A stretch of DNA of 64,000 bases from Coriobacteriia bacterium. Its GTDB lineage: Bacteria; Actinomycetota; Coriobacteriia; Anaerosomatales; SLCP01. Each line of letters starts with the position of its first letter. Within the stretch, counting starts at the first letter, position 1. Shown here one piece after another: positions 1-64,000 of this stretch. Both the position numbers and the translations under genes were made by a program. Below the pieces are notes generated by a model, which was given only the letters and a program-made list of their open reading frames with translations, was not told the DNA's origin and ran no database searches. The stretch spans positions 62,001-126,000 of the forward strand of contig JAUVXE010000005.1 of assembly GCA_030603745.1 (NCBI GenBank), in the 5' to 3' direction.

Positions 1-2
1 GA

Positions 3-434
3 TCCGATGCCGTCCCGCAGGTCAGCGCGCCTGAACCGCATCAACTCGGTCGGCCGAGGATATCCTCTATCACCGCGAACACCAGCGGGCTGAAAGCTGC
101 TGCCACCGTCGTTCTCGAGATCGAGGGCGTGACCTACACGGGGGAGGCGTCCGGCCCCGCGAGCCAGACGGGCCGCCTGAGAGTGGTGGCGCAGGCCGCG
201 CTCGACGCACTCGACGGGTACACGGGCGGGGAGTACAGCTTCGCGCTTGAGGATGTCGCCATCATGCGCCTCGGCCGCGAGGACGTGGCCGTCTCATGTA
301 TCGCTCTCGTGTCGCCCCTCGGCGAGCAGTCGTTCGCCGGTTCCGCGCTGGTGCGCCAGAGCGACAACGATTCCATAGTCCGAGCGACTTTGGACGCGAT
401 CAACAGGCGCGTGGGCTTCTTGACAACGACATAA
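3..434 (+). CDS. Unknown protein, C-terminal part (runs off window start)
   Basis: The frame is open from base 3 and holds no ATG, GTG or TTG before the GTG at 129. Residues upstream of that GTG (LEIEG) read smoothly into VTYTGEASGP, so the gene probably begins outside the window and 129 is internal. The visible part is one alpha/beta-looking domain with a conserved-looking start (GxxYxGEASGP), a helix RLRVVAQAALDAL, a central strand pair, and an end of the type GSALVRQSDNDSIVRATLDAINRRV. I do not recognise a named family. Codon use is GC-rich like the bulk of the window and unlike the block that follows, so this gene looks native and may mark the left edge of an inserted segment. Confidence 0.55.
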   Translation, partial: SDAVPQVSAPEPHQLGRPRISSITANTSGLKAAATVVLEIEGVTYTGEASGPASQTGRLRVVAQAALDALDGYTGGEYSFALEDVAIMRLGREDVAVSCIALVSPLGEQSFAGSALVRQSDNDSIVRATLDAINRRVGFLTTT

Positions 435-529
435 TCACGGTTTGGACCGATGCCGTGGCCGCCGCAACGAACACTGTACGCACACAATCGAGCGGAGCGG
501 ACAGCGTTCTTCCATCGCTAGCGGGATGG

Positions 530-563
530 GAGAAGACCTTTGCACCGGATAGGGGGTCTTCTC
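530..563 (+). promoter_or_regulatory. Hairpin covering the RBS of the small peptide gene
   Basis: GAGAAGACC (530-538) pairs perfectly with GGTCTTCTC (555-563), giving a 9-bp stem with a 16-nt loop. The G-run at 552-556, the only RBS-like sequence before the ATG at 567, lies at the loop/stem junction, so folding could block translation of the peptide. No T-tract follows, so this is not a classical terminator. Confidence 0.45.
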
Positions 564-566
564 ACT

Positions 567-644
567 ATGAAGCGGATCATCATTCTTCTCAGCTCGCTTA
601 CCGCGCTGGTTCTCAGCGGCGGTGCCATCATGAAGGTTGGATAG
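567..644 (+). CDS. Small hydrophobic peptide, 25 residues
   Basis: This ORF reads MKRIIILLSSLTALVLSGGA followed by five residues ending in KVG. A two-residue basic start followed by a single hydrophobic run looks like a bare signal peptide or one short membrane segment. An AGGGGG sequence lies about ten bases upstream, inside the hairpin at 530-563. It sits directly before the HD-GYP gene in the same orientation. It could be a secreted signalling peptide, a membrane microprotein partner of the HD-GYP or DUF5317 proteins, or a translated leader. It is too short for codon statistics, and the call rests on RBS, composition and position only. Confidence 0.4.
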   Translation: MKRIIILLSSLTALVLSGGAIMKVG

Positions 645-702
645 GGAGAACATCTGGCTGGGGTTGTCGGTCCAAGATTCGGAAGCCAGCGGGGGGTAAG
701 TG

Positions 703-1980
703 ATGGTGAGCCATCGAGCCTCCCGCTGGTTTTCCGTCCTTTCATATACTGTTCTTGCTGTCGGCTTGGTGACGGTACTGGTCTCATTCGCCGCCCGGCC
801 CTTCGCCCTGAGTGCCACGTTCGCCGTTCTGTTGATTGCTGCTATCGCTTCGGAGAACGCAGCATTACCGCTCCCAAGAGGCGGTACCACCTCGCTCGCA
901 TACCCCATGATTACTGCGGCCGCGATGCTGTTGGGGCCCGCGGCAGCTGGAGTCGTTGCCTTGTCGTGTACGGTGACCCTGCGCGAACTTCGTCGTGGCG
1001 TCGAAATGAATGTGGCAGCCATCAACGCTGGGCAGCTTGGCTTGTCTGCTACCCTGCCGGCCTGGATGTACGTGGTTCTGGGAGGCAGGATACTGCTTTC
1101 ACCGGATGGCGCCGTGAGACCACTCGCAGCTGCCGATTTTCCCGACATGCTGTTGCCCTTGGCTACGCTGGGGCTCGCCACATTCCTGGTGAACGCTGCG
1201 CTCGTCAGCGCCGGCATTGGACTCAAGAACAGGGTCTCGCCACTCAAGGTCTTGCGTTCAAACATCGCATGGACTTTCTCGTCTTACATGTCGCTGGTTG
1301 TCCTGGGGGTTGCAGTCGCGCAGGTGTTAACGGTTCACCCTGCAGCATTCATCCTCCTGGTGTTTCCATTGGTCGTGTCTCGTCAGCTCTATCAGCGCTA
1401 TCTGGTGCTCAAGGGGACATACCTCGACACGGTTCGCTCGCTGGTCGCTGCGCTGGAGGCGAAGGATCCGTACACGAGGGGGCACTCGGAGAGGGTAGCG
1501 GAGTACGCAGCAAGCCTGGCTGAAGAGCTCGGACTTGAGGAGCGAGAAATCGAACAGGTTCGAATGGCGGCGCAGCTACATGATCTTGGGAAGGTCGCGA
1601 TTGACAGCGAGCTCCTCCACAAGCCATCGCAGCTGACAGCACCGGAGTACGAAGCGATTCAACGACACCCTGAAGTCGGCGCCGAGATTGTTGCTCGTGT
1701 ACCCGAGCTGGCGGCGCTTACTGAGGTTGTGAGGTTTCACCACGAGCGCTGGGATGGGACCGGCTATGCGGTCGGCTTGTCCGGCGACCGAATTCCACTG
1801 CAGGCCCGCATTTTGGCAATCGCGGACAGTTACGACGCGATGACCACTGCGCGACCGTATAGGGAGGCGCTCGCCCCAAGAGAGGCATTGTCCGAGATCG
1901 CCAACTGTGCAGGAAGCCAGTTCGATCCCAGTTTGGTGGGATTCTTCATCCAGCAGAGGCAGGAGGTCGAACAGCGGTGA
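703..1980 (+). CDS. Membrane-anchored HD-GYP phosphodiesterase
   Basis: This 425-residue protein has an N-terminal region of several hydrophobic segments (about residues 12-50, 63-92, 110-130, 148-172, 190-228) and a C-terminal cytoplasmic HD-GYP domain (about 238-420). HD-GYP domains hydrolyse cyclic-di-GMP. The metal and catalytic residues are present: H261 in RGHSER, H293-D294 in LHDLGK, H322 in RHPEVG, H346-H347 in FHHERWDG and D375 in IADSYDAM. The signature reads DGTGYA rather than GYP, a common variant. ATG 703 is preferred to the GTG at 700 because of the G-run at 691-696. It overlaps the next gene by four bases, so they are translationally coupled. Third-position GC is lower than in the housekeeping genes. 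Confidence 0.92.
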   Translation: MVSHRASRWFSVLSYTVLAVGLVTVLVSFAARPFALSATFAVLLIAAIASENAALPLPRGGTTSLAYPMITAAAMLLGPAAAGVVALSCTVTLRELRRGVEMNVAAINAGQLGLSATLPAWMYVVLGGRILLSPDGAVRPLAAADFPDMLLPLATLGLATFLVNAALVSAGIGLKNRVSPLKVLRSNIAWTFSSYMSLVVLGVAVAQVLTVHPAAFILLVFPLVVSRQLYQRYLVLKGTYLDTVRSLVAALEAKDPYTRGHSERVAEYAASLAEELGLEEREIEQVRMAAQLHDLGKVAIDSELLHKPSQLTAPEYEAIQRHPEVGAEIVARVPELAALTEVVRFHHERWDGTGYAVGLSGDRIPLQARILAIADSYDAMTTARPYREALAPREALSEIANCAGSQFDPSLVGFFIQQRQEVEQR

Positions 1981-3131
1981 TTGCCGGGCGAGGCGCGCAT
2001 GCTGTCGCAGTTCTACTAGGCCAGGTGCTTGTGCTGGCTGGAGGAGTGGCGTATGCGTCCGCTGGGGTCCGTCAGACCGTGCCCTCTCTTGAACTAGCTG
2101 TTCTTGCCGTTGCTCTACTGCTGACTAGCCTATTGGATGTGGCCCTGTCGCATGGCGACACAGCGGACACCGACACGGCACTTCTCGTTTCCGGAATGTA
2201 TCTGTTCGGTGCGCACGAGATGATTCTCGCCGTGCTGCTGGCCCGAATACTGGTCCATCTGGCTGTGCCGAGTCGGCGCGCGATTGCGGACTTGATCTCG
2301 GGCCTGTCCAGGCGTGTGGCGGCAATCCTTCTCTGTGTGCCAATTCTGGGCGTGCTGAACTCTGCTCCACCTTCCTCGGAGTCTGGCGTCTACTTGGCGG
2401 TGGCGGGGCTTGGGACTGTGTTTGCCCTAACGCAACTCGTTGCCGGGCAAGTCTCGCGAGTGGGCTTGCGAGGAGACTCGCTCCTGAGACTCTTGGCGGG
2501 GAACCTTTCGCTACAGGGGCCGCTGCTGGCTGCAGGGGTGTCGGTCGCGGTGCTGGCCGTTGTGATTACGCCAGACATGGGTGCCTGGGGGATAGCTCTT
2601 ACCCTGCTGCTTCTCATCTCGATGCGCCAGTCCTTTGCACTGCTACTGGACATTCGTGCTTCGTACCGGGCAACCATTGAGGCACTGACAGGAGCGATGG
2701 AGGCCCAACACTCAGGCCAGCGGGGCCAGGGAGACCGAGTTGTCTCTTCGGCTCGATCCGTCGGGATTGCACTCGGGTGGTTCGGCTCAAGGATTGAACG
2801 GCTCGGTTACGCGGTTCTCTTGAACCACTACGGTCTCACGGTCGGCCCTGACGATGAGCAGGTAGCCGGTCGTTTGACCCGTTACCCGTTGCGGGACGTT
2901 GCCTTCCTGAGACCGGTGCTGCCTGTGCTGAAGATGCTTGAAGGACGAGGCAGCTCGAGTGTCCGCCGTTCCGATCTGAAACTTGCGTACGTGGCAGCTC
3001 GGGTGCTGGAGACTCACTCGCCCGAAAGGGGCACCCAAACCAGCCAGGCAATCGGCGAGTGTTTGGGGTCTGACGGTTGGCTGAGGCGTGCGGAGAACGC
3101 GCTCAAGAATGCTGGGTGTGAGGCATGCTGA
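1977..3131 (+). CDS. Membrane protein with degenerate (pseudo) HD-GYP domain
   Basis: This 384-residue protein has the same plan as its upstream neighbour: hydrophobic segments from about 8 to 215, then a domain beginning SYRATIEALTGAMEA that aligns with the YLDTVRSLVAALEA start of the real HD-GYP domain. The active-site positions are lost. RGHSER is replaced by RGQGDR (Q251), LHDLG by LNHYG (N283-H284), and RHP by RYP (Y303). The HHExxDG segment has no counterpart, and only a remnant of the closing helices remains (LAYVAARVLETHSPERG). It is therefore unlikely to be a phosphodiesterase and may be a regulatory partner or a ligand-binding sensor. It starts with GTG inside the preceding stop (GTGA) and overlaps the next gene by seven bases. 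Confidence 0.8.
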   Translation: MIAGRGAHAVAVLLGQVLVLAGGVAYASAGVRQTVPSLELAVLAVALLLTSLLDVALSHGDTADTDTALLVSGMYLFGAHEMILAVLLARILVHLAVPSRRAIADLISGLSRRVAAILLCVPILGVLNSAPPSSESGVYLAVAGLGTVFALTQLVAGQVSRVGLRGDSLLRLLAGNLSLQGPLLAAGVSVAVLAVVITPDMGAWGIALTLLLLISMRQSFALLLDIRASYRATIEALTGAMEAQHSGQRGQGDRVVSSARSVGIALGWFGSRIERLGYAVLLNHYGLTVGPDDEQVAGRLTRYPLRDVAFLRPVLPVLKMLEGRGSSSVRRSDLKLAYVAARVLETHSPERGTQTSQAIGECLGSDGWLRRAENALKNAGCEAC

Positions 3132-3676
3132 TGCCGTTGTTCATCGCAGGGGCGCTCCTCCTCGTATGGCCCACCGGCGGTCGCTACCGGCGCCTCGGAG
3201 AAGCTAACCTCCGGTGGCCCGCGCTCTTTGTCGTGGGGCTGGCGACCCAGTTCGCCTTCGCGCCCGTTCTTGGGCGGGCTGGAGTTCCGAATGCGCCTGC
3301 ATATGCTTGGCTCCTAGGCGCGGCCATTCTTGTGCTTGCGTGTCAGCTGAACTCACGAGTGTTTGGTCTGCAGCTGGCCAGTCTTGGTATTACGTGCAAC
3401 GCGCTGGTAATCGCAGCGAATCGGGGAATGCCTACGGACGAACAGGCGATTCTAGTCTTGGGTGCCGACCCCCTGGGGGCGGTCCTGCCGGGGACTCTCT
3501 ATCAAATCGCCGAAGAGGGAACCCGGCTGGTGGTCCTTGGTGATGTGTTGCCCGTTCCGGGGCCGCTCCCGATGAGGGGCGTTGCTAGTCTTGGCGATAT
3601 GCTGCTCGTTGTTGGTGTGGCAACTGCAATCATCTGGGCGGCCTCGAACAGGGCGGTGGCCGAAGACTGTGAATGA
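3125..3676 (+). CDS. DUF5317-family membrane protein
   Basis: This 183-residue integral membrane protein has about five hydrophobic segments. It shows the pattern I associate with DUF5317: an N-A-L-V-I-A-A-N-R-G-M-P motif near residues 92-103, then TRLVVLGDVLPVPGP and an SLGD segment before the last helix. The family has no assigned biochemical function. It overlaps the pseudo-HD-GYP gene, so the three membrane proteins form one translationally coupled unit. Their tight coupling suggests one complex or one pathway, possibly linked to cyclic-di-GMP turnover (inference). The family name is from memory of the motif and was not searched. Confidence 0.7.
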   Translation: MLMPLFIAGALLLVWPTGGRYRRLGEANLRWPALFVVGLATQFAFAPVLGRAGVPNAPAYAWLLGAAILVLACQLNSRVFGLQLASLGITCNALVIAANRGMPTDEQAILVLGADPLGAVLPGTLYQIAEEGTRLVVLGDVLPVPGPLPMRGVASLGDMLLVVGVATAIIWAASNRAVAEDCE

Positions 3677-3680
3677 GTGA

Positions 3681-3708
3681 TGATCGATACGGAATGCCGC
3701 ATCGATCA
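3681..3708 (+). terminator. Perfect inverted repeat after the DUF5317 gene
   Basis: TGATCGAT (3681-3688) and ATCGATCA (3701-3708) are perfect complements, and the loop can add a CGG/CCG pair around AATG. It lies four bases after the stop codon and about 80 bases before the regulator's ATG. There is no T-run, so it may be a Rho-assisted terminator, an mRNA end-stabiliser or an operator for the regulator that follows. Confidence 0.4.
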
Positions 3709-3787
3709 GACTAGGATTCCGATTCTGTCGCGTTGCTGCTACCATTCTTGCCGCCCCCAGGACTCCCTCCAGGTTTGGAGGTTACCA

Positions 3788-6700
3788 ATGGATGCGTCTG
3801 TGTCCGACAGATCTGCGCTGTACCGGGGTGGCATCGAGGTCAAGCGCCGGAGGATTCTTCGCTACACAGAACGGGCTTCTCCTTCGGCAGTCCTGATTTG
3901 CGCTCCGTCTGGATACGGAAAGTCCATCTCCGCGGCACAGATTGCCCGAATGGACTGCTTCGGTCGTCGGGTGTGGGTTCAGTGCTGCGGTAGCCGTTTC
4001 GCTGCCGACGCGCTTCTCTCCTTGGTGGCGTCAGAAGTTCAGGCGAAACGGGGATGCTCGGCCACGGGAGATTCGTCTCGTGATTCGAGGGACAGTCTGG
4101 CTGAGGTGGCGCGGGTCTTGGATGAGGAAGCTGAGCGCACGTGCGTGGTCATCGACGACTTGTGCCTTGAGGGAACCGTCACCGATGTTGCCGAACTTGG
4201 AAGACTGTTCTCGATGTGGGGCGGCAAACACACACTAGTGGTGACTACGCGCCTGGTCTCCGACGTCGACGTTGGATGGCTCCGACATTTCACGAGTGTT
4301 GAGGCTGAGGATCTGAAGTTCAGCCGGGACGAAGTGGACGCACTGCTTGGGGAGTGGCTGCCGGAGTCAGAACGGGCGGAGACCGTCGATCGGGTGACGC
4401 AGCTCGCTGGCGGGCAGGCGGCGCTGTTGGGCGTGATGGCCAAGCACTTGGTCATGGGCGCTGGCGAGGGTGCCGGCTTGGACTCGAGAATCGATCTGAG
4501 AAGCTTGCTCACCTCGCTCGCGGAGAGCCAGCTGACCGTCCAGGAATCGGAAGCGCTCGTCGCGCTATCGATATTGGGCACGGCCACTCTGCGGGAGCTC
4601 GGGAAGGTGAGAGAAGGTCTTGAGCGGGTTGACCTCGTGAGAATCTCTAGGTGCATCCCCCTCGTGCAGGTCACGGCAGGTCGGACCTCGGGACTGGCCC
4701 AAGCGTCGGTCCATGCGCTCGCGCAAGAAGTATACGCGTCTTCATCCTTTGCCGAAGCCCACGTGTCTGGCGACATGAACAACCTGCTGAGTAGCTGCGT
4801 GACGGTTCTTGAAGACCGGGAGGAGTACTCGCGCGTAGTTCCGCTCTTGGCTGAGAACCTACCGGAAGAGGAACTCGCAGATTGGCTGTTGACCAGGGGT
4901 TCCCGAGCGGTTGCGGCTGGTCACGCTGATGCCGTCGGACAGGCAGTCGACACCCTGACCCCGACGGTACTGCTGTCCCACCCGAGACTGCTTCTCATGA
5001 GCGCCGAGTATGGCGAGGCATCAAGCGATGTGATGATGCGTGCGGCACGAGCCACTGCAGCCGCAGACTTGGCTAGGTGTGAGGGCGATACTGGGACGCT
5101 CGCGGACGCACTGCTCGCGAAAGCAGAGGCCGCAAAGGACATGGGCAGAATCAGGGATGCGTGCCTTGCGCTGCAGGCAGTCAAGGAGCTTCCTGAGGCG
5201 ACGGTTGGCCGAGAGAGAGCCATGCTGACAGCAGCGCGTCTCATCACGTACGCATCGGGCTCGTTGGATCAGTCGATGGTCGCGAAACACCAGGCGGAGG
5301 TTCGTGCCGCACTTCTTGCCCACGACGTCTCGCTTGACGTGGAGGCACGACTACGTGCGCAACTCGGAGTCGCGGCGTTCCTGTTTGGGCGTATCAATGA
5401 GTCGGTGGCGTACTTCTCCCAGGCTGCAGAAACTGCCAGCGTCCCAGTGCTCTTGCGGGCGATGATTCTTGGGGACCTAGCTACTGTCCTCATGGAGATG
5501 GGCCGCTTCCCGCACGCGTCATCTGTGCTGAACGAACACCATCAGATATCCGAGGGCTTCGGGCTGGAGACCTATCGTGCCTCAGGGGATTGTACCCGAG
5601 CGTGCATTGGGTACTTTGAGGCACCGGGAGTTGCTCTTGAGACTATGGCTGACCAGCTCGAAATTCTGAAGCACGCGGGCGACCGCTTAACGGAGGCGCA
5701 CGTTCGGCTCTACAGGGCCTCGCTCTTGCGCGCAAGTGGCCGTGTCGATGATGCGATGGCAGACATCGAAGTGGTCTTGCGGTACGCGGCCAACCAGGAC
5801 ATCGCCTACCATCAGCTGCTCGCCGAGGTCGAACTCGCGGCCAACTTCCTCGCTTTGGGCGATGATCTCGCTGCCGTCCAGCACGCATCGCGAGTGCGTG
5901 AGGAATGTTCAACCAGGGGTGCGGCTTACCATGTGATGCGCGCCGATATTGTGCTGGCAGAAGCTGCCCGTCGCTGCGGTAGGTTGAACGAGGGCGTAAA
6001 CCGGTTCCTCGAGCATGAGGAGTACATACTTGAAGGAGCCGCAAACTTCGCGATTGCGGTGTATTCGAGGGCGTTCCCGGCGGTTATCCCGATGGTTGCC
6101 GCCGCACTTGGGGCCGAGAGCCTTCCTGCACATCTTCTGCGTATGCTGTCGGATGAGGATGCGGATCGCAGTCTGCAGGCCGGTGCGGAGATTCTACGTC
6201 GAGTGGATCTGGAAATCCTCTCGTCGAGACTCCTCGGTGCTCGATCCAGTGAGTGGATCGCCGCCCTCGACACTACACCGCCCTGCCGAGTTCGCCTGTT
6301 CGGGGGACTCGAGGTCCGAGTGGGCGGCCGGGAAGTGGCCGAAGGCGACTGGCGCAAGCGCAAGGCGCGCCTCCTCTTCGCGATGCTCGTGCTGCAGTAC
6401 GGCACTGATGTGTCGCGTGAGGCGATCTACGAGCACCTGTGGCCGGAGATGGACGAGTCGCGCGCCCGGAACAACCTGTATGTGATCTGGAGCGCCATGA
6501 AGGCGGCGCTGGAGCCGGGTGGCGTCAAGGGCGCCTCATGTCCGTACGTCAGCCACAAGGGCGGGGTCTGCCGAATCTCGACCACGCTGGTGCACTCCGA
6601 CGTCGCGGAGTTCGACCGAATCATCGCCGAGGCCAGGGCGGCCGAGAGCGCGGGCGATGCGGCCGCGGCTCTCCGGGGCTACGAGATGCTGGTCGACGTG

Positions 6701-7078
6701 TACCGGGGCGAACTCCTCCCCGGTGACGCATACGACGACTGGTTCTCCACCGCGCGCGACCGCTACCGGCAGGAGTTCGGCGATGCGATGCTCGCCAGCC
6801 ATCGCATCCTCACCTCTCAGGGTGATCATGCTGCCGCGCTCAGGATGATACGTCGGGCGATCGGTGCGGACGGGTGGCGCGAGGACCTCTACCAGGCGAT
6901 GCTGCGCTCACAGATCTCGATGGGTCAACGTGGAGCGGCAGTGGACACGTACCTGGCCTGCAGGACCCGCCTCGCCGAGGACCTTGGCCTCGACCCCTCC
7001 AGGGAGACGGTGACCCTTTACGAGCAGGTTCTCGCCATGGAGGAAGGACCCGGCGGACCCCGTCCGGCTCTGGACTGA
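3788..7078 (+). CDS. STAND-type ATPase/TPR transcription regulator with C-terminal SARP-BTAD domain
   Basis: This is a predicted cytoplasmic regulator of 1096 residues. It has an NTPase domain with Walker A APSGYGKS (residues 39-46) and a Walker B-like VVIDD, then a long helical repeat region (about 330-800) of TPR type. A winged-helix DNA-binding domain begins near residue 833 (CRVRLFGGLEVRVGG) and a BTAD domain runs to the end. The layout resembles MalT/AfsR-type regulators, but here the DNA-binding part is C-terminal and of SARP type. The start at 3788 follows a clean GGAGG (3777-3781); the frame also opens upstream to 3677 without an RBS. Base composition jumps to the GC-rich genomic norm at about 6280, near the SARP boundary, which suggests a mosaic gene. 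It may sense a ligand through the TPRs and control the upstream membrane genes (inference). Confidence 0.88.
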   Translation: MDASVSDRSALYRGGIEVKRRRILRYTERASPSAVLICAPSGYGKSISAAQIARMDCFGRRVWVQCCGSRFAADALLSLVASEVQAKRGCSATGDSSRDSRDSLAEVARVLDEEAERTCVVIDDLCLEGTVTDVAELGRLFSMWGGKHTLVVTTRLVSDVDVGWLRHFTSVEAEDLKFSRDEVDALLGEWLPESERAETVDRVTQLAGGQAALLGVMAKHLVMGAGEGAGLDSRIDLRSLLTSLAESQLTVQESEALVALSILGTATLRELGKVREGLERVDLVRISRCIPLVQVTAGRTSGLAQASVHALAQEVYASSSFAEAHVSGDMNNLLSSCVTVLEDREEYSRVVPLLAENLPEEELADWLLTRGSRAVAAGHADAVGQAVDTLTPTVLLSHPRLLLMSAEYGEASSDVMMRAARATAAADLARCEGDTGTLADALLAKAEAAKDMGRIRDACLALQAVKELPEATVGRERAMLTAARLITYASGSLDQSMVAKHQAEVRAALLAHDVSLDVEARLRAQLGVAAFLFGRINESVAYFSQAAETASVPVLLRAMILGDLATVLMEMGRFPHASSVLNEHHQISEGFGLETYRASGDCTRACIGYFEAPGVALETMADQLEILKHAGDRLTEAHVRLYRASLLRASGRVDDAMADIEVVLRYAANQDIAYHQLLAEVELAANFLALGDDLAAVQHASRVREECSTRGAAYHVMRADIVLAEAARRCGRLNEGVNRFLEHEEYILEGAANFAIAVYSRAFPAVIPMVAAALGAESLPAHLLRMLSDEDADRSLQAGAEILRRVDLEILSSRLLGARSSEWIAALDTTPPCRVRLFGGLEVRVGGREVAEGDWRKRKARLLFAMLVLQYGTDVSREAIYEHLWPEMDESRARNNLYVIWSAMKAALEPGGVKGASCPYVSHKGGVCRISTTLVHSDVAEFDRIIAEARAAESAGDAAAALRGYEMLVDVYRGELLPGDAYDDWFSTARDRYRQEFGDAMLASHRILTSQGDHAAALRMIRRAIGADGWREDLYQAMLRSQISMGQRGAAVDTYLACRTRLAEDLGLDPSRETVTLYEQVLAMEEGPGGPRPALD

Positions 7079-7176
7079 GGCCGCCGATGTCTGCAGAAGA
7101 TGTGTCGCACAGCGGCCGCACTCGATGGTCAGACGGTGTTAAGAACCTGCTAAGGACTGCTGTGTATGCTACTTCG

Positions 7177-7399
7177 TATCGGGGCAGCGTCAGTGTCCCG
7201 GCGGGGCGGGCGAACGGTCTTCGCTGGGTTCTCCGACAAGGAGCTGAGCGGACAGCGTGCGGTAGGACCGCAGGGTGAGGAGCCGGGGAGACTCCTGAGG
7301 GGCACCTATGCCGGTCGAGATGCCCACCTTCCGGACCCTGGGGGGATCCGAGAACGCCTCGGTAAGAGGTCGGTGACACGGTGGTGTCGCCGACCTCTT
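7177..7399 (+). ncRNA. Candidate structured small RNA between the regulator and secA
   Basis: The 403-bp gap 7079-7481 holds an extended -10-like TGTGTATGCT (7161-7170) without a clear -35. Several hairpins follow: GCGGT-AGG-ACCGC near 7259 and a nested GGTG/AGGAG...CTCCT/CACC fold near 7276-7308. The strong terminator-like hairpin at 7364-7399 closes it, and secA has its own promoter after that. This arrangement fits an independent transcript of about 220 nt. No match to RNase P, 6S, SRP or a named riboswitch was recognised. The short ORF here (7166 onward) lacks an RBS. Confidence 0.25.
7364..7399 (+). terminator. Strong 16-bp hairpin upstream of secA
   Basis: AAGAGGTCGGTGACAC (7364-7379) pairs with GTGTCGCCGACCTCTT (7384-7399) with one G-T pair and a four-base loop. 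It lacks a long T-run but separates the upstream transcript from the secA promoter. Confidence 0.6.
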
Positions 7400-7413
7400 C
7401 GCGTCAGCCCGTG

Positions 7414-7422
7414 TGCTAGAAT
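7414..7422 (+). promoter_or_regulatory. secA promoter, extended -10
   Basis: TGCTAGAAT is an extended -10 box about 60 bases before the secA ATG. The same word recurs before several other genes in the window. Confidence 0.5.
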
Positions 7423-7481
7423 CGTTCGTTGTCCTCCTCCTGCCGACAGGCCCCATTCTCACCTGAGAGGTGTTGTTCTTC

Positions 7482-10247
<2,766 letters not shown>

Positions 10248-11378
10248 GTGATCGCCGACCGCACCAGCGAACTGTCGGCCCTGCGGGCGCGGGTCGAGAA
10301 GATGGGGGAGTACCTCCACCTCGACTCCAAGCGCGCCGAGATCAGCGCACTCGAGGCTCGGGCGGCCGAACCCGGCTTCTGGGACGACCAGTCCTCGGCC
10401 CAGCAGGTGATGGCCCGTGCCGCCGACCTTCGGGAGGAGGTCTCGGGCTACGAGTCCGCCATCGCGGAGCTCGAGGACGCCGAGGTCGCCAACGAGCTCG
10501 CGCTCGCCGATGCCGACGAGGAGCTCGCCGCCGAGGTCGGGGCCGCCCTCAAGGCGCTGGCCAAGCGGATCGACGGCCTGGAGCTGGCATCCTGGTTCAC
10601 CGGCGAGTTCGACGCCGGTGACGCGATCATCACCATCGTCCCCGGCCAGGGCGGCCTGGAGGCGCAGGACTGGGCCGAGATGCTCCTGCGCATGCTCACC
10701 AAGTACGCCGAGGCCCGGAAGTGGAAGGTCGACCTGCACGATGCGCCACCCGGCGTCGAGCTGGGTATCGACCGCGCGGTCTTCACGGTCCACGGCCGCA
10801 ACGCGTACGGCATGCTCCAGTCCGAGGCCGGCGTCCATCGGCTCGTGCGCATCAGCCCGACCGACGAGAAGAAGCGTCGCCAGACCACCTTCGCCCGCGT
10901 CGAGGTGCTGCCGGTGCTGCCCGATGAGATCGAGGTCGAGATCCGCGACGAGGACCTGAGGATCGACGTGTTCCGGTCGAGCGGCCCCGGCGGGCAGTCG
11001 GTGAACACCACCGACTCCGCCGTGCGGATCACCCACACGCCCTCGGGACTCGTGGTGACCTGCCAGAACGAGAAGAGCCAGCTCAAGAACCGCGAGTCGG
11101 CGATGAAGATCCTCCGCGCGCGCCTCTACGAGCTGGAGAAGGCCAAGCGCGAGGCCGAACTCGACGAGCTGCGCGGCGAGAAGCAGGACATCACCTTCGG
11201 CAGCCAGATCCGCAGCTACGTGCTCTACCCCTACCAGATGGTCAAGGACCATCGCACCGGAACCGAGACGGGCAACGTCGATGCGGTCCTCGGTGGGGAC
11301 CTCGAGGAGTTCGTGGTCGGTTATCATCGCTGGCGGGTCGCCGAACAGCAGGGCGCGCTCGCGGGAGCGGGCTCGTAG
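10248..11378 (+). CDS. prfB: Peptide chain release factor 2
   Basis: RF2 ends translation at UAA and UGA. The 376-residue protein has the GGQ hydrolysis motif at 248-250 in SSGPGGQSVNTTDSAV, which is typical of RF2, and the LYPYQMVKDHRTGTETGN end. The anticodon-like tripeptide, normally SPF, reads SPT (203-205, RISPTDEKKRRQTTF). The programmed +1 frameshift site found in many prfB genes near codon 25 is absent: the frame runs straight through EYLHLDSKRAEI. Its GTG start touches the secA stop, so expression depends on secA transcription and probably on translational coupling. Confidence 0.96.
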   Translation: MIADRTSELSALRARVEKMGEYLHLDSKRAEISALEARAAEPGFWDDQSSAQQVMARAADLREEVSGYESAIAELEDAEVANELALADADEELAAEVGAALKALAKRIDGLELASWFTGEFDAGDAIITIVPGQGGLEAQDWAEMLLRMLTKYAEARKWKVDLHDAPPGVELGIDRAVFTVHGRNAYGMLQSEAGVHRLVRISPTDEKKRRQTTFARVEVLPVLPDEIEVEIRDEDLRIDVFRSSGPGGQSVNTTDSAVRITHTPSGLVVTCQNEKSQLKNRESAMKILRARLYELEKAKREAELDELRGEKQDITFGSQIRSYVLYPYQMVKDHRTGTETGNVDAVLGGDLEEFVVGYHRWRVAEQQGALAGAGS

Positions 11379-11381
11379 GTG

Positions 11382-12167
11382 ATGAGCCCTCTCGCCGCCG
11401 ACCTGCACACCCATACGCTCGCTTCCGGGCACGCCTACTCGACCGTCACCGAGCTCGCGGTCGCAGCTCGCCGGGCCGGCCTCGGACTGATCGCCGTGAC
11501 CGACCACGGCCCGACCTGCCCGGGCGCGCCCGATCCGTGGTACTTCTGGAACCTCAAGGTGATCCCGTCGGTGATCGACGGAGTGCGCGTGCTGAAGGGT
11601 GTCGAGGCCAACCCCGCTGACACCGACTCGGGTCTTGACCTGCCCGACGAGATCCTCACCCAGCTCGACTTCGTGGCGGCCGGATTCCACCCCGAGACCG
11701 GCTTCGACCAGCGTGACCGCGCCCGCAACACCGAGGCGCTGCTGCGGGTGATCGCCAATCCACTCGTGGACATGATCACCCACCCTGGCAACGACCACGA
11801 GTTCCCGCTCGACCTCGCGGCGGTGGTGTCGGCCGCCGCGGAGCACAGGGTGATCCTCGAACTCAACGACCACTCGTTCGCCCCGACCAGCTGTCGCGCC
11901 GCTTCGAACCATCGCGAGCAGGAGTTCGCCGAGGCCGCGCTCGCGGCTGGCGTGCCGGTCGCGGTCAATTCGGACGCCCACTTCGCGAGCCAGGTGGGCC
12001 GGATGGAGGCCGCGCTCGAGGTCGCCAGCCGGATCGGGCTTCCCGAGGAGCGCATCATCAATCACACTCCGGAGAGGGTGCTCGAGCACCTTCTCTCCCG
12101 GCGCGAGCGACCCCGTCTCGACCACGGCGGCGTGTGGGAGAGCGGCTCGTTCGGAGGTGAGCGCTGA
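11382..12167 (+). CDS. PHP-domain phosphoesterase, YcdX type
   Basis: This protein of about 261 residues is a PHP-fold metal-dependent phosphatase. The metal ligands are visible in order: DLHTHT at the N-terminus, VTDHGP near 40, the GVEAN glutamate, HPGNDH near 130 and NSDAHF near 198. The length and motif spacing fit the YcdX-like group rather than histidinol phosphatase or polymerase PHP domains, and the substrate is unknown. A GTG at 11379 directly after the prfB stop is an alternative start. Its stop overlaps the next ATG (TGATG), so it belongs to the same coupled gene string. It is probably a cytoplasmic housekeeping phosphatase. Confidence 0.88.
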   Translation: MSPLAADLHTHTLASGHAYSTVTELAVAARRAGLGLIAVTDHGPTCPGAPDPWYFWNLKVIPSVIDGVRVLKGVEANPADTDSGLDLPDEILTQLDFVAAGFHPETGFDQRDRARNTEALLRVIANPLVDMITHPGNDHEFPLDLAAVVSAAAEHRVILELNDHSFAPTSCRAASNHREQEFAEAALAAGVPVAVNSDAHFASQVGRMEAALEVASRIGLPEERIINHTPERVLEHLLSRRERPRLDHGGVWESGSFGGER

Positions 12168-13069
12168 TGGTCGGCCGTCTCAAGCGGATCCGCCCGGGTG
12201 GCGTCTTGCGTCATCGCCCGGTGCGGGACTACCTCTGGATGACCGCGGGCATCGCGCTCACCGCATGGGCGCTGAACGCCTTCCTCATCCCCAACCGGAT
12301 CGCGGCCGGCGGCGTGTCGGGTCTTGCCACCGTGCTCTACTACACGGGGCTCGACCTCGGTATCACCGTTCCCGTGGGCGTGCAGATGCTCGTGATGAAC
12401 ATCGTTCTTCTCGCGATCGCGACGCGGGCGCGCGGCTGGCGCTACGCGGCCAAGACGATCTACGGGATCGTCGGGCTCTCGGTGCTCATCGATCTCTCGG
12501 CACCCTTCACGCCGCATCTCGCGGCGGGTGACTACCTGCTCGCGGCCCTCTACGGCGGGGCACTCACCGGCCTGGGCATCGGCATGGTGTTCAAGGCCGG
12601 CGGTACCACGGGCGGCACCGACATCGTCGCCCAGCTCCTCGCTCGGAGGATCTCCCTCGGCCAGGGACAGTTGCTCCTGGCGGTCGACGCGTTCGTCGTG
12701 ATGCTCGCCGCGCTCAAGTTCGGACCCGAGCTCGCGCTCTACGGTGCCGTGGCGGTCTTCGTGATGGGCTCGACCATCGATCTCGTCCTCGAGGGGCTTC
12801 CGGTCGAGAAGGCCGCCTTCATCGTCTCGGAACACTCCGGCCGCATCGGCGAGGCGGTCATGCACGATCTCGGCCGAGGCGCCACCGCGCTCGCGGCGCG
12901 CGGCATGTACTCGGGCGCGCCGCGTGAGATGATCTTCACCGTGGTCTCCCGCAAGGAGATCGACGACCTGAAGCAGATCGTGAACACCATCGATCCGCAG
13001 GCGTTGCTCATCATCTCCGATGTGCACGAGGCGATCGGTGAAGGATTCAAGGAGATGGGAGTGCGATGA
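12167..13069 (+). CDS. YitT-family membrane protein (DUF161/DUF2179)
   Basis: This 300-residue protein has about five membrane segments in its first 200 residues, with the family glycine motifs NAFLIPNRIAAGGVSG and FKAGGTTGGTD, followed by a soluble DUF2179 domain (about 212-300) containing TALAARGMYSGAPREMIFTVVSRKEI. YitT proteins are widespread in Gram-positives. Their substrate is unproven, although small-molecule or ion transport is often proposed. It overlaps the PHP gene by one base and the transketolase gene by four bases (ATGA), making it part of the secA-led gene string. Confidence 0.9.
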   Translation: MVGRLKRIRPGGVLRHRPVRDYLWMTAGIALTAWALNAFLIPNRIAAGGVSGLATVLYYTGLDLGITVPVGVQMLVMNIVLLAIATRARGWRYAAKTIYGIVGLSVLIDLSAPFTPHLAAGDYLLAALYGGALTGLGIGMVFKAGGTTGGTDIVAQLLARRISLGQGQLLLAVDAFVVMLAALKFGPELALYGAVAVFVMGSTIDLVLEGLPVEKAAFIVSEHSGRIGEAVMHDLGRGATALAARGMYSGAPREMIFTVVSRKEIDDLKQIVNTIDPQALLIISDVHEAIGEGFKEMGVR

Positions 13070-13923
13070 GAACCGACGCGTTCGACCTGGCAGCCGTTGA
13101 AACGGTCGCCACCCGCATGCGCTACGACATCATCGAGATGGTCGCGGCGGCCGGCTCCGGACACCCCGGGGGATCGCTCTCGGCAGCAGAGATCGTCGCG
13201 ACGCTCTACTTCGCCGTGATGCGCCACGACCCGGCCGACCCCGCGGATCCCGCGCGGGACCGCTTCGTCCTCTCGAAGGGTCACGCGGCGCCGGTCCTCT
13301 ACGCCGCGCTCGCCGAGGCGGGCTACTTCGGCCGCGAGCATCTCGTGACGCTGCGGACCCTCGGCTCTCTGCTCCAGGGGCACCCCGACAGCAAGAAGAC
13401 GCCGGGCGTCGAGGTCTCGACCGGGTCGCTCGGCCAGGGACTCTCGATCGCGTGCGGGATCGCGCTCGGGCTCGCACCGGACCGCGCCGACGAGCGCACC
13501 GTCTACTGTCTCCTCGGCGACGGGGAGTGCCAGGAGGGCCAGGTGTGGGAGGCGGCGATGTTCGCCGCGCACAACAAGCTCGGGAACCTCGTCGCGATCG
13601 TGGACCAGAACGGCCTGCAGATCGACGGCGCATGCACCGAGGTGATGTGTCTCGGCGACATCGAGGCGAAGTTCGCCGCGTTCGGGTGGGAGGTCACGGC
13701 CTGCGACGGCCACGACGTCGCGGCCATCGCCGACGCCCTCGCCCGCGTGCGCTCGACGCCGGACCGCCCGGGCGTCGTGGTGGCGCGCACCGTGAAGGGC
13801 AAGGGCGTGTCGTTCATGGAGGGTGACGCCGGCTGGCACGGCAAGGCGCCGTCGGCCGAGGAGACCAAGACCGCGCTCGCGGAGCTCGCCGCGGCGCTCG
13901 AGGCGAAGGGGGTCTCGCTGTGA
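13066..13923 (+). CDS. Transketolase, N-terminal subunit
   Basis: This 285-residue protein is the thiamine-diphosphate-binding half of a split transketolase of the non-oxidative pentose phosphate pathway. It has GSGHPGGSLSAAEI at the start, the VLSKGHAAPVLYA segment, and the ThDP/Mg motif GDGECQEGQVWEA ending in the asparagine of VDQNGLQIDG. It couples by a four-base overlap with the C-terminal half. Split transketolases are common in clostridia, archaea and Coriobacteriia. Confidence 0.95.
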   Translation: MRTDAFDLAAVETVATRMRYDIIEMVAAAGSGHPGGSLSAAEIVATLYFAVMRHDPADPADPARDRFVLSKGHAAPVLYAALAEAGYFGREHLVTLRTLGSLLQGHPDSKKTPGVEVSTGSLGQGLSIACGIALGLAPDRADERTVYCLLGDGECQEGQVWEAAMFAAHNKLGNLVAIVDQNGLQIDGACTEVMCLGDIEAKFAAFGWEVTACDGHDVAAIADALARVRSTPDRPGVVVARTVKGKGVSFMEGDAGWHGKAPSAEETKTALAELAAALEAKGVSL

Positions 13924-14855
13924 GCAAGCGTGCCACTCGTGAGGCGTTCGGGGCCACCCTGGTCGAGCTGGCCGGGGAGGGCGTGGACGTGGTCGCGGTC
14001 GAGGCCGACCTCTCCAAGTCGACCACCACGGCGGTCTTCGCCGATGCGTATCCCGAGCGCTTCTTCAACGCCGGCATCGCCGAGCAGAACATGATCGATG
14101 TCGCCGCGGGCCTCGCCGCGAGCGGGAAGGTGGCGTTCACGGGCTCGTTCGCCGTGTTCGCGACCGGCCGCGCCTACGACCAGGTGCGCAACACCGTCTG
14201 CTACTCCGAGCTCGACGTGAAGCTCGCGCCGACGCACTCGGGCATCACCGTCGGCCCTGACGGCGGCAGCCATCAGATGCTTGAGGACATCGCGCTCATG
14301 CGGGTCCTGCCGGGTATGCGCGTGCTCGTGCCGGCGGACTTCCACGCGGCGCGCGAGGCGCTCCGCGTGGCGGCCCGGGAACCGGGACCGTTCTACATCC
14401 GGCTCGGCCGGGCCGCGGTGCCGTTGGTGCACGGCGAGGACTTCACCTTCGAGCTCGGCAAGGCGTACGTGGTGCGCGAGGGCGCCGACGTGACGCTCGC
14501 GGCCTGCGGCGTGATGGTCGAGCGCGCGCTCGCGGCCGCGGAGCTGCTCGCCGCCGATGGCGTCTCGGCCGAGGTGATCGACGTCGCGACGCTCAAGCCC
14601 CTCGATGTCGGGACCATCGCCGCCTCGGCGGCCAAGACCGGCGCGGTCGTCACCTGCGAGGAGCACTCCATCATCGGCGGGCTCGGCTCGGCGGTCGCGG
14701 AGGTCCTCGGCGAGCACGTCCCGGTGCCGCTCGCACGCGTGGGCGTGCGGGACGTCTTCGGCACCTCGGGTGACCCCGAGGAGCTGATGGCGCACTTCGG
14801 GCTGACGGCACACCATGTCGCCGAGGCGGCCCGGGCGGTTCGCGCACGGGCGTAG
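13920..14855 (+). CDS. Transketolase, C-terminal subunit
   Basis: This 311-residue second half of the split transketolase has a pyrimidine-binding Transket_pyr domain (about 1-165; RFFNAGIAEQNMIDVAAGLA carries the conserved glutamate of the ThDP site) and a transketolase C domain (about 180-311; TCEEHSIIGGLGSAVAEVL). It starts with GTG inside the preceding stop. The active enzyme should be a heterotetramer with the upstream subunit. A terminator hairpin follows. Confidence 0.95.
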   Translation: MSKRATREAFGATLVELAGEGVDVVAVEADLSKSTTTAVFADAYPERFFNAGIAEQNMIDVAAGLAASGKVAFTGSFAVFATGRAYDQVRNTVCYSELDVKLAPTHSGITVGPDGGSHQMLEDIALMRVLPGMRVLVPADFHAAREALRVAAREPGPFYIRLGRAAVPLVHGEDFTFELGKAYVVREGADVTLAACGVMVERALAAAELLAADGVSAEVIDVATLKPLDVGTIAASAAKTGAVVTCEEHSIIGGLGSAVAEVLGEHVPVPLARVGVRDVFGTSGDPEELMAHFGLTAHHVAEAARAVRARA

Positions 14856-14905
14856 GAGGGCTTTCGCGTTGTTGGCACCGTTCTTGTAACGATTCGATGT
14901 AGTCG

Positions 14906-14931
14906 GCACCGCCGGAGCGTTCCGGCGGTGC
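14906..14931 (+). terminator. Terminator after split transketolase
   Basis: GCACCGCCGGA and TCCGGCGGTGC form an 11-bp perfect stem with loop GCGT, followed by the partly T-rich GCTGTTTGCT. It closes the secA-to-transketolase unit. Confidence 0.75.
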
Positions 14932-14937
14932 GCTGTT

Positions 14938-14946
14938 TGCTACCAT
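14938..14946 (+). promoter_or_regulatory. ftsEX promoter, extended -10
   Basis: TGCTACCAT lies just after the terminator and about 50 bases before the ftsE ATG. Confidence 0.45.
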
Positions 14947-14997
14947 ACGCGGTGGCATCCGAACGTATCGCGGCACCGAACCTGATTCGGAGACACT

Positions 14998-15684
14998 ATG
15001 ATTTCGATGCGCGGCGTCGAGAAGTACTACACGCCGGACGCGCCCGCTCTCGCCGACGTCAACGTCGAGATCGAGGCCGGCGAGTTCGTGTTCCTGGTCG
15101 GCCACTCCGGCTCTGGCAAGTCGACCTTCATCCGGCTGCTCCAGCGGGAGCTGCTCCCCACCCGGGGCCAGATCGTGGTGGCGGGCCAGGACATCGTGCG
15201 GCTCAAGAACTGGAAGGTGCCCTACCTGCGCCGCAACATCGGCTGCGTCTTCCAGGACTTCAAGCTCCTGCCCAACAAGACCGCCTACGAGAACGTGGCG
15301 TTCGCGCTCGAGGTCATCGGTCGCTCCAAGCACGTGATCCGGACACAGGTCCCGGAGGTGCTTCGGCTCGTGGGCCTCGAGGACAAGATCGGCTCGTACC
15401 CCGACGAGTTGTCGGGCGGCGAGCAGCAGCGCGTCTCGATCGCGCGCGCGTTCGTCAACCGGCCCCCGATCCTGCTGGCCGACGAGCCCACCGGTAACCT
15501 CGACCCGGCGACGTCGCTCGGGATCATGAGCCTGTTCAACCGCATCAACAAGACCGGCACGACCGTGCTGGTGGCGACCCACGACCGGGAGATGGTGGAC
15601 TCCATGCGCAAGCGCGTCATCGCGCTTGAGGGCGGCCACATCATCCGCGACCAGCATCGAGGAGTCTACGGCTATGGGGATTAA
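14998..15684 (+). CDS. ftsE: Cell division ATP-binding protein FtsE
   Basis: This 228-residue ABC ATPase works with FtsX at the division site to activate peptidoglycan hydrolases. It has Walker [11 protein letters not shown] (about 36-45), Q-loop [16 protein letters not shown], signature LSGGEQQR, Walker [13 protein letters not shown] and the H-loop THD. The length is typical. It overlaps ftsX by 11 bases, giving a coupled ftsE-ftsX-ctpA unit starting from the promoter at 14938. Confidence 0.97.
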
Positions 15685-16588
15685 CGTCGGCTACTTCGTC
15701 AAGGAGTCGGTCACCAACTTCCGCCGCAACTGGGTGATGAGCCTCGGCGCCGTCATCACCATCTATCTCTCGCTGTTGCTGGTCGGCGTCTCGATGGTCA
15801 CGGGGTACGTGATCTCGGAGGTCGTGCGCTCCGTCGAGGACAAGGTCTCGATCCAGATCTTCCTGAAAGACGGCGCGGCCACCGAGGACGTCGAGGAGCT
15901 CCAGGCGTGGCTGCTGCGCGACGAGCTCGTCGAGGCCGTCAACTACGTCTCCAAGGAGGAGGCGCTCGAGCGCTTCAAGGAGGAGATGGCCGGCAGCTCC
16001 GAGATCGTGGACAACATCCGGGAGAACCCGCTGCCCGCGTCCCTCGACGTCACCCTGACCGATCCCCGGCAGGTCGAGGAGATGGCCGAGCGGATCAAGG
16101 CGAACGAGACCTTCCTCAAGGTGTGCGACCGTCCTGACGATCCCGAGGAGTCTCTCAAGTACGGGCAGCAGATCGTCAACCGGCTCTTCGCGTTCACCCG
16201 CGTCATCCGCATCATCGGCGTGGTGTTCATCGCGATGCTCGCCGTGGTCAGCCTGATCTTCATCAACAACACCATCCGGCTCGCCATCTACGCGCGCCGC
16301 AAGGAGATCGGCATCATGCGGCTCGTGGGGGCGTCGAACTGGTTCATCCGGGCTCCGTTCCTGCTCGAAGGCGTCATCCAGAGCCTCATCGGGGCGGCGC
16401 TCGCCATCCTGACCGTACTCGCGATCCAGGCGGCGATCCTGCCCCGGCTCGCGGAAGCGCTCCCGTTCCTGCCCGTCGACATCACGGGAAGCGCGATGGT
16501 CCAGCTCGGGGTCGTGCTCGTGTTCGCCGGCGTCCTCATCGGACTCATCGGGTCGGGCTTCGCGCTCCGTCGCTATCTCAAGGTCTAG
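15674..16588 (+). CDS. ftsX: Cell division protein FtsX
   Basis: This 304-residue permease-like protein has one N-terminal membrane segment (about 24-46), an extracellular PLD-type domain (about 50-170; [13 protein letters not shown] to [12 protein letters not shown]) and three further membrane segments (about 175-300). The extracellular part is the known docking site for hydrolase activators. ATG 15674 gives the normal Gram-positive start [19 protein letters not shown]; the longer frame from TTG 15626 has no family support. It is followed by ctpA, which fits a cell-wall remodelling unit. Confidence 0.95.
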
Positions 16589-16617
16589 TCGGCTCCGCAC
16601 ACGAGGACAGGCACGCC

Positions 16618-17814
16618 ATGAATCGCACCAGCACCTACATCGCCCTGTCCCTCATCGGGGTACTCCTGCTCACCTCCGCGTTCCTCGGCGGGGTGGCGTT
16701 CGACCAGGCGGTCGACTGGCCGTCGTGGTTCCGTGCCGTGCCCGAGCCGACCGGGGGCGCCAACATCGGCCCGCACGTCGACGAGGTCAGGCGTCTGCTC
16801 GACCGTGAGGCGCTCCAGCCTTCGAGCGAGGAGTCGATGACCGCCGGGGCGATCAGAGGACTGCTCGAGTCGCTCGGCGACCCGTACGCGTCCTACCTCG
16901 ATGCGCGGCACTTCGAGTACTTCAACGACCAGACCGACGGCGAGTTCTTCGGGATCGGCATCACCATCGCCGAACGTGAGGGCACCGTCTACGTCGTCTC
17001 GCCCATCGAGGGCACCCCGGCCGCCGAGGCGGGCCTGCGGGCCGACGACATCATCGTCGCGATCGACGGCGAGCGCCGGGACCGATGGGACGTCGACGAG
17101 GTGGTCACTCGCGTCCGTGGCGAGGAGGGGACCGAGGTCGAGCTCGGCGTCAAGCGCGGTGAGGAGTCCGAGCTGCTCACGTTCCGCATCACCCGTGCGA
17201 AGATCGACATCCCCAACGTCCTCACCCGCCTCGAGGACGGCGGCGTGGGCTACGTCCGGCTGCTCACCTTCAACCAGAAGTCGGCCGAGAGCGTCGCCGA
17301 GGCGGTCGAGGAGCTGTCCGCCGAGGGCGCGACCGCCTTCGTGCTCGACGTGCGCGACAACCCCGGGGGGCTGCTGAACTCGGCCGTCGATGTCGCCTCG
17401 CTGTTCGTGGGCGACGGCGTGATCGTGCGGGTCGAGGAGCGCGACCGGCCGCAGGTCGAGCACCGGGCGCGCCCCGGGGTCGTGACCGACGCGCCGCTCG
17501 TGCTGCTCGTCAACGGCTACTCGGCCTCGGCGAGCGAGGTGCTGGCCGGAGCGCTGCAGGACTACGGCCGCGCCCGCCTCGTGGGCGAGCAGACCTTCGG
17601 CAAGGGGAGCGTGCAGACCGTCGAGCAGCTGAGCTTCGGCGGTGGCGTGAAGTTCACGATCGCGCACTACCTCACGCCCAAGGGCCGCGCCATCGACGGG
17701 GAGGGGCTGACGCCGGACGTCGTGGTCGAGATGGACGCGTCGGAGCAGGTCGACGAGGAGAGCGACGTGCAGCTGAAGCGTGCGCTCGAGCTCGCCCGTC
17801 AGGCCTCGCGCTAG
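16618..17814 (+). CDS. ctpA: Carboxyl-terminal processing protease (S41 family)
   Basis: This 398-residue exported serine protease has an N-terminal membrane anchor (about 6-28), a PDZ domain (about 100-180; GIGITIAEREGTVYVVSPIEG) and an S41 peptidase domain. The catalytic serine lies in NGYSASASEVLAGAL and the lysine in TFGKGSVQ, the usual Ser-Lys dyad. C-terminal-processing proteases trim envelope proteins outside the cytoplasm. Its place directly behind ftsEX suggests that it processes a division or wall-hydrolase component (inference). GAGGA precedes the ATG. Confidence 0.94.
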   Translation: MNRTSTYIALSLIGVLLLTSAFLGGVAFDQAVDWPSWFRAVPEPTGGANIGPHVDEVRRLLDREALQPSSEESMTAGAIRGLLESLGDPYASYLDARHFEYFNDQTDGEFFGIGITIAEREGTVYVVSPIEGTPAAEAGLRADDIIVAIDGERRDRWDVDEVVTRVRGEEGTEVELGVKRGEESELLTFRITRAKIDIPNVLTRLEDGGVGYVRLLTFNQKSAESVAEAVEELSAEGATAFVLDVRDNPGGLLNSAVDVASLFVGDGVIVRVEERDRPQVEHRARPGVVTDAPLVLLVNGYSASASEVLAGALQDYGRARLVGEQTFGKGSVQTVEQLSFGGGVKFTIAHYLTPKGRAIDGEGLTPDVVVEMDASEQVDEESDVQLKRALELARQASR

Positions 17815-17844
17815 TCGCTCGCCGCGCGGGGCGGACCAGCGGCG

Positions 17845-18258
17845 CTACTCGTCCTCGTCGTCCCCGACGAAGAGCGAGATGTCGAACTCGGACTCCTCGA
17901 TGAGCCGCATCTGACCCACGCTGATCTCGGCGGTGGTCTCCCCGGTGGTGGTCAGCGTGAGCACCGAGCCGTCGCCGAACAGGCGCACGGTGCAGCGGTC
18001 GTCGGCGTCGGTCTCGAACTCGAGGTAGCGGAAGCTCGCGACGTTGAGGAAGAGACAGCCGTTCACGGCCATCGTCGCCGATTCGAGGTCGGCCATGATC
18101 TTCACGAGCGTGACCTGGCCGGCGACGACCTCCATGCCATCGACCACGTATGAGAACTCAAGGGATTCGAGGGTCTCGAGCGCGCGCACCATGTCGCGGG
18201 GGTTCGAGACGGTTCCGCTGCCGATGAAGCTCGGGGCGAGCGGGCGGATGGATTCCAT
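17845..18258 (-). CDS. Unknown protein, the only minus-strand gene
   Basis: This 137-residue soluble protein starts MESIRPLAPSFIGSG with CTGGAG eight bases before the ATG. It is rich in beta-strand-like segments (VAGQVTLVKIMADLE, TMAVNGCLFLNVASFRYLEFE, GSVLTLTTTGETTAEISVGQMRLIEESEFDI) and ends in the acidic tail GDDEDE. No family is recognised. It faces ctpA tail to tail and is divergent from rnr with about 130 bases between the starts. The frame extends further upstream, but that part lacks an RBS and overlaps rnr. Confidence 0.75.
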   Translation of the reverse strand: MESIRPLAPSFIGSGTVSNPRDMVRALETLESLEFSYVVDGMEVVAGQVTLVKIMADLESATMAVNGCLFLNVASFRYLEFETDADDRCTVRLFGDGSVLTLTTTGETTAEISVGQMRLIEESEFDISLFVGDDEDE

Positions 18259-18388
18259 ATCCGGTACTCCAGGGGTAGACGGTGGGCAAGCAGCATACAC
18301 GGATTGCCGGGGGCGGTCAAAAGCGCCCCGCCGTCGCGTGGAGGCGGCCGGTACGGTAGGCTCACCATGACGACGGAAGGAGCTGCGC

Positions 18389-20326
18389 GTGGCGCGCCGC
18401 AAGCGGGTCGAGAAGGCGAAGGGCTCGGGTCTGATCGTAGGCCGCATCACCGTCAATCGGCGGGGGTACGGTTTCGTGGAGGCCGAGGAGGGCGACATCT
18501 ACATCGGCTCGCGCGACATCGCGGGCGCGATGCACCGCGACGTCGTCGGCGTCCGGCTCACTCCCGGCAGAAGCAAGCAGGGCCGCTCGGGCGTGGTCGT
18601 CAAGGTCATCGAGCGCGCGAACGAGACGGTCGTCGGACGGTTCGAGCGGCACGGCCGCATCGGCATCGTGGTGCCCACCGACCCGCGGATCCGCACCGAG
18701 GTCTTCGTCCCCGGCCGGGAGGCCGAGGGCGCGACCGACGGCGACCTCGTCGTCGCTCGCCTGACCGCCTATCCTTCGCGGCACAACGCGGCGCAGGGCG
18801 TCGTCGAGGAGGTCATCGGCAGGGAGGGCGAGCCGGGCATCGAGATCGAGGTGATCATCCGGGAGCACGGGCTGCGGACCGTCTTCCCGGACGAGACCGA
18901 GGCCGAGGCCGCCGCGACCCGTCTCGACATCGAGTCCGCTCTGGCCGAGGAGGACCGCGCGGACCTGCGGGACGTCTTCACCGTCACGATCGATCCGACC
19001 GACGCGCGCGACTTCGACGACGCGATCAGCATCGAGTACGTCGAGGGCCGTCTGCGCCTCGGCGTGCACATCGCCGACGTCTCGCACTACGTGCCGGTCG
19101 ACTCGGCGCTCGATCGGGAGGCGCGCCGGCGTGCCACGAGCGTCTACCTCGTCGACCGGGTGTTGCCGATGCTGCCCGAGGAGCTCTCGAACGGCATCTG
19201 CTCGCTCAACCCCGGCGAGGAGCGACTGGCCTTCTCGGTGATCATGGATCTCGACAAGGACGCGACGGTCGGCTCGTACCGGCTCACCCCGTCGGTCATC
19301 CGTTCCGACCGCCGGTTCGACTACGAGACGGTCCAGGCGTGCCTCGACGGCGCGCGGCCGTTCCCCGACGAGCCGAGCGAGCGGCTGCTCACGGAGTTCG
19401 CCCGCGTCGCAGCGCGGATCGGCGAGCGTCGGGTGAGCCGAGGAGGTCTCGATTTCGAGACGGTCGAGGCGAAGGTCGTCCTCGCCGAGGACGGCGTCAC
19501 GCCGGTCGACGTCAAGGTGCGGGAGCGCACCCAGGCCACCAACATGATCGAGGAAGCGATGATCCTCGCCAACGAGGTCGTCGCCGGGCACATGACGCGC
19601 GCCGGGGCGCCGATGGTCTACCGCATCCACGAGGACCCCGACGCCGACGCGCTCGCGCAGGTCGCCGTCGTCTTGAAGGAGTTCGACTACCCGATCAAAG
19701 ACGTGCACGGTGCGAGCCCGGCGACCTTCCAGCGCATCATCCGATTCGCGCACGGCCGGCCCGAGAAGGTGCTGATCAACTCGCTGCTCCTCCGGGCGCT
19801 GCAGCGCGCCCGCTACACGGACTACCTCGGAGCGCACTTCGGGCTCGCGAGCGAGGCCTACTGCCACTTCACGAGCCCGATCCGGCGCTATCCCGACCTG
19901 CTCGTCCATCGGCTCCTGAAAGCCCAGCTCAGCGGCTCGCTGCGTGAAGAGCCTGTCAGCTCCATGGTGGAAGACCTCGAGTGGCTCGCGGAGCACTGCT
20001 CGACCATGGAGCGGGAGGCCGAGGCCGCCGAGGACGATTCGGTGCGCGTGAAGCTCGCGGAGCTCATGGGGCAGCATATCGACGAAGTCTTCGAGGGGCT
20101 CATCACCGGCGTGCACTCGTTCGGCCTGTTCATCCAACTCGACAACACCGCCGAGGGACTCGTCCACGTGAGCGCCATGGGCGACGACTACTACCACCTC
20201 GATCCCGAGCGCTTCATGCTGGTGGGCGAGGAGCGCGGACGCTTCTTCCGACTCGGTGAGCGCGTGCGGGTGCGGGTCGCCGGCGTGAGCATCCCCGCGG
20301 GACGGATCGACTTCGAGCTGGCGTGA
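18389..20326 (+). CDS. rnr: Ribonuclease R
   Basis: This is a 645-residue 3'-5' exoribonuclease that degrades structured RNA and, with tmRNA-SmpB, non-stop mRNA. It has an N-terminal cold-shock OB fold (about 15-75; GYGFVEAEEGDIYIG), a second OB region, the RNB catalytic domain with DPTDARDFDDAISIE (four-Asp metal site, about 207-221), and a C-terminal S1 domain (about 570-645; GLITGVHSFGLFIQLDNTAEGLVH). It is shorter than E. coli RNase R, which has extra terminal regions. GTG 18389 follows GGAAGGAG. The ATG at 18367 is out of frame. Confidence 0.96.
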   Translation: MARRKRVEKAKGSGLIVGRITVNRRGYGFVEAEEGDIYIGSRDIAGAMHRDVVGVRLTPGRSKQGRSGVVVKVIERANETVVGRFERHGRIGIVVPTDPRIRTEVFVPGREAEGATDGDLVVARLTAYPSRHNAAQGVVEEVIGREGEPGIEIEVIIREHGLRTVFPDETEAEAAATRLDIESALAEEDRADLRDVFTVTIDPTDARDFDDAISIEYVEGRLRLGVHIADVSHYVPVDSALDREARRRATSVYLVDRVLPMLPEELSNGICSLNPGEERLAFSVIMDLDKDATVGSYRLTPSVIRSDRRFDYETVQACLDGARPFPDEPSERLLTEFARVAARIGERRVSRGGLDFETVEAKVVLAEDGVTPVDVKVRERTQATNMIEEAMILANEVVAGHMTRAGAPMVYRIHEDPDADALAQVAVVLKEFDYPIKDVHGASPATFQRIIRFAHGRPEKVLINSLLLRALQRARYTDYLGAHFGLASEAYCHFTSPIRRYPDLLVHRLLKAQLSGSLREEPVSSMVEDLEWLAEHCSTMEREAEAAEDDSVRVKLAELMGQHIDEVFEGLITGVHSFGLFIQLDNTAEGLVHVSAMGDDYYHLDPERFMLVGEERGRFFRLGERVRVRVAGVSIPAGRIDFELA

Positions 20327-20482
20327 GGCGTGAGCGCCGGTTCAGCGGGGGTGTCGGCCGGCGCGTGCGTCGCGCCCCCTGTTCACAGGCGGGTAACCGT
20401 AGGGTACGGCCCGGTCACGGTCCGGCCCGAGGGCGGCCGACGGGCTCACAGTGGGGACGTCACCGTCTGTGAGGGGGTCGCC

Positions 20483-21586
20483 ATGTACGACGTCTGCATC
20501 ATCGGCGCCGGACCCGCGGGGTCCACGCTCGCCCGGTTGCTGCCCGCGGGGCTGCGAGTGCTCCTGGTCGACCGGAGGCGTCTCGACCGGCCCTACGTCC
20601 GGGGGACGGCCGCCAAGCCGTGCGGCGGGCTGCTCGCGCCCTCGGCGCAACGGGAGCTCGCGACCCAAGGCCTCGGCGTGCCGTCCCGCGTCATCGCGGG
20701 CCCGCAGCTCTTCGCGGTGCGGGCGGTCGACCTCGACGCGCGGATCGAGCAGCACTACCAGCGCTACTACCTCAACGTCGACAGGGAGTCGCTCGACCGC
20801 TGGCTCGTGTCGATGATCCCCGACTCGGTGAGCCGCCTCTTCGGGTACTCGGCGTACGCCATCGACCGCGATCACGGTTCGCCGCTCGTGCGCCTGAGGG
20901 CGTCCTGCGGCGCCCCGGCCAGCGTGGCCGCACGGCTGGTCGTCGGCGCTGACGGCGCTGCCTCGATCGTCGCCGCGACGCTCGGCGCCCGCCGGAGCGC
21001 GGCCCGCTACGTCGCCGTCCAGGGCGTGTTCGAGGGAGGGTCGGACGACGCGTCGTTCGGCGCGTACTTCGACCGGGAGAACACCGACTTCTACGGCTGG
21101 AGCATCCCCAAGGGCCGGTATCTCTCCATCGGGGTCGCGTGCCCGCGGGGCGCGGGAGCCGCCTCGAGGTTCGACGCGTTCGTGCGGAGGCTCGCCGAGA
21201 GCGGGCAGCACGTGGGCACGCAGCTCGGTCGCGAGTCGGCCCCGCTGCTGCGCCCGTCCCACCCCGGCGAGCTGCGCCTCGGCGGGGAGGGCCTGCTGCT
21301 GGTCGGAGAGGCCGCGGGGCTCATCAGCGCGAGCTCCGCCGAGGGGATCAGCTACGCGCTCCGCAGCGGGCGCGCGCTGGCCGAGGCGCTGGCCGGCGGG
21401 CTCGACGGGGCGGCCGCGCGCTACCGGATCGCCGCAGGCCCCACGGTCGCCGACGCGCTCGGCAAGATGGTCAAGTCCCGGGTCATCTACGAGGGGCGCG
21501 CGCGACGGGCCCTCATGCGCAGCGGCGTCACCGCGATCCGCCCTACCCGCGAGGACAGGCGCGTCGCGGGCGTCGGCACGTGCTGA
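20483..21586 (+). CDS. Geranylgeranyl-reductase-family flavoprotein
   Basis: This 367-residue FAD-dependent oxidoreductase has the dinucleotide fold YDVCIIGAGPAGSTLARLLP at its very N-terminus. The cysteine-glycine element AAKPCGGLLAPSAQ is typical of geranylgeranyl reductases, and a second FAD contact lies at LVVGADGAAS and GEAAGLISASSAEGISYAL. Family members saturate isoprenoid chains of quinones, carotenoids or lipids, and the substrate here is unknown. ATG 20483 follows GAGGGGG at a good distance; the 51-residue upstream extension of the frame has no support. A TAGGGT at 20399 may be its -10. Confidence 0.85.
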   Translation: MYDVCIIGAGPAGSTLARLLPAGLRVLLVDRRRLDRPYVRGTAAKPCGGLLAPSAQRELATQGLGVPSRVIAGPQLFAVRAVDLDARIEQHYQRYYLNVDRESLDRWLVSMIPDSVSRLFGYSAYAIDRDHGSPLVRLRASCGAPASVAARLVVGADGAASIVAATLGARRSAARYVAVQGVFEGGSDDASFGAYFDRENTDFYGWSIPKGRYLSIGVACPRGAGAASRFDAFVRRLAESGQHVGTQLGRESAPLLRPSHPGELRLGGEGLLLVGEAAGLISASSAEGISYALRSGRALAEALAGGLDGAAARYRIAAGPTVADALGKMVKSRVIYEGRARRALMRSGVTAIRPTREDRRVAGVGTC

Positions 21587-21666
21587 GCGGCACGGCGGTG
21601 GCATGGCGTGCGGTCCGGGAGTAGACTGGGCTTTCATGCTGTCGATCCTTCGGAGGGATGATCCAC

Positions 21667-22743
21667 GTGCGTTCCGAGTCACTCGCGTACTTCAAGGAAC
21701 TGGTCGAGGCGCCGTCGCCGTCCGGCTACGAGCAGCCGGCCGCGCGCGTGATGCGTGAGTACCTCGCTCCCTTCGCCGACGAGGTCACCACCAACGTCAT
21801 GGGCTCGGTGCATGGACTGCTCCGCGGCAGCGACGCCGAGCATGACGGCCGTCGCGTGAGCGTGATGCTCGCCGGCCATATCGACGAGATCGGCATGATG
21901 GTCACCTACATCACCGCCGAGGGGTTCATCGCCTTCAAGCCCATCGGCGGCGTGGACGAGGCGGTGTTGCCCGGCATGCGGGTGCGCGTGCACACGCGGG
22001 AGGGCGCGAAGCTGGGTATCCTCGGCAGGCTGCCGATCCATCTGCTCGAGGACGACGAGCGCAAGGCCGTCACGAAGGTGCACAAGCTCTTCATCGACCT
22101 CGGCATGGGTGCGGAGCGCGTCAAGGAGTTCGTGCGTGTCGGTGACCCGATCACGTTCGACGTCGGCTTCCAGGAGTTCGGCGACGGCATGGTCGTCTCC
22201 CGCGCGTTCGACGACAAGATGGGCGCCTTCATCTGCTCGGAGGTGCTCCGCCTGGTGAAGGAGCGCGGCGGGGCGAAGGTCGACCTCGTCGCGGCCGGCA
22301 CGGTCCAGGAGGAGATCGGCCTGCGCGGCGGGATCACGAGCGCGTACGGGGTCGATCCCACCGTGGGCATCGCCGTCGAGGTGGGCCACGCGACCGACTT
22401 CCCCGATGTCGACAAACGCAAGCACGGCGAGGCGTGCTGCGGCAAGGGACCGATCCTCGCCCGCGGCGCCAACATCAACCCGACGGTCTTCCGGCTGCTC
22501 GTCGAGGCTGCCGAGGGGGCCGGCGTCCCGCACCAGTTCGACGGCGAGCCGCGCGCGACCGGCACGGACGCCAGCGCGATCCAGCTGGCCCGGGGCGGCA
22601 AGGCGGCGGCCCTGGTGAGCGTGCCGCTGCGCTATATGCACACGCCGGTCGAGGCCCTCGCGCTCGCCGACGTCGAGGCGACGATAGAACTCCTCACGGA
22701 GTTCGTGCTGCGCCTCGACCCCGAGACCGACTACACGCCCTGA
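21667..22743 (+). CDS. M42-family metallo-aminopeptidase
   Basis: This protein of about 358 residues belongs to the M42 glutamyl-aminopeptidase/endoglucanase-like family, large cytosolic dodecameric peptidases with two metals. Ligands are seen in order in AGHIDEIGMMV, RAFDDKMGAF, GTVQEEIGLRGG (catalytic Glu pair), VEVGHATDFP and RYMHTPVEAL. The start is chosen at GTG 21667 because GGAGGG (21652-21657) lies nine bases before it. The ATG at 21658 would sit directly on the RBS. It is probably co-transcribed with smpB, which begins 20 bases after its stop. Confidence 0.92.
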   Translation: MRSESLAYFKELVEAPSPSGYEQPAARVMREYLAPFADEVTTNVMGSVHGLLRGSDAEHDGRRVSVMLAGHIDEIGMMVTYITAEGFIAFKPIGGVDEAVLPGMRVRVHTREGAKLGILGRLPIHLLEDDERKAVTKVHKLFIDLGMGAERVKEFVRVGDPITFDVGFQEFGDGMVVSRAFDDKMGAFICSEVLRLVKERGGAKVDLVAAGTVQEEIGLRGGITSAYGVDPTVGIAVEVGHATDFPDVDKRKHGEACCGKGPILARGANINPTVFRLLVEAAEGAGVPHQFDGEPRATGTDASAIQLARGGKAAALVSVPLRYMHTPVEALALADVEATIELLTEFVLRLDPETDYTP

Positions 22744-22763
22744 AGCGGGAGCATGCGCTGACC

Positions 22764-23231
22764 ATGGCCGGGAGCGACCGACATATCGCCACGAACAAGA
22801 AGGCGTACCACGACTACTTCATCGACGAGACGTTCGAGGCCGGCATCGCGTTGACCGGCACCGAGGTCAAGTCGTTGCGCGCGAACAAGGCGAGCCTTCG
22901 GGACTCGTTCGCGACCGTGCGCAAGGGGGAGGTCTGGCTGCACCACGTGCACATCGCCCCGTACAGTCACGGCAACCGGGCGAACGTCGACCCGCTGCGC
23001 CCCCGCAAGCTCCTGCTGCACAAGAAGGAGATCCGCTACCTCTCGGGCAAGGCCGCTGAGAAGGGCGCGACGCTCGTCCCGCTCAAGATGTACTTCAGCG
23101 ATCGCAACCTCGTGAAGGTCGAGCTCGGGCTCGCCCGCGGCAAGAAGCTCCACGACAAGCGGGCGACGATCGCGGACCGCGACCACAAGCGAGGTGTCGA
23201 GCGGGCACTCCGTGACCGGCAGAAGGGCTGA
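22764..23231 (+). CDS. smpB: SsrA-binding protein SmpB
   Basis: This 155-residue protein places tmRNA in the ribosomal A site during rescue of stalled ribosomes. It contains the OB-fold signature NKKAYHDYFIDETFEAGIALTGTEVKSLR, the PYSHGN element and the basic C-terminal tail GKKLHDKRATIADRDHKRGVERAL, which mimics a codon in the decoding channel. Its RNA partner is encoded 127 bases downstream. The long open frame upstream is a shadow of the M42 gene. Confidence 0.97.
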   Translation: MAGSDRHIATNKKAYHDYFIDETFEAGIALTGTEVKSLRANKASLRDSFATVRKGEVWLHHVHIAPYSHGNRANVDPLRPRKLLLHKKEIRYLSGKAAEKGATLVPLKMYFSDRNLVKVELGLARGKKLHDKRATIADRDHKRGVERALRDRQKG

Positions 23232-23278
23232 GCGCGTCCTCGCGGACCGCGCGTTCGGCACGGCGCTTGCGTGACGGG

Positions 23279-23284
23279 TATACT
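23279..23284 (+). promoter_or_regulatory. tmRNA promoter -10
   Basis: TATACT lies in the gap between smpB and tmRNA, about 70 bases before the mature 5' end. No good -35 is visible at 17 bases. It implies a precursor with a 5' leader trimmed by RNase P. Confidence 0.5.
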
Positions 23285-23357
23285 AGCCGGACGGTTCCGC
23301 CTCGGCGGCGGTCCGCGACGCACCTTGAGAGAGCTGGAAGCAGGTGCCCACCGATGT

Positions 23358-23711
23358 GGGGGCGACTGGTTTCGACACGATAGTCCTGAGGGAAGAAGCA
23401 GGCCGAGGTCTCCTCACCTCGTTAAACAGGGGTAAGACGCCTTTAAGCGTCGACAATGACTTTGCACTCGCTGCCTAGATAGAGCAGCGACGCCGCCCGG
23501 TGTGCGTCTCCGACACCGGTTCCCGGCGCCACTAAGGAGACTCACCGGACCGAAGCCTGACGGCGCTTCGTAAGGGACATCCGAGCCGTCTAGGAACGGG
23601 TTCGCGGGTCACCGTGCCTCACCCGGACCGAACGCCGATCGGTGACTGAGCCTGGAGATGCTTCCCAGGGGGGTATCGTGGACCGGAGTTCGATTCTCCG
23701 CGCCTCCACCA
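23358..23711 (+). ncRNA. ssrA: Transfer-messenger RNA (tmRNA)
   Basis: The 5' end GGGGGCGACTGGTTTCGACA and the 3' end TTCGATTCTCCGCGCCTCCACCA form the tRNA-like domain, with acceptor pairs GGGGGCG/CGCCTCC, discriminator A and an encoded CCA. The tag ORF ends ...DNDFALAA with TAG at 23476-23478. If the resume codon is GGT at 23431 the tag is GKTPLSVDNDFALAA, but an earlier resume codon is possible. With SmpB and RNase R it tags stalled proteins for ClpXP, which is also encoded in this window. The mature length is about 354 nt. Confidence 0.97.
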
Positions 23712-23721
23712 GCGAATCATG

Positions 23722-23751
23722 CGAGCGGGATCCCTCCAGGGGTCCCGCTCG
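23722..23751 (+). terminator. tmRNA terminator
   Basis: CGAGCGGGATCCC and GGGGTCCCGCTCG form a 13-bp stem with one G-T pair and loop TCCA, starting 10 bases after the tmRNA 3' end. Confidence 0.75.
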
Positions 23752-23875
23752 TCGCGTTCGTGTCGGGTGCGCATGACTCACGGCCGACGCGCTCGGGAGC
23801 CGGAACGGGGAATCTACACCGTAGCGGGACCCGCGGCGTGGAGCCGCCGGTGCCGCGCGACGGGAGGCGAGGGGT

Positions 23876-25483
23876 GTGACAGGTCACGGATCGCGACCGC
23901 CCCGGTCCCACGAGCCGGGGACGATCGACCTCGAGGCGCTGCCCGTGCCTGCCGCGCTCCTCGACCGTGCCGGGGCGCTCGTCGCCGCGAACCGGGAGTG
24001 GGACGCGGCGCTCAGCCCCGCGCTCCGAACCGACGGGCTCGCCGAGGCGACCACGGACCTCCCCGCGCAGCTCGAACGGGCGGCGCACGCCGGGGGCGGC
24101 GCCATCGAGGTCACCGTCCGGGGCGAGGACGGCCAGCCCCGGTCGTTCGTCGGCCGCTGCGGGGCGCTCGAGGGCTCCTCGGCGATGCTCTGCACGCTCA
24201 TGGAGATCACCGAGATCAGGCGCCGGGAGGCCCAGCTCGCGTTCATGGCCACGCACGACGTCCTGACCGGACTGCCCAACCGCCGGATGTTCGAGGACGC
24301 GCTCGTGCGCACCCTCGCGCGTGCCCGCCGGGGCGAACCAGGGGCGCTCATGATGCTCGACATCGACAACCTCAAGTCGTACAACGACGCGCTCGGCCAC
24401 GCGCGGGGCGATCAGGCGCTCATCAACTTCGCCCTGCTCCTCCAGACCCACGTCCGTGCCGGCGACATGCTCGCGCGCGTGGGCGGCGACGAGTTCGGGG
24501 TGGTGCTCGAGGGCGCGAGCGTGGAGGAGGCGGCCGAGATCGCGGAGCGCATGCGGGGGGCCGCGGCCAGCGAGGCGTTCGTGGCGGACGCCCGCGCCTA
24601 TGACCTCGGCATGAGCGCCGGCGTGGTACCCTTCGACGGCACGGAGGAGGTGCCGCAGCTGACCGACGCCGCCGATGCCGCGCTCTACGAGGCGAAGAAC
24701 GCGGGCCGCAACCGGGTCGTGGTCCGTCGGACCGCCTCGGGCGAGGGGTCCTCGGCCGATCCGCGCGCCGCGGCCCTCGTGCGCGAGGCGCTCACCGCGG
24801 GGCGCGTCAGGCTCCACTACCAGCCCGTGATCCGGTTGCTCGACGGGTCGACCGCCTACTTCGAGTCGCTCGTCCGGCTCGTCGCCGAGGACGGGGAGGT
24901 GCTCATGCCGGCCTCGTTCCTCTCCGTCGCCGAGCGCCTCGGACTCATGCCCCGACTGACCCGCCACGTCTTCGCCGCGGTCTCCGACGCGCTCGCAACG
25001 GTCTCGGGTGCCCGCACCTCGGTCAACCTGTGCGGCTCGGACCTGCTCGACCGCTCGTTGCCCGATCATATCGAGCGCGGGCTCGGCGAGCGTGGGGTCG
25101 ATCCGCGGCGGCTCTCCTTCGAGATCGCCGAGCATGTGGTGGCCACCCACCACGACGCCGTCGTACAGTGGGCGGACCGCTTCACCCGCCTCGGCTGCCC
25201 GCTCGTGCTCGACCGGTTCGGCGCCGGCGCTCGCGGCTTGCAGTTCGTGAGTGAGCTGCCCTTCGAGCAGGTCAAGCTCGACGTCTCGACGCTGGCCCGG
25301 CTCACCGACGAGGGGGGCGGATCGGAGTACCTCGAGGCGGTCCGACGGGTGGTCGAGGCCCACGGGCTCACTGTGGTCGCCTCGCGCATCGAGGACCCGC
25401 GGGTACTCGAGCGGGTCCGCGCCGCGGGTTTCCGCTACGTCCAGGGGTTCGACGTGGCCCGCCCGCGCGCGATCCCGGAGTGA
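23876..25483 (+). CDS. GGDEF protein with degenerate EAL domain
   Basis: This 535-residue protein has an N-terminal PAS-like segment (about 15-115; VPAALLDRAGALVAANREWDAAL), a GGDEF domain with intact RVGGDEFGVV (about 203) and MMLDIDNLKSYND, and an EAL domain. GGDEF domains make cyclic-di-GMP. The EAL part reads FESLVRL for EAL, keeps the Asn (VNLCG) and Glu (FEIAEH), but has LDRFGAG for DDFGTG and ASRIED for AEGVET, so metal binding is probably impaired. It may act as a synthase or a c-di-GMP sensor. There is no membrane segment. GTG 23876 follows GGGAGGCGAGG. Confidence 0.88.
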   Translation: MTGHGSRPPRSHEPGTIDLEALPVPAALLDRAGALVAANREWDAALSPALRTDGLAEATTDLPAQLERAAHAGGGAIEVTVRGEDGQPRSFVGRCGALEGSSAMLCTLMEITEIRRREAQLAFMATHDVLTGLPNRRMFEDALVRTLARARRGEPGALMMLDIDNLKSYNDALGHARGDQALINFALLLQTHVRAGDMLARVGGDEFGVVLEGASVEEAAEIAERMRGAAASEAFVADARAYDLGMSAGVVPFDGTEEVPQLTDAADAALYEAKNAGRNRVVVRRTASGEGSSADPRAAALVREALTAGRVRLHYQPVIRLLDGSTAYFESLVRLVAEDGEVLMPASFLSVAERLGLMPRLTRHVFAAVSDALATVSGARTSVNLCGSDLLDRSLPDHIERGLGERGVDPRRLSFEIAEHVVATHHDAVVQWADRFTRLGCPLVLDRFGAGARGLQFVSELPFEQVKLDVSTLARLTDEGGGSEYLEAVRRVVEAHGLTVVASRIEDPRVLERVRAAGFRYVQGFDVARPRAIPE

Positions 25484-25523
25484 CCGTGCGGTGACGGCTG
25501 GAGCGTCCGGCGGGTTCCTCGGC

Positions 25524-25529
25524 TAGAAT
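25524..25529 (+). promoter_or_regulatory. Promoter -10 (GGCTAGAATC)
   Basis: TAGAAT within GGCTAGAATCG lies 55 bases before the next ATG. It is one of the recurrent GCTAnnAT sites. Confidence 0.45.
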
Positions 25530-25583
25530 CGACGTGTCATCGCCCCGCATCCCGCGGGGGAGGGTCGCACGGAAGGGTCGTCG

Positions 25584-26060
25584 ATGGAAGAGTTGGTCGC
25601 AGGGCTGCCGCCGTATCTCAAATACCTCGTACTCGCGTTCGTTCCCACGATCGAGCTGAGAGGCGCGGTGCCATGGGCGGTCCAGCAAGGCGATCGCCTC
25701 TACCTGCCACTCATCCTCATCGCCAACCAACTCATCTTCTGGCCCACCTACTGGGGACTCGAGCTGCTCTACGAGCTCATCCCTGAAGACACCTGGGTGC
25801 ATCGCAAGCTCGAGCGGATCCGGCATAAGGCGCACCCGCTCGTCGAGCGGTACGGGGTGCTCGGGCTCGCGGTGTTCGTCTCGGTGCCGCTCCCGGGCAC
25901 GGGCGCCTACTCGGGTTCGGCGGCCGCGTGGCTCCTCGACATGGACTGGCGCAAGGCGTTCTTCTCGGTCAGCCTCGGCGTGCTGATCGCGTTCTTCGTC
26001 GTGTGGGGGCTGTCCGAGGCGGTCGCGGCCGGCGTCGTGGCCTTCCGGGCGTTGCTCTGA
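25584..26060 (+). CDS. Small multidrug export family membrane protein
   Basis: This 158-residue protein has about four membrane segments. It matches what I know of the Sm_multidrug_ex / COG2426 family in its start (LPPYLKYLVLAFVPTIELRGAVPWAV) and its central VPLPGTGAYSGSAAAWLL. The family name is historical and the transported substrate is not established. GGAAGGG precedes the ATG. It is followed 14 bases later by the URO-D-like gene, probably in one transcript from the promoter at 25524. Confidence 0.8.
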   Translation: MEELVAGLPPYLKYLVLAFVPTIELRGAVPWAVQQGDRLYLPLILIANQLIFWPTYWGLELLYELIPEDTWVHRKLERIRHKAHPLVERYGVLGLAVFVSVPLPGTGAYSGSAAAWLLDMDWRKAFFSVSLGVLIAFFVVWGLSEAVAAGVVAFRALL

Positions 26061-26074
26061 GTCGGGGGGATCGG

Positions 26075-26971
26075 ATGGCCGGCGCGTCGCATGGGTCCAA
26101 CGGTGGCGGGCACGCGTGTCTCGCGGGCGCGTTCGCGGGCGCTGTCGGACCGGTCTGCGTCGGCGTCACGTTCCTGCCGTCCGCGGCGATCGACTCCCTC
26201 GCCTGGGGCGGGGAGCGCGAGCAGCCGCTGCTCACCGCGGTGTGTAGCCGCCTGAGACCCGACTTCGCGTTCGTGCCGTCGTGGGAGGTCGACGCGACGC
26301 GGACCTGCGAGGCGGTCGCGGCGTGCGGCACCGCGCCACTGTGGGTCGTTCGCGGCCCGTTCGACGCCGTCGCCTCGAGCGAAGGCTGGCGCGAGAGCAT
26401 CTCGGCGACGATCGCCGACCCGGCACGTCTCGACGCGCAGCTCGATGCGGCCGTCGGTGAGGCTCGCGCGAGCATCCGGGAGGCGACCGCGTGCGGTGTC
26501 GCGGGGGTCGTGATCGCCGAGGACGTCGCCGGCGCGGACGGCCCGCTGCTCTCCCCGGACTACATCATCTCCGAGATCGTGCCGCGCCTCGGCCGGATCG
26601 CGGTGGCCGCGGCCGAGGAGGGCCTTCCCGTGATCTGGCACACCGACGGGGACCCCCGTCCCTTCATCGCCGCGGCGGCGCGGGTCGGGCTCGACGCCAT
26701 CCATCCCGGCGGCCTGGGGGCCGAACAGTTCGGGCAGGTCTTCGCAGCCGCTCGCGAGCACGGGCTCGCCGTGCTCGGGGGGATCCCCGGGGAGGCGTTG
26801 CGGGCGGGCGGTCCTGCTGTCGTCCGTGCGGGGATCGGCGCGGGAGTGCTCGCGGCAGGTGGCGGCCTGCTCGTCTGCGACGACGGCGGGGTGTCGACCG
26901 GTGAGGAGCTCGGTATGCTCGTGGTCGCCCTCCAGGCGGCGCGCGGCCCCGCGCAGGGTGGCCGAGGATGA
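26075..26971 (+). CDS. Uroporphyrinogen-decarboxylase-like protein
   Basis: This 298-residue TIM-barrel-like protein has features of the URO-D/MtaA superfamily: GVVIAEDVAGADGPLLSPDYIISEIVPRL near the middle, VIWHTDGDPRPFIAAAARVGLDAIHPGG and LAVLGGIPGEALRAGGP. Members include heme-pathway decarboxylases and corrinoid methyltransferases. With no heme genes and no corrinoid protein nearby, neither role can be assigned. The ATG at 26075 follows GGGGGGA. The last four bases overlap the next gene. Confidence 0.72.
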   Translation: MAGASHGSNGGGHACLAGAFAGAVGPVCVGVTFLPSAAIDSLAWGGEREQPLLTAVCSRLRPDFAFVPSWEVDATRTCEAVAACGTAPLWVVRGPFDAVASSEGWRESISATIADPARLDAQLDAAVGEARASIREATACGVAGVVIAEDVAGADGPLLSPDYIISEIVPRLGRIAVAAAEEGLPVIWHTDGDPRPFIAAAARVGLDAIHPGGLGAEQFGQVFAAAREHGLAVLGGIPGEALRAGGPAVVRAGIGAGVLAAGGGLLVCDDGGVSTGEELGMLVVALQAARGPAQGGRG

Positions 26972-27378
26972 CCGTCGCAACACCGGACGACCGGCCGGTG
27001 GAGGTCGCGCGGATGCGCGCCGCCGCGCTCACGGACGCGGTCGCGGGACTGCTCGCGGCGGTACTCCTCTATCCGTTCCCGATCATGCGGGCGGCGCTGC
27101 CGCTGCCGGTGTTCGTCGGGTCGATCTTCGCGTCGGCCGTGGCGGCGGCCGTCCTCGCCGCGGCGCTCCAGGTGCTCCTGCGTGGCCGCACCATCGGCAT
27201 GTATCTGTTCGGTCTCCGGTTCGCCGAGGAGCCCCGGGGAGCCCGGGCCGTGTCGTGGGGCGTCGCGTGGACCGCCGGCGCCCTGGCAGGGCTGGCTGCT
27301 CCCCGGATCCTCGATCCCGCGACGGGGTGGGCGGCTCGCGCAGGGGGCCGGAGGTTGCTCCGGGAGCGAGAACGATGA
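26968..27378 (+). CDS. Small membrane protein, possibly RDD-like
   Basis: This 136-residue protein has three hydrophobic segments (about 22-42, 48-72, 88-112) and the element GRTIGMYLFGLRF, which resembles the KxxxGLRV part of RDD domains. The rest is too divergent to assign. It overlaps the URO-D-like gene by four bases, so they are translationally coupled. It ends in a basic tail (GGRRLLRERER). No function is proposed. Confidence 0.6.
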   Translation: MTVATPDDRPVEVARMRAAALTDAVAGLLAAVLLYPFPIMRAALPLPVFVGSIFASAVAAAVLAAALQVLLRGRTIGMYLFGLRFAEEPRGARAVSWGVAWTAGALAGLAAPRILDPATGWAARAGGRRLLRERER

Positions 27379-27471
27379 GCGCGGCACGTCACGGGTGCTC
27401 GCGGCCCTGAGAGCAGCCGCTCGTCCGCCGCGTGCCGCTCCTTTGCCCTCCGCAGGCACCGTGCTACGATT

Positions 27472-27480
27472 GCGACGCCG
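27472..27480 (+). promoter_or_regulatory. Chemosensory operon promoter, extended -10
   Basis: TGCTACGAT stands in the gap before the DUF4388 gene, with no -35 at normal distance. It is the same word type as the secA, valS and tasA-like sites. Confidence 0.4.
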
Positions 27481-27564
27481 GTGCGCCGTGCGCGCCGCTC
27501 CCCGACGCCGTGCCGATCCGCTCGGCGGCGCAAGGACATGACAGGGACCACCGGGAGGGAATCC

Positions 27565-28314
27565 GTGGCGCTCGAGGGCAACCTGAAAGACTTCTCGCTC
27601 GCGGACATGTTCCGGCTGCTCTCCTCGGGCGGCAAGACGGGAACCCTCCACATGACGGCCGCGCAGGCGGAGGGCAAGGTCTGCTTCAAGAAGGGCCGCG
27701 TCTTCTTCGCCTCGTCGAACTACAATCGCGAGTCTCTCGGCCGTCGGCTTGTCAAGGCCGGCGTGATCTCCGATAAGCAGCTCCGACAGGCGCTCGGCCT
27801 GCAGAAGATCCAGAAGAAGGAGAAGGCGGGGCGGCGCCTCGGCCAGATCCTCGTCGACGAGGGGTACCTCGAGGGCAAGGTGCTCGAGGGCTTCATCCAG
27901 GAGCAGATCAACGACACGCTGTTCGACCTCTTCCGCTGGGAGGAGGGCGACCTGCGCTTCGAGGCCGACGAGGCGTGTGACGCCGAGGACATCGGTATCT
28001 CCGTCTCGGTCGAGAACATCATCATGGAGTCGTCTCGCCGCCTCGAGATGTGGAACCGGATCCGCGAGCAGATCCCCTCGATGGAGACCCGGTTCGTCAT
28101 GGCCTCGGCGCCCGGCGAGAAGTCGATCGAGATACACCTCAAGCCGCGCGAGTGGATGCTGCTGTGCTACCTGCACGGCGGACGGTCCGTGCGCGAGCTG
28201 ACCGAGCTCACCGGCTACAACGATTTCGACACCGCGAAGATCCTCTACGGGATGAGCGCTGCCGGACTCATCGAGAAGGTCGGGGCATCGGACGGCGAAC
28301 CCGTGACGGGGTAG
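27565..28314 (+). CDS. DUF4388 (PatA-like) protein with MshEN-like repeats
   Basis: This 249-residue protein starts with the DUF4388 pattern ALEGNLKDFSLADMFRLLSSGGKTGTLHM. Two motifs of MshEN type follow, LGRRLVKAGVISDKQLRQALGLQ and RLGQILVDEGYLEGKVLEGFIQEQ, then LFDLFRWEEGDLRFE and a C-terminal winged-helix-like part. MshEN repeats can bind cyclic-di-GMP in other proteins; binding here is an inference. GTG 27565 follows GGGAGGGA. An ATG at 27538 in the same frame is an alternative start. It is the first gene of the chemosensory operon and is followed by cheR after three bases. Confidence 0.85.
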   Translation: MALEGNLKDFSLADMFRLLSSGGKTGTLHMTAAQAEGKVCFKKGRVFFASSNYNRESLGRRLVKAGVISDKQLRQALGLQKIQKKEKAGRRLGQILVDEGYLEGKVLEGFIQEQINDTLFDLFRWEEGDLRFEADEACDAEDIGISVSVENIIMESSRRLEMWNRIREQIPSMETRFVMASAPGEKSIEIHLKPREWMLLCYLHGGRSVRELTELTGYNDFDTAKILYGMSAAGLIEKVGASDGEPVTG

Positions 28315-28317
28315 ACG

Positions 28318-29850
28318 ATGAACGTGCCGTCCGGCGAACCGCTCTCCAAGAACCTGACCGCCGAGGAGTTCCAGCGGTTCCGCGACTACGTCCACCAGCA
28401 CTCCGGGATCTACCTCGAAGAGACCAAGATCGACTCGTTGCGCATCTCGCTGGTCACGCGTGCCACGCGCTTCGGGCTCCACGGCCTCGGCGAGTACTTC
28501 GACCTCCTGAGCACCGACGAGGCGGAGTTCCGTGAGCTCATGAACCTCGTCACCATCAACGAGACGAGCTTCTTCCGCTTCCCGGCGCAGTTCGAAGCGA
28601 TGCGCGACCGGGTCATCCCGGAGCTGCTCGAGGGCAAGTCCGCGGAGGACCGGGCGTTTCGGGTGTGGTCGGCAGGATGCTCCACCGGCGAGGAGCCGTA
28701 CACGATCGCGATGACGCTCATCGACTCCGGGATCGAGGGGCTCGGGTATCGGCCCGAGGTGATGGGGACCGACGTCTCGACCAACGCGCTCGACCGCGCC
28801 CGCCGGGGCGTCTACCCGGCACGCGCGCTCCACAACGTGCCGCACCCCGTGGTCAGCAGGTTCTTCGAGCCCACCTCCGACGGTCACCAGGTGGCGGCGC
28901 ACGTTCGTAGGCTCGTCGACTTCAACTACCACAATCTCATCAAGGAGCCGTATCCGCTTGCGCTCGTCGGCAACTGGGACATCATCTTCTGCCGCAACGT
29001 CACCATCTACTTCCGGCTCGAGTCCACCCGGCGTGTCGTGGACAACTTCTTCGAGTCGCTCAACCCGGGCGGGTACCTGTTCATCGGGCACTCGGAGACG
29101 CTCACGAGCATCACCGACCGGTTCGAGCCGGTCGAGGTGGGCGGGGTCTTCCTCTACCGCAAGCCGAGGAACCGCACCGCGGGCCGCCCGTTCGTCGAGC
29201 GCGTGCGGGAACGACGGCTCGAGGAGCGTCGCGACGGGCGGGACTCGAAGAAGGCGGCCGGGGGCGGGGCGCCGCAATCGGTCCGGGGCCGACTGTCGCG
29301 ACGGCGCGCGCAGGATCAGGCGGCGGCCTCGGGCGTCTCTCTGGCGGCGGACGCGGATGCGCTGCTCGCGCGCGCTCGACTCGCCGGGAGCGAAGGACGT
29401 GGGGATGAGACGCTCGAGGCCGCGCAGGCCGCTCTCGAGGTCGACCCCAACCGCGCGGACGCGCACCTCCTCGCCGCCTACGGGCACGCCGACACCGGGG
29501 CGTTCGACGAGGCGCTCATCGAGGTGCACCGCGCGCTGGAGATCGACCCGTTGCTGGCGGCCGCGCGCTACGTCCTCGGCCTGATCTACCAGCGGACCGG
29601 GCGGCCCGACGACGCGATCCGCGAGTTCAAGCGGACCATCTACACCGACCAGGACTTCGTCCTCGCCCACTTCAACCTCGCGAACCTGCACAAGTCGCGG
29701 GGCGAGTCGCGCGAGGCGTGCCGTGAGTACGAGAACACCTTGCGCGCGCTCTACCGCAATCCCGAGGGCCCGTGGACGGTGTTCCTCGGCGGGTTTCGGC
29801 CCGATCTGCTCGCCAAGACGTGCGAGCGCAGTCTGATAGAGTGTCGCTAG
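28318..29850 (+). CDS. cheR: CheR methyltransferase with C-terminal TPR repeats
   Basis: This 510-residue protein methylates glutamates on chemoreceptors using S-adenosylmethionine. It has a CheR N-terminal helical domain (about 12-70) and a catalytic domain with NETSFFRFP, VWSAGCSTGEEPYTIAM (SAM-binding) and IIFCRNVTIYF. A basic linker (about 285-340) leads to three TPR units (about 345-490). CheR-TPR fusions are typical of alternative chemosensory systems. The methylation target is presumably the receptor at 33344, and CheB at 37053 would reverse the reaction. Confidence 0.95.
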   Translation: MNVPSGEPLSKNLTAEEFQRFRDYVHQHSGIYLEETKIDSLRISLVTRATRFGLHGLGEYFDLLSTDEAEFRELMNLVTINETSFFRFPAQFEAMRDRVIPELLEGKSAEDRAFRVWSAGCSTGEEPYTIAMTLIDSGIEGLGYRPEVMGTDVSTNALDRARRGVYPARALHNVPHPVVSRFFEPTSDGHQVAAHVRRLVDFNYHNLIKEPYPLALVGNWDIIFCRNVTIYFRLESTRRVVDNFFESLNPGGYLFIGHSETLTSITDRFEPVEVGGVFLYRKPRNRTAGRPFVERVRERRLEERRDGRDSKKAAGGGAPQSVRGRLSRRRAQDQAAASGVSLAADADALLARARLAGSEGRGDETLEAAQAALEVDPNRADAHLLAAYGHADTGAFDEALIEVHRALEIDPLLAAARYVLGLIYQRTGRPDDAIREFKRTIYTDQDFVLAHFNLANLHKSRGESREACREYENTLRALYRNPEGPWTVFLGGFRPDLLAKTCERSLIECR

Positions 29851-29864
29851 TCCGTGAACAGGCA

Positions 29865-29891
29865 TAAAGGTGGAGCGCGAACAGGGCGATA
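29865..29891 (+). promoter_or_regulatory. Sigma-28-like promoter before the response regulator
   Basis: TAAA at 29865-29868, exactly 15 bases, then GGGCGATA at 29884-29891. This resembles the flagellar sigma consensus TAAA-N15-GCCGATAA. It lies in the only sizeable gap inside the operon. Confidence 0.3.
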
Positions 29892-29927
29892 CACCTAGGG
29901 ATAGAGCGGTCAGGGGAGGGAGCACGA

Positions 29928-30302
29928 ATGGCGAGGATCCTCGCGGTCGACGATAGTCCGACCATCCTCGAGATGATCAAGGCGATCCTGGTGGCAGGCG
30001 GTCATGAGGTGATCACCGCGGTCGACGGCGCGGAGGCGCTCGAGACGGCGCGAGCCGAGATGCCCGACCTGATCCTGCTCGACGTCATGCTCCCGAAACT
30101 CGACGGCTACCGCGTGTGCCGGTTGCTCAAGTTCGACCAGAAGTACAAGGCGATCCCGATCATCATGCTCACCGCCAAGACCGAGGAGCAGGCGATGGCG
30201 ACCGGCATCAGAACCGGAGCCAACCAGTACCTCACCAAGCCGGTCGAGCCCGAGAAGCTCCTGGCCGCGGTGGCCGAGGAACTCGACAAAGCGCAGGGCT
30301 GA
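29928..30302 (+). CDS. Single-domain response regulator
   Basis: This 124-residue receiver domain has no output part, like CheY or PilH. The phosphorylation site is D52 (LILLDVMLPKLDG), with acidic pair D8-D9 (AVDDSPTI), the switch threonine in MLTAKTEEQ and the lysine in LTKPVEPEKL. It probably takes phosphate from the CheA encoded downstream and acts on a protein partner or as a phosphate sink. The strong GGGAGGGAG RBS and a possible separate promoter suggest higher expression than its neighbours. Confidence 0.93.
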   Translation: MARILAVDDSPTILEMIKAILVAGGHEVITAVDGAEALETARAEMPDLILLDVMLPKLDGYRVCRLLKFDQKYKAIPIIMLTAKTEEQAMATGIRTGANQYLTKPVEPEKLLAAVAEELDKAQG

Positions 30303-30315
30303 GGGGGTCGGGCCG

Positions 30316-32220
30316 ATGGCTGAGACGCCCACGATAACCTCGAGGGTCCTCGACGCGCTCGCCTCGGCGGGTCTCGTGACCGTCGAGCAGATCGCTTCGC
30401 TCAACGAGGCCGCGGCCGCGCCGGGCGCCACGCCGGGCGCCGTGATCCAGCAGCGCGGGCTCGTCACCGGGGCCGACCTCGCGACCGTCCTCGAGGACGA
30501 GCTCGGGATCCCCCGCGTCGACCTCGCGAGCTACGCGCCCGACGACGAGGCGCTCGTGGTGCTGCCCGCGACCGAGGCGCGCGCGTTCGGGATGCTGCCC
30601 CTCTTCGAGATCGAGGGGATGCTCACCGTCGCGATCGGAGAGCCGTTCGACGTCTTCGAGCTCGACGCGCTCGGCGCGCGGCTCGGGGTGGAGGTCGAGG
30701 CGGTCCTCGCCGACCCCGCCTCGATCGCCGACGCGATCGCGCAGTACTATCCGGCCGAAGAACCCGCTCCGGCGCTCGCCCCTGAGGACGTGCCGCCGCC
30801 GCCGGTCGCAGCCGATGCGGCAGGTGCGGTGCCCGACGCCGAGGAGCCCGTCTTCGACGCTGCCGACCTGTTCGAGGTCGGCGCCGAGAGCGCGACGGCG
30901 CCGGTCGCGCCTGTCGCGGCGGTTCCGGTGGTGCCCGAGGCGCCGTCGGATGCGGAGTCCGGGCCCGCGCTCGATGAGGTGCCGGCCGAGACGATCGAGC
31001 AGGTGGTGGAGACCGAGGCACCGGCGGGGCCGCCCGCCATCGACCTCGACGTGCTCGCGGTCGCCGACGCGGCCAAGGTCGCGATGCTCGTGGGCGACAT
31101 CCTCGACCACGCGGTGCGAGCGGGCGCCAACCGGATACATCTGCTGCCCTACAAGGACGACTTCTTCCTCGTCTACCGCGTGGGCGGACGCCTCGAGAAG
31201 ATCGCGAGCGCGCCGCTCTCGATGCAGGCCGCGCTCGTGGACGCGATCAAGTCCTACGCCCGCCTGAGCTCCGTGCCCGCGACGCTCCCGGCGCTCGGCC
31301 GACTGCGCTCGAAGGTCGCCGACCGCGACCTGGTGGTCACGGTCTCCGCGGTCCCGACCGTGGCAGGCCAGCGCGTGGTGATCTCGTTCGCCGCCTATGA
31401 CTCAAGCCCGCGGACCCTGCTCGACCTCGGCATGTCCGAGGCCGAGTCGCGCGCGCTGCACGCGATGGTGGAGCGTGGACGAGGCATCCTCCTCGTCTGC
31501 GCGCCGGTGGCCGGCGGGCGCAGCTCTACCTACTACGCGCTGCTCGCGCACGCCGCCGCCGCCGGCAAGACCGCCTACTCGGTGGAGTCCTCGGTCGACT
31601 TCGAACTCCCGGCCGTCGCGCAGGTGCTCGTCAACCCGGGGTCGCCGGTCGGCGCGGCCTCGTACTTCGCGGCGGGGATGCGCCAGGATACCGACGTGAT
31701 GGCCATCGACTCGCTGCAGTCGGTGGAGGACGTGCACCTCGCGATCGAGGCCGCCGGCCTCGGCAAGCTCGTGATCGCCACCTTCTCGGGGGGCGACATC
31801 ATCGCGGGCGTGCGCCGCATGCTCGACCTGGGCGCGGAGCCCACGAGTCTCGCCTCGGCGCTCACGCTGGGCGTCGGTCAGCGGATCGTCCGCACCAACT
31901 GCCCCAACTGCTCGCAAGACGAGACGTCCCCGCTCGCCGCTGCGATCCCGGGCGCGCCCGCAGGGATCACCTCCCGCATCGGCACGGGCTGCCCCAACTG
32001 CGGTAAGAGCGGGTTCGGCGGAGCGACCGGGATCTTCGAGGTGCTGCCGTTCACGGAGCCGGTCCGCGCGACCATCGCGCGCGGCGGCTCCGCGGAGCGG
32101 ATCGGCGACGCCGCACGGGCCGCGGGCATGCGGCCGATGGTCGCGTCCGGGCTCGCCCGGGTGACCGACGGCACGGTGAGCGCCCAGGAACTGAACCGCG
32201 TGCTGCGGTTCGCCGAGTGA
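30316..32220 (+). CDS. GspE/PilB-like protein with MshEN domain and dead ATPase core
   Basis: This 634-residue protein is built like a type II secretion/type IV pilus assembly ATPase: an N-terminal MshEN/T2SSE_N domain (about 8-140), an acidic Pro/Ala linker (about 145-235), then the GspE core with a four-cysteine zinc site (CPNC at about 532 and 559). The NTPase motifs are destroyed. Walker A reads APVAGGRSS (about 396-404) instead of GPTGSGKTT, the Asp box reads ESSVDF, Walker B reads DTDVMAIDSLQS instead of the usual GEIRD, and the His box reads LVIATFSGGD. ATP hydrolysis is unlikely. It may be a scaffold or c-di-GMP-responsive adaptor of the chemosensory array. Confidence 0.85.
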   Translation: MAETPTITSRVLDALASAGLVTVEQIASLNEAAAAPGATPGAVIQQRGLVTGADLATVLEDELGIPRVDLASYAPDDEALVVLPATEARAFGMLPLFEIEGMLTVAIGEPFDVFELDALGARLGVEVEAVLADPASIADAIAQYYPAEEPAPALAPEDVPPPPVAADAAGAVPDAEEPVFDAADLFEVGAESATAPVAPVAAVPVVPEAPSDAESGPALDEVPAETIEQVVETEAPAGPPAIDLDVLAVADAAKVAMLVGDILDHAVRAGANRIHLLPYKDDFFLVYRVGGRLEKIASAPLSMQAALVDAIKSYARLSSVPATLPALGRLRSKVADRDLVVTVSAVPTVAGQRVVISFAAYDSSPRTLLDLGMSEAESRALHAMVERGRGILLVCAPVAGGRSSTYYALLAHAAAAGKTAYSVESSVDFELPAVAQVLVNPGSPVGAASYFAAGMRQDTDVMAIDSLQSVEDVHLAIEAAGLGKLVIATFSGGDIIAGVRRMLDLGAEPTSLASALTLGVGQRIVRTNCPNCSQDETSPLAAAIPGAPAGITSRIGTGCPNCGKSGFGGATGIFEVLPFTEPVRATIARGGSAERIGDAARAAGMRPMVASGLARVTDGTVSAQELNRVLRFAE

Positions 32221-32234
32221 GCCGGAAGGAAGCG

Positions 32235-32792
32235 ATGACCCCCCGCAAGAAGCCCGAGACACCGGCGGAGCAGCCGGTCGAGACGCCGGACACCTCGCCG
32301 GCAGGAGCGCCCGCGATCGAGGCGCCGCTGCCCGAGGTCTCGCGGATGGTGGCGTTCCACCTCGGCAGCCAGCGCTACGGCCTGCCGATCGACAGCGTGC
32401 AGGAGATCCAGCAGATCGTCGCCTTCGCCGAGGTGCCGGACGAGAGCGGCGCGGTCCTCGGCATGGTGAACCTGCGCGGCCAGGTGGTGCCCGCGGTCGA
32501 CCTGCGCCTGCTCCTCGGGATGGAGCCGCGCGCGTACACGCTCGAGACCCCGATGGTGATCTGCCGCTCCGGGCAGGGGCTCGTGGCGCTGATCGTCGAC
32601 GTGGTCGACGACGTGACCGAGCTGCCCGAGGGCTGCCTGCAGCCCGCCCCGGCGATGCACTCGCTCGCGGGCCGCATGGTGGGGGTCTGCCGCCTTGAAG
32701 GCGGGATGGTCTTCCTGCTCGACGTCGACCGCCTGCTCGAGCCGGTCGACCTCGACGTCTGCGCAGACGGGGAGGTGCCGACGGATGACTGA
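32235..32792 (+). CDS. cheW: CheW-like coupling protein 1
   Basis: This protein of about 185 residues has a disordered Pro/Glu-rich start (about 1-38) and one CheW domain (VSRMVAFHLGSQRYGLPIDSVQEIQ to the end; VLGMVNLRGQVVPAVDLRLLLG is the typical core). CheW links receptors to CheA. ATG 32235 is chosen because GGAAGGA precedes it; a GTG at 32217 overlapping the previous stop is possible. It overlaps the second cheW by eight bases. Confidence 0.9.
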   Translation: MTPRKKPETPAEQPVETPDTSPAGAPAIEAPLPEVSRMVAFHLGSQRYGLPIDSVQEIQQIVAFAEVPDESGAVLGMVNLRGQVVPAVDLRLLLGMEPRAYTLETPMVICRSGQGLVALIVDVVDDVTELPEGCLQPAPAMHSLAGRMVGVCRLEGGMVFLLDVDRLLEPVDLDVCADGEVPTDD

Positions 32793-33327
32793 CGAGCAGC
32801 GCGACATCCGTCTCGCCTCGGTCGCCGAGGAGGTCCTGCGCCGCCGCGCGGACTCGCTCGCGCACGAGGCCGTCGAGGACGAGACCGACGACCGCATGGG
32901 GATCCTCCTGTTCCGGCTCGACGAGGAGTGGTACGCGGTCAAGGTCGCCGACGTCCGTGAGATCTACCAGGAGTACACGATCACGCCGGTCCCGTGCGTG
33001 CCTGCCTTCATCCTGGGGGTGGTCAACATCCGGGGTGAGATCATCTCCGTGACCGACATCGCGGCGCTCATGCGCCTGGGGGCGAGCGCCGTCGAGGACG
33101 GTTCCCCGGCGATCGTCATCCAGAACAACGAGTGCACGACCGCGATGGTGGTCGACGAGATCGGAGACATCACGGACGTGCCGGCCGACAGCATCGAGCC
33201 GCCGCTCTCCGTCATGGACAAGGCGCACGCCGAGTACGTCGCCGGATCGATCTACCTGGGAGAGCGCCTTATCGGTCTGGTGAACGTGGACCGAGTACTG
33301 CAGCCCATCGACGCCGAAGACCGATAG
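32785..33327 (+). CDS. cheW: CheW-like coupling protein 2
   Basis: This 180-residue CheW-domain protein has a helical N-terminal extension (about 1-37). [23 protein letters not shown] opens the domain and [21 protein letters not shown] is the core. It differs clearly from the preceding CheW, so the two are not a recent duplication. They may couple different partners, for example the receptor and the GspE-like protein. GGAGG precedes the ATG. Confidence 0.93.
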
Positions 33328-33343
33328 CGATCGGGAGGAAACG

Positions 33344-34576
33344 ATGTTCAAGCGACTCGTGACCGGATTCCGCAGCAGGTTCCTCTACAAGTACACGGCC
33401 GCCAACATCGTGCTGGCGCTCGTGTTCAACGTGATCCAGTGGTTCGTGGTGCTCTCGATCTTCGGGGCACAGATCTCCGAGTTCGTCTCCGAGGTCGAGA
33501 CGATGAACTGGATCATGGTGGCGGCTTCTCTCGTCGTGATCGCGGCGGTGTGGATGGTGGCGCTCGTGATGATCGGCGCGCGGTTCATGCGGCCGCTCGA
33601 GGAGGTCGTCGAGTCGGTCAAGGCGGCGTGTCAGGGCGACATCGGGCACAAGGTCGAGCTCGACACCCCCGACGAGTTCGGCGTGCTCGCGCGCTCCTAC
33701 AACCAGATGCTCGACCTCATCATCTATCTCGTCCGCCAGACGCAGGAGTCGTCCAACCGCCTCTCGGAGTCGGCGAACGAGATCCTCTCGGCGACCGAGC
33801 AGCAGGCCTCCGGCTCCGCCGAGCAGGCCGCCTCGATCAGCGAGACGACCGCCACCATGGAGGAGCTCGCCGCGACCTACCGCCAGATCGCGGACAACGC
33901 CAACCAGGTGGTGGAGATGGCCGAGGCGTCCCTCGGCAGCGCGGAGAGCGGGCAGCAGGCGGTCATGAACACGCTCACCGCGATGGAGGAGATCCGCAAC
34001 CACAGCCAGTCATCGGCGAACAAGATCCTCACGCTCGGGGAGCGCAGCCAGCAGATCGGGCAGGTGCTCGCGATCATCAACAGCATCGCCGACCAGACCA
34101 AGATCCTCGCGCTCAACGCCGCGATCGAGGCCGCCCGCGCGGGCGAGGCCGGCAAAGGCTTCTCGGTCGTGGCGATCGAGATCCGCAAGCTCGCGGAGTC
34201 CGTCGTGGACTCGACCGGCGAGATCTCGGCGATCATGACCGAGATCCAGGGGGCGGCCAACGAGCTGGTGCTCACGACCGAGCAGGAGCTCAACCAGGTC
34301 AAGGGCGGCGTGGACCTCGCGCATGTGACCGGCGAGAACCTCGACCGCATCCTTGAGATGATCGAGCAGACCACCGTGGCCGCCAAGGAGATCAGCGCCG
34401 CCACGCAGCAGCAGAAGAGCGCGACCGACCAGGTGGTCAAGGCGATGCGCGAGGTCGCCGCCGTGGCGCAGCAGACCGCCGCCGGCAGCAGGCAGGTCGC
34501 GGGGAACGCCGAGCAGCTCTCGGCGATCGCCAAGGAGTCGAGCCAGATCGGCTCGGCGTTCAGGATCGTCGGGTAG
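33344..34576 (+). CDS. Methyl-accepting chemotaxis protein without a periplasmic sensor domain
   Basis: This 410-residue receptor has two membrane segments (about 20-42 and 54-76) separated by only about ten residues, so there is no room for an extracellular ligand domain. A HAMP domain (about 78-130) and a long signalling coiled coil follow, with the hairpin tip [41 protein letters not shown]. It must sense inside the cell, in the membrane, or through a partner protein. The RBS GGGAGGAAA is strong. Confidence 0.95.
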
Positions 34577-34610
34577 TCGGACCGACCGGGCCGCGAAGAG
34601 GAGCAGACGG

Positions 34611-37031
34611 ATGGTCGAGTTCGACCGCAGCGCATTCATCGGCAAGTTCCAGGAGGAGGCGACCGACCTCCTGCAACGCCTGAACGAAGGCATCATCATG
34701 CTCGAGGCCACGCCGAGCGACCGGGAGCTCATCGACCGGTGGCTGCGCGACGCCCACACGCTCAAGGGCTCTTCGCGCATGGTCGGGCTTATCGAGATCT
34801 CCGACATCGCGCACCGCCTCGAGGACGTGATGGTGCGGGTGCGAGAGGGAGAGATGGCCTATACCGCCGAGATCAGCGACCACTTCTTCGAGGCGCTCGA
34901 CGCGATCGTGCACCTCGCCGAGATCGCGGGGACCGACGCCGAGCCCTCCGTCGACCTGCCGGCGCTGCAGGCGAGCCTCACCGCCGTGGCCGAGCACGGC
35001 CCGGGCGGCGCGCCTTCCGCGGGCGAGGCGACCGGCGGCGACGAAGAGGCCGCGGAGTCCGCGGCGCCCGGGGCGCCGCTCGCCGACGAGGTGATCGAGG
35101 ACGATCACGCCGCGGAACCTGCGGGCGATGCCGATGACCCCGCGGAATCCGAGCCCGTCGCGGAGCGGGCGACCGCGCCCGCGCGTGCGACCGGGCCCGC
35201 CGCCGCCCCCGGGCCTGCGTCGACCCCCGCTCCGGTGCCGGGCCAGCCGCAGCGCGCGAAGCGTGACGACACCCTCGAGGCCAAGGTCCAGCACACCATC
35301 CGCATCAAGACCTCCCAGGTCGACGAGCTGCTCAACCTCGTGAGCGAGGTCGTCATCTCGCAGATCAAGTCCGAGCAGCGCGCGACGGAGCTGCGCCACG
35401 CGACCGCGCAGCACACGGAGTTGTGGCAGGCGTGGCTGCGGCTCAAGGGCTCACTGGCCTCCATCCCGCACTCCGAGGACGTCGTGGGCACCCAACTCAT
35501 CGACGAGCTCTCGGTCGTCGAGGCGCTCCTCGCCGACCTGCGAAAGACGCACGCCACCTTCGCCAAAGACCTCGCCGACGACACCTCGCGCGCGAGCGTG
35601 GTCGTCAACGACCTGCAGGAGCAGGGGATGCGCCTCAGGATGCTCCCGGTGAGCACCGTCTTCTCCACCTTCCCGCGGGCGATGCGCGATCTCGCGCGCT
35701 CCTTCAAGAAGGACGTCGACCTCATCATCGAGGGCGGGGACACCGAGCTCGACAAGAAGGTGCTCGAGGAGATCAACGACCCGCTCGTCCACATCATGCG
35801 CAACGCGGTCGACCACGGGATCGAGCCGGCCGAGGTGCGCCGCTCCCTCGGCAAGCCCGAGACGGGGACGATCCGCATGTCGGCCCGGCAGGAGGGCGAC
35901 CATATCGTCATCGAGGTCGCCGACGACGGCGGGGGGATCGACCCGGACAAGGTGCGGGCCTCGGCGGTGCGCAAGGGCTACATCTCGCAGTCCGAGGCCG
36001 ACGCCATGTCCGACCGGGAGGCGACCTATCTCATCTTCGAGAAGGGCTTCTCCACGAGTGCCATCATCACGGAGATCTCCGGCCGAGGAGTCGGGATGGA
36101 CGTGGTGCGCGAGTTCATCGTCGAGAAGCTCAAGGGCTCCCTCGATGTGGACAGCAGGCTCGGCCAGGGCAGCACGTTCCGGCTCACGATCCCGCTCACG
36201 CTCGCGATCATCCGGGCGCTCATGCTCAAGGTCGGGGACCGTGTCTACGCGCTTCCCACCGCCTCGGTCGACGAGACGCTGCGCGCGGAGCCCTCGAGCG
36301 TCATCAAGGTCGAGGGCCGCGAGGTCATCCGTCGCCAGCGCAGGACGATCCCGCTCGTGCGGCTCGCCGACATCCTCGGGGTGCCGGGGGACGAGACGCT
36401 CAAGGCGAAGATCCCGATCGCGAACGTGGGCTTCTCCGGACACCGGATGGGCTTCATCGTCGACGCGCTCGTGGGCGAGCAGCAGATCGTCATCAAGACG
36501 CTCGGCAACCACCTGCGCAAGGTCGACAACATCGCCGGCGTGACCATCCTCGGCGCGGGAGAGGTCGTCCCCATCCTCAACGTGCCCGATCTCATGAAGA
36601 ACGCGCGCCGCAAGGCGGGTCGGCGCGGGGCGGCCGTCGAGACGGCGGAGGCGAGGACCGGGCCGCGCAAGGTGCTCATCTGCGAGGACTCCTTCACGAC
36701 CCGCGAGCTCGAGCGTTCGATCTTCGAGGCGGCCGGCTACGAGGTCGAGGTCGCGATGGACGGCGCCGAGGGGCTCTCGAAACTCAAAGAGGGACTCGAC
36801 GTCGACGCCGTGGTCTCCGACGTGCAGATGCCGCACATGACCGGTTTCGAGCTCACGGCCGCGATCAAGGCCGACGCCAAGCTCAAGGAGATCCCGGTCA
36901 TCATCGTCACCTCGCTCGAGCGCGAGGAAGAGAAGGCCGAGGGAATCGCCGCGGGCGCGGACGCCTACATCACCAAGTCCGTCTTCAACCAGGACACGTT
37001 GCTGGACACGGTCGAGCGGCTCATCCGCTAG
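34611..37031 (+). CDS. cheA: Hybrid chemotaxis histidine kinase CheA with receiver domain
   Basis: This 806-residue protein has an HPt domain with phosphorylated His49 (DAHTLKGSSRM), then a long Ala/Pro/Glu-rich linker (about 125-220) with no recognisable P2 domain. The dimerisation domain starts at about 225, the HATPase region (HIMRNAVDHG, VADDGGGIDPDKV, GRGVGMDVV) runs from about 390 to 550, and a CheW-like regulatory domain reaches about 675. A receiver domain closes the protein (about 687-806; phosphoacceptor Asp in AVVSDVQMPHMTGF). The single HPt and attached receiver are typical of alternative chemosensory systems. Confidence 0.96.
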   Translation: MVEFDRSAFIGKFQEEATDLLQRLNEGIIMLEATPSDRELIDRWLRDAHTLKGSSRMVGLIEISDIAHRLEDVMVRVREGEMAYTAEISDHFFEALDAIVHLAEIAGTDAEPSVDLPALQASLTAVAEHGPGGAPSAGEATGGDEEAAESAAPGAPLADEVIEDDHAAEPAGDADDPAESEPVAERATAPARATGPAAAPGPASTPAPVPGQPQRAKRDDTLEAKVQHTIRIKTSQVDELLNLVSEVVISQIKSEQRATELRHATAQHTELWQAWLRLKGSLASIPHSEDVVGTQLIDELSVVEALLADLRKTHATFAKDLADDTSRASVVVNDLQEQGMRLRMLPVSTVFSTFPRAMRDLARSFKKDVDLIIEGGDTELDKKVLEEINDPLVHIMRNAVDHGIEPAEVRRSLGKPETGTIRMSARQEGDHIVIEVADDGGGIDPDKVRASAVRKGYISQSEADAMSDREATYLIFEKGFSTSAIITEISGRGVGMDVVREFIVEKLKGSLDVDSRLGQGSTFRLTIPLTLAIIRALMLKVGDRVYALPTASVDETLRAEPSSVIKVEGREVIRRQRRTIPLVRLADILGVPGDETLKAKIPIANVGFSGHRMGFIVDALVGEQQIVIKTLGNHLRKVDNIAGVTILGAGEVVPILNVPDLMKNARRKAGRRGAAVETAEARTGPRKVLICEDSFTTRELERSIFEAAGYEVEVAMDGAEGLSKLKEGLDVDAVVSDVQMPHMTGFELTAAIKADAKLKEIPVIIVTSLEREEEKAEGIAAGADAYITKSVFNQDTLLDTVERLIR

Positions 37032-37052
37032 CCGAGAGGGGAGCGCACCGCC

Positions 37053-38105
37053 GTGCCGGGAGCCACCGTACGCGTGCTCATCGTCGACGACTCGCTCGTC
37101 GCCCGCGAGATGCTCGCCCAGATCCTCGCGAGCGACCCCGACATCGAGGTCGTGGGGACGGCGAGCAACGGCGAGGAGGCCATCGCCAAGACCGCCGAGT
37201 TGCGCCCCGACCTCATCACGATGGACATCCACATGCCCAAGATGGACGGGCTGATGGCCACCGAGCAGATCATGGCGTACACACCCACGCCGATCCTCGT
37301 GGTATCGTCCTCGGTCTACGGCGAGGGGATGGGGCGCGCGTTCGACGCGCTCGAGTCCGGTGCCCTCGAGGTCATCAAGAAGCCCGAGCCCTCTGACTGG
37401 GCCGACCTGCAGCGCATCGGTCGCGACGTCATCCGCCGCGTGAAGCTCCTCTCTCGGGTCCGGGTCATCACGCACATCAAAGGCAAGCGCGCCGTGCGCT
37501 CCGCCGAGGAGGCCCGCGCCGCCACCGACGTGCGCGGGGGCCGCACCGCGCTGGTCGCGATCGGCTCGTCGACCGGCGGGCCCTCGGCGCTGCTGAATGT
37601 GCTCGGCCGCCTGCCGGCCGACTTCCCGGTCCCTCTGGTGGTCGCCCAGCACATCGCCGACGGGTTCGTGCCGGGTCTCGTGAGCTGGCTCGACTCGGGC
37701 TGCAAGCTCAAGATCGCGGCCGCCGAGGACGGCGCGAACGTGGAGCCGGGGGTCGCGTACTTCGCCCCGACCGGACTGAACCTCGCGATGGACGGCGCCA
37801 CCATGCGGTTCCGCGAGCCGAGCGCCGGCCAGCTCTACATCCCTTCGGCGGACACGCTCTTCGAGACGACGGCGCGCGCGTTCGGCCGCACGGCCGTGGG
37901 GGTCATCCTCACCGGGATGGGGGCGGACGGGGCGATGGGCCTCAAGTCGATGCGGGACGCCGGGGCGTTCACCATCGCGCAGGACGAGGCGACGTCGACC
38001 GTCTACGGGATGCCGCGGGCGGCGGCCGAGGTCGGTGCCGCCGAGGTGGTGCTGCCCGTGCACGAGATCGCCGAGAAGCTCGAGCGGGTGGTCTCGCGCG
38101 CCTGA
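37053..38105 (+). CDS. cheB: Chemotaxis methylesterase CheB
   Basis: This 350-residue protein has an N-terminal receiver domain (D58 in LITMDIHMPKMDG) and a C-terminal methylesterase/deamidase domain. Its triad residues are S173 (IGSSTGGPSALL), H200 (VVAQHIADGF) and the Asp of GMGADGAMG. It removes methyl groups added by CheR. It starts with GTG after GAGGGGAG and is the last gene of the chemosensory operon. Confidence 0.96.
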   Translation: MPGATVRVLIVDDSLVAREMLAQILASDPDIEVVGTASNGEEAIAKTAELRPDLITMDIHMPKMDGLMATEQIMAYTPTPILVVSSSVYGEGMGRAFDALESGALEVIKKPEPSDWADLQRIGRDVIRRVKLLSRVRVITHIKGKRAVRSAEEARAATDVRGGRTALVAIGSSTGGPSALLNVLGRLPADFPVPLVVAQHIADGFVPGLVSWLDSGCKLKIAAAEDGANVEPGVAYFAPTGLNLAMDGATMRFREPSAGQLYIPSADTLFETTARAFGRTAVGVILTGMGADGAMGLKSMRDAGAFTIAQDEATSTVYGMPRAAAEVGAAEVVLPVHEIAEKLERVVSRA

Positions 38106-38134
38106 ACCGTGACACGGCCGGACCTCCGGCGCGG

Positions 38135-38140
38135 TATACT
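38135..38140 (+). promoter_or_regulatory. murI promoter -10, implying a leaderless mRNA
   Basis: TATACT ends seven bases before the murI ATG (38147), so the expected transcription start is at or next to the start codon. A weak GTGACA lies at 38109. Confidence 0.5.
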
Positions 38141-38146
38141 CGGCGC

Positions 38147-39091
38147 ATGGAGAACCTGCCGATCGGCATCTTCGACTCGGGGCTGGGGGGCCTGACCGTC
38201 GCGTCCGAGGTCACCCGCGCCCTTCCGCACGAGCGGATCGTCTACCTCGGTGACACCGCGCGCTGCCCCTATGGCCCGCGTGACCTCGCCGAGGTCCGCC
38301 GCTTCGTCCTCGAGATCGGGACGTGGCTCGAGCAGCGGCCGGTCAAGCTCATGGTGATCGCGTGCAACACCGCCACCGCGGCAGGGCTCGCCCTCGCGCA
38401 GCGCACCTTCGACGTGCCGGTGATCGGCGTGGTCGAGCCCGGCGCGCGGGCCGCGGTGCGCGCGACGGTCAACCGCAACGTCGGCGTCATCGGCACCGTG
38501 GGCACCATCGAGTCGGGCGCTTACAGCCGCGCCGCCCGCGCCATCGACGCGGGGGTGACCGTCTTCTCGGTGGCCACGCCCAAGTTCGTCGACGTCGTCG
38601 AGGCCGGCCTGCGCCGCGGCCCCGGCACCCTCGAGGAGTGGCTCGCCGAGTCCTCCGACGTCTTCATCCGGCCCTCCTTCTACGAACTCGCCCGCGACTA
38701 CCTCTACTCGCTCAAACGCTCCGGTATCGACACGCTCGTACTCGGGTGCACGCACTTCCCCCTCCTGCAGGCGGCGATCCAACAGGTCGTGGGCGCGCAG
38801 GTCCGCCTCATCAGCTCCGCCGAGGAGACCGCGCGCGAGGTCGCCGAGACGCTCGAGCTCCGCGGGCACCTCGCCCCGCCGCCGCGCGACGCGACCCCTC
38901 CGGCGCACCACTTCGCCACCACCGGCGAGGTCGCCGAGTTCGCGCGGTTCGGGTCGCGCGTGCTGCGCGAGCCGATCGACCGCGTCGAGCACGTGCCGCT
39001 CGAGACGCTCGCTTCTCTGCCGGGCGAGGGGCGACTCGCGGCCCTCGGCGAGCAGGTCCCGCGCGAGAGGGGGGAGGCGGCATGCGGCTGA
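38147..39091 (+). CDS. murI: Glutamate racemase
   Basis: This 314-residue enzyme makes D-glutamate for peptidoglycan. It has PIGIFDSGLGGLTVASEV, the YLGDTARCPYGPR element, and the two catalytic cysteines in IACNTATAAG and LGCTHFPLL. The C-terminus is about 50 residues longer than in most MurI proteins (after about 265). No RBS is visible before the ATG, which fits the leaderless prediction. It overlaps the MBL-fold gene by ten bases. Confidence 0.95.
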   Translation: MENLPIGIFDSGLGGLTVASEVTRALPHERIVYLGDTARCPYGPRDLAEVRRFVLEIGTWLEQRPVKLMVIACNTATAAGLALAQRTFDVPVIGVVEPGARAAVRATVNRNVGVIGTVGTIESGAYSRAARAIDAGVTVFSVATPKFVDVVEAGLRRGPGTLEEWLAESSDVFIRPSFYELARDYLYSLKRSGIDTLVLGCTHFPLLQAAIQQVVGAQVRLISSAEETAREVAETLELRGHLAPPPRDATPPAHHFATTGEVAEFARFGSRVLREPIDRVEHVPLETLASLPGEGRLAALGEQVPRERGEAACG

Positions 39092-39861
39092 CGGTGCTCG
39101 GATCCGCGGCGTCCTTCGCCGGGCCCGGCCAGGCGTGCGCCGGCCACCTGCTCGAGGCGGGCGGCGCGCGGGTGCTGCTCGACTGCGGCAACGGCGTGCT
39201 CGCGAACCTCGGCCGCGTGGCCGACCCGCTCTCGCTCGACGCGGTGTTCGTCTCCCACGACCACCCCGACCACTTCCTCGACCTCTACTCGCTCCAGGCG
39301 CTCCTGCGTTACGCCCCCGCCGGACCGGCCGCCCCGCTCCCGCTCTTCGTGCCCGAGGGTCTCTTCGAGCGCATGGCGTGCGTGCTCTCCGAGCGCGGGG
39401 CCGCCGAGCTCGCCGCGGCGTTCGTGCCGCACGTGCTGGCACACGGGGAGCCGCACTCTCTCGCGGGGCTCACGATCACCCCGCGCACGGTCGACCACAC
39501 CGCCCACTCGTTCGCGCTCGTCGCGGCCTGCGGCGACGGCACGCTCTGCTACACCTCCGACACGGCTCCCGGCCCGACCGCCCTTCGCGCCGCGGCGGGG
39601 TGCGACCTCCTGCTCGCCGAGGCGACCCTGCCGCAGCCCTACGCGGGCCGCGCGCCGCACCTCACGGCGCGCCAGGCGGGCGAGCTCGCGCGGGACGCCG
39701 GTGCGGGGGCGCTCGTGCTCACCCACGTGTGGGCGACCAACGACCGCGCCGAGGCGCTCGCCGAGGCACGCGCCGTCTTCGGCGGACCGGTCTCGATCGC
39801 CACCGAGTTCGACACCTACGAGGTCCCGGGGGCCTCGGCGACGACGGAAGGGAACGACTGA
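39082..39861 (+). CDS. Metallo-beta-lactamase-fold hydrolase, RNase Z-like
   Basis: This 259-residue MBL-fold protein has the zinc motif FVSHDHPDHFLDLYSL near residue 53, a VDHTAHSFAL histidine, the YTSDTAPG aspartate and LTHVWATND. The arrangement is that of the ElaC/RNase Z and phosphoribosyl-phosphodiesterase branch. It lacks the long exosite arm typical of RNase Z, so tRNA processing is not certain. It lies between murI and rph; rph shares its last base (TGATG). Confidence 0.85.
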   Translation: MRLTVLGSAASFAGPGQACAGHLLEAGGARVLLDCGNGVLANLGRVADPLSLDAVFVSHDHPDHFLDLYSLQALLRYAPAGPAAPLPLFVPEGLFERMACVLSERGAAELAAAFVPHVLAHGEPHSLAGLTITPRTVDHTAHSFALVAACGDGTLCYTSDTAPGPTALRAAAGCDLLLAEATLPQPYAGRAPHLTARQAGELARDAGAGALVLTHVWATNDRAEALAEARAVFGGPVSIATEFDTYEVPGASATTEGND

Positions 39862-40607
39862 TGACACGAGGCGACGGGCGCACGCCCGATTCGTTGCGGC
39901 CGGTTCGCGTGACCCGCCGCTACCTGCGGCACGCGCACGGCAGCTGCATGTTCGAGCTCGGAGACACCAAGGTGCTCTGCGCAGCGAGCATCACCGAGGG
40001 CGTGGCGCAGTGGCGTCGCGGCTCGCAGAAGGGCTGGGTGACCGCGGAGTACGCGCTCCTGCCGGCCTCGACGCACACCCGCACGCGCCGGGAGTCCGCC
40101 TCGGCAGGGGGGCTCAAGGGCCGCACGCACGAGATCCAGCGGCTCATCGGGCGTTCGCTCCGCACGGTGGTCGACATGGGCGCCATGGGCGGCGAGGTCA
40201 CGCTCGCGGTCGACTGCGACGTCATCCAGGCCGACGGCGGGACCCGCACCGCGGCGATCACCGGGGCCTACCTCGCCGTGCACGACGCCTTCGCGACCTG
40301 GCGTGACGCCGGTCGCATCCCGGAGCTCCCGCTCATCGACTTCGTGGCGGCCACCTCGGTCGGGATGGTCGACGGCGTGAGCATGCTCGACCTCGACTAC
40401 GCCGAGGACTCCGTGGCCGAGATCGACATGAACGTGGTCATGGACGGCCGCGGACGCTTCATCGAGGTCCAGGGGACCGGCGAGCGCACGCCGTTCGACC
40501 GCGCACGCCTCGACGAGCTGCTCGACCTCGCCGCCGGAGGGGTCGCGGACCTCGTCGAGTTCCAGCGCCGGGTGATCGCGGAGGACGCCGATGTCGCGGA
40601 GCTCTGA
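39861..40607 (+). CDS. rph: Ribonuclease PH
   Basis: This 248-residue phosphorolytic 3' exonuclease trims tRNA precursors. It begins RGDGRTPDSLRPVRVTRRYL and contains SITEGVAQWRRGSQKGWVTAEYALLP, RTRRESASAGGLKGRTHEIQRLIGRSLR and CDVIQADGGTRTAAITGAY, all RNase PH signatures. It overlaps rdgB by 17 bases, a common gene pair. A five-tRNA cluster follows downstream. Confidence 0.96.
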   Translation: MTRGDGRTPDSLRPVRVTRRYLRHAHGSCMFELGDTKVLCAASITEGVAQWRRGSQKGWVTAEYALLPASTHTRTRRESASAGGLKGRTHEIQRLIGRSLRTVVDMGAMGGEVTLAVDCDVIQADGGTRTAAITGAYLAVHDAFATWRDAGRIPELPLIDFVAATSVGMVDGVSMLDLDYAEDSVAEIDMNVVMDGRGRFIEVQGTGERTPFDRARLDELLDLAAGGVADLVEFQRRVIAEDADVAEL

Positions 40608-41238
40608 GGCGCGCTCGCCGCTGCACATGCCGCCGGGGACCCGCGTGGTCGTCGCGACCGGCAACCCGCACAAGGTCGACGAGATCCGGGCCGCGCTCGC
40701 CTTCACGGGGTGGGAGTTCGTTGCCGCGGGTGAGCTCGGCGCATGGCCCGAGCCCGATGAGACCGGGACCACCTTCATCGAGAACGCCCGCATCAAGGCC
40801 GAGGCGGCCCATGCGCTGTTCGGCCTGCCGGCCCTCGCCGACGACTCGGGGCTCGAGGTCGACGCGCTCGACGGTGAACCCGGCGTCTACTCGAGCCGCT
40901 ACGCGGGACCGTGCGCGACTGACGAGGAGAACAACCGCCGCCTCCTGCTCGCGCTCGGCGACACGCCCGGCGCCCGCCGTGAGGCACGCTTCCGCAGCGT
41001 GATCGTCCTGCTCGCCGCGGACGGTACCGAAGTCGTCGCCGAGGGCGCGTGCGAGGGGCGCATCGGCACCGAGCCGCGCGGCGGTGCCGGGTTCGGGTAC
41101 GACCCGCTCTTCCGGCCCGACGCAGTGCCCGGCCGCACGATGGCCGAGCTCTCGATGGACGAGAAGAACGCGATCAGCCACCGAGGGGCCGCGCTGAGAG
41201 CGCTCGCGGCGCTCCTCGGCCACGCCAAGGAGCACTGA
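40591..41238 (+). CDS. rdgB: XTP/dITP diphosphatase (HAM1/RdgB)
   Basis: This enzyme of 203-215 residues removes deaminated purine nucleotides from the pool. VVVATGNPHKVDEI, GTTFIENARIKAEAA, ALADDSGLEVDALDGEPGVYSSRYAG and GFGYDPLFRPD are the family motifs. ATG 40591 lies inside rph; a second ATG at 40627 would shorten it by 12 residues. It is translationally coupled to rph. Confidence 0.95.
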   Translation: MSRSSEARSPLHMPPGTRVVVATGNPHKVDEIRAALAFTGWEFVAAGELGAWPEPDETGTTFIENARIKAEAAHALFGLPALADDSGLEVDALDGEPGVYSSRYAGPCATDEENNRRLLLALGDTPGARREARFRSVIVLLAADGTEVVAEGACEGRIGTEPRGGAGFGYDPLFRPDAVPGRTMAELSMDEKNAISHRGAALRALAALLGHAKEH

Positions 41239-41274
41239 CGCGGCCCGCTCCCGACGCGTCGTGGCGTGCCGGGA

Positions 41275-41303
41275 TTGCCCGCGTGCCAGGCAGAACCTAT
41301 ACT
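41275..41303 (+). promoter_or_regulatory. tRNA-Pro/Gly promoter
   Basis: TTGCCC (41275-41280), 17 bases, TATACT (41298-41303). This is the cleanest sigma-70-type promoter in the window, about 60 bases before tRNA-Pro. Confidence 0.7.
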
Positions 41304-41362
41304 GTCCCTTGCCCTTACGGCAGGCCGCCCGGGAGGGGGCCCTGTGAACGGGCGCCAGGGAT

Positions 41363-41439
41363 CGGGCTGTAGCGCAGCTTGGTAGCGCATCTGCTTTGGG
41401 AGCAGAGGGTCGTCGGTTCGAATCCGGCCAGCCCGACCA
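41363..41439 (+). tRNA. tRNA-Pro(TGG)
   Basis: 77-nt cloverleaf: acceptor CGGGCTG/CAGCCCG, anticodon arm TCTGC-TTTGGGA-GCAGA giving anticodon TGG, T-loop GGTTCGAATCC and an encoded CCA. Confidence 0.97.
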
Positions 41440-41444
41440 GATCT

Positions 41445-41520
41445 GCGGCGGTAGTTCAATTGGTAGAGCCTCAGCCTTCCAAGCTGATTGTTGCGGGTTC
41501 GAGTCCCGTCCGCCGCTCCA
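41445..41520 (+). tRNA. tRNA-Gly(TCC)
   Basis: 76-nt cloverleaf: acceptor GCGGCGG/CCGCCGC, anticodon loop CTTCCAA giving TCC, T-arm GGGTTCGAGTCCC and an encoded CCA. It lies five bases after tRNA-Pro, so the two share one transcript. Confidence 0.97.
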
Positions 41521-41538
41521 TTGACAACCTCGTGTTTC

Positions 41539-41568
41539 GGGCGGTACCGTTCTCCTTCGGTACCGCCC
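41539..41568 (+). terminator. Hairpin between tRNA-Gly and tRNA-Arg
   Basis: GGGCGGTACCG and CGGTACCGCCC form a perfect 11-bp stem with an eight-base loop TTCTCCTT, without a trailing T-run. Confidence 0.6.
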
Positions 41569-41583
41569 CGGACGCGTGAACAA

Positions 41584-41660
41584 GCGCCCGTAGCTCAGCT
41601 GGATAGAGCGGGAGACTTCTAATCTCTAGGTCGGGGGTTCGAATCCCTCCGGGCGTGCCA
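41584..41660 (+). tRNA. tRNA-Arg(TCT)
   Basis: 77-nt cloverleaf: acceptor GCGCCCG/CGGGCGT (first pair G-T), anticodon loop CTTCTAA giving TCT, T-arm GGGGTTCGAATCCC and an encoded CCA. No separate promoter is evident. Confidence 0.96.
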
Positions 41661-41671
41661 AGACACCACAT

Positions 41672-41749
41672 GGTGGGTGTAGCTCAGTTGGTTAGAGCGC
41701 CGGACTGTGGCTCCGGAGGTCGCGGGTTCGAGTCCCGTTACCCACCCCA
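41672..41749 (+). tRNA. tRNA-His(GTG)
   Basis: Anticodon arm CCGGA-CTGTGGC-TCCGG gives GTG. The extra 5' G (41672) pairs with the discriminator C (41746), the hallmark of bacterial tRNA-His. CCA is encoded. Confidence 0.97.
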
Positions 41750-41759
41750 TGTGACTCCT

Positions 41760-41783
41760 GCGACCCGCGCGTGCGCGGGTCGC
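41760..41783 (+). terminator. Terminator after tRNA-His
   Basis: GCGACCCGCGC and GCGCGGGTCGC form an 11-bp stem with loop GT, followed by TTGCATTT. The T-rich tail doubles as the -35 of the next promoter. Confidence 0.75.
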
Positions 41784-41811
41784 TTGCATTTCGCCGGTAA
41801 GACGGTAGAAT
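41784..41811 (+). promoter_or_regulatory. tRNA-Lys promoter
   Basis: TTGCAT (41784-41789), 16 bases, TAGAAT (41806-41811), 15 bases before the tRNA. Confidence 0.65.
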
Positions 41812-41826
41812 GACGGAGCGTTTCAC

Positions 41827-41902
<76 letters not shown>

Positions 41903-41914
41903 TCGCATCTCAAC

Positions 41915-41945
41915 GGAGACCCCGCCGAGCACCGGCGGGGTCTCC
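41915..41945 (+). terminator. Terminator after tRNA-Lys
   Basis: GGAGACCCCGCCG and CGGCGGGGTCTCC form a 13-bp stem with loop AGCAC, followed by TGTCTTTC. Confidence 0.85.
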
Positions 41946-42005
41946 TGTCTTTCGCCGCGCTGACCGCATGTCGATTCCCGCTCAGGTCGACGGAGTGTCC
42001 CGCCG

Positions 42006-44369
<2,364 letters not shown>

Positions 44370-44397
44370 CCGTCCGGGCCCGTCGCCGCGCGCGTGA

Positions 44398-44433
44398 GGC
44401 CCTCCCGCCGCCGAGGCACGGGAGCGGCCTTTT
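44398..44433 (+). terminator. Terminator after the histidine kinase
   Basis: GGCC-CTCCCG pairs with CGGGAG-C-GGCC (one bulged C), ending in TTTT. Confidence 0.75.
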
Positions 44434-44436
44434 CGC

Positions 44437-44442
44437 TATACT
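44437..44442 (+). promoter_or_regulatory. tRNA-Leu/tig promoter -10
   Basis: TATACT lies 19 bases before tRNA-Leu and directly after a terminator. The -35 is unclear. Confidence 0.55.
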
Positions 44443-44460
44443 GGAGTGCCGTTCGGCCAT

Positions 44461-44543
44461 GCGGGCGTGGCGGAATTGGCAGACGCGCCGGGTTTAGGTC
44501 CCGGTGGGCAACCGTGGAGGTTCGAGTCCTCTCGCCCGCACCA
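44461..44543 (+). tRNA. tRNA-Leu(TAG)
   Basis: 83-nt class II tRNA with a long variable arm: acceptor GCGGGCG/CGCCCGC, anticodon arm CCGGG-TTTAGGT-CCCGG giving TAG, and an encoded CCA. tig follows after 50 bases with no terminator or promoter between. Confidence 0.97.
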
Positions 44544-44593
44544 GCGCATTTCCGGTTTCCGGCACACCGTACACCCCACCTGTAGGAGGACTG

Positions 44594-45952
44594 TTGAAGA
44601 CGAGCGTCGAGCAGCTCGACGGGCACACCGTCAGACTCACCGTCACCGTTCCCGCCAGCGACGTCGATCAGGCGATCGAGCGCGCCTACCGTGACCTTGC
44701 GAAACGGGTGAAGGTCCCGGGATTCCGTCCGGGCAAGGCCCCCAAGGCCGTGATCGACACCCAGATCGGCCGCGAGGCGGTTCTTGCCGAGGCACAGGAG
44801 GAGCTCCTCCACCAGAGCTATCCGGCCGCCGTCGACGCCGAGTCGCTCAACCCCATCGCGAGCCCCGAGGTCGGCGAGCTCGATGAGCTCGTGGCCGGCG
44901 AGGAGTTCGTCTACGCCGCCGAGGTCCAGGTCAAGCCCGAGCTCACGCTCTCCTCGACCGAGGGCATCTCGTTCACCGTCCCGCCCGCCGAGGCGTCCGA
45001 CCGCGAGGTCGACGCCCAGATCGAGCACACGCGGGAGCGCTTCGCGAGCCTCGAGCCGGTCGAGGACCGCGGCATCGAGGGCGAGGACTTCGTGCAGCTC
45101 TCGTTCGTGGGCACCGTCGACGGCGAGACCTACGAGGGCAACGAGGTCGACAAGTACCTCTACGAGATGGGCCGCGGCCTCATGCCGCCCGAGTTCGACC
45201 AGGGGCTCCTCGGCCTGAAGGCGGGCGACGAGACCACCGTCGAGTTCGTCATCCCGGAGACCTCCTCGAACCAGGAGTTCGTGGGCAAGACCGCGCGGTT
45301 CGAGATCACCGTGCACGAGGTCAAGGCCAAGGTCCTTCCCGAGCTCGACGACGAGTTCGCGACCGACGCCGGCGGCTACGAGACGTACGCTGAGATGCGT
45401 GCAGACACTAAGGCCAAGCTCGACGAGGCCAAGCGCACCGGCCGCGAGCGCATCCTCGAGCGCAAGGCGCGCGAGGCGCTCGCCGAGCGTCTCGAGGGCG
45501 ACGTCCCCGAGGCGATGATCCGCTCACAGCGCGAGTCGATGATGCGCGACTTCGCCGAGGGTCTCCAGCAGCGCGGCATGAGCGTGGAGCAGTACGCCGA
45601 GGCGACCGGCTACGACATGGCGCGGATCGCCGCCGACATGCAGGAGCAGGCAGCGATGATGGTCCGCGAGGAGCTCGCGCTCGAGGCGCTCTTCCGCACG
45701 CTCGGCATGGAGGTCACCGAGGCCGACCTCGACGAGGAGATCGCGCGCTTCGCCGAGGCCGCCGAGACCACCCCGGAAGACATCCGTGCTCGCTGGGAAG
45801 ACACCCGCGCGATCGAGGTGCTGACCGAGCAGATCATGCACACGAAGGCCGTGGCATGGCTTACCGACCCGGCCAACGTGGATATACAGGAAGAGGAGCC
45901 CGCCGCCGAGGCCGCCGAGGGCGACGCGGACGAGACCGCCACCGAGGAGTAG
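44594..45952 (+). CDS. tig: Trigger factor
   Basis: This 452-residue ribosome-bound chaperone and prolyl isomerase starts at TTG 44594, preceded by TAGGAGGA; family homology begins right there (KTSVEQLDGHTVRLTVTVP). It has the ribosome-docking signature VPGFRPGKAPKAVI in the N-domain (about 1-145), an FKBP-type domain (about 155-245; GEDFVQLSFVGTVDGETYEG) and a helical C-domain. An acidic tail (EEEPAAEAAEGDADETATEE) ends the protein. The gene order tig-clpP-clpX is conserved in many bacteria. Confidence 0.96.
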   Translation: MKTSVEQLDGHTVRLTVTVPASDVDQAIERAYRDLAKRVKVPGFRPGKAPKAVIDTQIGREAVLAEAQEELLHQSYPAAVDAESLNPIASPEVGELDELVAGEEFVYAAEVQVKPELTLSSTEGISFTVPPAEASDREVDAQIEHTRERFASLEPVEDRGIEGEDFVQLSFVGTVDGETYEGNEVDKYLYEMGRGLMPPEFDQGLLGLKAGDETTVEFVIPETSSNQEFVGKTARFEITVHEVKAKVLPELDDEFATDAGGYETYAEMRADTKAKLDEAKRTGRERILERKAREALAERLEGDVPEAMIRSQRESMMRDFAEGLQQRGMSVEQYAEATGYDMARIAADMQEQAAMMVREELALEALFRTLGMEVTEADLDEEIARFAEAAETTPEDIRARWEDTRAIEVLTEQIMHTKAVAWLTDPANVDIQEEEPAAEAAEGDADETATEE

Positions 45953-45964
45953 GACGGACACCTG

Positions 45965-46582
45965 ATGGCACACGACGCATACAACCTGGTACCGATCGTC
46001 GTCGAGCAGACGAGCAGAGGTGAGCGCAGCTTCGACATCTACTCGCGCCTGCTCAACGAGCGGGTGGTCTTCCTCGGCCACGAGATCAACGACGACATCG
46101 CGAACCTGATCATCGCGCAGCTCCTGCACCTCGAGAGCGCCGATCCGGACAAGGACATCAACCTCTATATCAACTCGCCGGGCGGCTCGGTCACGGCCGG
46201 GCTCGCGATCTACGACACGATGCAGTACATCAAGTGCGACGTGTCGACGATCTGCATCGGCCAGTGCGCGTCGATGGGCGCGGTCCTGCTCGCGGCGGGC
46301 GCCGCCGGCAAGCGCTACGCGCTGCCCAACGGCCGGATCCTCATCCACCAGCCGTGGGGCGGCACGCAGGGTCAGGTCTCCGACATCGAGATCCAGGCGA
46401 AGGAGATGCTCCGGATGCGCGAGGCGCTCGACAAGATCCTCGCGCACCACACCGGGCAGCCCATCGAGAAGATCCACAACGACACCGACCGCGACAACAT
46501 CATGACCGCCGAGGAGGCGAAGGCCTACGGCCTCGTCGACGAGGTGTTCGTCAAGCGCGGCGTGAAGGCGGAGGACGCGTAA
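45965..46582 (+). CDS. clpP: ATP-dependent Clp protease proteolytic subunit
   Basis: This 205-residue serine protease forms the barrel of ClpXP. The start ISYRL-like region reads [29 protein letters not shown]. The oxyanion element [17 protein letters not shown], the catalytic Ser in [13 protein letters not shown], the His in ILIHQPWGG and the Asp in [10 protein letters not shown] are all present. It sits 12 bases after tig and touches clpX, forming one operon. Confidence 0.97.
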
Positions 46583-46583
46583 C

Positions 46584-47840
46584 GTGAGTCGCAATCCCGA
46601 CAATCCGGAGCAGTTGAGCTGCTCGTTCTGCAACAAGTCGCAGCGCCAGGTCCGTAAGCTCGTGGCGGGCCCCGGCGTCTACATCTGCGACGAGTGCATC
46701 GAGCTGTGCAACGACATCGTCGAAGAGGAGCTCCCGGCCGAGCACGTCGCACCGCTCGCCGACGAGCTGCCCACGCCGGCCGAGATCCACGATGCGCTCG
46801 ACCAGTACGTGGTGGGCCAGGAGCGCGCCAAGAAGGTGCTCTCGGTCGCGGTCTACAACCACTACAAGCGGGTCCAGGTCGAGCCGGCGGTCGGCGAGGA
46901 CGAGGTCGAGCTCGCCAAGAGCAACATCCTCATGCTCGGCCCCACCGGGTGCGGCAAGACGCTGCTCGCCCAGACGCTCGCCCGCGTGCTCAAGGTGCCG
47001 TTCGCCATCGCGGACGCGACCGCGCTCACCGAGGCGGGCTACGTGGGCGAGGACGTCGAGAACATCCTGCTCAAGCTGATAACCGCCGCCGATTTCGACA
47101 TCAAGCGTGCCGAGGTCGGGATCATCTACATCGACGAGATCGACAAGGTCGCCCGCAAGGCCGAGAACCTCTCGATCACGCGCGACGTGTCCGGCGAGGG
47201 CGTGCAGCAGGCGCTCCTCAAGATCCTCGAGGGCACCGAGGCCGCGGTCCCGCCGCAGGGCGGCCGCAAGCATCCTCAGCAGGAGCTCATCAAGATCGAC
47301 ACCACCAACATCCTGTTCATCCTCGGCGGGGCGTTCGTCGACCTCGAGAAGATCATCGCCGACCGGGTGGGCAAGCGGGGACTCGGATTCGGTGCCGAGC
47401 TCGCCGACGCCTCGGCGCGCGAGACCGGCGAGCTCCTCGGCCACGTTCTCCCGGAGGACCTCCACAAGTTCGGGCTCATCCCGGAGTTCGTGGGTCGCCT
47501 GCCCGTGCTCGCCTCGGTCAAGGACCTCACCGAGGAGGACCTGGTCAGCATCCTCACCGAGCCCAAGAACGCGCTCGTCAAGCAGTATCGCCGCCTGTTC
47601 GAGCTCGAAGGTGTCGATCTCGAGTTCACCGAGGAGGCGCTCGTCGCGGTCGCCCGTCAGGCGATCACGCACGGTACCGGCGCCCGCGGGCTGCGCTCGA
47701 TCCTCGAGTCGCTCCTGCTCGACACGATGTACGAGCTGCCCGACGAGGATGACATCGAGACGGTCGTGGTGACCGAGGAGACCGTGCTCGGCGCGACCAC
47801 GCCCACGATCGTCCGCCGGGGCGAGGCTGAGAGCGCGTAG
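46584..47840 (+). CDS. clpX: ClpX ATPase subunit of ClpXP
   Basis: This 418-residue AAA+ unfoldase delivers substrates, including SsrA-tagged proteins, to ClpP. It has an N-terminal zinc-binding domain ([30 protein letters not shown]), Walker [17 protein letters not shown], Walker [12 protein letters not shown], sensor and arginine-finger segments ([10 protein letters not shown]). The pore loop [11 protein letters not shown] is intact. GTG 46584 starts two bases after the clpP stop. A terminator hairpin follows. Confidence 0.97.
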
Positions 47841-47881
47841 CGACCACCCGGCCATCGGCGCCGTCCGCTCGTGCAGACACG

Positions 47882-47910
47882 AGGAGGCGCCGGTGCGGCC
47901 GGCGCCTCCT
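47882..47910 (+). terminator. Terminator after clpX
   Basis: AGGAGGCGCCGG and CCGGCGCCTCCT form a 12-bp perfect stem with loop TGCGG, without a T-run. The rest of the 289-bp gap (47841-48129) shows no gene; it holds the valS promoter at its end. Confidence 0.7.
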
Positions 47911-48080
47911 GTGCGGGAGCCTCGGCGCCGTCCGAACCTCGCGGCCAGTCATCGCGCGCACGGTCCGGAGCGGCGCTCGCCGGATGGATTGGGGGGTCCG
48001 GCGTGCTCTCGTCAAGCGTACCTGAACCGGGGGCGGATGTGAAGGTTCTTAAGGTGAAACGTCCGCCGGTCCGGGTGCGC

Positions 48081-48086
48081 TAGAAT
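48081..48086 (+). promoter_or_regulatory. valS promoter -10
   Basis: TAGAAT in TGCGCTAGAATCGCGG, 44 bases before the ATG. No T-box or other long leader fits in this distance. Confidence 0.5.
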
Positions 48087-48129
48087 CGCGGTGCACGCAG
48101 TCGGACGTCACGAGAGGAACCCCGGGCGC

Positions 48130-50832
48130 ATGAGCGAACTCCCCAAGGCCTACGATCCCAAGGCAGTCGAGCCCGCGGTCTTCGACTCCTGGTCCGAAGG
48201 CCGCTACTTCGAGCAGGCCCCGGTGCCTGACGGCGTGCGCCCCTTCTCGGTCGTGATCCCGCCACCCAACGTCACGGGCTCGCTCCACATGGGGCATGCG
48301 CTCAACAACACCATCCAGGACGTCGTGGTGCGCCGCATGCGCATGACCGGCCGGCCCACGCGCTGGGTCGTCGGCACCGATCACGCGGGCATCGCCACCC
48401 AGAACAAGGTCGAGCAGAAGCTCGCGCGCGAGGGCAGGACCCGCCACGACCTCGGCCGGGACGCGTTCGTGGAGGCGTGCTGGGAGTGGCGGCGCGAGCA
48501 CGGGTCCACCATCATCGGCCAGCTCAAGGCCATGGGGTGCTCGTGCGACTACTCGAACGAGTGGTTCACGATGGACCCCTCCTACCAGGAGGCCGTCCGC
48601 ACGGTCTTCGTGGACTGGTTCGAGCAGGGACTGATCTACCGGGGCAAGCGCATCATCAACTGGTGCCCTCGCTGTACCACCGCGCTCTCCGACATCGAGG
48701 TCGAGCACGAGGACCTCGACAGCCACCTGTGGCACTTCCGCTACCCGCTCGCCGCGCCCGCGCCCGACGGACGCGACCACGTGGTGGTCGCCACCACGCG
48801 TCCGGAGACGATGCTCGGCGACACCTGCGTGGCCGTCCACCCGGATGACGAGCGCTACCGCGACCTCGTGGGCGCGACCGTGGTCCTGCCGCTGATCGGC
48901 CGCGAGATCCCCATCGTCGCCGACGACTACGTCGACCCGGCGTTCGGCAGCGGTGCGGTCAAGGTCACCCCGGCGCACGACCCCAACGACTTCGAGATCG
49001 GCGAGCGCCACGGCTGCGCCAAGGTCAACATCATGAACGCGGACGCGACGATCTCGGCCGAGGGCGGCCCGTACGCAGGTCTCGACCGCTACGAGGCGCG
49101 CCGCCGCATCATCGCCGACATGGACGCCGCCGGCCTGCTCGCCGACACCGACCCGCACGTCCACTCGGTGGGTCACTGCTACCGCTGCCACACCGTGATC
49201 GAGCCGTGGCTCTCCGACCAGTGGTTCGCACGCATGAAGCCGCTCGCCGCCCCCGCGATCGACGCGGTCCGCGACGGTCGCGTGACCTTCCACCCCAAGC
49301 GGTGGGAGAACGTCTACTACCACTGGATGGAGAACATCCGCGACTGGTGCATCTCGAGGCAGCTGTGGTGGGGCCACCGCATCCCGGTCTTCTACTGTGA
49401 CGCCGAGGAGTGCACCGGCCGGCGCACCCACGCCTCGATGACCGACCTCACCGAGTGCCCCGACTGCGGCGGACCGGTCCGCCAGGACGAGGACGTGCTC
49501 GACACGTGGTTCTCGAGCCAACTGTGGCCCTTCGCCACCTTCGGCTGGCCCGCCGAGACGCCCGAGCTCGCCTCGTTCTACCCCACGGGCGTGCTCTCGA
49601 CCGCGCGCGACATCCTCTTCCTCTGGGTCGCCCGCATGGTCATGAGCGGCATGTACTTCCGCGACGGTGAGGTCCCCTTCGACGACGTCATCATCCACCC
49701 CACGGTCTTCAACGCCGAGGGCAAGCGGATGAGCAAGTCGCTCGGCACGGGCATCGACCCGCTCGAGCTCATGGAGCACTACGGCGCCGACGGTATGCGC
49801 TTCGGCCTCATGCTCCAGACCACCGGCAACCAGGACATCAAGTTCGCCGAGGAGAAACTGCTCTCGAGCCGCAACTTCGCGAACAAGATATGGAACGCGA
49901 GCCGCTTCGTGTTCATGAACCTCGACGACGGCTTCACGCCCGGCGAGCCGGTCGCCGCTACGGTCGCCGACGAGTGGATCCTCTCGCGTCTCGCAGATCT
50001 CGCGGCGCAGGTCGACGAGGGCCTGCTCGCCTACCAGTTCGGAGAGGTCGCCCGCGCGCTCTACGACTTCTTCTGGAACGAGTTCTGCGACTGGTACATC
50101 GAGCTCTCGAAGGCCCGCCTTGCCGCGGGTGCGGCCGAGGGCGCATCTCCCGAGGCCGCCGAGGCGCGCCGTGTCACCCAGCGCAACCTCGTCTTCGTGC
50201 TCGACACCGCGCTGCGCCTGCTCCACCCGATGATGCCGTTCGTCACCGAGGAGATCTGGCGCCGCCTCCCGCTCGCCGAGGAGGACCGCGCGCCCTCGCT
50301 GATGGTCGCCGCCTGGCCGGACGCCGCCGCGCTCGCGCGCTACCGCGACGAGGCCGCCGAGCGCTCGGTGCGCACGATGCTCGAGATCGTGGTCGCCGTA
50401 CGTGCGGTGCGCGCGCGCTACCGCATCCACCCCCGGACCGGCATCCCGGTCGTGGTGCGCACCCAGGCCGAGACCGACGACCAGCTGCTTGCCGCCGAGT
50501 TCGGCCACCTGAACGCGCTCGCCGGCATCTCGTCGTTCACGGCCGGCGTCGACGCGGCCAAGCCCGCGCACGCGGTCACGGCGGTCGCCGGCGGCATGGA
50601 GGTCTTCGTCCCGCTCGAGGGGCTCGTCGACCTCGACGCCGAGCGCGCGCGGGTCGCGCGTGAGCTCTCCTCGGCGGTCGACGACCTCGCGAAGGTGGAG
50701 CGCAAGCTCGCCAACGAGGGCTTCCTCGCCAAGGCCGCGCCGGAGGTCGTCACCAAGGAGCGCGCCAAGGAGGCCGAGATCGCCGACCGGGTCGCCGCGC
50801 TGCGCGCCCAGCTCGACGAGCTCGAGGGGTAG
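48130..50832 (+). CDS. valS: Valyl-tRNA synthetase
   Basis: This 900-residue class I synthetase has the HIGH motif as PPPNVTGSLHMGHALN (about 45-60), a CP1 editing domain (about 200-400; TTRPETMLGDTCVAVHP), the KMSKS motif in GKRMSKSLGTGIDP, an anticodon-binding domain and a C-terminal coiled-coil arm (about 835-900). The WENVYYHWMENIRDWCISRQLWWGHRIP segment is ValRS-specific. ATG 48130 gives the normal start ELPKAYDPKAVEP; the upstream ATG-like extension has no homology. folC follows after nine bases. Confidence 0.97.
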   Translation: MSELPKAYDPKAVEPAVFDSWSEGRYFEQAPVPDGVRPFSVVIPPPNVTGSLHMGHALNNTIQDVVVRRMRMTGRPTRWVVGTDHAGIATQNKVEQKLAREGRTRHDLGRDAFVEACWEWRREHGSTIIGQLKAMGCSCDYSNEWFTMDPSYQEAVRTVFVDWFEQGLIYRGKRIINWCPRCTTALSDIEVEHEDLDSHLWHFRYPLAAPAPDGRDHVVVATTRPETMLGDTCVAVHPDDERYRDLVGATVVLPLIGREIPIVADDYVDPAFGSGAVKVTPAHDPNDFEIGERHGCAKVNIMNADATISAEGGPYAGLDRYEARRRIIADMDAAGLLADTDPHVHSVGHCYRCHTVIEPWLSDQWFARMKPLAAPAIDAVRDGRVTFHPKRWENVYYHWMENIRDWCISRQLWWGHRIPVFYCDAEECTGRRTHASMTDLTECPDCGGPVRQDEDVLDTWFSSQLWPFATFGWPAETPELASFYPTGVLSTARDILFLWVARMVMSGMYFRDGEVPFDDVIIHPTVFNAEGKRMSKSLGTGIDPLELMEHYGADGMRFGLMLQTTGNQDIKFAEEKLLSSRNFANKIWNASRFVFMNLDDGFTPGEPVAATVADEWILSRLADLAAQVDEGLLAYQFGEVARALYDFFWNEFCDWYIELSKARLAAGAAEGASPEAAEARRVTQRNLVFVLDTALRLLHPMMPFVTEEIWRRLPLAEEDRAPSLMVAAWPDAAALARYRDEAAERSVRTMLEIVVAVRAVRARYRIHPRTGIPVVVRTQAETDDQLLAAEFGHLNALAGISSFTAGVDAAKPAHAVTAVAGGMEVFVPLEGLVDLDAERARVARELSSAVDDLAKVERKLANEGFLAKAAPEVVTKERAKEAEIADRVAALRAQLDELEG

Positions 50833-50841
50833 GGGAGGGCG

Positions 50842-52179
50842 GTGGAGCGCCGCTTCACCTACGCCGATGCGCTCGCCGCGCTCGACGCGGCGCTGTCTTT
50901 CGGCATCAACCCCTCGCTCGCGCCGGTCACCGCGATGGCGGCCGAGCTCGGCCGCCCGCAGGACTCGTTCGCGAGCGTGCAGGTCACCGGCACGAACGGC
51001 AAGTCGTCGACCGCCCGTCTTGCGGCCGCGATCCTGCGCGCGCACGGGATGCGGACCGGCCTGTACACGAGTCCGGAGCTGCACTCCTACACCGAGCGCA
51101 TCGAGGTCGAGGGCGCGCCGGTCGCCGAGGAGACCTTCGCTGAGGGGATCCGGGCGGCGCTCGACGCGGCCGCGCGCGCGGGCGTGGAGCCCACCGAGTT
51201 CGAGATCCTGACCGCGGCCGCGCTCGGCGTCTTTCGGGACCAGGCCGTCGATGTCGCGGTCCTCGAGGTGGGCATGGGCGGCCGTTGGGACGCCACGAGC
51301 GTGGTCTTTCCGGCGGTGGCGGTCATCACGGGCGTGGGGCTCGACCACACCGACCGCCTCGGCGAGACGCGCGAGGCGATCGCGGCGGACAAGGCGCACA
51401 TCATCAAGCCCGCGAGCGCTCCGATCCTCGGACCGGGTACGGCGGGCATCGAGGCGGCGTTCCTTGAGCGCGTCGAGGCGTGCGCGACCCACGCGCGGGC
51501 GGTGCGCGCGCAGGGGCAGGCGAGTCCTGTCGCCGAGGAGCTCACCGTCCGCTATCTGGTGCGCGCACATCCCGATTCGCCCGCCGGCGCGACCGTGCTC
51601 GACGTGCGGGGCGTGCACGCCTCCTACGACGCGCTCGCGGTGCACGCGCCGGCCTACCAGGCCGCCAACGTCGCCACGGCGGTCGCGGCGGCCGAGGCGG
51701 CCCTCGGCCGGGCGCTCGATGCGGGCCCCACGCGCGACGCGATCGCGGCCGTCCGCTTCCCTGGGCGCTTCGAGGTCGTCGCGCGCGAGCCGTGGGTGGT
51801 CGTCGACGGCGCGCACAACCCGGAGGCCGCCGCCGTGCTCGCGGACGCGGTGCGCGATGCGTGGCCCGATCCCGGCCGGCGTCCCGTAGCACTCCTCGGC
51901 GTGCTGGCCGACAAGGACGCGGCGGGAATGGCGGCCGCGCTCGCGCCGGTGGCGGCGGGGTTCGTGTGTGTGGCACCCGACTCGCCGAGGGCGCTCGACG
52001 CGGCCGCGCTCGCCGCGATCGTCGAACAGGTCACCGGTGTGGCCCCACGCGTGGAGGCGGGCGTCGCGGCCGGTCTTCGGGCGGTGCTCGGAGACGGCAG
52101 CGGGCCTGCGCGCACCGCCGGCGTGCTCGTCACGGGCAGCATCCGCACCGCCGCCGAGGCGCGCGCGGCCCGACGGTGA
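50842..52179 (+). CDS. folC: Folylpolyglutamate/dihydrofolate synthase
   Basis: This 445-residue Mur-ligase-like enzyme adds glutamate to folates. It contains FGINPSLAPVTAMAAELGRPQDSFASVQVTGTNGKSSTARL (P-loop), YTSPELHSYTERIEVEG, VGMGGRWDATSV, GLDHTDRLGETREAIAADKAHIIKP and VVDGAHNPEAAAVLADAV. Whether it also has dihydrofolate synthase activity cannot be told. GTG 50842 follows AGGGGAGGG. Co-transcribed with valS. Confidence 0.95.
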   Translation: MERRFTYADALAALDAALSFGINPSLAPVTAMAAELGRPQDSFASVQVTGTNGKSSTARLAAAILRAHGMRTGLYTSPELHSYTERIEVEGAPVAEETFAEGIRAALDAAARAGVEPTEFEILTAAALGVFRDQAVDVAVLEVGMGGRWDATSVVFPAVAVITGVGLDHTDRLGETREAIAADKAHIIKPASAPILGPGTAGIEAAFLERVEACATHARAVRAQGQASPVAEELTVRYLVRAHPDSPAGATVLDVRGVHASYDALAVHAPAYQAANVATAVAAAEAALGRALDAGPTRDAIAAVRFPGRFEVVAREPWVVVDGAHNPEAAAVLADAVRDAWPDPGRRPVALLGVLADKDAAGMAAALAPVAAGFVCVAPDSPRALDAAALAAIVEQVTGVAPRVEAGVAAGLRAVLGDGSGPARTAGVLVTGSIRTAAEARAARR

Positions 52180-52218
52180 CCGGATCGGTCGGCGCCTCTC
52201 ACCACGCACCCCTCCATC

Positions 52219-52227
52219 TGCTAGAAT
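52219..52227 (+). promoter_or_regulatory. Promoter, extended -10
   Basis: TGCTAGAAT lies about 65 bases before the zinc-ribbon gene. Confidence 0.5.
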
Positions 52228-52292
52228 CCCCCTAGTCCGGCGCGTCGGCGTTCCGGGCCTCGGCAGGGGCGAGTGCACTCGAAAGGGAGGAC

Positions 52293-52727
52293 ATGGACGG
52301 GCTTCTCGATCCGATCACCTCGAGCGGTGAGTTCATCCTCCTGCGAAACCTCTGCACGCTCTTCTTCGTGGTCCTCCACTTCGCGCTCACCTTCTGGGTC
52401 TACCGCGACGCGGACCGGCGGGGAGCCATGGCGTGGTTCTGGGCGATAGCCGCGTTCATCTTCCCGGTCGCCGGGTGGGCGATCTACCTCGTGGTCCGCC
52501 CGCCGGAGTTCATCGCGGACGCGCGCGAGCGTGACCTGGAGATCCGCGCCAAGGAAATCTCGCTGCAGCGCGACCTCGAGAGCTGCCCGTCGTGCCACAA
52601 GCCGGTGGAGAAGGAGTTCCTCCTCTGCCCGTACTGCATGAAGAAGCTGCGCAAGCCGTGCATCGAGTGCGGCAAGGCGCTCAAGCTGAACTGGAACGTC
52701 TGCCCGTACTGCAAGACCAAGCAGTAG
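52293..52727 (+). CDS. Membrane protein with double zinc ribbon
   Basis: This 144-residue protein has two membrane segments (about 18-38 and 45-68), a short charged helix and a C-terminal DZANK-type double zinc ribbon. Its four CxxC pairs are CPSC, CPYC, CIEC and CPYC (about 93-142). Role unknown; such ribbons usually mediate protein or nucleic-acid contacts. GGGAGGA precedes the ATG. It may be transcribed together with thrS from the promoter at 52219. Confidence 0.85.
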   Translation: MDGLLDPITSSGEFILLRNLCTLFFVVLHFALTFWVYRDADRRGAMAWFWAIAAFIFPVAGWAIYLVVRPPEFIADARERDLEIRAKEISLQRDLESCPSCHKPVEKEFLLCPYCMKKLRKPCIECGKALKLNWNVCPYCKTKQ

Positions 52728-52797
52728 GGCCGCACCCCCCGCGCGAGGGCCCTGTGCCGCACCGGGCTCGTCGCATCGAGACCCGAGGAGCCGCCCC

Positions 52798-54699
52798 ATG
52801 CCCGACATCACCGTCAGCTTCCCCGACGGAAGCACCAAGCGCGTCGCCGAGGGCTCGACCGTGCTCGACGTCGCCGTGGCGATCGGCCCGCGCCTCGCCC
52901 AGGCGGCGCTCGCCGGCGAGATCGACGGCGCGATGGTCGACCTCGACACCGTGGTCGCCGACGGCGCCACCGTCTCCATCGTCACCGACCGCCACCCCGA
53001 GGCGCTCCACCTGCTCCGCCACTCGGCCGCGCACGTCATGGCCGAGGCGATCAAGTCGCTGTACCCCGAGGCGAACTTCGGCGTGGGCCCGGCCATCGAG
53101 GACGGCTTCTACTACGACTTCCGGATCGACACGCAGCTCGGCCCCGACGACCTCGAGGCCATCGAGGAGCGCATGCGCCAGATCGTCGCCGAGGAGCGCC
53201 CGTTCGTGCGTGGCGAGCTCACCAAGCTCGAGGCCTACGACGCGTTCGCCGGCGACCCCTTCAAGCAGGAGCTCATCGCCGAGATCCCCGACGGTGACAC
53301 CATCTCGGTCTATCGCGAGGGCGCCTTCACCGACCTCTGCCGAGGTCCGCACGTCCCGCACACCGGGAGGGTCGGCGCCTTCAAGCTCATGAAGCTCGCC
53401 GGGGCGTACTGGCGCGGCGACAACACCCGCCCTATGCTCCAGCGCATCTACGGCACCGCCTGGTTCACCGACAAAGACCTCGCCGCGCACCTCGAGCGCC
53501 TCGAGCAGGCCGAGAAGCGCGACCACCGTAAGCTCGGCCGCGAGCTCGACCTGTTCTCGTTGCACGAGGAGGCCGGCGCGGGACTGCCGATCTACCACCC
53601 CAAGGGCGCGCGCGTGCTGCGCATCATCCAGGAGTGGCTGCGCCAGGAGCTCTACCGCCGGGGCTACGACGAGGTCATCACCCCGCACGTGTACAAGGCC
53701 GATGTCTGGAAGACCTCCGGCCACTGGGACAACTACCGCGAGAACATGTACTTCTTCCAGGTCGACGAGGGTGACGACAAGGTCGCGGACTACGGCATCA
53801 AGCCGATGAACTGCCCGGGGCACATCATGGTCTACAACAACGATGTCCGCTCCTATCGCGACCTCCCTTGGCGCATGTTCGAGTTCGGTACCGTCTACCG
53901 CCATGAGCTCTCCGGCGTGGTCCACGGCCTCATGCGCGCCCGCGGCTTCACGCAAGACGACGCGCACATCTTCTGCACGCCTGACCAGGTCACGCCCGAG
54001 GTCATGAAGATGCTCGACCTCGTCGACTACGTGAACGGCGTGTTCGGTTTCGAGTACACCGCCGAGGTCTCGACCAAGCCGGCCAAGTCGATCGGCTCCG
54101 ACGAGATGTGGGAGATCGCCACGAGCGGCCTGAAGGGCGCGCTCGATCAGCGCGGCATGACCTACGAGATCAACGAGGGCGACGGCGCGTTCTACGGCCC
54201 TAAGATCGACATCAAGCTGCGCGACGCGATCGGCCGTACCTGGCAGACGGCGACCATCCAGGTCGACTTCAACAACCCCGAGCGTTTCGACATGACGTAC
54301 CGCACGCCCGAGAACACCGAGGAGCGGCCGTTCATGCTCCACCGCACGATCCTCGGCAGCATGGAGCGGTTCCTCGGCATCCTGATCGAGCACTACGCGG
54401 GCGCGTTCCCGGTCTGGCTCGCGCCGGTCCAGGCGGTCATCATCCCGATCGCCGACCGTCACCTCGACCACGCCAAGGCGGTGCGCGAGCGCCTCGAGGC
54501 GGCGGGCGGGCGCGTCGAGGTCTACGCCGACAACGAGCCCATGCGTATCAAGATCGCGAAGGCCCAGCAGCAGAAGGTCCCCTACATGCTCGTGGTGGGG
54601 GACAAGGAGGCCGAGTCCGACGCGGTCGCCGTGCGCGACCGGACCGAGGGCGACATCGGGCAGATGAGCGTCGAGGAGTTCGCAGCCCGGCTCAGTTAG
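52798..54699 (+). CDS. thrS: Threonyl-tRNA synthetase
   Basis: This 633-residue class II synthetase has an N-terminal TGS domain (about 1-60), the editing/SAD domain (HSAAHVMAEAIKSLYP and the CRGPH metal motif), the catalytic core (motif 2 YRHELSGVVHGLMRARGFTQDDAH; motif 3 near HRTILGSMERFLGILIEHYAG) and an anticodon-binding domain. GAGGAG precedes the ATG. The 70-base gap before it is too short for a T-box. Confidence 0.97.
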   Translation: MPDITVSFPDGSTKRVAEGSTVLDVAVAIGPRLAQAALAGEIDGAMVDLDTVVADGATVSIVTDRHPEALHLLRHSAAHVMAEAIKSLYPEANFGVGPAIEDGFYYDFRIDTQLGPDDLEAIEERMRQIVAEERPFVRGELTKLEAYDAFAGDPFKQELIAEIPDGDTISVYREGAFTDLCRGPHVPHTGRVGAFKLMKLAGAYWRGDNTRPMLQRIYGTAWFTDKDLAAHLERLEQAEKRDHRKLGRELDLFSLHEEAGAGLPIYHPKGARVLRIIQEWLRQELYRRGYDEVITPHVYKADVWKTSGHWDNYRENMYFFQVDEGDDKVADYGIKPMNCPGHIMVYNNDVRSYRDLPWRMFEFGTVYRHELSGVVHGLMRARGFTQDDAHIFCTPDQVTPEVMKMLDLVDYVNGVFGFEYTAEVSTKPAKSIGSDEMWEIATSGLKGALDQRGMTYEINEGDGAFYGPKIDIKLRDAIGRTWQTATIQVDFNNPERFDMTYRTPENTEERPFMLHRTILGSMERFLGILIEHYAGAFPVWLAPVQAVIIPIADRHLDHAKAVRERLEAAGGRVEVYADNEPMRIKIAKAQQQKVPYMLVVGDKEAESDAVAVRDRTEGDIGQMSVEEFAARLS

Positions 54700-54723
54700 G
54701 CGCAGGGGGGAAGGCGGTCGGCG

Positions 54724-56490
54724 ATGGGATGGCTGGTCCCGGCACAGGTCGCCCAGACCGTGGGCGGACTGCTCCTCTTCGCGGTATTCGGGTATCTCTA
54801 CGCCTCGCGTCGCGACTCCCATCTCGCGCTGTGGGCCGCGGCGTGGGCCGCCTACACGCTGCGCTCGGCGCTCGAGGTCGGCTCCTCGCTCGCCGAGGGC
54901 GGCCCGTGGGCGCTCCTCTACGGCGCCGCGCAGGTCGCCAACGTCGTGAGCGGCCTGCTCCTGCTCATCGGCACGCTGCGCTTCCTCGGCGCGCGGGAGT
55001 CACGGGTCTGGCACCTCGCGGCGGGGGCCGCCTCGGTGTGGGCGGTGGCCGCGGTGGCGAGCGGCGCCTCGACGTTCGCCATCAGCGTGCCGGGGTTCCT
55101 CTACCTCGGCGTGGCGAGCATCGTGACCGGCGTGGTGTGGCTCCGCCGCTCGATCACGCGCTGGGGGCGGGTCGCCGGGTGGATCTTCGTGGCGTGGGGG
55201 ATCCACCGGCTCGACTATCCGCTCTTGCGCGGCGTGGAGTGGTTCGCGCCCATCGGCTACATGGCGGGGGCCGCGTTCGCGCACCTCGTCGCCTTCTGCG
55301 TGCTCATCGCCTACCTCGACCGCGATCGCGACAGTCTCGCCGAGAGCGAGGAGCGCTACCGCGAGCTGTTCGACCGCAGCAAGTCGGTCATGCTGCTCAT
55401 CGACCCCGAGAGCGCGCGCATCGTCGACGCGAACGACGCCGCGGTCCGCTACTACGGCTGGCCGCGCGAGGAGCTGACCGCGATGTCCATCACCGACATC
55501 AACACGCTCTCCGCCGAGGAGGTCCGCGCCGAGATGGGACGCGCCGCCGAGGAGAGCCGCGACCACTTCCTCTTCTGCCACAACCGCGCCGGGGGCGTCG
55601 CCTCCGACGTCGAGGTCTACTCGGGCCCGGTCACCGTGGGGGGCCGCACGATGCTCTACTCGATCGTGCACGACATCACCGAGCGGCGCGAGGCGGAGCG
55701 GGAGCTCGCCCGCCACAAGGAGCACCTCGAGGAGCTCGTCGCCGAGCGGACCGCCGAGCTCCGCGAGACGAACGAGCGCCTTGAGGCCGCGACCCGGGCC
55801 AAGGACGTCTTCCTCGCCAACATGAGCCACGAGCTCCGCACGCCTCTGAACTCGATCATCGGCTTCTCCGGCATACTGGAACAGCAGCTCGTGGGCCCGC
55901 TCTCCGAGGAGCAGCTGCGGCAGGTGTCCATGATCCGCTCCTCCGGCGACCACCTGCTCTCGCTCGTGAACGACCTGCTCGACCTCTCGGCGATCGACGC
56001 CGGCCGCACGCGGCCCGCGCCCGAGGCGGTCGACCTCACGGCCGCCCTCCGCGCGAGCGTCGCCGCGATCGCGCCGCTGTGCGAGCGCTCCGGCCTCTCG
56101 CTCGACGTCGAGCTGCCGGCCGACCCCGTGGTGTTTCGGTCGGACCGCCGCTTCATCGACCAGATCATGTGGAACCTCCTCGGCAACGCGGTCAAGTTCA
56201 CCGCCGAGGGCGGCGTGGCCGTCACGCTGCTCGCGCGCGGCGGCGTCGCGTCCATCGAGGTGTGCGACACCGGGCCGGGGATCCCGCCCAGGGAGCGCGA
56301 ACGGGTCTTCGACGACTTCGTGCAGCTCTCGGCACTCAACGTGGCCAAGAGCGAGGGGACCGGGCTGGGGCTCTCGATCAGCCGCCGCCTGGCGCGCATG
56401 CTCGGCGGGGACCTGGTGTGCGGGGAGCCAAGGGACGGCGCCGCGGGCGCGCGGTTCGTGCTGACCCTCCGCGACCTCGGCGAAGAGTGA
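54724..56490 (+). CDS. Orphan sensor histidine kinase (multi-TM, PAS)
   Basis: This 588-residue kinase has about seven hydrophobic segments (residues 8-200), which resembles a 7TM-type sensor input. A PAS domain (about 212-325; YRELFDRSKSVMLLIDPES) leads into HisKA (LANMSHELRTPLNSIIGFSGIL) and HATPase (NLLGNAVKFTAEGG, VCDTGPGIPPRER, GTGLGLSIS). Its kinase core is similar to that of the kinase at 42006. It lies between thrS and infC with no regulator partner. A strong infC promoter follows. Confidence 0.92.
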   Translation: MGWLVPAQVAQTVGGLLLFAVFGYLYASRRDSHLALWAAAWAAYTLRSALEVGSSLAEGGPWALLYGAAQVANVVSGLLLLIGTLRFLGARESRVWHLAAGAASVWAVAAVASGASTFAISVPGFLYLGVASIVTGVVWLRRSITRWGRVAGWIFVAWGIHRLDYPLLRGVEWFAPIGYMAGAAFAHLVAFCVLIAYLDRDRDSLAESEERYRELFDRSKSVMLLIDPESARIVDANDAAVRYYGWPREELTAMSITDINTLSAEEVRAEMGRAAEESRDHFLFCHNRAGGVASDVEVYSGPVTVGGRTMLYSIVHDITERREAERELARHKEHLEELVAERTAELRETNERLEAATRAKDVFLANMSHELRTPLNSIIGFSGILEQQLVGPLSEEQLRQVSMIRSSGDHLLSLVNDLLDLSAIDAGRTRPAPEAVDLTAALRASVAAIAPLCERSGLSLDVELPADPVVFRSDRRFIDQIMWNLLGNAVKFTAEGGVAVTLLARGGVASIEVCDTGPGIPPRERERVFDDFVQLSALNVAKSEGTGLGLSISRRLARMLGGDLVCGEPRDGAAGARFVLTLRDLGEE

Positions 56491-56529
56491 TCGAGCGGGA
56501 AGCGCTTCCGTCTCCCGCCTATCCGTCCA

Positions 56530-56559
56530 TTGGACACCCGCCCGCCGCATGGGTATACT
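56530..56559 (+). promoter_or_regulatory. infC operon promoter
   Basis: TTGGAC (56530-56535), 18 bases, TATACT (56554-56559). The resulting leader is about 245 nt long and contains a GACCCCG/CGGGGTC hairpin near 56591-56610. The leader fills the 322-bp gap between the kinase and infC. Confidence 0.75.
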
Positions 56560-56715
56560 TCGTGAGCCAACCGCATATCGTATGTAAGCGGGACCCCGCC
56601 CCTCGGGGTCGATGAGGTCCCCACCTTGCGGCGCCACTGCGGCAGCTGTCTGGTCGAGAGAATCACCGCCGGGAGCGGGCCTGTGTGTCCGGGTCTCCTC
56701 GGCGGATGCCTATCG

Positions 56716-56755
56716 TCCCGTCGGCCGCACCAGGGCCCGCGGGATGTTTTCGTTT
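56716..56755 (+). terminator. Candidate attenuator in the infC leader
   Basis: TCCCG-TC-GGCC pairs with GGCC-CG-CGGGA (a two-base internal loop), followed by TGTTTTCGTTT. An intrinsic terminator inside the leader fits feedback control of the infC-rpmI-rplT operon, as known for L20 in other bacteria. Confidence 0.45.
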
Positions 56756-56812
56756 CTGCAGGATGTGCGGCCCGGGGCGGAACGGGTCGCGAACAGTGGA
56801 GGTGAGCTGCCC

Positions 56813-57373
56813 ATTAGCGCAGTCGAACCAAGGATCAACGAACGGATCCGCGCACCTCGGGTGCGGCTGATCGGCGTGGACGGGTCCCAGCTCGGGGTCT
56901 TCGAGACCGCCGACGCGCAGCGGATCGCCGACGACCAGAACCTCGACCTCGTGGAGGTCGCACCCAACGGCGACCCCCCGGTGTGCCGGGTCATGGACTA
57001 CGGCAAGTACAAGTACGAGCAGGACATCAAGGCCAAGAAGGCACGCAAGCACCAGGCCACGGTCCAGATCAAAGAGATCAAGTTCCGGCCCAAGATCGAC
57101 ACGCACGACTACGAGACCAAGAAGAAGCACGTGGTGCGCTTCCTCGAGGCCGGTGCCAAGGTCAAGGTCACGATCATGTTCCGCGGACGCGAGATGGTGC
57201 ATGCCGAGCGTGGCCTCGCCATCCTCGAGCGCCTCGCGGAGGACGTGAAAGACCTGGCGATCGTCGAGAACCAGCCCAAGCTCGAGGGACGGAACATGCA
57301 CATGCTGATCCAGCCCCTCAAGAAGGACCCGAAGGATTCGGAGAAGGCCGCCGAGGGTTCACCGGCCGAGTAA
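56813..57373 (+). CDS. infC: Translation initiation factor IF-3 (AUU start)
   Basis: This 186-residue factor prevents premature subunit joining and discriminates against wrong start codons. The start is assigned to ATT 56813, seven bases after a perfect GGAGGTGA (56798-56805). No ATG, GTG or TTG fits the family N-terminus ([21 protein letters not shown]). The N-domain has [26 protein letters not shown], the C-domain [38 protein letters not shown] initiation lets IF-3 repress its own synthesis. The longer frame from 56612 covers the leader and is not coding. Confidence 0.95.
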
Positions 57374-57386
57374 GGAGCGAGAAGCT

Positions 57387-57584
57387 ATGCCCAAGCAGAA
57401 GACCCACAAGTCCTCCGCCAAGCGGTTCAAGGTGACCGGCGGCGGCAAGATCAAGCGGGGGAACGCCTTCAAGAGCCACATCCTCGAGAAGAAGAGCCCT
57501 AAGCGTAAGCGCGGGTTCCGCAAGGACTCCCTTGTGCACAAGTCCGACGAGAAGGTCATCAAGAAGAACCTCGGCATCGGGTAG
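57387..57584 (+). CDS. rpmI: 50S ribosomal protein L35
   Basis: This 65-residue, very basic protein starts [24 protein letters not shown] and contains the L35 core [20 protein letters not shown]. It is the normal partner of infC and rplT. AAGGAG precedes the ATG. Confidence 0.97.
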
Positions 57585-57621
57585 TCCCGGCGCTTCGTAT
57601 CAGTAAGGAGTTGAGCGACAC

Positions 57622-57984
57622 ATGCCTCGAGTAAAACGAGCAGTCACTGCCAAGAAGAAGCGCCGGACGATGCTCACCAAGGCGAAGGGGTACTACGGCA
57701 ACAAGAGCCGCAGCTACCGTGCCGCCAAGGAGCAGGTGCAGCACTCGCTGCAGTACAGCTACCGCGATCGCCGCAACAAGAAGCGTGAGATCCGCCGCCT
57801 GTGGATCACCCGCATCAACGCCGGTGCGCGCCAGAACGGGATGTCCTACTCGGCCTTCATGAACGGCCTCAAGTTGGCCGGCGTGGGCCTGGACCGCAAG
57901 GTCCTCTCGGACATGGCCATCAACGACCCCGCCGCCTTTGCCAAGCTGGTCGAGCTTGCCAAGGCCCAGGTCGAGGCCGCGTAG
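57622..57984 (+). CDS. rplT: 50S ribosomal protein L20
   Basis: This 120-residue protein has the basic rRNA-binding extension [39 protein letters not shown] and the globular domain [42 protein letters not shown]20 represses its own operon in several bacteria, and the long infC leader leaves room for this. A strong terminator follows. Confidence 0.98.
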
Positions 57985-58008
57985 CCCGCACCACCATCGC
58001 GCACCTGG

Positions 58009-58040
58009 ACGGCCCTGTCGGCGATCGCCGGCGGGGCCGT
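58009..58040 (+). terminator. Terminator after rplT
   Basis: ACGGCCCTGTCGGCG and CGCCGGCGGGGCCGT form a 15-bp stem with two G-T pairs, followed by TTCGCGTTCC. The gap to 58264 holds only this and the next promoter. Confidence 0.8.
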
Positions 58041-58178
58041 TTCGCGTTCCGGGCGCGGGGTGTCCGCTGCGTCGTGACCGCCGCGGCCCGACCCCGTGCC
58101 GCGACCCGACCCGGGCCGTGATGCCACCCGCTCGCCCTGCGGTAAGAGAGTAGCCGGGTCTCGGTCAGGCCGGTGCGC

Positions 58179-58184
58179 TACGAT
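58179..58184 (+). promoter_or_regulatory. tasA-like/sipW promoter -10
   Basis: TACGAT in TGCGCTACGATCAC, about 80 bases before the ATG. It has the same word type as the valS and chemosensory promoters. Confidence 0.4.
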
Positions 58185-58264
58185 CACCGCGACCCGCCGC
58201 ACCGATGCGACGGGCGTTCGATCCGCCGGTCCTCCCCTCGGCCGGCCAGACGAGGGGAGAGGTC

Positions 58265-58747
58265 ATGAAACGGCTGGCAGTCCTGGTCGCCGCGCTCCTG
58301 TGCGCGAGCGGTATCGGCTTCGCGGGGGCGTACTTCACCGCGCAGCAGTCCGTCCCGGAGAACGTCATCCGCGCGGGAACGGTCGCGGTGAGCGCGGCGC
58401 CTGCGAGCGAGGCGATCTCGATGGACAACCTCGCGCCCGGTACGCCCCAGAGCCGTGTGCTCGAGGTGAGCAACACGGGCTCGCTCCCGGTGGACGTGCG
58501 GGTCACCGGTGCCAAGCGCGCGGGGATCACGGCGTTCTACAACGTGCTCGAGTGCACGGTCACCTCGGCGGGGCAGACGGTCTACAGCGGGCTGCTCTCG
58601 GAGATGGCCACGGCTCCGGTGCGCCTCGCGCCCGGACAGGCGACCGACCTTGAGTTCGCGGTCACCGTGCCGGCGAGCGCACAGAACACGCTCTCGGGCT
58701 CGTACGTGAAGCTCACGCTCTACGTCGACGCGGAGCAGGCACGGTGA
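58265..58747 (+). CDS. TasA/camelysin-like secreted protein
   Basis: This 160-residue protein has an N-terminal signal (KRLAVLVAALLCASGIGFAGAYFT) followed by ENVIRAGTVAVS, closely resembling the SipW-dependent signal and N-terminus of TasA/CalY proteins (...AYFS...FTAGTLDLS). The remainder is a beta-rich domain (SRVLEVSNTGSLPVDVRVTG, VRLAPGQATDLEFAVTVPA). In Bacillus such proteins form biofilm fibres or are cell-surface proteases/inhibitors; here a surface fibre or coat role is inferred. It overlaps the signal peptidase gene by four bases, which strengthens the call. Confidence 0.8.
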   Translation: MKRLAVLVAALLCASGIGFAGAYFTAQQSVPENVIRAGTVAVSAAPASEAISMDNLAPGTPQSRVLEVSNTGSLPVDVRVTGAKRAGITAFYNVLECTVTSAGQTVYSGLLSEMATAPVRLAPGQATDLEFAVTVPASAQNTLSGSYVKLTLYVDAEQAR

Positions 58748-59145
58748 GGCCGCGGGGCCTCGTGCTTGCCGGGTTGCTGGCGGCGTGGGCCTGGGCGTGC
58801 GTGACGCACGGCGTCGTGTTCGTCACCGGGAACTCGATGCGGCCCGCGCTCGCGGCAGGCGACCTGGCGGTCTACCGCCGAGGCGAGAACGCGCGAATCG
58901 GCTCGATGGCGGTCTTCGCCCGGCCCGGCGACGGGCGGCTCACGGTGCACCGGGTGATCGGTGCGGGACCTCGCGGCGAGCTGCGCACGCGGGGCGACGC
59001 GAACGATTCGGCGGACGCGGCGGGGGTTCCGCCCGCGCGGGTGCGCGGACAGGTCGTGTTCTCCGTGTCCACGTCGAGATTCGCCTCCGGGATCGTCCCG
59101 GCGCTGTGCTACACTTCTCAACCAATCGCAGAGCAGTGGCGATGA
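58744..59145 (+). CDS. sipW: SipW-type signal peptidase I
   Basis: This 133-residue protease starts with an uncleaved membrane anchor (about 5-27). The catalytic Ser31 is in TGNSMRPALAAGDLAVY. H69 in LTVHRVIG takes the place of the usual lysine, and RGDANDSAD follows. This is the ER/archaeal-type Ser-His-Asp set found in SipW. It is shorter than SipW of B. subtilis and has only a weak C-terminal hydrophobic stretch. It most likely cleaves the TasA-like protein encoded upstream. It starts with GTG inside the preceding stop. The pheS T-box promoter (59107-59115) lies inside its 3' end. Confidence 0.88.
   Translation: MRPRGLVLAGLLAAWAWACVTHGVVFVTGNSMRPALAAGDLAVYRRGENARIGSMAVFARPGDGRLTVHRVIGAGPRGELRTRGDANDSADAAGVPPARVRGQVVFSVSTSRFASGIVPALCYTSQPIAEQWR
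59107..59115 (+). promoter_or_regulatory. pheST promoter, extended -10
   Basis: TGCTACACT lies inside the end of sipW and would start transcription at about 59122, at the base of T-box stem I. Confidence 0.45.
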
Positions 59146-59450
59146 CGGAGAGGCGCCGGCACCACCGGCCCGCCTGCAGGAAGGGACCCCTCGACTGAAA
59201 GGGTCCCGGCGGGTGCGTGACGGCGGTTCACTCCCGAGCCGTGACCTGAACGCGCGTGCCAGAGCGGCCGCGACAAGTAGGTGATCCGGATCCCCCGATA
59301 CCGGGACGCGACGGCAGTGAGGCCGTCGAGGCGGGCCGCGATGAGCGGTCCGCGCCGAGTGGGTCCGCGCGAGCGGGCCAACCGAGGTGGTACCGCGGGA
59401 GCCGGCTCCCGTCCTTGGGCATGTACCGGGACGGAGGCCGGCTTTCGTTT
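59120..59450 (+). promoter_or_regulatory. T-box riboswitch controlling pheST
   Basis: The conserved T-box AGGTGGTACCGCG is at 59385-59397. It is followed by a terminator stem GCCGGCTCCCGTCC / GGACGGAGGCCGGC (59401-59442) and TTTCGTTT. Stem I begins near GCGATGACGGAGAGG (59140). A TTC codon at 59227-59229 is placed to be the phenylalanine specifier; no other Phe codon stands between stem I and the T-box. Uncharged tRNA-Phe would stabilise the antiterminator and switch pheST on. This explains the 346-bp gap before pheS. Confidence 0.9.
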
Positions 59451-59491
59451 CGTCCCGGACGTGACAGCACGTCTCTTCGAAAGAGGTACCG

Positions 59492-60556
59492 ATGGAGATC
59501 ATCGAACAGCTCGGTTCACTGAGGGACTCGGCCATCGAGCGAGCGCAGGCCGCCCGGACCCTCGAGGAGCTCGACACCGTCAGGGTCGAGGTCCTCGGCA
59601 AGAAGGGCTCGCTCACTGCCATCCTCCGAGGCCTCGGCTCGCTCTCCGCCGAGGAGCGCCCCGCTGTGGGCAAGGCGTCCAACGAGGTCCGCGCCGCGAT
59701 CGAGGCCGCCCTCGCGGAACGCCGCTCGCTGCTCGCCGAGGCCGCCCGCTCAGAGCGTATCGCGGCCGAGGCGGTCGACGTCACGCTTCCCGGCCGCACG
59801 CGCCTCCCCGGTCGCCAGCATCTCATCAGCCAGATCGCCGAGGAGGTCGTCGACATCTTCGTCGGCCTCGGCTACATGGTGGCCGAGGGTCCCGAGGTCG
59901 AGCTCGACCACTACAACTTCACCGCGCTGAACCACCCGCCCACGCACCCGGCGCGCTCGGCCGCAGACACCTTCTACGTCCGCGACCTCTCGGCCGAGGG
60001 CGCTGCGCGGACCGGGCCGCTCACCGACGTGCTTCTGCGCACCCACACGAGCCCGGTGCAGGTGCGCACCCTCGAGAAGACCAGACCCCCGGTCTATGTG
60101 ATCTGCCCCGGCCGGGTCTACCGTCGCGACATCGCCGATCCGAGCCACCTCCCGCAGTTCCACCAGATCGAGGGGCTCGCGGTCGACGAGGGCATCACCT
60201 TCGGCGATCTCAAGGGCACGCTCGACCATGTGTGCAAGGAACTCTTCGGCAAGGACCGCAAGACGCGGTTCCGCCCGCACTTCTTCCCGTTCACCGAGCC
60301 GAGCGCCGAGGTGGACGTCTCGTGCGGGATCTGTGCCGGCTCGGGCTGCCGTTTCTGCAAGTACACCGGCTGGCAGGAGATCCTCGGCTGCGGCATGGTC
60401 GATCCGAACGTCTTCGGCTATGTCGACATCGATCCCGAGGTACACACCGGGTTCGCCTTCGGCATGGGGGTCGAGCGCATCGCCGCACTCCGCTACGACA
60501 TCCCCGACCTGCGCATGCTCGTCGAAGGCGACATGAGGTTCCTGCGACAGTTCTAG
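59492..60556 (+). CDS. pheS: Phenylalanyl-tRNA synthetase alpha subunit
   Basis: This 354-residue catalytic subunit has an N-terminal coiled coil (about 1-90), motif 1 region HPLISQ-like (QHLISQIAEEVVDIFVGLGY), the ALNHPPTHPARSAADTFYV segment, motif 2 (GRVYRRDIADPSHLPQFHQIEGLAVDEG) and motif 3 (GFAFGMGVERIAALRYDIPDLR). It carries an additional CGICAGSGCRFC cysteine pattern. AAGAGG precedes the ATG. It is expressed from the T-box leader together with pheT. Confidence 0.98.
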   Translation: MEIIEQLGSLRDSAIERAQAARTLEELDTVRVEVLGKKGSLTAILRGLGSLSAEERPAVGKASNEVRAAIEAALAERRSLLAEAARSERIAAEAVDVTLPGRTRLPGRQHLISQIAEEVVDIFVGLGYMVAEGPEVELDHYNFTALNHPPTHPARSAADTFYVRDLSAEGAARTGPLTDVLLRTHTSPVQVRTLEKTRPPVYVICPGRVYRRDIADPSHLPQFHQIEGLAVDEGITFGDLKGTLDHVCKELFGKDRKTRFRPHFFPFTEPSAEVDVSCGICAGSGCRFCKYTGWQEILGCGMVDPNVFGYVDIDPEVHTGFAFGMGVERIAALRYDIPDLRMLVEGDMRFLRQF

Positions 60557-60613
60557 TTCCCCGCTCTCACCCGCGGACACGACCGCGTACCGATCGAAAG
60601 GACGTATGCCGAG

Positions 60614-63034
<2,421 letters not shown>

Positions 63035-63052
63035 AGCACGGCGCATCGAGCG

Positions 63053-63087
63053 TGCATGACCATGCATCAATACTGCATCAAGCCAAC
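63053..63087 (+). promoter_or_regulatory. Tandem ARG-box-like operator before argC
   Basis: TGCATGACCATGCA (63053-63066) is a perfect TGCAT/ATGCA dyad like the ArgR consensus TGNATnnnnATNCA. A second TGCAT half-site starts at 63074, exactly 21 bases later, the known two-turn phasing of ArgR sites. Confidence 0.45.
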
Positions 63088-63114
63088 CGAATATGAGCAA
63101 GAGCCGTATGAAGG

Positions 63115-63144
63115 TTGACGGGTATGCGGCTGCTCCGGTAGGAT
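63115..63144 (+). promoter_or_regulatory. argC promoter
   Basis: TTGACG (63115-63120), 18 bases, TAGGAT (63139-63144), 44 bases before the GTG start. Confidence 0.6.
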
Positions 63145-63188
63145 GCGTCCACCTGTACCGTTTCGTGCTGAGAAGGAGTGGACCGCCG

Positions 63189-64000
63189 GTGGTCGACGTC
63201 GCGATCGTGGGGGCCCCGGGGTACGCGGGCGCCGAGCTGACCAGGCTCGTCGTCGGCCACCCCGCGCTGCGCCTCGCGCTGCTCACCTCGGCCTCGGAGG
63301 CCGGTACGGCGGTCGGTGACGTCTATCCGGCACTCGCCCCCTTCACCGATGCCGTCTACGTCGCCCCTGACGTCGAGCGGATCGCCTCGGCGGCCACGCT
63401 CGCGTTCCTCGCGGTCCCGCACACCGCGGCGATGGCGCTCGTGCCCCCGCTGCTCGAGGCCGGGCTGACCGTGATCGACGTCTCCGCCGACTTCCGCCTT
63501 GCCGACGCCGCCGTCTACCAAGCGTGGTACGGCGTCGCGCACGCCTGCCCCGACCTCCTCGCCGAGGCGGTCTACGGGCTGCCCGAGCTCGACCGCTCGG
63601 CGCTGCCCGGGGCGCGGCTCGTGGCGTGTCCCGGCTGCTATCCCACCGCCACCGTCCTGGCGGCCGCTCCGGCGCTCGAGGCCGGTCTCGCCGATCCCGC
63701 CCGAGTCATCGTCGATGCGAAGTCGGGCGTCTCCGGCGCCGGGCGCACGCCCTCGGCGGCGACCCATCTGCCCGCGGTGGGCGAGTCGGTCACCGCCTAC
63801 AAGGTGACGAGCCACCGCCACACGCCCGAGATCGCGCAGGCCCTGTCATGCGCGACGGGCGCGCAGGTCGGCGTCGTGTTCTCCCCGCACCTCGTGCCCA
63901 TGTCGCGCGGCCTGCTCTCCACCTGCTACCTCGCGCTCGCCGCTCCGCTCGCCGCCGAGGAGGCCGTCGACGCCTACCGGGAGCGCTACGCCGGCGAGCC
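63189..64000 (+). CDS. argC: N-acetyl-gamma-glutamyl-phosphate reductase, N-terminal part
   Basis: This NADPH-dependent third step of arginine biosynthesis is cut by the window end after about 270 residues. The dinucleotide motif VDVAIVGAPGYAGAELTRLV opens the protein, with an Ala where GASGY is usual. The catalytic cysteine lies in LVACPGCYPTATVL, followed by VDAKSGVSGAGRTPS and SHRHTPEIAQ. GTG 63189 follows AAGGAG. Upstream ARG-box-like sites suggest ArgR control and the start of an arg operon beyond the window. Confidence 0.96.
   Translation, partial: MVDVAIVGAPGYAGAELTRLVVGHPALRLALLTSASEAGTAVGDVYPALAPFTDAVYVAPDVERIASAATLAFLAVPHTAAMALVPPLLEAGLTVIDVSADFRLADAAVYQAWYGVAHACPDLLAEAVYGLPELDRSALPGARLVACPGCYPTATVLAAAPALEAGLADPARVIVDAKSGVSGAGRTPSAATHLPAVGESVTAYKVTSHRHTPEIAQALSCATGAQVGVVFSPHLVPMSRGLLSTCYLALAAPLAAEEAVDAYRERYAGE

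Follow-up and report, generated by a model that had tools for sequence, protein, structure and literature searches.

A conserved microprotein whose variable tail co-varies with the MASE9 sensor domain of a neighbouring HD-GYP protein: a candidate pheromone-like cassette in Anaerosomatales

The window analysed here is a stretch of 64,000 nucleotides from a Coriobacteriia bacterium. Near its start lie five co-oriented genes, which encode a microprotein, an HD-GYP protein, a degenerate HD-GYP paralogue, a DUF5317 protein and a SARP-type regulator (Table 1). The first-pass annotation had placed five such genes at 440-7078, and all five were found at about these coordinates. Its proposal that three of them are translationally coupled also holds, since the HD-GYP and degenerate HD-GYP genes, and likewise the degenerate HD-GYP and DUF5317 genes, overlap by a few bases. 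The SARP gene is probably not translationally coupled, because its best start is the ATG at 3788, which has its own Shine-Dalgarno sequence (GGAGG) and lies 111 bp beyond the DUF5317 stop.

Table 1. Features of the locus, in window coordinates
Feature	Position	Strand	Evidence or remark
UP, 3' part (conserved protein, ~220-223 aa whole)	3..434	+	Begins ~234 bp before the window
Structured RNA element	469..566	+	Covariation on wider alignment
P1 pairings	469-472/506-509, 474-477/501-504, 480-481/497-498	+	Within RNA element
P2 and P3 pairings	P2 512-516/525-529; P3 530-538/555-563	+	Within RNA element; P3 overlaps Shine-Dalgarno 552-556
Microprotein gene, 25 aa, MKRIIILLSSLTALVLSGGAIMKVG	567..644	+	Order-wide conservation
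Leader, 20 aa, near-invariant, signal-peptide-like, last residue invariant Ala	567..626	+	Mostly synonymous codon differences within genera
Variable tail IMKVG, predicted ligand part	627..641	+	Variability, co-variation with MASE9
Membrane HD-GYP c-di-GMP phosphodiesterase, catalytic motif residues complete	700..1980	+	HD_5 E 1.9e-41
N-terminal membrane sensor domain (MASE9-related, predicted ECF S-component-like) and signalling helix	700..1425	+	Co-varies with tail
Degenerate HD-GYP paralogue	1977..3131	+	4-bp overlap with preceding gene; no family at threshold
DUF5317 membrane protein	3125..3676	+	E 1.5e-21, 77.4 bits vs Pfam gathering 25 (PF17248)
STAND/TPR protein, C-terminal SARP (winged helix + BTAD)	3677..7078	+	BTAD E 4.4e-21, 76 bits

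The intact HD-GYP protein has the HD..GK motif (HDLGK), the HHExxDGxGYP motif (as HHERWDGTGYA, with GYA replacing GYP), the metal ligands and the remaining HD-GYP residues, and its model matches the HD-GYP structures PA4781 and 4mcw. The following open reading frame lacks the catalytic residues of an HD-GYP enzyme, and its metal and active-site residues are lost in all Anaerosomatales loci; the side-by-side arrangement of an intact and a decayed copy pointed out at first pass, where it prompted the idea of a possible heteromeric enzyme, recurs in every Anaerosomatales locus checked. In DUF5317, residues N92, N99, M102-P103, D140, S155 and D158 are invariant, and a search of the PDB with its confident AF2 model gave no match. 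An LspA-like peptidase (signal peptidase II) was considered for this protein on account of similar N/D motifs and was rejected, as hhalign gave a probability of 7% at an unrelated segment and the PDB search gave no match. Besides the winged helix and BTAD domain that identify a SARP, the last open reading frame contains a P-loop (GYGKS), weak TPR matches and a weak Trans_reg_C match.

What had been put forward as a candidate module proved to be real and conserved within the order. The five-gene block recurs at one site, with HPF and UP ahead of it and SecA behind, and about 40 complete loci from many Anaerosomatales genera share this arrangement; within Anaerosomatales the five genes thus remain neighbours in relatives, and the regulator does not belong to a separate conserved locus. 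The order of SARP and DUF5317 is reversed in nine loci. UP, which served as the query for the search of genome contigs, has no Pfam family above threshold and no PDB relative, and it neighbours the module in Anaerosomatales and also in Clostridia and further Actinomycetota. DUF5317 was found in 49 of 199 genomes of the class, all 49 within Anaerosomatales, an order represented here mostly by metagenome-assembled genomes. The microprotein is a genuine part of the set, as first suggested, being found in 45 of 51 good Anaerosomatales genomes. Beyond the order, profiles built in this analysis pick it up among other Actinomycetota and Clostridia, and a search for it on plasmids gave no match. The cultivable species Carboxydocella thermautotrophica is among the carriers. 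Outside Anaerosomatales the microprotein and HD-GYP (with DUF5317 in some cases) occur without the SARP, which in the searched set was seen only in the Anaerosomatales version.

The first-pass annotation missed the leader/variable-tail architecture of the microprotein, the structured RNA upstream of it, and its occurrence beside proteins with histidine kinase or GGDEF-EAL outputs. The microprotein consists of a near-invariant leader of 20 residues (MKRI..LLSSLAALVLGGGA) followed by a variable tail of 4-6 residues, usually of the pattern x-hydrophobic-[K/R]-hydrophobic/Trp. Within genera, the leader shows 135 synonymous and 17 nonsynonymous codon differences, the tail 3 synonymous and 66 nonsynonymous; from these counts we do not claim positive selection on the tail, four-fold sites being saturated in most pairs. 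The leader ends with Ala at -1 and a small residue at -3, as for signal peptidase I. Not every lineage has a leader of the classical Sec type: MAKFFKMVLKMVGFGSTVRW is amphipathic, so lineages with such a leader might export the peptide differently or not at all. Tails beyond Anaerosomatales are fairly uniform (HW[KR]x, STVRW), as could be expected of a structural ligand no less than of a private signal. Matches of the peptide to Phr are weak and sub-threshold.

The RNA element precedes the microprotein and includes its ribosome-binding site, and its structure is supported by comparative data. P2 can instead be drawn in an extended form (507-516/525-534) that excludes P3, and the conserved core reads AGCGRAGCGG...UAGCGRA. 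Like the GEMM c-di-GMP riboswitches, this is a structured RNA upstream of c-di-GMP genes; unlike them, it matches no Rfam family and has a different conserved core. A known riboswitch was rejected on the basis that neither the window nor 12 distant loci gave an Rfam match, and a genome-wide regulon element on the basis that the RNA is present in a single copy in the genome.

The variable tail changes together with the membrane domain encoded just downstream. In the sister pair L098/L099, with tails VWKY and IWKG, the MASE9 domain is 40% different vs 2% for the HD domain, and the other neighbours differ by 3% (UP), 3% (DUF5317), 7% (degenerate HD-GYP) and 11% (SARP). At the DNA level the pair is 93-100% identical as far as the last codon of the leader, 38-68% identical across the tail and MASE9, and 88-98% identical again from the HD-GYP linker. 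Across 14 independent pairs, a differing tail goes with a larger excess of MASE9 over HD-domain divergence (p = 0.002), and in partial Mantel tests tail and MASE9 are associated (p = 0.005), with no significant association between tail and DUF5317; neither DUF5317 nor the SARP follows the tail in the pair comparisons. The comparative data thus support co-variation of tail and MASE9, and the peptide and the membrane domain of its putative receptor are hypervariable together between conserved flanks, as in pherotypes.

The same partnership extends to other lineages. In other Actinomycetota and Clostridia the constant partner of the microprotein is the MASE9 sensor domain, not the SARP, and the peptide-adjacent MASE9 proteins differ in output, being HD-GYP proteins, HisKA_3 or HisKA kinases, or GGDEF-EAL proteins. 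In a peptide-blind test on Actinomycetota genomes, the peptide was found at 10 bits or more in 30 of 70 MASE9 loci vs 0 of 25 control loci, and several further MASE9 loci have short open reading frames at the same place that end in x-Phi-R-[W/F/I/Y]. The pairing of peptide and MASE9 is well supported by these sequence comparisons. The window's own HD-GYP protein scores 14 bits against MASE9 (PF20972), under the Pfam cut-off of 24.3, and close homologues score higher (L241, 32.5 bits; L154, 30.9 bits). Its MASE9 model is similar in structure to ECF S components (TmRibU, probability 1.0, TM 0.66, with a weak E-value of 0.04), and an ECF S-component fold is predicted for the domain.

The best reading of these data, and in our judgement a probable one, is that the tail acts as a pheromone-like ligand of a MASE9 receptor and thereby sets c-di-GMP hydrolysis. 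The microprotein would be a pre-pheromone that its conserved leader delivers to the membrane or to the outside of the cell; the C-terminal 4-6 residues would be released or exposed, would bind an extracellular pocket in the MASE9 domain of the cognate HD-GYP protein, and would set hydrolysis through the signalling helix. Secretion, cleavage, direct binding and the direction of the effect are steps that we infer. Tandem, near-identical peptide copies at some loci agree with a dosage-dependent signal. Against the pheromone reading counts that a single recombination tract could swap tail and MASE9 together, because the two adjoin. For the other members, and for the trigger of the RNA, we likewise infer what the parts may do: the degenerate HD-GYP would be a regulatory partner, DUF5317 a conserved membrane protein in an accessory role, perhaps in processing or export, and the SARP a lineage-specific transcriptional output, and the RNA would mask or expose the ribosome-binding site of the pheromone gene and so control its translation.

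Alternatively, the microprotein could belong to the MASE9 receptor as a small transmembrane subunit, with the leader as a helix and the tail docking in cis, and with neither secretion nor an intercellular signal. Its length and hydrophobicity suit a single helix with small-residue motifs, it associates with MASE9 proteins whatever their output, the tail keeps a basic residue and some leaders are amphipathic. However, the would-be helix stays identical where MASE9 is 40-56% replaced and the last 4 residues alone change, and the tandem copies would be odd for a subunit; we regard this explanation as rather unlikely. Much less likely still is that the open reading frame is a regulatory leader peptide of the TnaC or SecM kind, acting on the downstream operon by stalling or attenuation and yielding a functionless product. 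A short open reading frame with structured RNA upstream, 40-160 nt from the first large gene and with secA nearby in many lineages, would suit such a role, but the RNA is placed before the frame rather than after it, in Anaerosomatales it is the C-terminal residues that vary, and they do so together with the receptor membrane domain, and divergently transcribed copies exist (L302, L314, L323, L355). The idea of the first-pass annotation that the TPR regulator reads the peptide, as an RRNPP-like receptor, did not survive: RRNPP TPR regulators do bind peptides and the SARP is adjacent in Anaerosomatales, but it is absent from other peptide-bearing lineages and, being little changed where the tail changes (11% in L098/L099, 17% in L090/L096) and 49-56% different in pairs whose tails are almost alike, is not the cytoplasmic TPR receptor co-varying with its peptide that RRNPP systems have, which makes the idea highly improbable. 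Equally hard to credit is that the tail-MASE9 cassette is a hot spot of recombination for reasons unrelated to signalling, such as phage or toxin escape at a surface receptor. Sharp breakpoints and a surface-exposed receptor would allow this, but it sits poorly with three pairs in which the breakpoint coincides exactly with the leader/tail junction and with the recurrence of the same peptide-MASE9 pairing with kinases and GGDEF-EAL proteins.

Several known systems resemble the cassette in part. In Agr, a variable peptide (AgrD) is matched to the membrane domain of its receptor (AgrC); unlike Agr, no AgrB-type protease was seen here and the tail has no conserved Cys for a thiolactone. RRNPP systems (Phr, SHP-Rgg, PlcR-PapR) use short signal-peptide-like precursors whose active piece is C-terminal. 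The microprotein is likewise a short signal-peptide-like precursor with a variable C-terminal piece, whereas its proposed receptor is an integral membrane domain and not a cytoplasmic TPR protein that binds imported peptide. In ComQXPA of Bacillus, conserved flanks enclose a peptide and an N-terminal receptor membrane part that vary in concert, which produces pherotypes (PMC6334282, PMC4008528). As with ComX/ComP, a short peptide is encoded beside a multi-TM receptor and both co-vary; in contrast, the peptide is unrelated, its leader is invariant, and the receptor is a MASE9 c-di-GMP phosphodiesterase (or kinase, or GGDEF-EAL protein). No ComQ modifier, ComX, ComP or ComA was found among the annotated neighbours examined. 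By analogy, the cassette is best read as working like ComX/ComP, but with another peptide family, receptor fold and output. As in MASE9 (PF20972) signalling proteins, the membrane sensor is joined to HD-GYP, histidine kinase or GGDEF-EAL outputs. The literature searched gave no ligand or structure for MASE9 and no relevant papers on DUF5317, MASE9, TM0504 or c-di-GMP pheromone systems; the peptide partner and the predicted S-component-like fold of MASE9 are new here.

More tentatively, these loci might represent an undescribed class, widespread in Actinomycetota and Clostridia, in which MASE9 receptors with an S-component fold bind tails of four to six residues and act as direct switches of c-di-GMP turnover (or of kinases), in swappable pherotype cassettes whose translation is governed by a new riboswitch class, one that maybe senses c-di-GMP itself; taken as a whole, we hold this proposal to be possible but somewhat doubtful. 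If the pheromone reading is true, peptide signalling would be wired straight into c-di-GMP hydrolysis, a link absent from the literature searched. The system would also offer natural specificity swaps, alongside an uncharacterised high-confidence membrane fold in DUF5317 and an unclassified regulatory RNA. MASE9 itself gains a partner encoded by a gene of its own, with a variable end that changes along with the domain, and the function of MASE9 thereby becomes directly testable with synthetic peptides.

The block of five co-oriented genes described in the first-pass annotation holds in gene order and coordinates, and three of its genes (HD-GYP, pseudo-HD-GYP and DUF5317) are coupled, also as described. 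Its pairing of an intact with a decayed HD-GYP is also borne out, with catalytic residues kept in the first and lost in the second in every locus. The SARP gene may be translated separately, since its likely start has its own Shine-Dalgarno sequence.

Features of the module in the window
Feature	Position	Remark
UP	3-434	~220-aa family without a Pfam name (also L112, 9766-10434)
RNA element	469-566	
Extended P2	507-516/525-534	mutually exclusive with P3
P3	530-538/555-563	overlaps the Shine-Dalgarno sequence
Microprotein	567-644	tail IMKVG
HD-GYP	700-1980	MASE9 domain at 700-1425
Pseudo-HD-GYP	1977-3131	
DUF5317	3125-3676	
SARP	3677-7078	open from 3677; likely start ATG 3788, SD GGAGG

The window's source genome (2.1 Mb) is 98% complete. 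Of the 199 genomes searched in the class, 49 have DUF5317, every one of them in Anaerosomatales, and 54 have pseudo-HD-GYP matches, with one marginal match outside that order. About 40 complete loci in the annotated regions that we fetched read HPF, UP, microprotein, HD-GYP, degenerate HD-GYP, DUF5317, SARP, SecA, the remaining loci being mostly interrupted by contig ends; SARP precedes DUF5317 in nine (L083, L089, L091, L102, L105, L107, L109, L110, L111). UP, the conserved protein upstream, adjoins the module in both Actinomycetota and Clostridia and may be part of the system.

Of 51 good Anaerosomatales genomes, 45 carry the microprotein. Its leader follows the pattern M-K-R-I-x2-L-L-[AS]-S-L-A-A-L-V-L-[GSA]-G-G-A, and after it come 4-6 variable tail residues, mostly x-[FWYLM]-[KR]-[hydrophobic]. 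Within genera, codon differences are 135 synonymous vs 17 nonsynonymous in the leader and 3 vs 66 in the tail, which is replaced; these counts alone do not establish positive selection, because neutral sites of the neighbouring genes were saturated in most pairs compared.

The tail changes together with the MASE9 domain, the N-terminal membrane sensor of the intact HD-GYP. In two loci of one genus (L098/L099, tails VWKY vs IWKG), DNA identity is 93-100% across UP, RNA element and leader, is only 38-68% over the stretch that begins with the first tail codon and takes in the spacer and MASE9, and recovers to 88-98% at the HD-GYP linker. Their proteins differ by 40% in MASE9 vs 2% in the HD domain, and elsewhere by 3% (UP, DUF5317), 7% (pseudo-HD-GYP) and 11% (SARP). 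The same pattern is seen in L090/L096 (ALRW/HFRV) and in L093/L100 (VWKV/YFKL), both carried by a single genome bin, and is absent from pairs whose tails are identical or almost so (WFRA/WFRA, 20 vs 28%; NLKLR/NLKLR, 17 vs 17%; SLRW/SFRW, 15 vs 27%). Among 14 independent sister pairs, the margin by which MASE9 diverges more than the HD domain is wider in those whose tails differ at two or more residues (Mann-Whitney p = 0.002), and a partial Mantel test links tail and MASE9 (p = 0.005), although the two are adjacent, so that one tract could replace both. The corresponding test of tail against DUF5317 gave no signal, and SARP divergence did not track the tail. We favour a functional link, because the boundary falls exactly between leader and tail in three pairs and because the pairing recurs with different outputs elsewhere. 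Several metagenome contigs break off exactly at, or close to, the leader or the RNA element (genome:contig G010:C8/C15, carrying L100 and L093; G115:C12, L386; G121:C6, L387; G073:C19), a pattern that several coexisting tail-MASE9 alleles in a population or genome would be expected to produce.

The microprotein profile also matches other Actinomycetota families, and in the regions fetched there the peptide adjoins proteins sharing the same membrane domain, MASE9 (PF20972); the window's own domain scores under the Pfam cut-off and close homologues score over it. Several lineages have HPF-UP-peptide-HD-GYP-pseudo-HD-GYP-DUF5317-SecA without SARP, and Clostridia have UP-peptide-HD-GYP-DUF5317. 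In one Actinomycetota family (L225, L228, L230, L234, L235, L247, L248) the microprotein lies between two MASE9-type histidine kinases, and repeated promoter- or operator-like sequences, TTGTCCCCC...CCCGATAGT, stand upstream in place of the RNA element. In L225 and L251, response regulators of the OmpR type are close by. In another family, L227 carries four tandem microproteins (tails GWKPY, RWKPW, GWKPY, RWKPN) together with DUF5317 and a GGDEF-EAL protein that has a MASE9-like domain.

A PF20972 search of 119 genomes of the phylum, blind to the peptide, gave 70 MASE9 loci to scan. The peptide profile reached at least 10 bits in 30 of them and in none of the 25 LspA control loci. Additional MASE9 loci have short ORFs in the same place, some duplicated in tandem, ending STVRW, GATMRF, CARFRI, GAGRKW or similar, and by our reading at least 40 of the 70 have an adjacent peptide. 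The divergent peptides of L288, L290, L292, L293, L294 and L297 combine amphipathic charged leaders with a constant STVRW tail, often with a second copy in tandem, upstream of genes for MASE9 HD-GYP proteins. The pairing of peptide and MASE9 is well supported.

The conserved RNA element of ~100 nt upstream of the microprotein is single-copy in the genome and matched no Rfam family. The exclusivity of its P3 and extended P2 helices, with the Shine-Dalgarno overlap, is what would be expected of a translational switch; c-di-GMP as its trigger is an attractive guess only. Conservation within Anaerosomatales is too high for much covariation. A model built on the element there matches distant lineages, and the wider alignment has both-side changes in 20 of 23 pairs (100 cells vs 23.5 in shuffles), a count favoured by the alignment having been fitted to the model. 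A second model matches MASE9 loci outside its training set and no control locus. A small ORF begins at the element's 3' end in 8 of 8 loci inspected, including peptides that the profile missed. In L171, L298 and L334 the element precedes short ORFs little like the family (MKKIFTAIEHAVESLTKGAPFTKWV, MKIIVAAVERMLSAEAVWAWEGR, ...LLSGWQW), possibly further peptide classes.

S components of ECF transporters hold small ligands in an outward-open pocket. In the AF2 model of the window HD-GYP (pLDDT 93.8), the C-terminal half matches HD-GYP structures and the membrane half matches the S components TmRibU, ThiT and BioY (E 0.04, probability 1.0, TM 0.66 by target); a pocket of this predicted type would suit a tail of a few residues. 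The DUF5317 model is of high confidence (pLDDT 91.8) and has no relatives in the PDB; the invariant N and D residues in it point to a putative active or binding site at most.

The main rival reading, in which the microprotein is a non-secreted membrane subunit, is weakened, as the leader stays constant while the receptor changes. Among the papers searchable without subscription, we found none relevant to DUF5317, MASE9 or such a c-di-GMP peptide receptor. In Bacillus-type quorum sensing by ComX/ComP, comQ, comX and the 5' end of comP show joint variation, which creates pherotypes (PMC6334282; PMC4008528). The module would work like ComX/ComP without being a member: it has another peptide, another receptor fold and another output, and no ComQ turned up beside it. 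For export, cleavage, binding, the sign of the response and the role of DUF5317, we infer rather than observe. In the peptide-receptor mechanism that we propose, the RNA element would govern translation of a pre-peptide, the leader would target it, and the tail would be set free or exposed. On binding the tail, MASE9 would then set c-di-GMP hydrolysis, the degenerate HD-GYP acting as a partner, and SARP would be a transcriptional output added in Anaerosomatales.

Follow-up and report, generated by a model that had tools for sequence, protein, structure and literature searches.

The window, which is the whole stretch of 64,000 nucleotides that was analyzed, contains a chemosensory operon of nine genes in the order PATAN-CheR-CheY-psPilB-CheW-CheW-MCP-CheA-CheB (Table 1). 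The fourth gene encodes psPilB, a catalytically degenerate homolog of the PilB/GspE ATPases. The initial annotation had located this gene between a response regulator and two cheW genes, and these neighbors are indeed present, CheY upstream and two CheW genes downstream, within the longer operon that runs from PATAN to CheB. Judging from its sequence, the CheY-like receiver apparently retains the phosphorylation-site residues. CheW1 starts either at a GTG that overlaps the psPilB stop codon or at an ATG at 32235 that is preceded by GGAAGGA, which corresponds to a 4 bp overlap or a 14 bp gap between the two genes. A scan of the operon for promoters and terminators gave no signal above chance. 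Upstream of the operon lies a gene for a distant uroporphyrinogen-decarboxylase-like protein (25928–26971; E = 2e-4, below the Pfam cut-off), and such a gene is also found near the psPilB operon in many relatives.

Table 1. Genes of the chemosensory operon and features of psPilB and the PATAN protein, in window coordinates
Feature	Position	Strand	Basis
PATAN (DUF4388) protein, 258 aa (start inferred), winged-helix-like C-terminus, first operon gene	27538..28314	+	Pfam DUF4388 E 6e-32; AF2 pLDDT 88; syntenic in relatives
Tandem MshEN-type motif pair in helical insertion of PATAN, aa 66-123: SLGRRLVKAGVISDKQLRQALGLQ ... RLGQILVDEGYLEGKVLEGFIQEQ	27733..27906	+	conservation; profiles; model overlay
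CheR methyltransferase with TPR repeats	28318..29850	+	Pfam
CheY-like receiver	29928..30302	+	Pfam E 1e-28
psPilB (catalytically degenerate PilB/GspE homolog, 634 aa)	30316..32220	+	ORF real, intact
MshEN (N1) domain of psPilB, aa 5-147	30328..30756	+	Pfam; VIA Z 12.3 to MshE 5htl
Disordered variable linker of psPilB, aa 150-236	30763..31023	+	pLDDT <50 at 151-234; highest entropy
Degenerate Walker A of psPilB, aa 394-405, R402 in place of Lys	31495..31530	+	ortholog alignments
Degenerate Asp box of psPilB, aa 420-431, E424 kept, Asp-Pro lost	31573..31608	+	ortholog alignments
Degenerate Walker B/GEIRD of psPilB, aa 459-470, Glu lost, Gly replaced by invariant D465	31690..31725	+	ortholog alignments
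Degenerate His box of psPilB, aa 486-497	31771..31806	+	ortholog alignments
Four-cysteine zinc-type site of psPilB, C529 C532 C559 C562	31900..32001	+	alignment counts
CheW1	32217..32792	+	Pfam E 1e-33; sequence
CheW2 (ATG 32785 inferred)	32785..33327	+	Pfam E 1.5e-30
MCP with HAMP and signaling domain	33344..34576	+	Pfam
CheA with C-terminal receiver	34611..37031	+	Pfam; co-occurs with psPilB
CheB (receiver and methylesterase, read from translation)	37053..38105	+	syntenic homologs; translation

psPilB belongs to the GspE/PilB family, as shown by a T2SSE domain (residues 250–628, E = 1e-54), an MshEN N-domain (residues 63–149, E = 4e-16), and a predicted fold that matches. The nearest solved relatives, identified by a sequence search against the PDB, are the Geobacter PilBs (E = 6e-69). 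The AF2 model (pLDDT 85) superposes on the cores of PilB, PilF, and GspE with Z scores of about 30–32 (VIA); for 5zfr_C, the superposition covers 380 residues at 3.2 Å (Z = 32, VIA). In the model, the N1 and N2 domains are separated by a disordered linker of about 85 residues. As had been proposed for this gene, the MshEN fold and the four-cysteine zinc site are retained: Pfam recognizes MshEN, and the four cysteines are conserved in 39 of 39 psPilB orthologs and in nearly all canonical PilBs.

The catalytic motifs of psPilB deviate from those of the family. Walker A reads APVAGGRSS (usually GPTGSGK[ST]), Walker B AIDSLQS (usually xGEIRD), the Asp box VESSVD (usually EDPVE), and the His box TFSGGD (usually TLHTND). 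Homologs linked to che genes and similarly degenerate were searched for, as the initial annotation had proposed, and 51 psPilB orthologs were found in environmental Coriobacteriia (“Anaerosomatales” and relatives). None of these has the Walker A Lys, whose place is taken by Arg in 28, Ala in 14, Ser in 6, and Gly in 3 sequences. Full residue counts were obtained from one alignment of 39 psPilB orthologs and 33 canonical PilBs. All 33 canonical sequences have R323, K402, D425, P426, E428, G465, E466, R468, D469, and H491 (psPilB numbering), whereas the Walker B Glu (replaced by Ser, Gly, Pro, Ala, or Thr), the Asp–Pro of the Asp box, and the His-box His are missing in 39 of 39 psPilB orthologs. 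Gone as well is the ERRxPQDGR arginine segment of canonical PilBs, which includes R323. Thus, the residues by which an active PilB motor would be recognized, namely the Walker A Lys, the Walker B Glu, the Asp–Pro, and the His-box His, are those that psPilB lacks. The GEIRD Gly has become D465 in all 39 aligned orthologs, and in the Asp box, the first Glu (E424) persists in 51 of 51. The losses read from this single sequence therefore hold throughout the orthologs for the Walker A Lys, Walker B/GEIRD, and the His box; that of the Asp box holds for the Asp–Pro but not for E424.

Former catalytic positions of psPilB have a mean entropy of 1.35, compared with 0.88 in the rest of the domain, whereas the frame of the nucleotide pocket is still conserved. 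Values of dN/dS between close psPilB pairs are 0.06–0.24, which indicates purifying selection. Because the catalytic positions drift while the pocket frame is conserved and dN/dS is low, the gene is under selection, but apparently not as an ATPase. Decay in one genome, that is, a pseudogene, is ruled out by the 51 intact orthologs together with the low dN/dS, and an assembly artifact by the recurrence of the gene and its order in dozens of independent assemblies. When compensating catalytic residues were sought, the invariant residues E424, E430, and D465 were seen, and no plausible substitute for the Lys. Alternative catalytic residues are unlikely, given that the lost positions drift, and the pseudo-ATPase reading of the initial annotation is upheld.

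Gene order is identical in 30 of 30 complete loci, “complete” meaning that all nine operon genes were found. CheY lies upstream of psPilB in 44 of 44 testable loci and CheW1 downstream in 41 of 41, so that conservation in the operon, which had been named as a check, is borne out. Of 41 genomes of the order, 33 have both the operon CheA and psPilB, and 5 have neither; in the 3 mismatches (G005, G010, and G017), the one gene detected is a fragment situated at a contig end or close to it. With relatedness ignored, the co-occurrence over these 41 genomes has a Fisher p value of 1.6e-4. The data support the view that psPilB is a conserved PilB-family pseudo-ATPase and an obligate member of a chemosensory operon.

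Being encoded together with pilus assembly genes is usual, although not strictly defining, for active PilB motors. psPilB is encoded with che genes instead, and the pil locus of the genome lies elsewhere. The operon contains no pilus structural gene, and psPilB apart, no T2SSE or pilus gene was found among the scanned ORFs of the window. The earlier statement that no pilus genes are nearby is correct for these ORFs, but needs qualification in that the operon starts with PATAN, a domain associated with type IV pili.

The genome (2.14 Mb, 98% complete) encodes type IV pili, with three canonical PilBs, PilT, PilC, and PilD, all outside the window, and no FliG_C match was found in it; pili are thus present and the flagellar switch is absent. 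psPilB is only about 28–30% identical to the PilBs of its own genome. The pilus locus (L138 = G000:C2:294001-313500) has the order PilD-PilC-PilT-PilB-small GTPase-PATAN-PilB. The GTPase (L138 10679-11206), which lies between PATAN and PilB, is small and Ras/MglA-like, which suggests a polarity module outside Myxococcus. A second chemosensory cluster (L137, G000:C20:30001-50000) encodes a P2-type CheA, CheB, CheW, an MCP, CheR, CheD, and a GGDEF protein, and is located about 5 kb from a PilT-like gene. This cluster, rather than the psPilB operon, could be the one that controls the pili.

MshEN c-di-GMP receptors rely on two RLGxx...LxxxLxxQ motifs (Wang et al. 2016, PMC5013675). Across the 39 aligned psPilB orthologs, this pair is not preserved: in motif I, the Arg position is kept (Arg or Lys in 39 of 39) and the Gly is replaced by Leu or Ile (39 of 39), the Arg of motif II is lost, and so are both Gln residues (A33 in 36 and E62 in 35 of the 39 sequences). 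The canonical PilBs of the same genome likewise lack parts of the motif. psPilB as a c-di-GMP receptor is ruled against by these losses, and c-di-GMP binding, which the initial annotation had suggested testing, appears unlikely from the residues present.

The operon PATAN protein has, inside a helical insertion, two tandem 24-residue segments that match the MshEN motif. Motif II is near-perfect, with Arg, Leu, Gly, and Gln each found in 42–46 of 48 sequences; in motif I, Ser replaces Arg, and the spacer is longer than the five residues of MshE. Profile comparison (hhalign) aligns the motif pair with PilB N-domain profiles (probability 98, E = 2.4e-13), and the best match of the PATAN profile (A4) in the PDB is MshE (E = 9e-8). 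The PATAN model overlays on c-di-GMP-bound MshE (5htl) with 1.4 Å over 58 residues and 43% identity (VIA), at a Z score of 6.1 that is weak if taken alone. A Foldseek search of the model against the PDB gave no significant match. Based on profiles and model, the PATAN protein is likely the better candidate for a c-di-GMP sensor than psPilB. A second PATAN copy with the MshEN-type tandem motif (L138:11226-13022) is encoded in the pilus locus of the genome and is likewise a predicted c-di-GMP sensor. The main text of Wang et al. 2016 (PMC5013675) mentions neither PATAN nor DUF4388.

A sample of the phylum Actinomycetota (296 and 396 genomes, in overlapping sets) yielded three more family-level lineages with this operon type, represented by L117 (G281), L129/L130 (G218 and G335), and L080 (= G333). 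Their psPilBs are half-degenerate, in that GK[T] and a DE-type Walker B are kept and the Asp box, the His box, and the arginine segment are lost. In these proteins, Asp replaces the GEIRD Gly, which creates a DE Walker B as in other P-loop NTPases. Going by these motifs, the early-branching psPilBs may be nucleotide-binding switches. The L080 record bears the title Slackia heliotrinireducens, but it and G333 have identical psPilBs, and the species label seems to be erroneous. G333 shares only the phylum, not the class, with the genome of the window.

In the phylogenetic tree, a branch with 100/100 support separates the half-degenerate and Anaerosomatales psPilBs from the 33 canonical PilBs. 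Two entries that had not been labeled beforehand, L122 and L128, are the half-degenerate genes of G335 and G218. The branching order inside the pseudo clade is uncertain because of long branches (L080). Its neighbors on the canonical side are L119 (with L097) and L118, the placement of the latter being weak (86/55). The L118 and L119 genes each come after a CheY gene, and L118 has the order MCP-CheB-CheR-CheY-PilB, the PilB being a canonical one with an intact motor. From these sequences, the simplest reading, as we infer it, would be that a working motor first entered a che operon, that hydrolysis was then lost, and that nucleotide binding was lost thereafter.

psPilB probably carries signals between the chemosensory system and the real pilus machine; its partners, the direction of signaling, and the pilus as target are what we infer. 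As a partner, the type IV pilus is at least as likely as the receptor array, since there is no FliG, pili are present, and PATAN proteins bind PilB in Synechocystis. We give about even chances to psPilB being a non-catalytic, nucleotide-free mimic of PilB that couples CheY and PATAN to the pilus machine. Under this model, a PilB paralog would have been taken into the chemosensory operon while still a motor, would have lost hydrolysis first and nucleotide binding last, and would have kept the motor body as a protein-binding scaffold. The MCP-CheW-CheA array would set the phosphorylation of the co-transcribed CheY, and CheY, the PATAN protein, or both would bind psPilB. Loaded psPilB would then use its N1, N2, and zinc-arm surfaces to dock onto the type IV pilus machine at the base, and would thereby change which pili or motors are active.

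Among other explanations, psPilB could be a regulatory subunit in mixed hexamers with canonical PilB, an inactive or allosteric protomer that tunes extension under CheY control. Its predicted fold resembles that of hexameric PilB (Z = 32 over 380 residues), the genome offers three canonical PilBs, and a PilT with a dead Walker box can, when paired with PilU, still retract pili (review PMC11656802). However, the lost ERRxPQDGR segment and the low identity to the resident PilBs cast doubt on a shared interface, and we consider this explanation rather unlikely. The idea of the initial annotation, that psPilB is an adaptor which belongs to the MCP-CheW-CheA array itself, in a structural or regulatory role and without pilus contact, would account for its constant position between the CheY and CheW genes and its loss together with CheA. 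At the sequence level, a scaffold that serves only the array would look the same as one coupled to the pilus. Yet what psPilB has retained, including the zinc arm and the N1/N2 domains, is the body of a pilus motor, and the PATAN proteins of the operon and of the pilus locus point to the pilus, which makes the adaptor unlikely.

Relay of the chemosensory signal to a non-pilus output such as exopolysaccharide, cell polarity, or c-di-GMP seems very unlikely: PilB acts on EPS via Dif in M. xanthus (PMC5544727) and the PATAN protein, by sequence and model, resembles a c-di-GMP sensor, but no EPS or polarity genes were recognized within the psPilB operon. That psPilB is still an ATPase through other residues is scarcely credible, for despite E424 and the new invariant D465, and despite the GK[T] and DE-type Walker B of early-branching members, the Lys has turned into Arg, Ala, Ser, or Gly and the Glu into Ser, Gly, Pro, Ala, or Thr in the psPilB lineage, with the Asp box, His box, and arginine segment likewise lost.

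With pilus coupling as the preferred reading, a conserved pseudo-motor in a che operon represents a single, testable link from a chemosensory system to type IV pili. The half-degenerate relatives that survive suggest a sequence in which motor functions disappeared, and the concept that pseudo-enzymes serve as signaling parts would, through psPilB, come to include PilB. Tentatively, and with less confidence than in the coupling role itself, we propose a new class of signaling proteins: a captured type IV pilus motor, turned stepwise into a nucleotide-free, catalytically inert platform for docking. Such a protein would read CheY-P as well as a c-di-GMP-sensing PATAN protein and would control the real pilus motors, and intermediates of its conversion would still live in other actinobacterial lineages. 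psPilB is new within the PilB family; its fold is not. Searches of the open-access literature turned up no account of a PilB that is degenerate or inactive and lies within a chemosensory operon.

A link between a chemosensory system and type IV pili is known from the Pil-Chp system of Pseudomonas and other systems of the type IV pilus class; we know of no pseudo-motor in Pil-Chp. Closest to psPilB are the PilB/PilF extension ATPases (Geobacter PilB 5zfr, 6olj, and 5tsg; Thermus PilF 5oiu and 5it5), with which it shares the N1 (MshEN), N2, and C-terminal RecA-like domains and the four-Cys zinc site. Unlike these, psPilB lacks the Walker A Lys, the Walker B Glu, the Asp box, the His box, and the arginine segment, has che rather than pil genes as neighbors, and has a long disordered linker between N1 and N2. 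In Synechocystis, the PATAN regulators PixG and PixE bind PilB1 (PMC12288463, PMC7690835). That setting, like the psPilB operon, combines PATAN, CheY, and a PilB homolog with a chemotaxis-like system; the Synechocystis regulators are PATAN-CheY proteins, whereas the psPilB operon encodes PATAN and CheY separately and includes the PilB homolog, a degenerate one. For M. xanthus, Black et al. 2017 (PMC5544727) describe a Walker A variant of PilB that is deficient in ATPase activity and signals upstream of the Dif chemosensory pathway; in vitro results point to the nucleotide-free form as the signaling state (PMC5544727). psPilB fits this case, in which an ATPase-deficient state of PilB is able to signal and is tied to a chemosensory pathway. 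M. xanthus, however, uses one bifunctional motor for both jobs, whereas psPilB is a separate, permanently degenerate paralog encoded in the chemosensory operon.
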